Assembly (NCBI GenBank): GCA_030147925.1
Contig: JASBUK010000005.1
Span: forward strand, 1-35,369
Reading direction: 5' to 3'
Source of the DNA: Trueperaceae bacterium
GTDB taxonomy: Bacteria > Deinococcota > Deinococci > Deinococcales > Trueperaceae
DNA length: 35,369 bases
In this document: one piece after another, positions 1 through 35,369 of the stretch
Layout of the letters: each line of letters opens with the position of its first letter
Numbering within the stretch: position 1 is the stretch's first letter
Notes under the pieces: model-generated
Told to the model about the DNA's origin: nothing
Databases searched by the model: none
Seen by the model: the letters and a program-made list of their open reading frames with translations, nothing else
Made by a program: the position numbers and the translations under genes

Positions 1-108
1 AGTGCTGAAAGAAGGTGGCTGAGACTCAAAGGCTCAGAACTTCTAAAGGATGTGGTTCAAGATGTGATATTCATCGACGGCATCAGAGAGGATAAGCTCG
101 CCGCTTGA
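1..108 (+). mobile_element. IS256-family transposase, C-terminal end (cut by window edge)
   Basis: The first frame reads without interruption from the window edge to a TGA at 106-108, giving 35 residues that begin SAERRWLRLKG and end REDKLAA. The pattern AERRW, then a hydrophobic stretch, then FIDGI resembles the C-terminus of Mutator/IS256-family DDE transposases. The catalytic core lies outside the window. The matching N-terminal start of a transposase of the same family sits at the other edge of the window, on the same strand. The bases after the stop (CTTCATCCACAAC) probably belong to the right end of the element, but I cannot fix its boundary. Confidence 0.75.
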
Positions 109-213
109 AGACCTTCATCCACAACATTTGACAAAAGCTCAGTTTTGAGCCGCTTCAAAGACTGTTAAGATCCGGAAAAACTTTTGGGGTGTCCGGTAAA
201 ATAATTTTTAAGT

Positions 214-726
214 ATGCCCAGGCCAAGACCCGCAGCACTCATAAGACTTGCTACTGTGCAAGACATTCCCGCGGTGCAAGCAGTAGCAAAAGCCTCCTGG
301 CATCACACTTATGAAGGCATACTCAGCAAGCAGGCGATCGAGCTGTTTTTGAGCCGGGCCTATAGCGAGTATTCTTTGCGCCAGACGTTAAATACTGGTG
401 GTCTGTTGGTGCTCGAGCAAAGCAAGCACGTTAGTGGCTACGCACGACTGAGCTTAAGTGATAACTTTGGCTTTGTAGGTGCAATTTATCTTTTGCCCGA
501 ACTGCAATCCCGGGGCTATGGACGCATGCTCTGGGAAGAAGCCCACAGTTGGTTTCGAGCCAGAGGGGTAAAAAAAATCAGCCTGACGGTAGCCGAAAAA
601 AACCACCGCGCCCGGGGTTTTTACCGCCATTTGGGTTTTGTCGAGGGTAGGTTGCGACAAACAAAAGTCGGCGGAGAACTAATTAGTGAGCTAAGTTGCC
701 ATTTGAATTTAAACAGCTCCGCCTAA
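214..726 (+). CDS. GNAT-family N-acetyltransferase
   Basis: This 170-residue protein has the GNAT fold signature. A beta strand (GFVGAIYLLPELQ, about residues 86-98) is followed by the acetyl-CoA pyrophosphate loop QSRGYGRML (Q-x-x-G-x-G/A), and the C-terminal half carries ENHRARGFYRHLGF, the usual motif B/C of the family. It should transfer an acetyl group from acetyl-CoA to an amine, but the substrate cannot be read from sequence. No clear Shine-Dalgarno precedes the ATG at 214, so the start is not certain; the AT-rich stretch just upstream could hold a -10 box. It stands alone between the IS256 fragment and doxX. High confidence in family, none in substrate. Confidence 0.85.
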   Translation: MPRPRPAALIRLATVQDIPAVQAVAKASWHHTYEGILSKQAIELFLSRAYSEYSLRQTLNTGGLLVLEQSKHVSGYARLSLSDNFGFVGAIYLLPELQSRGYGRMLWEEAHSWFRARGVKKISLTVAEKNHRARGFYRHLGFVEGRLRQTKVGGELISELSCHLNLNSSA

Positions 727-811
727 AGCCGTTTAAGTAAACTAAAAAGCCGTTCTCATAGTTTTTGTTGGGGTTTGTCACAACTTTGGCTGTTTTTGTG
801 AAAATCGCCAC

Positions 812-840
812 GTTACAAATTTATTCAGGACATTTGTAAC
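812..840. promoter_or_regulatory. Perfect 9-bp inverted repeat upstream of the doxX-like gene
   Basis: GTTACAAAT at 812-820 and ATTTGTAAC at 832-840 are exact reverse complements separated by 11 bases. The half-sites are 20 bp apart (about two helical turns), which fits a dimeric repressor or activator operator. It lies 62 bp upstream of the doxX ATG. A transcript hairpin is the alternative reading. The assignment to regulation is inferred. Confidence 0.45.
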
Positions 841-901
841 TGTTAGCAATTCCTTTATTAGAGGATGATGAATCAACGGAAAACGAAAGGAGAACTCTTA
901 A

Positions 902-1501
902 ATGAGCACAAAGAATCTCACATATCCTGAACCCAAGATTAGCCAGATTATTTTTGGCAGCAGAGCTGCTGCCCCCTTCTGGGCCGTCGTTCGTATTTAT
1001 TTGGGTTACCTCTGGTTGACCGCTGGTTGGGGTAAAGTAACCAATCCGGCCTGGGTAGGTGCAGGTGCTGGCGGCGCGGTCAAAGGCTTTTTGGGCCGTG
1101 CGCTCGAGCTCACTGCCGGTGATCACCCCAGCGTGCAGGGCTGGTATGCCTGGTTGATCGAACGAATCTTCATTCCCAATGCCGTGGTCTTCAGCAACTT
1201 AGTGGCCTTTGGCGAAGTGCTGATTGGCATTGCCCTTATTTTGGGCGTGGTGACAGGCTTCTCGGCTTTTATGGGTGGTTTTTTAAACGCCAGCTTCCTC
1301 TTGGCCGGTACGGTTTCCACCAATCCTGTCATGTTTATTCTGGCTACCTGGTTGGTGCTGGCCTGGCGCGTTGCTGGTTATTACGGCTTAGACTACTGGA
1401 TTCTGCCTAGAATTGGTGCGCCTCGCGGTAAGGGTTTTGGCCGTGCCGATAGTGACGCTGTCAAGGATGTTAAGTCCCAGCAGGTCAAGGTGAACGAATA
1501 A
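902..1501 (+). CDS. DoxX/DoxD-family integral membrane protein
   Basis: A 199-residue membrane protein with about four hydrophobic segments (roughly residues 27-47, 90-113, 115-140 and 142-162). The N-terminal region ARIYLGYLWLTAGWGK-like (RIYLGYLWLTAGWGKVTNP) is the typical first helix of DoxX/TQO small-subunit proteins. Archaeal DoxD is part of thiosulfate:quinone oxidoreductase, but most bacterial relatives have no proven role. No sulfur genes are nearby, so I do not assign one. The start is well supported: AAAGGAG lies 7-8 bases before the ATG at 902. The gene is apparently monocistronic, with an inverted repeat upstream and a terminator after it. Confidence 0.82.
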   Translation: MSTKNLTYPEPKISQIIFGSRAAAPFWAVVRIYLGYLWLTAGWGKVTNPAWVGAGAGGAVKGFLGRALELTAGDHPSVQGWYAWLIERIFIPNAVVFSNLVAFGEVLIGIALILGVVTGFSAFMGGFLNASFLLAGTVSTNPVMFILATWLVLAWRVAGYYGLDYWILPRIGAPRGKGFGRADSDAVKDVKSQQVKVNE

Positions 1502-1630
1502 TCGTCTAAAATGGCGGTGTACCACAAATTGTGCGTCGTAGTTGGTGAATTATGTCAGGGACGTTAGCTGACTGTTTCAACATACACAGTTTGGGACACC
1601 TTCTCTAAAATTTATTCAGAGGATTCAAGT

Positions 1631-1655
1631 ACCTGGTAAACCCGGGTGCTTTTTT
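1631..1655 (+). terminator. Rho-independent terminator after the doxX-like gene
   Basis: ACCTGG at 1631-1636 pairs with CCGGGT at 1642-1647 (one G-T wobble) across a 5-base loop, followed by GC and a run of six T. It slightly overlaps the stop codon of the convergent glycosyltransferase gene. Confidence 0.6.
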
Positions 1656-2286
1656 ACATATTACGCAGCCAGGTTCTGGTGATTTCGGCGTACATACGCA
1701 AGCGTATTAAAAAACCCTTCCAAAAGCCACGCTTTTCTTCTTTCATAATCTGGGATACGCCCAAAAGGGGTATGTCCTGGCAGTGCCAGTGTTGGCGCTT
1801 AGCGTATTCGGTAATGGCAATTTCAATGCCGTAACGACTATCGGCTAAAGTGTTTATCTCTAATAGTTTTTCACGCACTAGCGCCCGCTGACCGTTGAGC
1901 TGCGGCATAAGGCGCTGGGCTGTAGCCGTGCGCCAGCGGCCACCTACAAAGACTCCCCGGGTCATGTCAGCCTGATTATTCACTACAGGTTCGGCCAGTT
2001 GTTGCACGTGCTCTGCCGATAGTCCGGTGAGGTCGGCATCGAGCAAGACGATGACATCGGTCTTTAACTGCTGAGCACCGGCTACCACTGCGCCGCCTTT
2101 GCCGAGATTGTGCTCGAGCTTTAAGACTTCCGCCCCGGCTTGCTTGGCAACCTGAGCCGTAGCGTCTTGTGAACCATCGTCAACCACCAAGACCGGGCCA
2201 AGCTTGGCCTCAAGGGCAATGCTTACCACCGTGCCGACCGAGGCCGCTTCGTTAAAGGCCGGAATAATTATGCCGCAAGAACGCAT
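1654..2286 (-). CDS. Family 2 glycosyltransferase (GT-A fold)
   Basis: 210 residues. The N-terminus GIIIPAFNEAASVGTVV, the nucleotide-sugar motif VVDDGSQDAT near residue 35 and the metal-binding LLDADLTGL (DxD) near residue 82 define a GT2/DPM1-like transferase. There is no C-terminal membrane anchor, so it is probably cytosolic or peripheral. The last third (RYGIEIAITEYAKRQHW, then FWKGFLIRLRMYAEI) resembles small single-domain GT2 enzymes of Deinococcus-type genomes. The acceptor is unknown. It lies downstream of rseP on the same strand with a 41-nt gap and could be co-transcribed with it. Confidence 0.85.
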   Translation of the reverse strand: MRSCGIIIPAFNEAASVGTVVSIALEAKLGPVLVVDDGSQDATAQVAKQAGAEVLKLEHNLGKGGAVVAGAQQLKTDVIVLLDADLTGLSAEHVQQLAEPVVNNQADMTRGVFVGGRWRTATAQRLMPQLNGQRALVREKLLEINTLADSRYGIEIAITEYAKRQHWHCQDIPLLGVSQIMKEEKRGFWKGFLIRLRMYAEITRTWLRNM

Positions 2287-2327
2287 AGCTACAGAAGAGT
2301 TTACTTGATTTTTGACTTAGCCGGGTT

Positions 2328-3422
2328 TTAACCTCTGAAGAGATCGCCTATTTCGCTAAAGGTCATCAGGATGATAAAAGCCATGATGGTCACAAAACCC
2401 AAAAAGTGGATGAATTCTTCTTGACCAGGCTTAAAAGGCCGACCGCGAATAGCCACGATAGTAGCTAAGAGCATGCGGCCACCGTCAAGACTTGGGATGG
2501 GCAATAGGTTAAAGATGGCCAACGAAAAATTGATGATGGCGGCCAGGAAAATAACGGGCACAATTCCGGCTTTAGTAGCCTGGTTGAAAAGCCCGACTAT
2601 GCCGACGGGGCCGACAATTTCCTCGCTGCGCTGACCGGCAAAAGTCTGGCCGAAACCCCTGACAAAACCCCGCACCGACTCAGGGACGATGCGCACGAAG
2701 AAAGTTGTTGATTCAACCAGCGCCTGACCATAGGAAATCGCTGGTGGTGATTCAAACTCAAGTGGCGCCAAGGTCACGCCCAACATGGGCCTATCGGTTG
2801 TTGCCTGCGGCGCCAGCGGCCAGGGCGTAGCAATGTTGATAACTGCACCGTTACGCTCGAGTTTAAGCTCGAGCCTTGAGGACTCGCGCACTAGCTGACT
2901 TAGCTCGTTGCGTCCAGGATTGTCTACGCCGTTCATCTGCAAGACGATGTCACCGGCTTCAATACCGAGTGCTTCAGCGGCGCTTCCCTCGATAACATCG
3001 GCAAACACCGTGCCGGTTTCGCTTACTGGGATATTAGCGGTCAAACTACGATAGTTCGGGTTTAAGGTTATGGTAAGCGCCAAGAGCAAGACTGCCAGAA
3101 TGCTGTTGGCAATGACGCCGCCCACTAAAATCCAGAGCTTTTGTGCCAGGTTTTTGGCGGCAAAACCGCCAGCGGGATATTGTAGCTCGCCCTGTTCATT
3201 GGGTTCGGCAGCCAAGCCGGGCAAGTCAACATAGCCGCCTAAGGGAATGAGCGAGATGCGCCATTCGGTGCCTCGCCACTGTTTGCGCCATATTATAGGC
3301 CCCATGCCAACACTAAATGCCCGCACGGGCAAACCGACACTGCGAGCGTTTAAATAATGGGCAAGTTCGTGTACCAGCACCGAGACCGTCAGAATAATCA
3401 GGATGGTAAGGGCAGTTAACAT
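2328..3422 (-). CDS. rseP: Site-2 zinc metalloprotease, RseP-like (M50)
   Basis: An intramembrane protease of 364 residues that in the family cleaves anti-sigma factors and remnant signal peptides within the inner membrane. Zinc ligands are visible in VHELAHYL (HExxH at residues 18-22) inside the first membrane helix, and in the distal NLLPIPSLDGGRML motif near residue 310. A single PDZ-like domain (ADVIEGSAAEALGIEAGDIV, about residues 140-200) lies between. E. coli RseP has two PDZ domains; one is normal for many other phyla. The family often sits beside dxr, as it does here with one gene between. The start at 3422 places the HExxH at the usual distance from the N-terminus. Confidence 0.93.
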   Translation of the reverse strand: MLTALTILIILTVSVLVHELAHYLNARSVGLPVRAFSVGMGPIIWRKQWRGTEWRISLIPLGGYVDLPGLAAEPNEQGELQYPAGGFAAKNLAQKLWILVGGVIANSILAVLLLALTITLNPNYRSLTANIPVSETGTVFADVIEGSAAEALGIEAGDIVLQMNGVDNPGRNELSQLVRESSRLELKLERNGAVINIATPWPLAPQATTDRPMLGVTLAPLEFESPPAISYGQALVESTTFFVRIVPESVRGFVRGFGQTFAGQRSEEIVGPVGIVGLFNQATKAGIVPVIFLAAIINFSLAIFNLLPIPSLDGGRMLLATIVAIRGRPFKPGQEEFIHFLGFVTIMAFIILMTFSEIGDLFRG

Positions 3423-3535
3423 ATTAGCCCCACAGGATTCGTCATAGCCTTAGTATGGCAGCATAGTTGCCACAATTTTGTTAGCTGCTACACGGTAGCT
3501 CTGGTCGCATGTACACGACTCTGGAGTGATAGAGA

Positions 3536-4702
3536 TCAAAAAGAGTTACCCTGACCGCCTTGCTTACTACCTGGCAGGCTTTTACCACCACTGTCTATAC
3601 CTAATTGGACAGCCCGCAGCAAATCGGTTTTGCTCAAGATGCCGACAATATCCCCTTGCTTAGTTAGCACTACGAAGCGCCCGTGTTTTGTCTCAGCAAC
3701 GCGTTTTAGTGCCTCAAGAGCGTCCTCGCTTTCATAAATGGTATCCAGTTGTCTGGACATGATGTCGGCAACTACACTGTCCTCACCGGCGTCTTTGGCA
3801 TCCTGGAGTTTAACGAAACCGAGCAGGCGATCATCGTCTACCACCGGATAACCCAGGTGTTTTTTAAAAAACATCAGCTCAAAGAGTTGACTAATTGGCA
3901 TGTCGGAGCTAACGCTCACCACTTCGCTGCTCATCAGATCGCGAACTTTGATGCCGCGTAAAATCTCGCTAATGACGGCGTATTGTGCTTCGCTGCGGCC
4001 TGCACTGTAGATAAAAAAGGCTATGATCAAGAGAAATATCTGAAAGGTTAAGAAACCATAAATCCCAAGCAAGATAGCCACTACCTGACCAATGTTGGCT
4101 GCAAGTCTGGTGGCTTCAAGATAAGGCAGCCGCAAAGCCAGCAGTGAGCGTAGCACCCGTCCGCCATCAAGCGGAATAGCGGGAAGGAGATTAAACAGCG
4201 CCAACATGGCGTTGGTGATCAGCAAATAACTGATCACGAACTGAGTGGCGGCTCCAGCAGCAGGCAGCGCCAGCCAGAGCAAATAAAGCACAGCGGCTAA
4301 CAAGACGCTAGTAATCGGCCCGGCAATGGCAACGATGGCCTCGGCGCCGCGCTGTTTGGGCATATCGTCAAACTGGGCCAAGCCGCCTAAAAACCACAGA
4401 GTGATTTCCTGGGTTTTTACGCCATAACGTCTGGCGGTGACTGCGTGACCAAGCTCGTGAATTACCACGCTGATAAACAAGCCGATAGCTGCTACCAGAC
4501 CCAGAAAATAGGGTAGTGGACCTCGCTGCAAAGCTGTCGCTGAGAGCTCGAGTCCGAAAATAGTGTTGATCAGCAGAACGTAGGCCGTGATCTGCGAACC
4601 GATAAGCCAGGCTAGAAAAGGCAGAATGAGTAAAAAAGACCAGTCCAGTTTAACAGGAATCCCCAGTAGCTTAAAAGGCAAACGCAGCGAACCCTGGAAC
4701 AT
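3536..4702 (-). CDS. Site-2 protease (M50) with C-terminal CBS pair
   Basis: 388 residues in two parts. Residues 1-230 are a multi-helix membrane protease with VIHELGHAVTARRYG (HExxH at 82-86) and NLLPAIPLDGGRVLRS (LDGG at 178-181). Residues 250-370 form a pair of CBS domains (KVRDLMSSEVVSV..., then DIMSRQLDTI...), which in this family bind adenine nucleotides and may gate activity. This is the SpoIVFB-like class (M50B with CBS) rather than the RseP class. It lacks a PDZ domain. It lies between dxr and rseP, but a repeat element of about 200 bp separates it from dxr. Substrate unknown. Confidence 0.9.
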   Translation of the reverse strand: MFQGSLRLPFKLLGIPVKLDWSFLLILPFLAWLIGSQITAYVLLINTIFGLELSATALQRGPLPYFLGLVAAIGLFISVVIHELGHAVTARRYGVKTQEITLWFLGGLAQFDDMPKQRGAEAIVAIAGPITSVLLAAVLYLLWLALPAAGAATQFVISYLLITNAMLALFNLLPAIPLDGGRVLRSLLALRLPYLEATRLAANIGQVVAILLGIYGFLTFQIFLLIIAFFIYSAGRSEAQYAVISEILRGIKVRDLMSSEVVSVSSDMPISQLFELMFFKKHLGYPVVDDDRLLGFVKLQDAKDAGEDSVVADIMSRQLDTIYESEDALEALKRVAETKHGRFVVLTKQGDIVGILSKTDLLRAVQLGIDSGGKSLPGSKQGGQGNSF

Positions 4703-4794
4703 ACCTTAGCCTAAGCCTTCTTTTGCTTATTTGCAGGAGTGTACTTAAATAGCGTTTTTAGAAAGCATTCCTACAGAGGGAGGCTAGAGGGAAA

Positions 4795-4994
4795 GTAAAA
4801 AGTGGTTGGTGGAAAGTAGTTAGTAGGAAGTAGAAGCTGGAGACTTTCCAGAGGTGGTAAAAATCAGCCAATTGAAATTTGTCAATTGTTGAGTGCTAAT
4901 TAATGAAGAACTCAGTGAGAGAATGCCTAGAAATGCCTTTCCTACCTACTACTGACCACTCACCACCTACCATTAACCACAAACCACTAACTTC
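4795..4994. repeat. Heptad-repeat palindromic element, copy 1
   Basis: The left arm (4795-4843) is seven degenerate heptads of the form GTRGNNA, for example GTGGTTG, GTGGAAA, GTAGTTA, GTAGGAA. The right arm (4939-4994) is eight heptads of the complementary form (TTCCTAC, CTACTAC, TGACCAC, TCACCAC, and so on). Between them is a 95-nt core (4844-4938) containing CAATTG twice as a small inverted repeat. The same architecture with a homologous 95-nt core recurs at 17223-17401. No open reading frame covers it. It fills the gap between dxr and the M50-CBS gene; the rest of that gap shows nothing else I recognise. Confidence 0.8.
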
Positions 4995-5077
4995 TTTAGG
5001 CTTTTTACCGGAATCGGTATGAAATGCTCGCAGATCCTTTATTAATTGTGGCTATGTTTGATGCAAAGGCTAAAAGT

Positions 5078-6205
5078 TTACAAAAGCTCAAGAGCAATTT
5101 TTCTGGCCTCCCTATCGACTTCTGTAATGTTTTGCCAACTTAAGGTATCAGCAGGTGCCCGGTTTAAGACTCGGGCAAGCAGTTTGGGAATATCCGTGAA
5201 TTTTAGCTGCCCTCGTAAAAACGCCTCCACCGCAATCTCATCGGCGGCATTTAACGCCGTGGGCGCCACGCCCCCTTTCCGTCCTGCTTCATAGGCCAGC
5301 TCCAAACTGGGAAAGCGTTGTATGTCTGGTGCGAAAAAATCCCAGCTACCCCTTAAAGGCAGTGGCCCTAAGGGAATCGGTGGGCGCTCGGGGTATTCGA
5401 TGCCGTACTGAATGGGCAAGCGCATGTCATGCGGCCCGATTTGCGCCTTGATGTTGCCGTCGTTAAAGCGCACCATACCGTGAACCAGCGACTGTGGATG
5501 AATAACCACTTCGATTTGCTCGAGCTTAAGCTCAAAGAGAAAATGCGCTTCTAAGACCTCGAGCCCTTTGTTAAAGAGCGTGGCCGAGTCGATGGTGACC
5601 TTGTTGCCCATTGACCAGTTGGGGTGTTTAAGCGCCTGAGCCGGACTTACTTTAGATAAGTCGGCGGGTTCTTGGCGAAAGGGTCCGCCGGAGGCCGTTA
5701 AGATAAGTGAATGGACGCTGTTTTTGTCTTCGCCCAGCAAGCACTGGAATAGCGCCGAGTGCTCGGAGTCTATCGGGATAATTTCAGCGCCGTGGACTCG
5801 AGCCGTCTCCCACATAAGTGGTCCGGCGGCAACCATTGCTTCTTTGTTAGCCAAGGCCACACGCCGACCGGCCTTTAGCGCGGCAGCGGTTGCTGTTAGG
5901 CCAGCCATACCGGGAATGGCGGCCACCACAACATCGGCCTCGGCCTGCGCTACGGCGATTTGTCCATCTACACCACTTAAAAGCCTGGTATCGCCTGGTA
6001 ATTGCGCCCCTACCTCAGCCACAATGCCGGCGTCGCAAGAGACGAGCTTGGGCCCAAACTCTCTGACCTGCTTAACTAGCAGGTCGGCATTTTTGCCAGC
6101 CGCCAAAGCCTCGATCTGATAGCCGCGCCAGCGGGCCACGTCTAAGGTTTGTGTGCCGATTGAGCCGGTGGAACCAAGAATGCTAATGCGTTTCATTGAG
6201 GCCAT
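5078..6205 (-). CDS. dxr: 1-deoxy-D-xylulose 5-phosphate reductoisomerase
   Basis: The committed step of the MEP isoprenoid pathway: NADPH-dependent conversion of DXP to MEP, in the cytosol. The 375-residue length is normal. The NADPH loop [11 protein letters not shown] is at residues 10-20. Active-site stretches are [13 protein letters not shown] (Glu and metal-binding Asp), LTASGGPFR (the flexible loop), [13 protein letters not shown] and [14 protein letters not shown]. The start could be the Met at residue 4 (MKRISIL, 6196), because neither ATG has a strong Shine-Dalgarno. The region just upstream holds a heptad array and an IS3 relic, so its original promoter or operon partner may have been displaced. 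Confidence 0.96.
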
Positions 6206-6274
6206 TTTTACCTATTGGGGCAAGTCAGTGCCAGTTTTTGTGAAGCTGCTCCAAATTGGGTTTTAAAGGACAAA

Positions 6275-6309
6275 GTGAAAAGTAGAAAGTAAAAAGAGGA
6301 AAGTGTGAC
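6275..6309. repeat. Short array of degenerate heptads
   Basis: Five consecutive 7-mers read GTGAAAA, GTAGAAA, GTAAAAA, GAGGAAA, GTGTGAC. This matches the left-arm heptads of the elements at 4795 and 17223 but has no core and no right arm. The IS3 relic begins a few bases later, so it may be an element truncated by that insertion. Confidence 0.55.
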
Positions 6310-6317
6310 CTTGCCCT

Positions 6318-6595
6318 GGAGTTTAGTGGACACCGAGTTAAGCTGCAAGTTCAAAGTGAGCCTCCTCAAACTTAGCCGGACTTTGATAGCCCAAAGTTGA
6401 GTAACGGCGACGACGATTGTAGAAAAGCTCGATGTAGTCGAACAGGCTTTGCCGGGCCTGTTGCCTGCACTGAAAAATTGCGACTGCTCTAAGAAGCTTG
6501 TAGGCAATGCTTGGCCTATAAGCTGCCCAACGGGGCAGACAAGTGGGACAATACAACATTGTCAGGCGTTCGTTTTCTCGGTACAATTCGCTCAC
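6318..6595 (-). mobile_element. IS3-family insertion sequence relic
   Basis: On the minus strand, 6338-6460 encodes QARQSLFDYIELFYNRRRR followed by YSTLGYQSPAKFEEA, the unmistakable C-terminal tail of IS3-family OrfB integrases (YIxxFYNxxRxHSxLGYxSP), ending in TAA at 6338. The upstream end of the same frame (about 6560-6595) reads SELYRENERLTM, like the OrfA tail LRRENERLRM. Everything between (the integrase catalytic core) is missing or scrambled. The stretch GTTTAGTGGACACC at 6320-6333 just beyond the stop may be the terminal repeat. Dead element, cannot transpose. Confidence 0.75.
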
Positions 6596-6670
6596 CGAGG
6601 GCAGGTGAGTGGCTAGCGAGCCGACTCAACATCAACCAAGGTGTAGTTATAAAAGGGAGTCGAATTTGCC

Positions 6671-7300
6671 ATGTTAGTTAGTGAATGGATGACCAAAAAC
6701 CCCCAGACCGTGAGCAGCAAAACGCCCGTAATGGAAGCCATGCAAATGTTGCGCTCCGGTGGCTATCGTCGTCTGCCGGTAGTGGACGGCAGTGCCCTTG
6801 TGGGCATCGTTACCGATAAGGACTTAAAAGATGCTACGCCGTCGCGGGCCACGACCCTTTCGGTTTATGAACTCAATTATCTCTTGAGCAAACTCACCAT
6901 CCGCGACGTGATGAAGAGTCCGGTGATTACGGTGAGCCCCAACGACCCGGTCGAGCGGGCGGCGCTGCTGATGGAGGAGCACAAAATTTCGGGTTTGCCG
7001 GTAATAGAGAATGACCAGGTCGTAGGTATTTTCACTATTACCGATATGCTGCGCACCTTTGTGGCGGTGCTGGGGCTTCGTGAAGGCGGCACGCGTGTCA
7101 CGGTGGATTTGCCTGACGAGCCCGGTGTCTTAGCGGAGGTTGCCAATGCGGCTGCTCCGGCTAATATCGTGGCGGCGGTGACAGCCGGTGTGCATGAAGG
7201 ACAGCGGCGCGAGTTAGTTCTGCGGGTTACTGGTGAGGGTTCCGAGAGTTTTCCGCAGCGTTTAAAAGAGAAAGGTATTGACGTCTTAGACGTTCACTAG
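6671..7300 (+). CDS. CBS-domain pair with C-terminal ACT domain
   Basis: 209 residues. The first CBS motif starts at VSEWMTKNPQTVSS (residues 3-60), the second at IRDVMKSPVITVSPNDPV (about 77-135), followed by an ACT-like domain (GTRVTVDLPDEPGVLAEVAN, about 139-209). The order resembles AcuB-type proteins. Such proteins sense adenine nucleotides and amino acids, but no enzymatic domain is present here, so the role is regulatory by inference. Shine-Dalgarno AAGGGAG lies about 11 bases before the ATG and a TATAAA at 6648-6653 may be its -10 box. The next gene starts 3 nt after its stop. Confidence 0.88.
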   Translation: MLVSEWMTKNPQTVSSKTPVMEAMQMLRSGGYRRLPVVDGSALVGIVTDKDLKDATPSRATTLSVYELNYLLSKLTIRDVMKSPVITVSPNDPVERAALLMEEHKISGLPVIENDQVVGIFTITDMLRTFVAVLGLREGGTRVTVDLPDEPGVLAEVANAAAPANIVAAVTAGVHEGQRRELVLRVTGEGSESFPQRLKEKGIDVLDVH

Positions 7301-7303
7301 ATT

Positions 7304-8011
7304 TTGCAGGAACTTGAAGTTTTTAGGCGCTTAGAGCGTGCGGTGCGAGGTGGGCGGGTTGCCACTACGGGTTTTTTGGACCCTCAAGACGCCGCCCGCC
7401 TGGCCGCTAAGTTGCATGGGGTTGGGGTAAGCACCTATCTTTACGGCGGTTATCCCGGAGCCAAAAGACGGGTGCTTACCGCTTTTCCCGAGCATATCCC
7501 TCAGGCCAGTGCTACGCTGATGGCGGTTTATTTTGAAGGAATTCACGACGCCGCTGAGTTGCACACCGCCTTAAGACAAAGCGGCTTAGCTACTGAGAGT
7601 ATTGGCGATATCGTTACGCACCAAGACGGCCTAACGGTTATCGTGCTCGAGCAGGCCCGCGACCTGGTTATGAGCCTGAGTACCGTTGCAGAACCCCTAG
7701 TGCCGCAAGAGGTGGGTTTAGAGCATCTAGCTAAAGGACGCGTGCGCCGCCAGTTGGTGATAGTGCCTTCACTGCGAGTAGATGCTTTGGGCGCCAAAGC
7801 CTTTAAGGTTTCGCGTTCTTATTTCAGCAAGGGGATTGCCGGTGGCAAGGTTAGTGTAAGTGGTAAGCCCGCCAGCAAATCGACCAGTGCCGCTCCTGGC
7901 GACGAAGTTTATGCCGAAGGATTGGGCCGCTTTAGCATAGTGGGTGTCCAGGGCGAAACGCGCCGGGGTAACTTAAAGGTAGAGCTGGAGATAGAGCAGG
8001 ATAGAAGCTGA
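7304..8011 (+). CDS. YlmH-like RNA-binding protein with S4 domain
   Basis: 235 residues. The N-terminal part, with YLYGGYPGAKRRVLTAFPE (about residues 45-63) and GDIVTHQDGLTVIVLEQ, is typical of the YlmH N-terminal region. Residues 150-225 form an S4 RNA-binding fold (VPSLRVDALGAKAFKVSR, GKVSVSGKPASKS, PGDEVYAEGLGRFSIVG). In Firmicutes YlmH binds ribosomes and has been linked to rescue of stalled complexes; here that is only an inference. The start is a TTG at 7304 with no good Shine-Dalgarno, probably translated by coupling to the CBS-ACT gene 3 nt upstream. It converges with der, with one base between the stop codons. Confidence 0.82.
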   Translation: MQELEVFRRLERAVRGGRVATTGFLDPQDAARLAAKLHGVGVSTYLYGGYPGAKRRVLTAFPEHIPQASATLMAVYFEGIHDAAELHTALRQSGLATESIGDIVTHQDGLTVIVLEQARDLVMSLSTVAEPLVPQEVGLEHLAKGRVRRQLVIVPSLRVDALGAKAFKVSRSYFSKGIAGGKVSVSGKPASKSTSAAPGDEVYAEGLGRFSIVGVQGETRRGNLKVELEIEQDRS

Positions 8012-8012
8012 A

Positions 8013-9332
8013 CTACAACCTGACTCGTTTGCCTCCGCCTTTGGCTCGAGCCTTCCAGATGAGCCGGATTGGCACTTCCATAAAACCTAAGTCCTCGCGG
8101 ATGCGATTAAGCAGATATTGTTCGTATGAGCGGGTGATAAAGTTCTCGTTATTGACCGAAATAACGATGGTGGGTGGCGCTACATCGGCCTGGGTGGCAT
8201 AAAGAAGTTTTAAGGGCTTGCCCTTAAAGTTAGGCGGGGCCTGGCGCTGGGTCCAGACATCAATCCAGTTGTTTAATTCGCTGGTGCTCACCCGCAAATG
8301 AGCAGTGTCATAGACGCGAATGACGGTGGCTAAGAGCTCATGCAGCCCATAGTCGTTAAGCGCACTTATATAGACCTTGGGAGCAAAATAAAGATGGCTT
8401 AATTTAGCCTCGATATCTTTCTCGAAGATGGTTAACTGCTCGTCGGTCACTAAGTCCCATTTGTTGATGGCCAGCACCACAGGCTTACCGGACTCAAGCG
8501 CCAGATTGGCAATACGCATCTCATGGTCACCCAACTCAAACGGATCAATCACCAACACGGCCACATCGGCATTGCTAAGAGCCTGTTCGGAACGTAATTT
8601 GGAGTAGTACTCGACATCCTCAGTTGGTTTACGGCGGATGCCGGCGGTGTCAATAAGTACAAAGGGCCGCCCACCAAAGTCGAAACGGACATCAATGCTA
8701 TCACGCGTGGTGCCGGCTGCATCGGCCACAATGACGTGCTCATCGCCCACTAAGGCATTGACCAAACTTGACTTGCCCACGTTCGGTCTACCGATGATGG
8801 CCACGCGGACGGTTTCCTCTTCGGGGGCTTCTTCTGCTTCAGGTAGTCTGGCTAGAATGGCGTCGGTAAGCTCATAAGTGCCACGGGCATGTTCCGCCGC
8901 CGTAAAAAACGGCTCGCCAAAACCCAGGCCGTAGAGTTCATAAATCGACGGGTCTTCCTCATGACGGGGGTCATCGACTTTGGTGGCAACTAATACGACA
9001 TCTTTTCGCAAAGTCCTGAGCCAGTCCGCGATTTCATAATCGGCAGCGCTTAACTCGCTGCGGCCATCGACACAAAAAAGGATAAGATTAACGTCTCTAA
9101 GCGCAAATTCTATGCGTCTTTTGATGGCTTCTTGCCACTCGTCATTTGACCACAGGCCGCCGGTATCGAGCAGCGTAAAGCTACCGCCCAAGTCGCTTTC
9201 GACCCGGCCTTCTTTGACATCCCTAGTGACGCCGGGCTGGTCGGCCACAATAGCTTCGCGTCGTCCTAGCAGACGGTTAAAGAGGCTGGATTTGCCGACA
9301 TTGGGTCGGCCCACAATGGCAACCTTAGACAA
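8013..9332 (-). CDS. der: Ribosome-assembly GTPase Der (EngA)
   Basis: Tandem-GTPase protein needed for 50S subunit maturation. Two G1 motifs (VGRPNVGKSSLFN near residue 7 and IGRPNVGKSSLVN near 180), two DxxG motifs (LLDTGGLW, LIDTAGIRRK) and NKWD/TKVD motifs are present, followed by a C-terminal KH-like domain ending RAKGGGKRVRL. The open frame extends to 9443, but the family starts at SKVAIVGRPNVGK. A TTG at 9332 with AAAGGA 7 bases upstream fits as the start. This gives 439 residues and an 8-nt overlap with the end of fmt, so translational coupling is likely. Confidence 0.95.
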   Translation of the reverse strand: MSKVAIVGRPNVGKSSLFNRLLGRREAIVADQPGVTRDVKEGRVESDLGGSFTLLDTGGLWSNDEWQEAIKRRIEFALRDVNLILFCVDGRSELSAADYEIADWLRTLRKDVVLVATKVDDPRHEEDPSIYELYGLGFGEPFFTAAEHARGTYELTDAILARLPEAEEAPEEETVRVAIIGRPNVGKSSLVNALVGDEHVIVADAAGTTRDSIDVRFDFGGRPFVLIDTAGIRRKPTEDVEYYSKLRSEQALSNADVAVLVIDPFELGDHEMRIANLALESGKPVVLAINKWDLVTDEQLTIFEKDIEAKLSHLYFAPKVYISALNDYGLHELLATVIRVYDTAHLRVSTSELNNWIDVWTQRQAPPNFKGKPLKLLYATQADVAPPTIVISVNNENFITRSYEQYLLNRIREDLGFMEVPIRLIWKARAKGGGKRVRL

Positions 9333-10251
9333 GACGTTGTCCTTTCTTAACCTGATAGCCGTTGGCCCAGTCGCGAGCCGCCATTTTGGCTTTGCCCGCC
9401 GGTTGCACGGTTTTAAGCAACACGGAATCTTTGCCCGCCGCAATTCTTAGGCCCGTTTCTTCGGTTGTCAGAATTTCCCCGGCGGAGCCGCCCGGGCCGC
9501 TAGCGGGTTCTAAGTCAATGATCTTTAACAGCTTATCGTGGTAGGTAGTCCAAGTGCCGGGCCAGGCAATCACCCCGCGAAAACGGTTGTAAATTGCGTC
9601 GGCGCTGTCCTGCCAGCGAATCCTGCCGTCTTCCTTGCTAAGCATAGGGGCGTAGCTGGCCTGGCTATCGTCCTGTGGCAAACAGGGGAGCTGGTCATTG
9701 TGGAGCAGCTTTAGTGCCTCAAGCAGCGTCTCGGCGCCCAGCTCGGCAAGTTTGTCAAAGAGCGTCAAGGAGTTGTCGCTAGTTTCGATGTCCAGTTTTT
9801 GTTGCAGTCTTACCGGGCCGGTGTCAAGCCCGGCTTCGGTTTGCATGATGCTGATGCCGGTTTGTGCTTCACCGTTAATGAGTGCCCACTGAATGGGGGC
9901 TGCGCCGCGATATTTGGGTAAGAGGCTGGCATGTACATTCAAAAAGCCGTGTTTAGGGGTTTTTAGCAAACGTTCGGGCAGAATCTTGCCGTAGGCGGCG
10001 GTGATGGCTGCGTCCAGTTCCAGTTCTGCCGCAAGATCAAAAAAATTCTGATTATTTTTGAGTTTTGCGGGTTGCTCAAGTCTTAGCCCTAACTCTTTGG
10101 CACGTTTAGCAACCGCAGGTGAGCGAAACTTCAGGCCTCGGCCTGCGGCTTTATCAGGCTGCGTTACCACCAGAACCAGTTCATGGTGAGTGTCGAGCGC
10201 CTCTAAGACCGGCAGGGCAAAAGCCGGTGAGCCGAAAAGAGCCAGCCGCAT
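9325..10251 (-). CDS. fmt: Methionyl-tRNA formyltransferase
   Basis: Formylates initiator Met-tRNA using 10-formyl-THF. The 308-residue length is standard. The N-terminus MRLALFGSPAFALPVLEAL and the catalytic stretch LNVHASLLPKYRGAAPIQWA (Asn, His, and a downstream Asp in AGLDTGP) are clear, and a C-terminal OB-like tRNA-binding domain follows (ISMLSKEDGRI-type stretch MLSKEDGRIRWQ onward). The start ATG overlaps the def stop as TAATG. Gene order def-fmt-der places it in the formyl-Met cycle cluster. Confidence 0.96.
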   Translation of the reverse strand: MRLALFGSPAFALPVLEALDTHHELVLVVTQPDKAAGRGLKFRSPAVAKRAKELGLRLEQPAKLKNNQNFFDLAAELELDAAITAAYGKILPERLLKTPKHGFLNVHASLLPKYRGAAPIQWALINGEAQTGISIMQTEAGLDTGPVRLQQKLDIETSDNSLTLFDKLAELGAETLLEALKLLHNDQLPCLPQDDSQASYAPMLSKEDGRIRWQDSADAIYNRFRGVIAWPGTWTTYHDKLLKIIDLEPASGPGGSAGEILTTEETGLRIAAGKDSVLLKTVQPAGKAKMAARDWANGYQVKKGQRLV

Positions 10252-10892
10252 TATCTGACCTTTGCTGCTGCGGGTTCTTTTTTGAGTTGTTTAAGCAGGG
10301 CTTTGGCCTCGCGCTGAATTTCCGCTAGTTCACTGCGATGTTCATCCAAAAAGCTTCTTTTTTCTGCTTCGGGCAGGCGGTCAAAAAACAACACTCCGTT
10401 TAGGTGATCAAGTTCATGCTGGATCACGTGGGCAAAGTGCCCTTCGGCATTTAGTTCATGCTGTTGCCCCGTTATGTCCTGGTAGCGTACAGTTATCAAT
10501 TGGTCGCGCTTCATGTTTTCGACAAAAAGCCCCGGCACGCTCAAGCAACCGTCTTGCCCGTATTGCACGCCCTCGCGACTGGTGATTTTTGGGTTGACCA
10601 TGACATGTTCGGCAATAACGCCCCAGCGCTGACGCTTTTCTTCGGTGGAAAGTTCTTCATTCTCAGCTTTGACTTCGGTATCTTCATCTTCAGCCATAGG
10701 GCCGAGCTCGAGCGCTACAAAGAGCCTTTTGGAAAGACCGATTTGCGGCGCCGCCAAGCCGACGCCGTTGGCCTCGTACATCGTTTTGAGCATATTCTGG
10801 GCCAAGGTATCTAGCTCATCATTAAACTGTTTGACCGGACTGGCCGTTTTGCGCAGAATTGGGTCTCCAAAATAGCGTATCGGGTAAATCAC
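10251..10892 (-). CDS. def: Peptide deformylase
   Basis: Removes the formyl group from nascent proteins. The three metal-site motifs are visible: GVGLAAPQIG (residues 43-52), QDGCLSVPGL (the family is usually EGCLS, here Asp replaces Glu) and HVIQHELDHLNG (HExxH). At 213 residues it is longer than the common 165-190. The extra length comes from an acidic insert between motifs 1 and 2 (AEDEDTEVKAENEELSTEEK, about residues 67-86) and a Lys/Ala-rich tail (KALLKQLKKEPAAAKVR). The start is GTG at 10892 with TTGGAG 8 bases upstream. It is coupled to fmt by a TAATG overlap. Confidence 0.95.
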   Translation of the reverse strand: MIYPIRYFGDPILRKTASPVKQFNDELDTLAQNMLKTMYEANGVGLAAPQIGLSKRLFVALELGPMAEDEDTEVKAENEELSTEEKRQRWGVIAEHVMVNPKITSREGVQYGQDGCLSVPGLFVENMKRDQLITVRYQDITGQQHELNAEGHFAHVIQHELDHLNGVLFFDRLPEAEKRSFLDEHRSELAEIQREAKALLKQLKKEPAAAKVR

Positions 10893-10928
10893 AAAAAATT
10901 CTCCAAAGACTAAAGCGGTTGACCGCCC

Positions 10929-11837
10929 CTACTCGCTGAGTGGCGGGCGAACGAGGCGCAAGTTGACTGTGGGGGTTTCCAGTGCTGTTACGCCACTGGG
11001 AAGCTGCGGCCTCAATTCTAAAGTATAACTGCCTTCGATAAGCTGGCGGGTATCTAATTCTACGGTGGCATTTACACGACTAAGTGTTGCCAAACTGTCT
11101 CTGGGACCCGCGAGCAGCAGATCACTCTGACTCAAAGTGGCGGAGGCAATGACAAGTGGTTCAACTTCAGGTGTTTGAAAATTAAGGTCTACGCGTCTCG
11201 TGTGCAAAACCGCTTCACGTATAAAACTCACCGTGGCTTCTAGGGGTTCTACCGTGATGTTGCTAACAGGTTGACCCTGGGCATCGGCGGGGAAAAGCCT
11301 GACAGTTTGTTCATTTTCGCTTGCTTTGATTATGGCAACTGCCGTCACGACCTGTGAGAGCGGTTCGCCTCGGCCACGCACTATAGCGCTGGTGGGCTCG
11401 GCGCGAGCGATGAGAAAGGACTCAGCAGGAAGCTCGCCAAACACGGCCACGGTAACGGGTACAGTCTTGCTGCTAACCGTTTCTATGATGCCGATGACAT
11501 CCTGGGGATTGCTTCTTTGTAGGCTTATGCCCTGTGGAGGGAAGACCCTGATAGTTTCTTGGAACTCCCCGCTACTCTCGCTTAAGTCGAGAACTGCTTC
11601 GAAATTCTCCGGCCTCAGCGCGTCAACACGGTTGCTGGGCCCCGAAACAGTGACTTCGATTTGCTCGGGCACACCTATAGCAATCTGGTCTTCATTTAAA
11701 CCCTGAACAGTTAAGGGAAGTAGCAAACTGCGTTGGGTAATAGAGCTGTCATCAGTCGAGACAAAAAACCACAGAAAGATGGCCAGGGCCAAAGCACCGA
11801 GTTTCTGTGGCCAGTTGTTTAGCCAACGAGCCAGCAT
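10929..11837 (-). CDS. YbbR-domain protein (CdaR-like regulator of CdaA)
   Basis: 302 residues: a single N-terminal membrane helix (LGALALAIFLWFFVSTD, about 13-29) and then extracellular beta-rich YbbR repeats, recognised by repeated patterns such as VPEQIEVTVSGPSNRVDALRP and AVLDLSESSGEFQ. In Firmicutes CdaR is encoded next to CdaA and modulates its diadenylate cyclase activity. The same neighbourhood holds here, with cdaA 94 nt upstream. Gene order cdaA-ybbR is the main functional evidence. I leave the symbol blank because the regulatory role is not shown in this lineage. Confidence 0.88.
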   Translation of the reverse strand: MLARWLNNWPQKLGALALAIFLWFFVSTDDSSITQRSLLLPLTVQGLNEDQIAIGVPEQIEVTVSGPSNRVDALRPENFEAVLDLSESSGEFQETIRVFPPQGISLQRSNPQDVIGIIETVSSKTVPVTVAVFGELPAESFLIARAEPTSAIVRGRGEPLSQVVTAVAIIKASENEQTVRLFPADAQGQPVSNITVEPLEATVSFIREAVLHTRRVDLNFQTPEVEPLVIASATLSQSDLLLAGPRDSLATLSRVNATVELDTRQLIEGSYTLELRPQLPSGVTALETPTVNLRLVRPPLSE

Positions 11838-11931
11838 CAGCAGCCCCCTGGCAAAAAGCTGTCTGGGTCAGGACGACGAATGAAATAAAAAAAGCAAGCT
11901 TTGAATCGCTGCTGACTTTGGTCTGTATTGA

Positions 11932-12672
11932 TCACTGGTGATAAACCTCGCGCAAGGTTTTTAATACGTCGGCGGGCGCAATATCGCTTTTCAACACACC
12001 GTTTTCAGCCAAACTGACGGTGCCGCGCTCCTCGCTGATAATGATCACCAAGGCGTCGGAAACCTCGGACAAACCCAGCGCGGCACGATGCCTGGTGCCG
12101 TGTTTGACCGACCAGCCGTCGTGTTTGTCGGACAAAGGAAAAATAGCGCCGGCATGAGTAACGATATCGTCTTTGACGATGACTCCGCCGTCATGCAGGG
12201 GCCCTTTGGAGACGAAAATCGTTTGTAAGAGTGACGAGCTAACCGGCGCGCCTAGTGCGGTACCAATCTTGCCGTATTCCATTAGCGGGGTTTGCCGCTC
12301 AACGGCAATAATGGCGCCAGCACGTTGGGTAGCAAGCTCGCGAACCGCCGACATGATTTCCTGTACCGGGTCGCCCCCTACTGTGCGGCTAAAACGCCCC
12401 CGGCCCACGCGCTCCAAAGCGGCTCTGAGTTCGGGTTGAAACACTACCACGACGGCCAGAATAGCCACGGGGGCCGCCCGGTCAAATATCCATTTGGTGG
12501 CTGCTAAGTTTAGCTGGGAGGCCAAGAACCACAACCCTGCCAAAGCCATGACGCCACGCACGACATTCCAAGCCTGTGAGCCCACCAGAATCTTATACGT
12601 CTGATAGAGCAATACGGCAATGATGGCAATGTCAACAAGGTCGAGCAGGCGAAAGCTGTCTAGCAGCGCCAC
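11932..12672 (-). CDS. cdaA: Membrane diadenylate cyclase (c-di-AMP synthase)
   Basis: Makes cyclic di-AMP from two ATP. Of 246 residues, the first 80 hold about three membrane helices and the DAC (DisA_N) domain follows. Catalytic motifs are GPLHDGGVIV (DGG at 161-163, usually DGA) and GTRHRAALG (RHR at 184-186). ISEERGTVSLA completes the domain. The start is a GTG at 12672 preceded by GGAGGA with 6 bases of spacing. It leads the minus-strand block cdaA-ybbR-def-fmt-der. I see no c-di-AMP (ydaO-type) riboswitch in the window. Confidence 0.94.
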   Translation of the reverse strand: MALLDSFRLLDLVDIAIIAVLLYQTYKILVGSQAWNVVRGVMALAGLWFLASQLNLAATKWIFDRAAPVAILAVVVVFQPELRAALERVGRGRFSRTVGGDPVQEIMSAVRELATQRAGAIIAVERQTPLMEYGKIGTALGAPVSSSLLQTIFVSKGPLHDGGVIVKDDIVTHAGAIFPLSDKHDGWSVKHGTRHRAALGLSEVSDALVIIISEERGTVSLAENGVLKSDIAPADVLKTLREVYHQ

Positions 12673-12839
12673 GCAAAATCCTCCGGCATGAGTGCTTATA
12701 GGCCCGGCGTCATGACTGTAAAGTCAGAACCAAAAAAGGCGGTAAAAGTGCCGTGAATACGGCTTAAAGCAAAGATAACACAGTTCGCTTAAGGCTGCGC
12801 TAAGAGTTGGTACAGTCAACAACTTTAAGCCAACAAAAG

Positions 12840-12868
12840 TTTGTGGTAATGCGATAGCATAGGTAAGG
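12840..12868 (+). promoter_or_regulatory. Candidate sigma70-type promoter for prfB
   Basis: TTGTGG at 12840-12845 and TAAGGT at 12863-12868 are separated by exactly 17 bases, about 35 nt before the prfB ATG. The -10 box is a weak match, so this is a plausible but unproven promoter. The rest of 12673-12839 holds the divergent cdaA upstream region, where I see no clear promoter. Confidence 0.4.
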
Positions 12869-12902
12869 TGCGCAAAAAAGCGCCAAAATGCAGGAGGAAA
12901 GA

Positions 12903-13989
12903 ATGCAAGAGCAAAAAGAACAACTTCTCGCCCTACGGGGGTATCTTTGACATTGCTGGTAAAAAGGCCAGCTTAGCTGGGCTCGAGCCCAGGCTAAATG
13001 ATCCCAACCTGTGGAGTGACCCCGAACAAGCACGTAAGCTGACTCAAGAGGCGTCACGTTTAAGACGGGTTATTAGCAGCTTCGAGACTTTAGAAAACGA
13101 CATCGAAGGTTTGGCCGAACTCTATGAGATTGCTACGGAGGATGAGATGGCCGAACTTGACGAGGAGCAAAAGCGAATTCAGCTTGAGCTCGACTTGCTT
13201 TATCGCGAAACACTTTTTGCCGGTGAGCACGATGAACGACCTGCTATCGTGACGATCAAGCCCGGTGCGGGTGGTACGGAATCATCTGACTGGGCCGGGA
13301 TGCTTTTGCGCATGTATCGTCGCTTTGCTGAAAGGCAGGGTTTTAAGGTTGAGTTGCTTGATGTCATGGCCAACGACGCGGCACCAGGAGCCATTGACTA
13401 TGCACAGTTCATCGTGCGCGGGGAGCGGGCCTACGGGTTGCTCAAAGTGGAGTCGGGTGTTCACCGTCTGGTGCGGGTCAGCCCCTTTGACGCGCAGAAT
13501 CGTCGTCACACCAGTTTTGCCTCGTTAGATGTCATGCCGGAGATTGACGATGACATTAAGATCGAGCTTGACCCCAAGGACTTGCGCGTGGATGTTTATC
13601 GCTCGAGCGGCCCGGGTGGTCAGTCGGTAAACACCACCGATTCGGCGGTGCGGATAGTTTACAAAGGGGGCGCGCCCGAGGAAATAGTCGTGACCTGTCA
13701 AGACGGCAAGTCACAGATTAAAAACCGCGAAAAAGCCATGACCGTTTTGCGTTCACGGCTTTGGGAGCGCGAGGAACGCAAGCGCCGCGAAGAGCAGATG
13801 CAGGCTCGAGGTGAGCAAAAAGCCATCGAGTGGGGTTCGCAAATCCGCTCCTATGTCCTTGACAAACAGTACATCAAGGACCATCGTAGCGGGGACATGC
13901 GTCACGATCCGGACAATGTCTTAGATGGCGATATCGAAGACTTGATCTTCTCGGGTCTGGAGTGGCAGGTGCAGCAGGTCGCGGCATAA
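12903..13989 (+). CDS. prfB: Peptide chain release factor 2, with programmed +1 frameshift
   Basis: Reads UGA and UAA stop codons. Translation starts at ATG 12903, preceded by AGGAGGAAAG, reads MQEQKEQLLALRGYL, meets an in-frame TGA at 12948-12950 and must shift +1 there to continue DIAGKKASLAGLEPRLN to the TAA at 13987-13989. The shifted product is 361 residues, normal for RF2. The stop-recognition tripeptide SPF (VRVSPFDAQNRR) and the catalytic GGQ loop (SSGPGGQSVNTTDSAVR) are both present. In the family the frameshift is autoregulation: low RF2 lets the ribosome pause and shift. Calling the gene only from the long downstream frame would miss the true N-terminus. Confidence 0.97.
12936..12951 (+). 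promoter_or_regulatory. RF2 +1 programmed frameshift site
   Basis: CGG GGG TAT CTT TGA C: an internal Shine-Dalgarno-like G run three bases before the slippery CTT, then the TGA stop followed by C. From GGG onward it is identical to the E. coli prfB site. The downstream frame (GAC...) carries all conserved RF2 sequence. Confidence 0.96.
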
Positions 13990-14000
13990 GTTTCGTTTTG

Positions 14001-14050
14001 GATGGTCTGGTAATTTATATGCTTATCAGGCCATCGTCTTGTACTTTTTG
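14001..14050 (+). terminator. Possible terminator after prfB
   Basis: GATGGTCTG at 14001-14009 pairs with CAGGCCATC at 14027-14035 (one G-T wobble) over a 17-base loop, followed about ten bases later by TTTTT. The long loop and delayed T run make it a weak candidate. Confidence 0.4.
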
Positions 14051-14068
14051 CTCCTAACGGTCAAGATT

Positions 14069-14263
14069 ATGATGGCGACGCCAAGTCCGCCAGAAGCACA
14101 GCTATTGCCCGCTGAACTCATCTTTAGGCTGGAAAATTGCGCCGATCACTTGCGCCTGCGGGCTCGAGCCAAAGGACGTGGGGCTTTGTTTGAATACGAG
14201 ATTCTCGAGCTGTCTCAACTGGCTAGTGAAGTGCTCAAAGACACAATCCGAGCCGTTAGCTAG
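14069..14263 (+). CDS. Small hypothetical protein
   Basis: From the ATG ATG pair at 14069-14074, a frame of 64 residues (MMATPSPPEAQLLPAELIFR and onward) runs to TAG at 14261-14263. The second half is helical and charged (RARAKGRGALFEYEILELSQ). I do not recognise a family. The nearest upstream ATG, at 14039, would overlap the terminator-like hairpin region, so the later start is preferred. It is codirectional with prfB and lies at the edge of the accessory patch. It could be a real small gene or chance. Confidence 0.4.
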   Translation: MMATPSPPEAQLLPAELIFRLENCADHLRLRARAKGRGALFEYEILELSQLASEVLKDTIRAVS

Positions 14264-14316
14264 AACAGTGCTGCTTCATCAGCGTAGCTTGCTACAGGCC
14301 GTTTCAGATTTACCGC

Positions 14317-14520
14317 TTATGTTTTAGATTCTAGCCCTAGTGCCCGCTCGAGCACCTGCCCAATCTCTTTAGCGCTCATTTTCGCCAAACGTTCGTGTAG
14401 CTCCTGACTGCCACGGATGCGCACTGGCTTTGAGACCTCGTTTTTGCGAAGAGGCTCGACTCCTAAAGCGCGGGTGGCCCGGGCGTCTCCTTTGGTAAGT
14501 CCGCGAAATCGATCACTCAT
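14317..14520 (-). CDS. Small hypothetical protein, basic
   Basis: 67 residues from ATG 14520 (MSDRFRGLTKGDARATRALG...). The C-terminal half (KPVRIRGSQELHERLAKMSA) looks like a short strand followed by helices, loosely reminiscent of ribbon-helix-helix proteins, but I cannot claim that. Its ATG lies inside the last codons of the upstream gene (8-nt overlap), which supports expression as a pair. Function unknown. Confidence 0.5.
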   Translation of the reverse strand: MSDRFRGLTKGDARATRALGVEPLRKNEVSKPVRIRGSQELHERLAKMSAKEIGQVLERALGLESKT

Positions 14521-14779
14521 CGTCAGGCATTGCGTCTGTGATTTCCTCAAGGACCTTTTCAACGCTTTTAACATCGAGTCTTAAAGTCGTGGCCGCTACC
14601 TGGAGCTCAACTTCCAAATCATCAAGTTCTTCCGGGTCTTTGCCCTTGTTATCTGCACGGTAACTTTCAAGCCTCTCAATGATATGGATAATGTCCTGAG
14701 CGCTTTGTTTAAGTTCCTGTATCAGTACTACCGAAGTATTACGTAACGATTCAACACTTTGTTTGTTTGCGATACCCAT
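14513..14779 (-). CDS. Small hypothetical coiled-coil protein
   Basis: 88 residues, acidic, with heptad-like spacing of hydrophobics (VVLIQELKQSAQDIIHIIERL, then LEVELQVAATTLRLDVKSVE), so probably a helical bundle or coiled coil. No cysteines and no known motif. AAGGAG sits 7 bases before the ATG at 14779, a clear ribosome-binding site. It lies between the frameshifted small gene upstream and the 67-residue gene downstream, forming a three-gene minus-strand set typical of phage-derived accessory DNA. Unrecognised. Confidence 0.6.
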   Translation of the reverse strand: MGIANKQSVESLRNTSVVLIQELKQSAQDIIHIIERLESYRADNKGKDPEELDDLEVELQVAATTLRLDVKSVEKVLEEITDAMPDDE

Positions 14780-14781
14780 AT

Positions 14782-14975
14782 TTACTCCTTTCCAGGCAAC
14801 CTGCTTCTAAGGCGCTTAATGGTTTTATTTAGCCCTTTAATTTCGCCTTGCCAATGTTGATGCGTCCATAGTCAGGCTGGCTTTTTTCAAGCTCATGGGC
14901 AACTTTCTCATGGTGCAACGCTAGCTGTAGTTCATAGCCCCCAATTTGTTTGCGAAGTTTTTTGTTCTTGCCCAT
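14782..14975 (-). CDS. Small hypothetical protein, apparently joined by a -1 frameshift
   Basis: From ATG 14975 the zero frame encodes 48 residues (MGKNKKLRKQIGGYELQLAL, then ...ELEKSQPDYGRINIGKAKLKG) and stops at TAA 14831-14829. In the -1 frame the sequence continues LNKTIKRLRSRLPGKE to TAA at 14784-14782. I recall, without being able to search, a family of small helical proteins with N-terminus MGKxKxLRKQI and C-terminus KxIxRLxxRL; joining the frames restores that pattern with no residues lost. The junction is A_AAG_GGC (14838-14832), a canonical X_XXY_YYZ slippery heptamer in the correct phase. Programmed frameshift or a one-base deletion are both possible. The -1 stop overlaps the ribosome-binding site of the next gene. 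Confidence 0.55.
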
Positions 14976-15019
14976 ATGAATATTATATACAATGCGTTAC
15001 GCGTTGTTAAGAAGAATCA

Positions 15020-15199
15020 ATGACTAATTTCGAAGGTGCACTTAAGTTTACACTTTCCTGGAAAGGCGGCCTGGTAAACGATCCTAATGACCCCGGCGGC
15101 GAGACTAAATACGGCATCAGCAAACGCGCCTATCCAGAGCTTGATATTGCTAATCTAACGCTCGAGCAAGCAAAGGGAATTTACATTTATACGCTGTAA
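15020..15199 (+). pseudogene. Truncated phage lysozyme-like (GH108) fragment
   Basis: 59 codons from ATG 15020 to TAA 15197: MTNFEGALKFTLSWKGGLVN followed by DPNDPGGETKYGISKRAYP and LTLEQAKGIY. This is the N-terminal third of a GH108 / secretion-activator N-acetylmuramidase (family about 160-180 residues, WEGGYVNDPxDPGGxTxyGIS). The catalytic Glu of WEGG is Lys here (AAA in place of GAA), and the rest of the protein including the PG_binding_3 region is gone. A dead phage relic marking this stretch as former prophage. Confidence 0.75.
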
Positions 15200-15222
15200 G
15201 AAATAAGTTTCAAAGCCCTGTT

Positions 15223-15588
15223 TTAGGCACTAACTTTTTTCTCCAACACATCTAGTCTCGCTTCCACTTCTTCCCAGGGAATAAGCTTAGCCTCACCGCG
15301 CTCGAGCTTTTTAATGCGCTCAAGAATCTCTGGGTGCTCTTCAAGGATGGCGGCTGTCTCCACGTCACCACGCTCGAGCAGATCATCAAACTTGACCGGT
15401 TGCCCGGTAAGCTCTTCAAGGGCTTGCATAACGGACTCGAGGGTTTCTAAGTCAATACGCTTGGCGTCACCTCGAGCGAGCATATAGATGCTGCCTTTAG
15501 CTGTTTTCCCTTCTAAGTGTTTAGCAAGTCGATATGCTGTGATATCGTGTTCTTCCAAGTATTCGTCTAGTATCATGTAGATGCCCAT
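15223..15588 (-). CDS. HTH (Xre-like) antitoxin of a divergent toxin-antitoxin pair
   Basis: About 121 residues. The N-terminal part (EYLEEHDITAYRLAKHLEGK, then SIYMLARGDAKRIDLETLES) is a Cro/CI-type helix-turn-helix, with a C-terminal acidic coiled tail (ILEEHPEILERIKKLERGEA). It faces a RelE/ParE-like toxin across 63 bp. Possible starts are 15612, 15588 (MGIYMILDE) and 15576 (MILDEY). None has a Shine-Dalgarno, but the ATG at 15588 follows a TATAGT (15600-15595) by six bases, as in leaderless genes, so I prefer it. It probably represses both genes through the palindrome at 15605-15624. Confidence 0.72.
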   Translation of the reverse strand: MGIYMILDEYLEEHDITAYRLAKHLEGKTAKGSIYMLARGDAKRIDLETLESVMQALEELTGQPVKFDDLLERGDVETAAILEEHPEILERIKKLERGEAKLIPWEEVEARLDVLEKKVSA

Positions 15589-15604
15589 AGGTTGACTATA
15601 GCAT

Positions 15605-15624
15605 ACTATCATGATATTGATAGT
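15605..15624. promoter_or_regulatory. Palindromic operator between toxin and antitoxin genes
   Basis: ACTATCA (15605-15611) and TGATAGT (15618-15624) are perfect inverted arms around TGATAT. The palindrome sits just upstream of both candidate -10 boxes (TATAGT on minus at 15600-15595, TACGAT on plus at 15635-15640), covering the -35 region of each, so one dimeric HTH protein could shut both promoters. Inferred from position. Confidence 0.55.
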
Positions 15625-15651
15625 AGTTCATGTATACGATACCATTGAGCC

Positions 15652-15957
15652 ATGAAAGACCAGTACACCATCCTCCTTCTGGAAGACGCCCTTCACGACA
15701 TTGAAAACATCAAAGACGCTGGTATCCTCAAGAGCGTCCGCGCCAAAATTAATCAGCTCAAGGACAACCCGCAGGCGCAAGGCAAACCACTTAGACGGGA
15801 GCTAAAAGGACACTATCGCATCAAAGTTCGCAACCGCTACCGCATCGTCTACCGCGTAGCCGTTCTTGAAAAGCAGGTTGTGGTGGTCATCATTGGCATT
15901 CGCAAAGAAGGTGATAAGCGCGATATTTACGAGATCGCCCGCAAGAGGCTCACCTGA
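15652..15957 (+). CDS. RelE/ParE-family toxin
   Basis: 101 residues: YTILLLEDALHDIENIKDAG, then GKPLRRELKGHYRIKVRNRYRIVYRV, then IIGIRKEGDKRDIYEIARKRL. The combination of a compact basic core (LKGHYRIKVRNRYRIVYRV) and the C-terminal helix DIYEIARKRL is typical of RelE-type ribosome-dependent mRNA interferases or their ParE relatives. No Shine-Dalgarno precedes the ATG; a TACGAT box ends 12 bases upstream, implying a very short leader. The partner HTH gene is transcribed in the opposite direction, unlike the usual co-directional TA operon. Confidence 0.82.
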   Translation: MKDQYTILLLEDALHDIENIKDAGILKSVRAKINQLKDNPQAQGKPLRRELKGHYRIKVRNRYRIVYRVAVLEKQVVVVIIGIRKEGDKRDIYEIARKRLT

Positions 15958-16027
15958 TAAAAGCAATAAACTAATTATGGATTCGAATTTACCTTAGGAC
16001 AGTATTTACGTCCCTCACGCTTATTTA

Positions 16028-16104
16028 TGGTGCGCCCGGACCGATTCGAACGGTCGACCTTGGGCTTAGGAGTCCCCTGCTCTATCCAGCTGAGCTACGG
16101 GCGC
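16028..16104 (-). tRNA. tRNA-Arg (CCT anticodon)
   Basis: 77 nt including an encoded CCA. On the minus strand: acceptor GCGCCCG, D-stem GCTC/GAGC, anticodon loop CTCCTAA (anticodon CCT, reads AGG), T-arm GACCG TTCGAAT CGGTC, acceptor CGGGCGC, A, CCA. The anticodon stem as read (GGGGA against GCCCA) has non-Watson-Crick pairs at 27-43 (G-A) and 31-39 (A-G). The 2-kb patch of phage-like debris lies on its 3' side. Confidence 0.93.
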
Positions 16105-16186
16105 ACGAGCAAAGCTGCGAACGGTATTTTATCCGAGTTGCCAGAGCTTAGCAAGCCAAATTATAGCTCTATATGCCAGCCCTTAA

Positions 16187-16677
16187 CTAAATTATAAAGG
16201 CGTCGGCTTCAATCTCGACTAAAATCTCCGGGGCAATCAGGCGACTTACTTCCACTAATACCAAAGTGACGTTTTAATGTCACCTTGTGACATTAAAACC
16301 GCTCGCGAGAGCGTATCCTTAGATGATTCAAACTACGACACCGTTAGATTGATTTGGTATAAGCTTGTAGTCGGGCGAATATCGGCAAAGAATTCTTTGT
16401 GGGCTCGAGCCACCACCTCCCAGTGCTCAATATTGACGACATAGATTCTAGTGCGCACTACATCCTTAAGTTTTGCGCCAGCCTTTTCAAGGGCGTGCTG
16501 AATGTTTAGCAGGGTCTGGATGGTTTGCCGGCAGGGGTCTTTTAGATCGACGATTTGCCCCTTATCATCGGTCGCGGTGGTGCCTGAAACATGAATGTGC
16601 GGGCCAATACGTACCGCGCGTGAATAGCCCGCCAAGTCTTCCCAGGGGGCGTGAGACGAAATGTTTTGCCGTTTCAA
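16187..16677 (-). pseudogene. RidA-family (YjgF) gene split by a MITE
   Basis: RidA-family enzymes hydrolyse reactive enamine/imine intermediates. From TTG 16677 (AGGAG 8-9 bases upstream) the frame encodes the family core: [15 protein letters not shown], then [22 protein letters not shown] and [10 protein letters not shown] with the key Arg. It then runs into a 101-bp insertion and stops after LYQINLTVS at 16333. Beyond the insertion the lost tail resumes in frame: LVEVSRLIAPEILVEIEADA, then FII and TAG at 16187. Excising the insertion plus one TAA restores a 128-residue RidA. The broken form lacks the conserved Glu of VEIEA and is probably inactive. It overlaps the ACT gene by TTGA. Confidence 0.9.
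16259..16359. mobile_element. 101-bp MITE inserted in ridA
   Basis: Ends TACCAAA (16259-16265) and TTTGGTA (16353-16359) are perfect 7-bp inverted repeats, flanked by direct TAA copies at 16256-16258 and 16360-16362 (3-bp target duplication). Inside is a perfect 13-bp inverted repeat (16271-16283 with 16287-16299, loop CTT) followed by a 5-bp GC hairpin (CGCTC GCGA GAGCG, 16300-16313). No coding capacity. Non-autonomous; the mobilising transposase is not in this window. Confidence 0.85.
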
Positions 16678-17069
16678 GTCTTTTCTCCTGTTCTGTAAAC
16701 CTTGTGCCCGGCACCTTCTAAGGCAGTTATGGCTAGCTCGAGCTTCTCGGTTTTAACCAGTACGTAGTCGGTGTCAAAGGTAGATAAGGCAAAAATGCTG
16801 ATCTTTGCCTGGGCCAGTGGCGCAGCAATGGCCGCCAGAACGCCGGTCAGCGAAAAATCCAGGGGCCCGGCTACTTTTAGACCGCGCCAACCCCGCTCAC
16901 AGGTGATGCCATCCGGCACAGCGGCTTCGGGGCAGACTACAGAGATTTCTTCTGCTGTACGGCTGAGAGTATAAAAAGACTGTGATAAGACCCAGGTCGG
17001 GATTTCTGCTGAGGGCTCGAGCCGACAGATGGCCAGAGAACCGTCTAATACAGATAGCTTCAGGGTCAT
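16674..17069 (-). CDS. ACT-domain protein (amino-acid-binding, CASTOR/ACT_7-like)
   Basis: About 131 residues from ATG 17069 ([20 protein letters not shown]). The frame extends a few residues upstream with no better support. Two ACT-like halves are visible: [12 protein letters not shown]...EISVVCPEA, and then [20 protein letters not shown] followed by [20 protein letters not shown], the typical tail of ACT_7 proteins. These are usually small ligand-binding proteins rather than enzymes. Its stop overlaps the ridA start (TTGA), so the two were an operon. Linking an amino-acid sensor with an imine hydrolase suggests amino-acid catabolism, by inference. Confidence 0.82.
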
Positions 17070-17222
17070 TTTACTACCAGGCCGCAAGGCTAAAGTGGAG
17101 CAGGAGTGCGGTAAGAGTAAGGCTATGGGATAGGCGCTTGGGTTTCATGTTGGATACTACGCCAATGAGCATGAATGCTGCAAGCATCAATTTGCTGAGA
17201 CTGTTCCAAATTGTTATGGTCA

Positions 17223-17401
17223 GTGGAAAGTAAAAAGCGGAAAGTAGAAAGTGGTTAGTAGGAGGTAGAAACTAGAGATTTTCCAGAGGTGGTAAAAATC
17301 AGGCAATTGGAATTTGTCAATTGTTGGGCGCTAATCAAAAAGAACTCAGCGGAGAAACTTTCTAGAAAGGCTATTCCTACTTACCACTCACCACCAACTA
17401 C
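17223..17401. repeat. Heptad-repeat palindromic element, copy 2
   Basis: Left arm 17223-17278: eight heptads (GTGGAAA, GTAAAAA, GCGGAAA, GTAGAAA, GTGGTTA, GTAGGAG, GTAGAAA, CTAGAGA). Right arm 17374-17401: four complementary heptads (TTCCTAC, TTACCAC, TCACCAC, CAACTAC). The core 17279-17373 is 95 nt and matches copy 1 at about 54 of its first 60 positions without gaps. It lies between the ACT gene and the Yip1 gene; the remaining sequence from 17070 to 17222 shows nothing recognisable. Confidence 0.8.
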
Positions 17402-17410
17402 CCCTTTTGT

Positions 17411-17944
17411 TTAGCTAAAAACACTTAAGATAAAAACTGCAAAAAGCAGCGGGGCGGCAAAGACCAGCAGGACATAGACGACCATGATGCGCAGGCCTCG
17501 CTTTGGTACAAAGACGCGCAGGCCGGTGGCAAATACCACCAGATGCCAAATGATTGCCAGGATGATGCCCGTAACAGCCGCTAACATGGGTGCAAAAATG
17601 GTGGCGGGTAGCAGCGAGACGGTCACAAAAAACAGTGGGGTCCAGGCCCAACCAACAAGCTCCCAGGAGCGGAGCTCGAGCTGTCCTAAAATTTGCACGA
17701 TCATGCCTCCTAGCCCCCAGAGCGTAAAAATATGTATTACAGCAAACAGCGCCGACATGAGCAAAATTGGCAAAAAGGCATTTGAATTACTGATGCGGAT
17801 AAACGCTAAGGCCAGACCGACAATGGCAAGCAGGTATGAAAATACCGCTACGCCCAACGCCGGGGCAATTCGCGGTTGACTGTTATCCAGTGCCTGAAAA
17901 AACAGGCGCGGCTTCGAGGCGGCACGCCACATGAGACGGAGCAT
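17411..17944 (-). CDS. Yip1-domain membrane protein
   Basis: 177 residues with about five hydrophobic helices (roughly 30-49, 56-76, 95-115, 118-140 and 154-175). The pattern SKPRLFFQALDNSQPRIAPA before the first helix and LRSWELVGWAWTPLFFVTVS in the middle is typical of bacterial Yip1/DUF1282-like proteins. Function in bacteria is not established. It lies 50 nt downstream of mqnD on the same strand, so may be co-transcribed. The start ATG at 17944 has no strong Shine-Dalgarno. Confidence 0.75.
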   Translation of the reverse strand: MLRLMWRAASKPRLFFQALDNSQPRIAPALGVAVFSYLLAIVGLALAFIRISNSNAFLPILLMSALFAVIHIFTLWGLGGMIVQILGQLELRSWELVGWAWTPLFFVTVSLLPATIFAPMLAAVTGIILAIIWHLVVFATGLRVFVPKRGLRIMVVYVLLVFAAPLLFAVFILSVFS

Positions 17945-17994
17945 GTAGCCGTTATAACACGCAGTAAGCTTTAGCTACTTTCCTAAATCAGCAC

Positions 17995-18822
17995 TTAATC
18001 AGCACTTAAAAAGAGCGGTTCGTGCAGTTTGGGTATAAAACCACGTGCCTGGGCTCGAGCCAATAGTTCGCGCACTGCCTGTTCACCTTTTATGCCCAAA
18101 TTCAGCGAATAATCATTGACATAAAGATCAATATGTTGCCGCATGACCGTTTCGGACATCTCCTGGGCGTGTGCGGCAATATAAGGCTGGGTCTCGGCCC
18201 GGTGCCTAAAGGCATATTCGAGACTCTGGCGAATGCCCTGGTCTATCTCTTGCAGTGTCTTAAAAGGTAGGCTGCGTTTAGCCATTATGCCTCCAAGCGG
18301 TAAGGCCAAGCCGGTTTGCTCTTCCCACCACTCGCCTAAGTCAAGATGCTTTATTAAGCCATAATCAGGATAGGTAAAGCGGGACTCATGGATTATTAAC
18401 CCGGCATCAACTTCAGCGGCGGCCACTGCCGGCATGATGCGGTCATAACGCAGCTCAATAGTCTGAATATCGTCAGGCTGTGAGAGCTTTAGCAACAGAT
18501 TAGCGGTGGTAAGCCCGCCGGGAATAGCTACGCGCTTAGCTGCAAGCGAAGTCAAAGGCTCTCTGGAGACGATAAGCGGGCCCACTCCCTTACCCAAGGC
18601 TCCACCGGCACGCAGCATGATGTAATTTTTTGTTAAGTGACCAAAGGCGTGATAACTAATTTTTGTTACATCCAGACTTGTCTTTTGGGCCAGTTGATTG
18701 AGCGCCTCGACATCTTCAAGCCGGATGTCCCAATTTTTTTTAGGGGACACCCTGCCGTGCGCCAGAGCATAAAAGATAAAACAATCGTTAGGACAGGGCG
18801 AGTAGCCAAGCGAAAAATTCAT
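17995..18822 (-). CDS. mqnD: 1,4-dihydroxy-6-naphthoate synthase (futalosine menaquinone pathway)
   Basis: 275 residues. The N-terminus LGYSPCPNDCFIFYALAHGR and the stretch VTKISYHAFGHLTKNYIMLR are hallmarks of MqnD, a periplasmic-binding-protein-like fold enzyme that converts cyclic dehypoxanthine futalosine to 1,4-dihydroxy-6-naphthoate. LIIHESRFTYPDYGL, with the catalytic-region His, is also present. The gene implies menaquinone synthesis by the futalosine route, as in Thermus and Deinococcus. The other mqn genes are not in this window. The start ATG at 18822 matches the family. Confidence 0.94.
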   Translation of the reverse strand: MNFSLGYSPCPNDCFIFYALAHGRVSPKKNWDIRLEDVEALNQLAQKTSLDVTKISYHAFGHLTKNYIMLRAGGALGKGVGPLIVSREPLTSLAAKRVAIPGGLTTANLLLKLSQPDDIQTIELRYDRIMPAVAAAEVDAGLIIHESRFTYPDYGLIKHLDLGEWWEEQTGLALPLGGIMAKRSLPFKTLQEIDQGIRQSLEYAFRHRAETQPYIAAHAQEMSETVMRQHIDLYVNDYSLNLGIKGEQAVRELLARAQARGFIPKLHEPLFLSAD

Positions 18823-18924
18823 GCTCTAGTTTAAGCCGCCGTTAGTCCTTTAAAAACAAAGATAGAAAACAAAAGCCTGGTTTTTACAAACCACTTTCCT
18901 CTTAACATCCAATTCGGGACGGCC

Positions 18925-19347
18925 TCACAAAACACGCTGGTGGTCTGCAAGCATGCAACGATTTTGTATGACCTCAATACCCGCTTCAGATAATGCCTTG
19001 GCGACCTCATCGTTGCTGATGCCGAGCTGAAACCACGCCAGTTTTGGCCGGGGTTGCAGGGCCAGGATTTCCGGTAGGTGGCTATCCAGCGCGTCGCTAC
19101 GGCGAAAAATGTTGACTATGTCAACAGCTTGTTGCAAGCCACTAAGTTTTGGAATGATTTCTTTGCCAAAAAGCATTTGTCCTGTATAAACAGGGTTGAC
19201 GGGATAAATTTCGTAGCCTGCGCTTGCTAGATACTTCGGCACGTAATAAGCGGCCTTGTATTCGTTTGGATGCGCTCCTAAAACAGCAATGCGGCGATAT
19301 TCCAATAGTACCCGCCGGATGTCTGCCAGCTCGGTCAAGATAGCCAT
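18925..19347 (-). CDS. CoA-binding (Rossmann-like) protein, YccU type
   Basis: 140 residues of a single CoA_binding_2 domain: YRRIAVLGAHPNEYKAAYYV (P-loop-like glycine turn), YEIYPVNPVYTGQMLFGKEI, VDIVNIFRRSD, and the terminal motif ALSEAGIEVIQNRCMLADHQ with the conserved NRC. These proteins bind CoA in vitro; their biological role is unclear. It is divergent from the infC operon, sharing the 19348-19473 intergenic region. Confidence 0.88.
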   Translation of the reverse strand: MAILTELADIRRVLLEYRRIAVLGAHPNEYKAAYYVPKYLASAGYEIYPVNPVYTGQMLFGKEIIPKLSGLQQAVDIVNIFRRSDALDSHLPEILALQPRPKLAWFQLGISNDEVAKALSEAGIEVIQNRCMLADHQRVL

Positions 19348-19399
19348 ATATCAGCTTAACCGCAAAAGAAACTGTGGCCGGTTTGACCTGTGGCAAGCG

Positions 19400-19428
19400 T
19401 TGATTCTGTGGATTATATCTGCTAAACT
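19400..19428 (+). promoter_or_regulatory. Candidate promoter for infC-rpmI-rplT
   Basis: TTGATT at 19400-19405 and TAAACT at 19423-19428 separated by 17 bases, about 45 nt before the infC start. Good spacing and reasonable consensus match. Confidence 0.55.
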
Positions 19429-19437
19429 TACTCGCTG

Positions 19438-19468
19438 TATGCCCAAGGGCATATATTCTTGGAGGTGA
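19438..19468 (+). promoter_or_regulatory. infC leader: hairpin plus Shine-Dalgarno
   Basis: TATGCC (19438-19443), loop CAAG, GGCATA (19448-19453) form a short perfect hairpin. Eight bases later comes GGAGGTGA (19461-19468), a near-perfect Shine-Dalgarno. The Shine-Dalgarno overlaps the TTG at 19459 and the GTG at 19465, so neither can be the start it serves; the in-frame codon at the right distance (5 bases) is ATA at 19474. Confidence 0.6.
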
Positions 19469-19473
19469 AGTTC

Positions 19474-20001
19474 ATAGCCAAAGAGCTGAAGATTAACGAG
19501 CAGATTCGGGCGAGGCAGGTACGCTTAATTGATGGTGATGGTCAACAACAAGGGATTGTCGACGTCAAAGAAGCACTTCAACAAGCCAAAGATGCAGATT
19601 TAGACCTGGTTTTGGTTGGTGAAACTGCACAACCCCCGGTCGCGAAGATGATGGATTATGGCAAATACCGCTACGAGTTGCAGCAGCAGGCCAAAGAAGC
19701 CCGCAAGCGCTCTCGTCAGCAAGAGATGAAGGCCATTAAATTTCGCGTTAAGATTGATAATCACGATTACGAGACCAAGGTCAACCACGTCCGACGTTTT
19801 TTAAAAGGTGGACACAAGGTAAAGATCACAATTATGTTTCGTGGTCGTGAGCGCACTCATCCCGAGCTTGGTCAAGAAATCCTCAATCGTGTGGCGCAAG
19901 ATGTCGCGGAACTGGCAGTTGTCGAGTCAGCCCCGAGCATAGCCGGCATGGATATGAACATGGTTCTTGGCCCTAGTAAGGATGCCGGTAAAGTTCGTTA
20001 G
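19474..20001 (+). CDS. infC: Translation initiation factor IF-3, apparent AUA start
   Basis: IF-3 binds the 30S subunit and checks start-codon and initiator-tRNA pairing. From ATA 19474 the product is 175 residues, (M)AKELKINEQIRARQVRLIDG, with the linker REQ-rich region and C-terminal domain (KVNHVRRFLKGGHKVKITIMF, RGRERTHPELGQEIL). The conserved start KINEQIR at residue 5 matches other IF-3 proteins. A longer frame opens at TTG 19459 but runs through the Shine-Dalgarno. Rare start codons on infC (AUU in E. coli) let IF-3 repress its own translation; AUA here fits the same logic. Leads the conserved infC-rpmI-rplT operon. Confidence 0.93.
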   Translation: MAKELKINEQIRARQVRLIDGDGQQQGIVDVKEALQQAKDADLDLVLVGETAQPPVAKMMDYGKYRYELQQQAKEARKRSRQQEMKAIKFRVKIDNHDYETKVNHVRRFLKGGHKVKITIMFRGRERTHPELGQEILNRVAQDVAELAVVESAPSIAGMDMNMVLGPSKDAGKVR

Positions 20002-20059
20002 CATTAAGATTCTTTGCTAGAATGCAAGCTCCAGGACAGAAAATAAGGAGTATAAAGAT

Positions 20060-20257
20060 ATGCCGAAGTTAAAGACCCATAAGGGCACCAAAGCCCGTGT
20101 TAAAGTCACTGGGCGAGGTAAGGTTAAGGCCATGCGCTCTGGTAAGCGCCACCTTAACTTCAAAAAGAGTGGTAAGCGGATTCGTCAGGGCCGTAGCGAT
20201 CTGTTGATTGCCAAGCCAGATGCAGAGCGCCTTAAGACGCTCTTGCCCTACGATTAA
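20060..20257 (+). CDS. rpmI: 50S ribosomal protein L35
   Basis: 65 residues, highly basic: MPKLKTHKGTKARVKVTGRG, SGKRHLNFKKSGKRIRQGRS. Canonical L35 between infC and rplT. AAGGAG 11-13 bases before the ATG. The stop is 10 nt before rplT. Confidence 0.97.
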   Translation: MPKLKTHKGTKARVKVTGRGKVKAMRSGKRHLNFKKSGKRIRQGRSDLLIAKPDAERLKTLLPYD

Positions 20258-20266
20258 GGAGCCGTC

Positions 20267-20617
20267 ATGCCAAGAACTAAAACCGGAACGGTTCGCCGCG
20301 CCAAGCACAAAAAGGTTTTAAAACGCGCCAAAGGTTTTTGGGGCTTGCGCTCTAAGAGCTTTCGCATTGCGCAGCAGACGCTATTAAATGCAGCCGATTA
20401 CGAATACCGTGATCGCCGCGACAAGAAAAACGACTTCCGCCGCTTGTGGATTGCCCGTATCAATGCAGCTACGCGCCAAGAAGGCATGAGCTATTCCAGT
20501 TTTATCAGCGGCTTGCGTAGGTCCGGGGTTGAAATCAACCGCAAGATACTTGCTGATTTGGCCGTGCAGCAACCCGAAGCGTTCAAGAAATTAGTCGAGG
20601 TTGCCAAAGCTGCCTAA
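20267..20617 (+). CDS. rplT: 50S ribosomal protein L20
   Basis: 116 residues of standard length: [61 protein letters not shown]20 is an early assembly protein that binds 23S rRNA domain I/II and in several bacteria represses its own operon. AAGGAG overlaps the end of the rpmI stop, giving tight coupling. Followed by a terminator. Confidence 0.97.
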
Positions 20618-20640
20618 GAGCAGTTTCAGATATACTTTCT

Positions 20641-20667
20641 GAGTTGCCCTGGGGAAACTCTTTTTTT
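20641..20667 (+). terminator. Terminator of the infC-rpmI-rplT operon
   Basis: GAGTT (20641-20645) pairs with AACTC (20656-20660), with an inner CCC/GGG pairing, followed by seven T at 20661-20667. Confidence 0.6.
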
Positions 20668-20671
20668 GCCC

Positions 20672-20705
20672 AAAAAGAAATACCCCCGGGTTTTCCAGGG
20701 GTATT
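20672..20705 (-). terminator. Terminator of the binding-protein gene (minus strand)
   Basis: AATACCCC (20679-20686) and GGGGTATT (20698-20705) form a perfect 8-bp stem. On the minus strand it is followed by TTTCTTTTT, and on the plus strand only by GTTTT, so it mainly serves the minus-strand gene but may act in both directions. Confidence 0.7.
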
Positions 20706-20730
20706 GTTTTACTTTGAGCCGCTTTAAAAC

Positions 20731-22524
20731 TTAAGGAGCGGTAAGGTTCTGGCGGAAGCCGCCGGGACGGTACGGTGATTCGACACTGTTAGCATCGAGC
20801 TTGTCCACGGCCCAGACATTACCCATATTGGTGTAAATGTGGAAGGCCGGGCTGATGAGCGGCGTCATGGGCAAATACTCGCGCATGATCTCGGCGCGCT
20901 CGTTGTACACAGCCACGCGCGCATCCAGGTCAAGCGTTTCGTTCATCTTGACTGTTAAGCGGTCTATCAGGATTTCCCAGGGCTCTACATCAACTTTGCT
21001 CTTGTTCCAGGCGTTTAAATTGGTGTTCAGACGCAGACCATTCTGGAAGGCCGGGTTATCCACGTCGCCACCGGCAAGACCCCAGATCTGGGCGTCGTAG
21101 TCAACGGTGCGCACACCGGTTTCGTCGTAGTCGAGGTCGCCTACGATGGAGTCGGCCCAGATATCTACTGAAACTTCACGCGGGTTGATCTTAACGCCAT
21201 AAGGCGCAACGGTTTGCGAGATAACTAAGGCTTCCTGGGCGCGGCGTTCGTTACCGGAGTTAAACTGCAGGTCGAATTCGGCACGGCAGCCGTTTTCGGG
21301 GTTGACCAATACGCCATCGGCGCCGAGCTCGGTAAAGCCAATCGAACGCAGCAGGGCTACGCCGGCTTCGGGGTTGAACTCGAAGGGGTCTAAGTTGGGC
21401 GCATCAAAGGGTTTGGCCGCAGCGCTGTTCCAATCCTTGGCCGGGAAGCCCAGGCCACCAAGAGCGGCCTGTACCAGCGCATCGCGGTCAACCATGATGG
21501 CGATAGCCTGACGGAAGCTGGGATTGCGCAGCATGGGGCCTTTGCAGGGGTCGTCTTTGTTGAAGTTGTAGGTGATGAAGTCAACGAGAGTGTCTGGGCC
21601 AATGTTGGCGTTTAGCGTACCCTGGATAGAGCCGCTATCGAGGGCTTCGCGCACACCGCGAACCTGATCGAGGGTGGTTGGCCAGTAGAAGTTTGTCTGA
21701 CCGGTAATGACCGAGGCCAGCACCTGGTTTTGGTCTTCTGTAATCGTTACGACCCAGCCATCAGGCCCGGGCAGGGGGCTGCCGTCGGCAGCTTGTACGA
21801 ACTCGCCAAACATGGGGTTCTTTTCAAGCACCAGACGCTCGCCGGGGCGGAATTCGGTGAGGATATAAGGGCCACCAGAAACGATTTCGCTGGGGTCGGC
21901 ATCGACGCCCCACATGCCCTTGACGCCTTCGGCGCCTTCAGCTTCGTAGACGGGCATGAAGATATGCGCTGGTAAGGTACCGCAATCTTTTACTGCCAGC
22001 GAGTTGACTTGTGGTTTGGGCAGAGTGATCTTGTACTGGTAAGTGCCAAGTTTTTCGTAAACTACCGGTTCACCATCGACCTCGGAGCAGGAGAATTCAT
22101 TGGCTTCGACCGCCGGGTCACCAATGATGGTGCGTGCGGCCATGGCATCATCGGCAGTAATTTCTGTGCCGTCTGACCATTTCCAGCCTTCGCGCACGGT
22201 GATGATGAACTCCTGATCGGGCACGACTTCTTCAATTTCTTTAGCCCAGAAAGTGTTCCAACTGCCGTCGGCCTTTCTGAAGGAGCGGGTGCCGACCCAA
22301 TCGCGATATACAGTACCCGGCCCGCTAAACATGCCTAATACGGCAGATTCGGTGGCGCTCGAGGTCAGGTAGGGGTTTAGGGTGGTGATGTCACCAAAGG
22401 TGACTTCCTGGATAGTGCCGCCCTGTTTGGCAGTGGGGGCATATTCAGCCGGCCACTGGAACGGCTGGGCCAAGACCAGCCCACCTAGGGCTAATAGGGT
22501 GAGTGCTAATAAGATTCTTTTCAT
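20731..22524 (-). CDS. ABC transporter substrate-binding protein, peptide/nickel type (SBP_bac_5)
   Basis: 597 residues. N-terminal signal peptide MKRILLALTLLALGGLVLAQ with probable cleavage after LA-Q. Then the family signature GGTIQEVTFGDITTLNPYL, WKWSDGTEITADDA (residues near 118) and LRNPSFRQAIAIMVDRDALV define the cluster C (DppA/OppA-like) fold. Ligand probably peptides or sugars and not predictable. AAGGAG 8-9 bases before the ATG. No permease or ATPase genes flank it, so it is an orphan relying on a transporter encoded elsewhere. The upstream gap 22525-22870 carries only a candidate 8-bp inverted repeat. Confidence 0.92.
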   Translation of the reverse strand: MKRILLALTLLALGGLVLAQPFQWPAEYAPTAKQGGTIQEVTFGDITTLNPYLTSSATESAVLGMFSGPGTVYRDWVGTRSFRKADGSWNTFWAKEIEEVVPDQEFIITVREGWKWSDGTEITADDAMAARTIIGDPAVEANEFSCSEVDGEPVVYEKLGTYQYKITLPKPQVNSLAVKDCGTLPAHIFMPVYEAEGAEGVKGMWGVDADPSEIVSGGPYILTEFRPGERLVLEKNPMFGEFVQAADGSPLPGPDGWVVTITEDQNQVLASVITGQTNFYWPTTLDQVRGVREALDSGSIQGTLNANIGPDTLVDFITYNFNKDDPCKGPMLRNPSFRQAIAIMVDRDALVQAALGGLGFPAKDWNSAAAKPFDAPNLDPFEFNPEAGVALLRSIGFTELGADGVLVNPENGCRAEFDLQFNSGNERRAQEALVISQTVAPYGVKINPREVSVDIWADSIVGDLDYDETGVRTVDYDAQIWGLAGGDVDNPAFQNGLRLNTNLNAWNKSKVDVEPWEILIDRLTVKMNETLDLDARVAVYNERAEIMREYLPMTPLISPAFHIYTNMGNVWAVDKLDANSVESPYRPGGFRQNLTAP

Positions 22525-22725
22525 TACGATAATATCCTCCTTAAAGGGTACCGAAGGGCGGGTAAGAAATTACCGGCGCCTCCCGCGAACTAAATTGTGC
22601 CGCATTTTAGGCTAACTTGAAAACGTCGAGAGAATCAAGCCTGTAGGCTGTTTACCTTTAGTGGCGCCCTCCTTTTCTGCGGGCAAAATATGCCAGCCCC
22701 AATGAGAATTTTCTACTTGCTAAAC

Positions 22726-22774
22726 GTACCGTTATTTCTCTGGGTTGTCAAACCGGTAATTGTGTAAACGGTAC
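22726..22774. other. Inverted repeat in an otherwise featureless gap
   Basis: GTACCGTT (22726-22733) and AACGGTAC (22767-22774) are perfect inverted copies 33 bases apart, with a related ACCGGTAAT between them. It lies in the 22525-22870 gap upstream of the binding-protein gene. It could be a regulatory site or chance; I see no gene or RNA family in that gap. Confidence 0.25.
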
Positions 22775-22871
22775 TCCAGCACGGCTTAAGCCTAATTTAT
22801 CAAAATGAACAGGGCGCGTGGATTAGATAAAACTGGCTTCATGTTGCGAGCTATTTTTTTGCAGGAGGCTG

Positions 22872-22908
22872 AAAAAACAAACGTTGTAGCCAGCTTGGCT
22901 ACGACGTT
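22872..22908 (-). terminator. Terminator after secG
   Basis: AACGTTGTAGCCA (22880-22892) and TGGCTACGACGTT (22896-22908) form a 13-bp stem with one G-T wobble and a 3-base loop. On the minus strand it is followed by TGTTTTTTC, a textbook intrinsic terminator. Confidence 0.82.
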
Positions 22909-22941
22909 AAGTCGTTGTACTCAGTTTAAGGTTGTCAAAAC

Positions 22942-23184
22942 TTATGCTCTGGGGATAACCGCCAAGGCAAGCGCCAACAGCCCCCAGATGATGCCCAACC
23001 AGATAGTGAGACGGTGTAGACCCCCGGCAGTACCACGGACGCTGCTAAAATCTTGCATACCGCCACCACCGCCAAGGCCCTCACCCAGGCCGCTCTCTTT
23101 GGGTTCTTGCATCAAGATAATGCCGGTGAGAGATACAGATACCAGGATAAATACAACAAATACAGTCCAAAATAAGATGAACAC
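22942..23184 (-). CDS. secG: Preprotein translocase subunit SecG
   Basis: 80 residues from GTG 23184: two membrane helices (about 4-25 and 58-78) joined by a Gly/Glu-rich loop, with the family motif LMQEPKESGLGEGLGGGGG. SecG assists SecYE in protein export at the inner membrane. A longer frame opens at 23238, but GGAGG lies 6 bases before the GTG, which makes it the start. tRNA-Leu is 77 nt upstream on the same strand and an intrinsic terminator follows. Confidence 0.93.
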   Translation of the reverse strand: MFILFWTVFVVFILVSVSLTGIILMQEPKESGLGEGLGGGGGMQDFSSVRGTAGGLHRLTIWLGIIWGLLALALAVIPRA

Positions 23185-23261
23185 AAGCAGCCTCCGAAAG
23201 CGTGCAAATTGCCTAAAACTTGCGCCTGACAGGCACAAAAGGCAAGAAAACGATCAAAAAA

Positions 23262-23346
23262 TGGTGCCGAGAGCGGGACTCGAACCCGCACGACCGAAGT
23301 CGGTAGATTTTGAGTCTACTGCGTCTACCAATTCCGCCACCTCGGC
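23262..23346 (-). tRNA. tRNA-Leu (CAA anticodon)
   Basis: 85 nt with encoded CCA and a long class II variable arm (CGACTTCGGTCG). On the minus strand it begins GCCGAGGTGGCGGAATTGG; anticodon stem GTAGA/TCTAC encloses loop CTCAAAA (anticodon CAA, reads UUG); T-arm GCGGG TTCGAGT CCCGC. Confidence 0.95.
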
Positions 23347-23539
23347 ACAGCTGTGCATCATAGCAGTAAGGCTGGCACCGGGTCAACCGAAATTGTGTTC
23401 ATTTTGACCCATATGAAGATTTGGCTGAGCGTGATGCCTTAATGGCTGCCATAAGGTGATAAGCTAAACGCGCTCCCATATTCACTTAATTCTACAGATT
23501 ATGGGTGACGCAAAATCCCCTTTAGTGGCGGTTAAGCTT

Positions 23540-24250
23540 ATGAAAGTAGCGGTTGTACAGTTCCCTGGTTCAAATTGTGATGACGACGCGCGTCATGTCA
23601 TCGAAGGTGTGCTTGGCGCTAAAACGGTGATGATCTGGCATCTTGAAGATGATTTGCAAGGCGCGGATGCGCTTATTTTACCGGGCGGCTTTAGTTATGG
23701 CGATTATCTAAGGAGCGGGGCTATGGCTGCGCAAAGCCCTATCATGGCTGCGGTAAAGGCTTTCGCTAAGCGGGGTGGGCCGGTATTGGGCATTTGCAAC
23801 GGTTTTCAGATACTGACCGAAACCGGTTTGCTGCCAGGTCAGCTGGCCCGCAATCCGGTCTTGCATTTTTTGTGCCAACCGGTTTATCTGCGGGTGGAGC
23901 GAAGCGACACAATTTTTAGCTCCGCTTATGACCGCTCACAAGTGTTAAATATTCCAATAGCTCATAATGAAGGCTCATATTATGCTGATCAGGATACGCT
24001 TAATAAACTTGAAGCTCAGGGGCAAGTGGTGTTTCGCTACTGTTCAGCCACTGGCGTAGTAGATGCCGAGTCAAATCCTAATGGAAGTCTTAACAATATT
24101 GCTGGAATTATCAACGAAGCGGGCAATGTGTTGGGGATGATGCCTCATCCAGAAAGGGCTGCCGAAGCGCTACTTGGCTCTGAGGACGGTTTGCCGCTGT
24201 TTCGCTCTTTGCTTAACTGGGCCAAATCTGGCAGCGGTGTCCTGGTCTGA
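23540..24250 (+). CDS. purQ: FGAM synthase subunit PurQ (glutaminase)
   Basis: Class I glutamine amidotransferase supplying ammonia to PurL in step 4 of purine synthesis. Family start [20 protein letters not shown] is at ATG 23540; the frame opens 13 codons earlier at ATG 23501, and neither has a clear Shine-Dalgarno. The nucleophile Cys is in [12 protein letters not shown] (about residue 86) and the His-Glu pair in [11 protein letters not shown] near the C-terminus. 236 residues, normal. Its stop overlaps the next ATG by one base. purS, the usual partner, is not in this window. Confidence 0.94.
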
Positions 24251-25113
24251 TGTCTTATTTAATTGTTTCGGATATTGACCACACCTTGTTAAATGATAGG
24301 GGAGAGTTGGTAGCGGCAAATGCTCGAGCCCTTGCCAAAGCCAGAGCAAAAGGGGCGGTGGTAGTTTTGGCCACGGCCCGCAGCTATGCCGGGGCTTTGC
24401 CTGTTTACCAGGAACTGGCCCTAGACACCCCGCTGATATGCAGTAACGGCACACTTGTATACGACCCAGCCGGTCATATCATCATGGCCCAGGCCATTAA
24501 ACAAGGAACTTCCAAACAGCTGGTAGAACTGTTCACTGCCACGCCCCATCACTGGTCTGTGCGCGTTAAGGATATCGCCTATCTCCACCCGGATTTTGAC
24601 ACCAGCAGACCACCTTTTGACAACCGACGTTATTACCGTCCGGTACCTAGCGCCGCGTTGCCCGGGATGCTGGGTGCTTACCAGGATGTGGTTTCGGTCA
24701 GCCTGTTTGGTGAAGACCTCGCTGGCTTTTACATGGCTCACGATTGGCGGGCCATGGGGCTGGTAGCAGCATATTATCCGCCAAGCCTGTTTAACCCACA
24801 AGAAGCGGTGGCAGTTAATTCCCACCAAGCCAGTAAGGGTGAGGCTGTGCGCTGGTTGCAGCGTCACTTGGGGTTTTCGCAACTGCCGGTTTTGGCCATT
24901 GGCGACAGTCCGGCTGACGCGACTATGTTTCCTTTGGGGATTGGAGTCGCGCCTGCCAATGCCGCAGCGGAAGTTAAAGCCACAGCGGATTGGTTGGCTC
25001 CGCACTGCGATGATGGAGCCGTGGCTGCGGCGCTACAACGCTATGTTTTTGCGTCTGAAGACGAACAGGCAGGGCTCGAGCCGCCCAAGGCCTCAAGTAG
25101 CAAAGATGAGTGA
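24250..25113 (+). CDS. HAD-superfamily (Cof-type, class IIB) phosphatase
   Basis: 287 residues. Motif I is VSDIDHTLLND (residues 6-16, nucleophile Asp as DxD), motif II ICSNGTL, motif III Lys in NSHQASKGEAVRWL, and motif IV IGDSPADATMF. The cap lies between motifs II and III (type C2B). Acts on phosphorylated metabolites; substrate unknown. Encoded between purQ and purL with a 1-nt overlap to purQ, so likely part of the purine operon and possibly acting on a pathway phosphate ester, by context only. The C-terminal tail (ASSSKDE) is low complexity. Confidence 0.88.
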   Translation: MSYLIVSDIDHTLLNDRGELVAANARALAKARAKGAVVVLATARSYAGALPVYQELALDTPLICSNGTLVYDPAGHIIMAQAIKQGTSKQLVELFTATPHHWSVRVKDIAYLHPDFDTSRPPFDNRRYYRPVPSAALPGMLGAYQDVVSVSLFGEDLAGFYMAHDWRAMGLVAAYYPPSLFNPQEAVAVNSHQASKGEAVRWLQRHLGFSQLPVLAIGDSPADATMFPLGIGVAPANAAAEVKATADWLAPHCDDGAVAAALQRYVFASEDEQAGLEPPKASSSKDE

Positions 25114-25156
25114 TAAAAACGCAACTGCAAATTATGGATGATCCGGGAGAGAAGTC

Positions 25157-27394
25157 GTGACCGTTAAAAAAAGCCTCAAAGACCAGGCCGCACGTTTTGG
25201 CTTGACTAACGAAGAATTCGATCAGGTGGTTTTAGCTATGGGCAGGGAACCAAACGCCCTGGAAGCGGGTATGTTTGGCGCCTTGTGGAGCGAGCACTGT
25301 GGCTATAAAAATTCTCGGCCTTTACTCAGGCGTTTGCCCACAACCGGCCCGCAGGTTTTGCAGGGCCCGGGCGAGAATGCCGGTGTGGTCGATATTGGTG
25401 ACGGTTACGCCGTGGCTTTTAAGATGGAGTCTCACAACCACCCCAGTGCGGTAGAGCCGGTGCAAGGTGCGGCTACTGGAGTAGGCGGCATCCTGCGCGA
25501 CATCTTTGCCATGGGAGCCAGACCGGTGGCGGTTCTTGATTCGCTGCGTTTTGGCCCGCTTGATCAGGGGGCTGCCGGAGACCGCAGCCGCTATTTGCTA
25601 AATGGTGTTGTGCACGGTATTTCACACTATGGTAACGCCATCGGTGTGCCCACAGTCGGCGGTGAAATTGTCTTTCACCCCTGCTATCAGGAAAACCCGC
25701 TGGTCAACGTGATGGCGCTGGGATACTTAAAACACGAACAGTTGCAAAGCGGCACGGTTGGCGAGCTTGGCAACAAACTCGTCTATGTTGGTTCCAGAAC
25801 GGGCCGTGATGGGCTGGGTGGGGCGGTTTTTGCCTCGGCTGCTCTATCGGAAAATTCTGATGCCGACAGACCGGCGGTGCAAGTTGGCGACCCGTTTATG
25901 GAAAAGCTGCTTTTAGAGGCCTGTTTAGACGCTATTGCCCAAGATGTGGTGATCGGGGTGCAGGATATGGGTGCTGCGGGCCTGACCAGTAGCATTGCCG
26001 AAATGGCTTACCGGGCAGGCAAAGGGATCGATATTTTTATTGATCGAGTACCCCGGCGTGAAAAGGGCATGACTCCGCTCGAGCTCATGCTCTCCGAATC
26101 ACAAGAGCGCATGGTGCTGACTGTTTCGCTGGAGCAAGAACAAAAACTGCTGGAGCTCTTGAGCAAATGGGAGCTTGACGCCGTGGTTATTGGCGAAGTG
26201 GCCGAACATGGCAACTTCCGTATCTTTGAAAATGGTGTCCTGGTTGGTGACATGCCGGTAGCCGCGCTTAACGAAGCACCTACTTATACCCGTGCCGGTA
26301 TCGAAGATAAGGCAATCAAGGCCGCCCGTGAACAGCCTTTGGACTTGCCTCTGCCTGAGGATTTTGAAGCAGTGCTCCTGACATTGTTGTCCTCTCCAAC
26401 GATTGCCAGCAAGCGCCCGGTTTTTGTCCAGTACGACCATCAGGTAATGACCAATACCGTGGTCTTGCCGGGTCAGGCGGATGCCGCCGTGCTGCGTGTT
26501 AAAGGTACTGACAAGGGCGTGGCGGCCACTACCGACTGCAACCCGCGCTACTGCTATCTTGACCCTTATGAGGGAGCCAAAATCGCGGTGGCGGAAGCGG
26601 CGCGCAACGTGGCCTGTGTGGGGGCTAGGCCGCTGGCTATCACCGATAATCTGAACTTTGGCAACCCGACCCGGACCGATGTTTACTACCAGCTCGAGCA
26701 AGCCATAGAGGGTATCAAAGACGCCTGTTTGGCTCTTGACACGCCTGTTACCGGGGGTAATGTCAGCCTCTATAACCAGTATCAGGCCGGTGCCGAGCTA
26801 AAAGCCATTCACCCTACTCCCACGATAGGCATGGTTGGCTTGTTGCCTGATATTGGCAAGCGAGCCACTCAGGGTTTTAAGCGTAGGGATGACGTGATTT
26901 TTCTGCTGGGTGAAAATACCGCCGAACTTGGCGCCAGTGAGTATTTAGCTAGCTGGCATAGGCTGGAAGCCGGGCAACCCCCACGGCTGGATTTGGCCAG
27001 GGAAAAGGCCGTGCAAGACGCCGTCATCGAGCTTATTGCTCAGGGCTTGTGCGACACCGCTCATGACTGCTCGGAAGGCGGTCTGGCAGTAGCGCTGGCC
27101 GAGATGGCCTTAAGCGGGAAAAAGGGTGCTAGCATAAAACTGATGTCTGACATCCGGCCCGACGCCTTAGTCTTTGGTGAGGCTCAATCCCGTGTGCTTA
27201 TCGCCTTAAAAGCAGAACAGGTGACCGCCGCCCTAAAAGTCCTTGACGCCGCTGAGATTCCCTATGCAGAATTGGGAGTGGTTGCTGGTAATGCGTTAGC
27301 AATAAGGCTCGAGCCCCAAAATATTATGCTGAACTTAAGCCTTGAGCAATTGAGCAGTGCCTATGAACGCCCACTCGCAGAGGCTATTGCATGA
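25157..27394 (+). CDS. purL: FGAM synthase subunit PurL (small type)
   Basis: ATP-dependent amination of FGAR to FGAM. 745 residues is the small PurL that works with PurS and PurQ, not the 1300-residue fused enzyme. Motifs: EHCGYKNSRPLLR, the ATP-binding KMESHNHPSAVEPVQGAATG (about residues 90-110) and the second-half TDNLNFGNPTR and HDCSEGGLAVALAEMAL. Start is GTG 25157 with GGGAGA upstream. The last codons overlap purF (ATGA), so the two are coupled. Confidence 0.96.
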   Translation: MTVKKSLKDQAARFGLTNEEFDQVVLAMGREPNALEAGMFGALWSEHCGYKNSRPLLRRLPTTGPQVLQGPGENAGVVDIGDGYAVAFKMESHNHPSAVEPVQGAATGVGGILRDIFAMGARPVAVLDSLRFGPLDQGAAGDRSRYLLNGVVHGISHYGNAIGVPTVGGEIVFHPCYQENPLVNVMALGYLKHEQLQSGTVGELGNKLVYVGSRTGRDGLGGAVFASAALSENSDADRPAVQVGDPFMEKLLLEACLDAIAQDVVIGVQDMGAAGLTSSIAEMAYRAGKGIDIFIDRVPRREKGMTPLELMLSESQERMVLTVSLEQEQKLLELLSKWELDAVVIGEVAEHGNFRIFENGVLVGDMPVAALNEAPTYTRAGIEDKAIKAAREQPLDLPLPEDFEAVLLTLLSSPTIASKRPVFVQYDHQVMTNTVVLPGQADAAVLRVKGTDKGVAATTDCNPRYCYLDPYEGAKIAVAEAARNVACVGARPLAITDNLNFGNPTRTDVYYQLEQAIEGIKDACLALDTPVTGGNVSLYNQYQAGAELKAIHPTPTIGMVGLLPDIGKRATQGFKRRDDVIFLLGENTAELGASEYLASWHRLEAGQPPRLDLAREKAVQDAVIELIAQGLCDTAHDCSEGGLAVALAEMALSGKKGASIKLMSDIRPDALVFGEAQSRVLIALKAEQVTAALKVLDAAEIPYAELGVVAGNALAIRLEPQNIMLNLSLEQLSSAYERPLAEAIA

Positions 27395-28839
27395 GTCAGT
27401 GGCTTGAGATGGACAAACCACAAGAGGAGTGCGGCGTCTTTGCCATACACCTTAATGAGCCTGCTGACATAGCGGCACTCTGCCATCTGGGGCTTTTTGC
27501 CTTGCAACACCGAGGTCAGGAATCCTGTGGAATATGCGTGTCCAACGGCAGAGATATTGTCATTGAAAAAGACATGGGCCTGGTTTCAGAAGTGTTTTCC
27601 GAAACGCGCCTGGACAAACTGCATTTGACAAACGCCCGCACGGGTATAGGACACACCCGCTACTCGACGACGGGTTCGTCGTTGCGGTTTAACGCCCAGC
27701 CGCTCACGGTGCGTTCAAACAAAGGCCTGTTGGCCTTGGCGCATAACGGCAACTTTACCAACGCCAAACATATCCGTAATCAGATGTTAAACGAAGGGGC
27801 GGTCTTTCAGACCACTAATGACAGCGAGGTCATGATTAACTTGGTGGCTCGCTACAGCCACCTGTCGCTTATAGATGCCACGGCCCGGGTGATGGCTGAG
27901 CTTGAGGGTGGCTTTGCCGTCGTGATGATGGATAAGAACAAGATCATCGGCCTGCGTGATGCCCATGGCGTACGACCTCTGGTGATTGGCGAGATGCCCG
28001 CGGAACAAGGCGGCGGTTTTGTCTTCGCCTCCGAACCCTCGGCGTTGCATGTGATTGGGGCCAGGTTTTTGCGTGATGTGCGTCCGGGCGAACTGGTGAC
28101 GGCAGACGAGCAAGGACTGCACTCACGACAGGTTTTGACGGCCACGCCCAGCCCCTGTGCCTTCGAATGGATTTACTTTGCCAGGGGCGACGGTGCTTTA
28201 GATGGTGCCGATGTTCATGTCTCCCGTATCCGTATGGGCGAGGTGCTGGCGCAAGAAGCCCCGGTTGATGCCGACGTGGTCGTGGGTGTGCCGGATTCCG
28301 GTTTGCCGGCGGCGATTGGTTACGCCAGGGCTTCGGGGATTCTTTATGACATGGGGCTGTATAAGTCGCCTTATGCCGGACGTACCTTTATCAATCCCAA
28401 TCAGCGCCTGCGCGAACTCAAGGTCAGATTAAAGCTGGCCCCTACCGCATCGGTAAAAGGCAAGCGGGTCATTTTGGTGGATGACTCGATTGTGCGAGGC
28501 ACTACCTCCGGGCGTATAGTTCAGCTTTTGCGCAATGCCGGTGCTACCGAAGTGCACTTCCGGGTTTCCAGCCCACCCATTAAATACCCTTGCTATTACG
28601 GCATTGACACGGCGGCGCGTAAGGAACTTGCCGCTGCCACCATGACGGTTACAGAAATTCAGCAAAAAATCGGCGCAGACTCGCTGGCTTATATTTCCGA
28701 AGTCGGGGTAGCCAGGGCTATTGGCCTGGCAAATACCTGTCTGGCTTGTTTTAATGGCGCTTATCCTGCCGGACACCCTGGCGAAGAAGCCGAAAAAGAC
28801 GGTATTGAAATGCCTTTATTTGATTCGGTGATAAGTTAA
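27391..28839 (+). CDS. purF: Amidophosphoribosyltransferase (PurF, Fe-S type)
   Basis: First committed step of purine synthesis: PRPP plus glutamine to phosphoribosylamine. 482 residues. The nucleophile Cys is at residue 14 (EECGVFAIH) after a short propeptide, as in the Bacillus-type precursor. The PRPP loop is VILVDDSIVRGTTSGRI. Four cysteines typical of the [4Fe-4S] class are present: SPCAFEW, KYPCYYG and NTCLAC. The gene overlaps purL by 4 nt. A heptad-repeat hairpin at 28847 follows the stop by 7 nt. Confidence 0.96.
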   Translation: MSQWLEMDKPQEECGVFAIHLNEPADIAALCHLGLFALQHRGQESCGICVSNGRDIVIEKDMGLVSEVFSETRLDKLHLTNARTGIGHTRYSTTGSSLRFNAQPLTVRSNKGLLALAHNGNFTNAKHIRNQMLNEGAVFQTTNDSEVMINLVARYSHLSLIDATARVMAELEGGFAVVMMDKNKIIGLRDAHGVRPLVIGEMPAEQGGGFVFASEPSALHVIGARFLRDVRPGELVTADEQGLHSRQVLTATPSPCAFEWIYFARGDGALDGADVHVSRIRMGEVLAQEAPVDADVVVGVPDSGLPAAIGYARASGILYDMGLYKSPYAGRTFINPNQRLRELKVRLKLAPTASVKGKRVILVDDSIVRGTTSGRIVQLLRNAGATEVHFRVSSPPIKYPCYYGIDTAARKELAAATMTVTEIQQKIGADSLAYISEVGVARAIGLANTCLACFNGAYPAGHPGEEAEKDGIEMPLFDSVIS

Positions 28840-28846
28840 AAGGACA

Positions 28847-28913
28847 GTGGGGAGATAGGAGTGAGGAGTGGGTATCAGAACCAACACAACCCTTCACTCC
28901 TCTCGCCTCACTT
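28847..28913. repeat. Heptad-repeat hairpin without core, after purF
   Basis: Left arm GTGGGGA, GATAGGA, GTGAGGA, GTGGGTA (28847-28874); right arm TTCACTC, CTCTCGC, CTCACTT (28893-28913); 18-base spacer. Same 7-base periodicity as the elements at 4795 and 17223 but no homologous core. AGGAGTGA can pair with TCACTCCT, so it may also act as a terminator for the pur operon. Confidence 0.55.
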
Positions 28914-28969
28914 TGTAACTTTGTAGGACTTTTTTTGCAGGACTAAATTTTGTGAGAACTCCAGCTTAG

Positions 28970-29707
28970 CTATTTTTTGTTTTGCCAAACCAGGTAAACA
29001 AAACGCAGCAACCTGGGAAAGCGATGCCAGCGTTTGCGGTCTAAGCCCACGCGATAAGCCCATTCCAGGCCCAGCTCTCTGGTCCAGGTCGGAGTGCGCT
29101 TAACTTCACCGGAGAGGACGTCCAGCGCTCCGCCCACGCCCATCATCAGCGGCACGTTAAGGGTGTTGCGGTTTTGGTGCAAAAAAAGTTCCTGACCTTC
29201 GCCCAGACCCGCTAAGAGCACCTGAGCACGACTTTTGGCAATATTCTGAGTGATTTTAGGAACATCGTCCGGGCGCTTGAAATAACCGTGCTCTACTCCA
29301 GCTATCACCGTGCCAAAGCGCTCATGTGCAATATTGGCGGCCCGTTGTGCTATCCCGGGCTTGGCCCCCAGAAAATAAACGCGCAAATTCGGACCACCAA
29401 GCTCTAAGACTCTCATCATCAACTCTATCCCGGGCACACGTTCTGGCAAACTGTAACCAAACTGTTTGGCTGCCCAAATCACCCCAACTCCGTCGGCAAC
29501 GGTTAAATCGGCCTGTTTTAGCGCGTCTTTTAGTTCGCTATCGTCTGCTGCCTGGACAATGATTTCTGGGTTTATGGTCACCAATAGTTTGGGATTGGGT
29601 TTTAGCACTGCTGTTATACACCACTGTGCCGCTTGCTCGAGCGTACAGCGGGCTATCTGGTAGTCAAGAACCATAGCGTCTGAGTTTTTTGGCGCTGTTT
29701 TACTCAC
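28970..29707 (-). CDS. WecG/TagA/CpsF-family glycosyltransferase
   Basis: 245 residues. Family signatures: NPKLLVTINPEIIVQAADD, VADGVGVIWAAKQFG, RVPGIELMMRVLEL, and VYFLGAKPGIAQRAA. These enzymes (GT26) transfer N-acetylmannosamine or related sugars to lipid-linked acceptors at the inner face of the membrane. The conserved GxPxQE motif reads GLGEGQELFLHQN here. The start is a GTG at 29707 overlapping the comB stop by 4 nt (GTGA). Confidence 0.9.
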   Translation of the reverse strand: MSKTAPKNSDAMVLDYQIARCTLEQAAQWCITAVLKPNPKLLVTINPEIIVQAADDSELKDALKQADLTVADGVGVIWAAKQFGYSLPERVPGIELMMRVLELGGPNLRVYFLGAKPGIAQRAANIAHERFGTVIAGVEHGYFKRPDDVPKITQNIAKSRAQVLLAGLGEGQELFLHQNRNTLNVPLMMGVGGALDVLSGEVKRTPTWTRELGLEWAYRVGLDRKRWHRFPRLLRFVYLVWQNKK

Positions 29708-30429
29708 AGTTTGGTGTCAAAGCAATAAAGATTGGCACGCTCGTGTGCAATAGTTTCCCGCTGGCCGGGTACTGCCTCCGACTGTGAAATATAGCTGGAG
29801 ATGGCAAGATCTTCTTCTAAACCCAGCGAACGCAGATAGTGACCGGTGCGCGAATGCCACAAGGCTTCAAGCGGGTTGGGAAAGGCCCTGAAGAGACTAA
29901 GTGTCATGGCAGCCGCTCCGCGCAACTCCAGCTTGTTATCTGCCCTTTTGAGCCGGGCGGCCAAGTAACCGGCGGTGAAACTGTCATCTAAGTCTTCGCT
30001 GCCCAGCATGCCGCAGCAGACCAGCGCAATCTCTTCGCTGGCAAGCTCGAAGGCCTTATGAATGACCGCTTCGGCGTTATAAAGCGAGCCCAGCAGCAGG
30101 TGCTTAGCGCCTGTGATATTACTGATGGCTTTGGGTAGATTTTCGGAAACCAGGACAGCCGACTGGCCACTGAAATCGGTATTTATGAAAAATGCAGGAG
30201 AATTGCCGTAGTTAAAGCCTTCTGGGGGCAATCCGCCTCTTTCGCCCAAGAGCAGATAGTCCTGCTCTTTAGCAACGGCTCGAGCCAAGCGCAGACTGGG
30301 ACAGAGATAAAGCTTTTCTAAACCCTGTTCAAAGAGGATAGGTGCGACCGTGCAACTGCGCAGGACATCAATTAGTACCACCACATCGCTATAAGGGCCT
30401 TTGGGGATAAGGTCAACACGTAATCGCAC
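29704..30429 (-). CDS. ComB-like (2-phosphosulfolactate phosphatase family) protein
   Basis: 241 residues from GTG 30429, where AGGAGG lies 5 bases upstream. The frame continues to 30537, but that part has no family similarity I recognise. Motifs: VVVLIDVLRSCTVAP, GERGGLPPEGFNYGNSPAFF, and LLLGSLYNAEAVIHKAFE. In methanogens ComB makes (R)-sulfolactate for coenzyme M; Deinococcus and others carry homologs with no known CoM pathway. The usual TTNGT motif reads SENLP here, so activity may differ. Coupled to the wecG-like gene. Confidence 0.82.
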   Translation of the reverse strand: MRLRVDLIPKGPYSDVVVLIDVLRSCTVAPILFEQGLEKLYLCPSLRLARAVAKEQDYLLLGERGGLPPEGFNYGNSPAFFINTDFSGQSAVLVSENLPKAISNITGAKHLLLGSLYNAEAVIHKAFELASEEIALVCCGMLGSEDLDDSFTAGYLAARLKRADNKLELRGAAAMTLSLFRAFPNPLEALWHSRTGHYLRSLGLEEDLAISSYISQSEAVPGQRETIAHERANLYCFDTKL

Positions 30430-30641
30430 GGTGGCCTCCTGGGAATGGTATCGCCCGCTAGAGCCGTTGTCACTAGCTAGCGCAAACACGCTGGGAATTC
30501 TAACATGCTTGTTTCCTGCCGGTATTCTGATGTCCAAACGACGACTTTTGTTGCAGAAGCAAGTTAGGCTATTAGCGGCTTGTTTGACCTTGCCGAATAT
30601 AGTTCGGACTGCTGTGCTGTTAACTCAGACAGGCTGAAATT

Positions 30642-32249
30642 TTGTTAAGCAAGTTGGTATTACAGGTGTCTCAGAATCTCGAATCGACTTCTCCTGTGGA
30701 TTTTATGTCCCGTTACCAAGCCGGGGAACTCGGCAGGTTTTTCCCGCTTTCTCCCGGTGATTTTGCCGCCGCCCTGAATTTGCCGAGAGTAACCGATAGG
30801 GTGACTTTGGCCCAGGCTCTGGGTCGTTATGCCGAGTCCTTGGGTGCTCCGGATGCAGTCTTTGCTTCCTTGCTCCAGCTCGAGCACCCCAAAAGCCGCG
30901 CCGTACTGACCGGTCAGCAAGCCGGTTTGTTATTGGGGCCAAACTACAGTCTTGCTAAAGCAGTGACGGCCATTAAGCTTGCTAAGCAACTCTCTACCGA
31001 AGACAAGCCGGTGGTGCCGATTTTCTGGCTAGCCAGCCAGGACCATGACAGTGCCGAAATAAACCACAGCTATCTGCTTGACTTAAACGAAGAGCTAAAA
31101 AGGCTCGAGCTGTCCCTGCCGGAGGGTGTGTCTGCAGGCAAGATAGTCTTTGAAACTAAATGGTTAGAACAAATCATCGCCGAGATAAAGACCCTACGTA
31201 GCAAAGAGGCTTATGCTCAGGATGTCATTGCCTTACTAAAGCGCAGCGCCGCTAAAGCACGCAGTTTTGCCGATTGGTTTGCCGCCATTCTCTATGAATT
31301 GCTAGGTGACGAAGGTCTGATTATCATCAACCCGCTAGACGCCGATATTGCCCCGATGTTTGTGCCGCTGCTCGAAGCCGAACTAGAGCAAGCTCTGGTC
31401 TCGTCGCAGCGCATCAACCAGGCAGCCGAGAACTTAAAGGCGCTTCACGTCACGCCGCAACTGGGCAGGGGAGAAGACGCCACCAATTTGTTTATTGAAG
31501 AGCAGTTCGCGGGGCAGCCGCAGCGTCAACTGCTTCGTTTTGACGGCAGGAATTTTTACACGCCTTCGGAGCGGTATACTTTGGCAGAACTAAAGGAAAT
31601 TTTAGCAACCGAACCCGCGCGTATTACCCCGGCGGCGGGTTTAAGGCCAATCACTCAAGATGCCGTTTTGCCTACGGCGGTGATGGTCGTCGGCCCTGGC
31701 GAGTTGCGATATTTCGCCCAGTTGCGCGGCGTTTATGAATTGCATGATGTCGCCATGCCGCTGATTTGGCCACGGGCCAGCGTGACCGTGCTCGAGCCCC
31801 CGGTTATGCGTATTATGAGCAAATACAATTTAAGCCTTAAAGACATTGAGGCTGCTTTTGCCGAGTCACGAGCCGAACTTTTGCTCAAACTCCACGGCTA
31901 CGGTGAAAAGTTTGAACGAGATATAGCCGAGCTTAAACGACTAACGGCCTTACTACTTGCTGATGTGCAGGCCATCGACCCGACCTTGCAGCGTAGTGTC
32001 AGCCGCAGCGAAGCCAGAATTGAAGAGCTGATAGCTCAGCTCAAGGCCAAAACCGCGACGGCCTTGGCCAAACAAGACAGCATTATCAACCGCCAGTTTG
32101 ACCGCCTCAAAGCTCAACTCATGCCAAATGGCACGGCGCAGGAGCGTCTTTTGAGCCCCTTTAGTTTTTTTCTGAAGTTTGGCATTGAGCCTGTAATGCA
32201 GGCTTTTTTGACCTTACCGCCCCAAGGTCATCGGGAGTTGCGCTTTTGA
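30642..32249 (+). CDS. bshC: Bacillithiol synthase BshC (cysteine-adding)
   Basis: Adds cysteine to glucosaminyl-malate in the last step of bacillithiol synthesis. 535 residues, normal for the family. Motifs: LTGQQAGLLLGPNYSLAKAV (nucleotide-binding-like Rossmann segment, about residues 88-107), VPIFWLASQDHDSAEINHSY and a long C-terminal coiled coil (KFERDIAELKRLTALLLADV). The start at TTG 30642 is uncertain, with no good Shine-Dalgarno; a later start is possible. The last codon overlaps the next gene (TTGA). Implies a bacillithiol-using redox system. Confidence 0.93.
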   Translation: MLSKLVLQVSQNLESTSPVDFMSRYQAGELGRFFPLSPGDFAAALNLPRVTDRVTLAQALGRYAESLGAPDAVFASLLQLEHPKSRAVLTGQQAGLLLGPNYSLAKAVTAIKLAKQLSTEDKPVVPIFWLASQDHDSAEINHSYLLDLNEELKRLELSLPEGVSAGKIVFETKWLEQIIAEIKTLRSKEAYAQDVIALLKRSAAKARSFADWFAAILYELLGDEGLIIINPLDADIAPMFVPLLEAELEQALVSSQRINQAAENLKALHVTPQLGRGEDATNLFIEEQFAGQPQRQLLRFDGRNFYTPSERYTLAELKEILATEPARITPAAGLRPITQDAVLPTAVMVVGPGELRYFAQLRGVYELHDVAMPLIWPRASVTVLEPPVMRIMSKYNLSLKDIEAAFAESRAELLLKLHGYGEKFERDIAELKRLTALLLADVQAIDPTLQRSVSRSEARIEELIAQLKAKTATALAKQDSIINRQFDRLKAQLMPNGTAQERLLSPFSFFLKFGIEPVMQAFLTLPPQGHRELRF

Positions 32250-32854
32250 AAGCCCCCAAGTCGCTCATGCACCAGTTGGAACTGGGGCGAGAGCTTAGTG
32301 ATAGCTGTGTACTCTGCGGGCTCGAGCACTACCAGGCCAAGCGCTATTTAGAAGGTGTTGCCAACGACGGCGTTAACAACATCCCGCTAAGACAGCGGCT
32401 GATGCGTCTGGGCGGCTATTGTCCGCGTCACTGTCTGGTCTTTGATGAGCTGACGCATTTGCTGTCCTCCGCCATACTGTTTGATGACTTTTTAAAAACT
32501 CGGCTGGCTCGAGCCGCTGCGGGCAAAAGGCCGCTGAACTTGCAGTGCGAAGCCTGCGCAGTGGAGCAAAAAACGCGTGACGCCCTTATGCAAAGCATCA
32601 AGCGCTACCGCCAGGATGCCGCTTTGCAAGAATTTTTACTAACAGCGCCGCTGTGCTTAAGCCATATTGAACAGCTTAGCCGGCAACTACCGGAGGCGGT
32701 GAGAAAACAGCTTATTGCCAAACATGACGGCCTGCTGAGCCGCTTAGCTGAGCTCATCCGCAAGCACGATTATCGCTTTAGTGACGAGAACATGACGCCC
32801 GAGGAAATAAAAAGCGTCAGGCAGGCCCTGACGCTTTTGGGCGTGCGGGAATAA
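32246..32854 (+). CDS. Cysteine-rich protein, DUF6062-like
   Basis: 202 residues starting at TTG 32246 inside the bshC stop region (4-nt overlap). It has paired Cys motifs: CVLCGLEHY (residues 21-24), YCPRHCLVF (near 58-62), CEACAVEQ (near 105-108) and APLCLSHIEQL (near 141-144). This spacing, CxxC then GxCxxH then CxxC then LCxxH, is what I recall of DUF6062-type proteins; it suggests metal or redox binding, perhaps two zinc sites. Function unknown. Tight coupling with bshC invites a thiol-redox role, by inference only. Its last 45 bases contain a terminator. Confidence 0.72.
   Translation: MKAPKSLMHQLELGRELSDSCVLCGLEHYQAKRYLEGVANDGVNNIPLRQRLMRLGGYCPRHCLVFDELTHLLSSAILFDDFLKTRLARAAAGKRPLNLQCEACAVEQKTRDALMQSIKRYRQDAALQEFLLTAPLCLSHIEQLSRQLPEAVRKQLIAKHDGLLSRLAELIRKHDYRFSDENMTPEEIKSVRQALTLLGVRE
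32810..32838. terminator. Bidirectional terminator inside a coding end
   Basis: AAAAGCGTCAGG (32810-32821) and CCTGACGCTTTT (32827-32838) form a perfect 12-bp stem with a 5-base loop, A-tract on one side and T-tract on the other. It lies within the last codons of the Cys-rich gene and 20 nt after the guaB stop on the minus strand, so it can serve both convergent genes. Confidence 0.8.
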
Positions 32855-32857
32855 AAG

Positions 32858-34372
<1,515 letters not shown>

Positions 34373-34426
34373 TTACCTACCTTTGTTTAATCCTGCTTGT
34401 CTGGGCCGGATAAAATATTACGGAAC

Positions 34427-34432
34427 ATTATA
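34427..34432 (-). promoter_or_regulatory. Perfect -10 box upstream of guaB
   Basis: On the minus strand the sequence reads TTATAATG; TATAAT is a consensus -10. The -35 region at 17-18 bases has only a weak match (AACACT or TAACAC), so it may need an activator or be an extended element. Confidence 0.45.
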
Positions 34433-34453
34433 AGGAATTAAGCAGATTCAGTG

Positions 34454-34858
34454 TTATAAACAGCCAGTGCTCAAATGAGGTCTTAACTGTTGCAACCAGG
34501 CCTCCGGCAGCCGCATGGCCCGTGAGGCGCGATCGGTAGGGATATGCACCGATTCTCCCGTAGCAATCAGCAATTGATCTGTGGCTCTGATGATTTTATA
34601 GCTGTATTTCACCCGTCGGCTTTTTGCTTCGTTCAAGCAGGCGTCAATAATAAGCTCGTCGTCAAAGACTGCGCTGCGGCGGTATTGCACCGCAACGCTG
34701 CTGACCGCTAAAGAAACCCCGGCTTCTTCCATCTCGCGGTAGCTCATGCCTCGCTCGCGCAACCACTCGACCCGGGCGGCCTCGAACCAGACCACATAAC
34801 TGCTGTGGTGGGCAATCCCCATCTGATCGGTTTCGGCAAAACGCACCCGGAGCTTCAC
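34454..34858 (-). CDS. Hotdog-fold acyl-CoA thioesterase (YbgC/4HBT family)
   Basis: 134 residues. The signature VRFAETDQMGIAHHSSYVVW, followed by FEAARVEWLRERGMSYREME, is the 4-hydroxybenzoyl-CoA thioesterase / YbgC hotdog motif with the catalytic Asp in ETDQMG. Hydrolyses acyl-CoA of unknown chain. The start GTG at 34858 overlaps the rbfA stop (GTGA), so it is coupled to ribosome maturation factor rbfA, an unexpected but tight pairing. Confidence 0.9.
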   Translation of the reverse strand: MKLRVRFAETDQMGIAHHSSYVVWFEAARVEWLRERGMSYREMEEAGVSLAVSSVAVQYRRSAVFDDELIIDACLNEAKSRRVKYSYKIIRATDQLLIATGESVHIPTDRASRAMRLPEAWLQQLRPHLSTGCL

Positions 34859-35163
34859 AGTAGCTCAGCGGCATTGGTGTGAAAGCTTAGCTTGGGGGTC
34901 TTGCGCATGTGGCTATCCTGGGCCAGCTCTCGCTGCAAAAAACCACTGGCGCGGTTTAGGGCTGTCTGCATTTCAAATAAGTCGTTTTCGTCGCCCAGGG
35001 TGCTGACTAAAACCTTCGCCTGGCTGAAATCCCGGTTTAGCCGCACGCGCTCTACGGTGACAACCACTGGAATGCGAGGGTCTTTCAGTTCGGGTATAAG
35101 CTCTGAAATGCGCCTTAAGAGACTGCGTTCGTATTTTTCACTCAATTCGCTCATGCTGGCCAT
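34855..35163 (-). CDS. rbfA: Ribosome-binding factor A
   Basis: KH-type protein for 30S maturation and cold adaptation. 102 residues (99 if starting at the second Met, MSELSEKYERSL). Motifs: LLRRISELIPELKDPRIPVV, VRLNRDFSQAKVLVSTLGDE, ALNRASGFLQRELA, and MRKTPKLSFH (the conserved R-x-x-P-x-L-x-F). The usual upstream partners (infB, nusA) are not in view because the IS256 element begins 50-120 nt away. Confidence 0.93.
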   Translation of the reverse strand: MASMSELSEKYERSLLRRISELIPELKDPRIPVVVTVERVRLNRDFSQAKVLVSTLGDENDLFEMQTALNRASGFLQRELAQDSHMRKTPKLSFHTNAAELL

Positions 35164-35280
35164 ACGCTAACAGAAACGGCTCTTAGCTTTTAGCAGCAGG
35201 CCGACATAAATTTGACAAAAGACTAAATTAGGGTGCGTCCAAGAAATCGGGGCAGACGGAAGAAAAAGCTAAAGTAAGGG

Positions 35281-35369
35281 ATGAAGCGAACGAAAGCAGA
35301 GATAAAAGCGAACTTGATAGCCCAGTATAGTGAGGCTGTAGATAAGCTACTCGAAGCGAGCGAAAGCCT
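35281..35369 (+). mobile_element. IS256-family transposase, N-terminal start (cut by window edge)
   Basis: ATG 35281 opens a frame to the window edge: MKRTKAEIKANLIAQYSEAV then DKLLEASES. The basic start and the AEAIDKLLEW-like helix are typical of the N-terminus of IS256/Mutator transposases. GTAAGG, 6 bases upstream of the ATG, may be the ribosome-binding site. The element's left end probably lies within 35222-35260 (AGGGTGCGTCCAAGAAATCG), but I cannot fix it. Pairs conceptually with the C-terminal fragment at 1-108. Confidence 0.65.

Follow-up and report, generated by a model that had tools for sequence, protein, structure and literature searches.

The look-alike stretches in the window, the whole 35,369-nt stretch of DNA analysed here, belong to a multi-copy mobile-element family of about 130 small gene-less elements in a single Trueperaceae-like Deinococcota genome. 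The unit is an IS-derived MITE at least in origin; its best copies share terminal repeats with a plain 91-bp MITE and carry target-site duplications. Taken as a whole, the element is probably a non-autonomous foldback-type MITE, mobilised in trans, with subsequent decay of the ends and exchange of the cores. The family is a variant of the foldback-type MITE rather than a novel class of RNA or of regulatory element.

Anatomy and copy number of the element

Two copies lie in the window, at 4791-4991 (copy 1) and 17221-17405 (copy 2), and in both of them opposed heptad arms flank a core of about 95-100 nt, as the first-pass annotation of this DNA had described. The copies aligned by blastn over 173 nt with 82% identity (E 5e-41); 6 mismatches, counted in the alignment over core positions 1-60, bear out the 90% identity given earlier for that part, and the number of heptads differs between the two copies, as had also been stated. 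The features of the window are as follows.

1505..1512, no strand: target-site duplication TCTAAAAT, left copy
1513..1603, minus strand: plain 91-bp MITE with both of the same terminal inverted repeats and no heptads
1604..1611, no strand: target-site duplication TCTAAAAT, right copy
4745..4790, minus strand: piece of a second core type (GCGTTTTTAGAAAGCATTCCTAC..) directly next to copy 1, assigned by eye
4791..4837, plus strand: copy 1 left arm, degenerate heptads GTAAAAA GTGGTTG GTGGAAA GTAGTTA GTAGGAA GTAGAAG
4838..4939, plus strand: copy 1 core, type A (model match 4816-4953, 123.6 bits)
4940..4991, plus strand: copy 1 right arm, heptads in complement orientation (YACNACY)
6242..6307, plus strand: third heptad element, left end only, with terminal repeat GAAGCTGCTCCAAATTGGGT and A-rich heptads, then cut off
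17196..17218, plus strand: copy 2 left terminal inverted repeat, decayed (GAGACTGTTCCAAATTGTTATGG), score 10 against the controls' 99th percentile of 9.0
17221..17267, plus strand: copy 2 left heptad arm
17268..17375, plus strand: copy 2 core, type A (model match 17251-17388, 138.1 bits)
17376..17403, plus strand: copy 2 right heptad arm, about 4 units

No terminal repeat was recognised at the ends of copy 1. The truncated third element is directly adjoined by an IS3-type integrase remnant (6338-6595, minus strand; rve_2, E 1e-7), and the junction sequence beside it, ACCTTGCCCTGGA, recurs in an interrupted heptad copy elsewhere in the family (L017).

Searching the genome of origin (2.98 Mb, 151 contigs) with copy 1 by blastn gave 46 matches. 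A covariance model built from 25 copies, in which structure was so weak that it acted effectively as a sequence profile, gave 132 matches at E <= 1, with 66 above 70 bits; such numbers far exceed chance. The genome-wide search for the core that had been proposed as a check thus returned abundant further copies, in agreement with the first reading of a dispersed intergenic element with a spreading core. The same model had 0 matches in 60 relatives from the family and order, among which there was no second genome of the same genus. The plasmid and phage collections held no match to the element, and the exact core pattern was not found in GTDB contigs, a set from which the genome of origin may have been left out. 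The closest matches to the protein of the neighbouring dxr gene came from a Trueperaceae MAG (67%), other Deinococcota MAGs (66%) and then Thermus (60%), placing the host among the Deinococcota, close to the Trueperaceae, and not among the Cyanobacteria. Heptad elements or IS256 copies lie at or close to the ends of a number of contigs (e.g. C98, C96, C137 and C149), and their counts in the draft assembly are therefore probably too low.

The two arms are not equivalent. The left arm is better conserved and A-rich (GTAAAAA/GTGGAAA/GTAGTTG/GTAGGAG), particularly toward the outside (..GTAAAAAGTAAGTGGAAAGTAGTTGGTAGGAGGTAGAAACC), and the right arm is a very variable series of YACNACY units. Over 924 in-frame units the most variable heptad positions were 5-7, in a search whose pattern itself fixed much of the rest. 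Besides the type A core of the window we found short cores, in which the left arm is joined straight to the core end (L187, L189, L198), longer cores (L196, L197) and hybrid cores (L006, L157, L163-L169). The core length that had been described as preserved is therefore similar across the family, but not constant. Mosaics and internal deletions are usual in families of non-autonomous elements. In several copies (L016, L018, L022, L027 and others) the heptad element is followed in tandem by a second core type (AAAATTGGCCTAACACCTCACACCTTAGCCCTCGCTTTGTAGGG) and one more heptad arm of like orientation.

Terminal repeats, target-site duplications and a candidate transposase

Some copies carry, outside the arms, a left end Y (GAAGCTGTCCCAAATTGGGTGTT) and a right end X (CACAATTTGTGGTACACCGCC, X reversed), which are imperfect inverted repeats of one another of about 22 bp. 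Pattern searches of the genome found 50 X-like and 43 Y-like sites, and pairing them yielded two sets, one with 24 plain MITEs (68-91 bp) and the other with nine heptad elements (116-260 bp). Complete copies begin with Y and the left heptad arm and end with the inverted right heptad arm and X; the core between the arms is absent, short or about 95 nt long. Three of the loci (L248, L279 and L280) are short pure foldbacks without the 95-nt core, which shows that the core is optional. Another core type (AACGAGGATAAGGGAATAGAG..) was seen between or beside the same terminal repeats at L259, L268, L250 and L171.

Exact target-site duplications of 7-8 bp flanked 5 of the nine heptad elements with both ends, or 7 when one mismatch was allowed; for the plain MITEs with both ends the numbers were 15 and 16 out of 24. 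When flanks were paired at random in 2000 shuffles, there were 0 exact matches; for the heptad elements the shuffled means were 0 exact and 0.2 with one mismatch. Exact flanking duplications so far beyond the shuffles are a signature of transposition, and a transposon origin of the complete copies is well supported. As in a MITE, the elements are short, multi-copy and free of a transposase gene (complete copies of 116-260 bp, 132 model matches), and such duplications are present; terminal inverted repeats stand at both ends of nine copies, with most other copies lacking the pair. As in a foldback element, inverted arms of tandem subrepeats, variable in number, surround a middle domain. The core-bearing copies are less complete: a terminal repeat above the controls' 99th percentile was present at either end in 17 of 67 and at both ends in 3 of 67, and the other 50 had no recognisable terminal repeat. 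Copies without terminal repeats had no target-site duplication at their estimated ends, which were placed by a crude boundary finder.

IS256 is the prokaryotic relative of Mutator. Both IS256 and Mutator-like elements produce target-site duplications of 8-9 bp (PMC3169594, PMC5225508). The genome of origin has ten matches to PF00872 (IS256-type transposase), and one IS256-type copy, located at the C21 and C23 contig ends, terminates in GAGGGTGTCCCGAATTTCG, which matches Y at 17/21 positions and X at 13/21. At 7-8 bp, the observed duplications are close in size to the 8-9 bp usual for the IS256 family; other IS families are also known to produce duplications of that length. One similar end, duplications near the usual size and transposases in the same genome are what the element has in common with the IS256 family and its MITEs. 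It differs from them in that no autonomous element with matching X/Y ends was found in its own draft assembly (151 contigs) or in 38 other genomes of the family; an autonomous partner with the same ends is usual for a MITE, but not required. Judged by end similarity and duplication size, the IS256 family is the likely candidate for that partner. The first-pass annotation had named a match to a known IS or RNA family as evidence against a new element: no RNA family was matched, and the IS side came close, with IS-derived MITE ends and duplications. By eye, IS256-type insertion sequences were also seen inside heptad elements near the core motif CTTTCTAGAAATG (L021 on C140; L162 and L289 on C137), and heptad elements may be preferred landing sites of such insertion sequences.

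We propose that the element would be mobilised in trans by a DDE transposase, the IS256 (Mutator-like) family being its most likely source, and that one such transposase would have moved both the heptad element and the 91-bp MITE with the same ends. After insertion, heptads would be gained or lost in the arms, the outer ends would decay or be deleted, and cores could pass from copy to copy by gene conversion or homologous recombination, for which arms and core would supply the homology. The element would then be selfish DNA, tolerated where it does not hit promoters, and any hairpin or terminator effect would be incidental.

Core exchange, folding and alternative explanations

In the closest core pairs (98.5%, 97.7% and 94.7% identical) the arms have diverged by the second to fourth heptad from the core, and the flanks are unrelated. 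Near-identical cores in different arms suggest that cores are exchanged between resident elements by gene conversion or recombination, because sequence that had merely transposed would bring its own arms; this exchange is the weakest part of our account. The earlier suggestion of slippage in the arms fared less well. Identical adjacent heptads were below expectation in the arrays of this genome (10 vs 18.6 expected), identical heptads three units apart were above it (22 vs 10.7 expected), and simple one-unit slippage is insufficient to explain this, with the caveat that the arms share ancestry, which makes these neighbour statistics pseudo-replicated and no more than a hint. Common descent of the arms may by itself account for the difference between the three-apart and adjacent patterns.

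The evidence on ends and cores also bears on an unlikely but substantial alternative, that the heptad-core unit is an independent repeat whose heptads mediate its spread, be it in recombination, in gene conversion or in error-prone repair, and that copies with terminal repeats arose when a MITE captured it. The 50 of 67 copies without a terminal repeat and the occurrence of identical cores in different arms would fit such a unit, as would inverted heptad hairpins without X/Y ends in three other genomes (G009, G042 and G068) and in Leptolyngbya. Repeated capture, however, does not readily explain nine complete copies whose ends keep a constant position with respect to the arms (L007, L023, L026, L161, L170 and others), or partly decayed ends (L009, L013, L015, L022, L150, L158) that look like descent with decay, and several complete copies have heptads but no 95-nt core. 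We therefore prefer the foldback-type MITE.

It is very unlikely that the family consists of selected cis-acting structured RNAs, attenuators or terminators with the arms as stem. Copy 1 did fold better than its shuffles (z -2.8), an excess to be expected because inverted arms must fold, and the elements are intergenic and depleted between divergent genes. Nevertheless, the named hairpins of the core had 73.5% paired cells, exactly the value obtained when letters were reshuffled among copies (73.5%), the covariation score of the core was 0.146 vs 0.150 in shuffles, and the RNAalifold consensus reached only -1.5 kcal/mol. Left and right arms paired at -27.6 kcal/mol vs -18.3 kcal/mol for unrelated DNA, but a left arm paired with its own right arm no better than with those of other copies, which indicates foldback geometry without co-evolution. 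Terminator-like sites were not above chance, orientation relative to genes was mixed, and the Rfam scan returned two tRNAs only, so that the element matches no Rfam family. Covariation supporting a conserved fold was thus not found, and selection on the core, as proposed in the first-pass annotation, is unsupported insofar as it would act on a structured RNA. Compensatory-looking core hairpins picked out by eye in single copies (CCAG..CTGG / CTGG..CCAG, CAATTG..CAATTG and GGGA..TCCC) were no better than shuffles across 42 copies. Extremely improbable, in our estimate, is that the heptads would serve as binding-site arrays for a DNA- or RNA-binding protein, by analogy with MacGregor's proposal for TAACTGA repeats. 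Conservation of GTRG with variable NN in the 924 units (much of it required by the search pattern) and recurrence of the same register in several Deinococcota genera and a cyanobacterium are compatible with such sites, but the elements lie in mixed gene contexts and, unlike the repeats of Beggiatoaceae, are not placed close to start codons. Simple ORF calls, usable around 63 copies, placed 20 of them in convergent, 37 in co-directional and 6 in divergent gene pairs; the rarity between divergent genes is explained by exclusion from promoter regions, and no function need be assigned.

Known relatives and heptads in other genomes

Foldback transposons have mostly been assigned to the Mutator superfamily in eukaryotes (PMC4079207), where Tm1 (PMC3169594), Muta1 (PMC5225508) and Tetris (PMC4079207) share with the present element inverted arms of variable short tandem repeats, a middle domain, short conserved termini and MITE-like members. 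Their duplications measure 8-10 bp, compared with 7-8 bp in the Trueperaceae element. Tetris is the nearest parallel, with termini common to a simple MITE and no known autonomous partner (PMC4079207). Unlike these three, the present element is bacterial, only about 116-300 bp long, built of degenerate 7-bp units and provided with a candidate transposase only. The nearest bacterial precedent is BrickBuilt of Porphyromonas gingivalis (PMC4596501), an intergenic MITE of 19 copies with a tandem-repeat array and IS-like ends; its 23-nt repeats (a minisatellite) run in one direction, it has a distinct leader and tail as well as ISPg-type ends, and it lacks inverted arms. Our searches of the open-licence literature turned up no account of heptad-armed foldback MITEs in bacteria. 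Since tandem-repeat-armed foldback transposons are mostly eukaryotic and mostly of the Mutator superfamily, a bacterial IS256-like counterpart would point to repeated occurrence of this end architecture across the superfamily, and its small size would allow tests of whether the subrepeats are needed in transposition.

Intergenic 7-base tandem units are also found, according to the portions of the sources consulted, as GGGAATC in Xanthomonas and GGGGA(T/C)T in Nostoc (PMC4692102), as TAACTGA in Beggiatoaceae, Cyanobacteria and Bacteroidetes (PMC4679880), and as cyanobacterial STRR heptamers. The Xanthomonas repeats form some 70-75 convergent (inverted) pairs per genome (PMC4692102). Unlike the present family, these heptamers are described in those portions without a 95-nt core, terminal repeats or target-site duplications. 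Our analysis offers a mobile-element origin for at least some intergenic heptad arrays (Cyanobacteria, Xanthomonas, Beggiatoaceae), whose role is still unsettled.

Outside the genome of origin, exact five-unit GTRGNNR arrays were present in 10 of 111 Deinococcota genomes, representing 6 of 31 genera, where the reversed pattern, used as a control, had almost no matches; a Leptolyngbya genome contained them as well. Several of these arrays form inverted pairs around a short loop (L201, L204, L211, L216, L311, L314); inverted heptad hairpins and the arm motif are therefore wider than the family described here. The cyanobacterial STRR heptamers had been cited earlier as a loose precedent. Membership of that group does not hold, the host being a Deinococcota, but with the GTRGNNR register in Leptolyngbya, once as an inverted pair, the precedent is better than stated. 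X/Y ends, searched within the family, were absent at inverted GTRGNNR heptads of other genera, so the arms may not need the transposon. We consider it doubtful that the inverted arrays of Trueperaceae, another Deinococcota family and Cyanobacteria form one hairpin class generated by a shared transposase-independent process, such as a heptad-recognising enzyme or repair pathway, and captured here by a MITE with an exchangeable core cassette. The Leptolyngbya pair (L314 in G111) consists of GTGGGGA heptads separated by a loop of some 12 nt and seems to lie within a coding gene or beside one. In another genome of the same family (G012, a single contig of 3.26 Mb), alternating GTAGTCA / GTAGCCA arrays occur at C1:768549, 1266803, 1824851 and 2208391.
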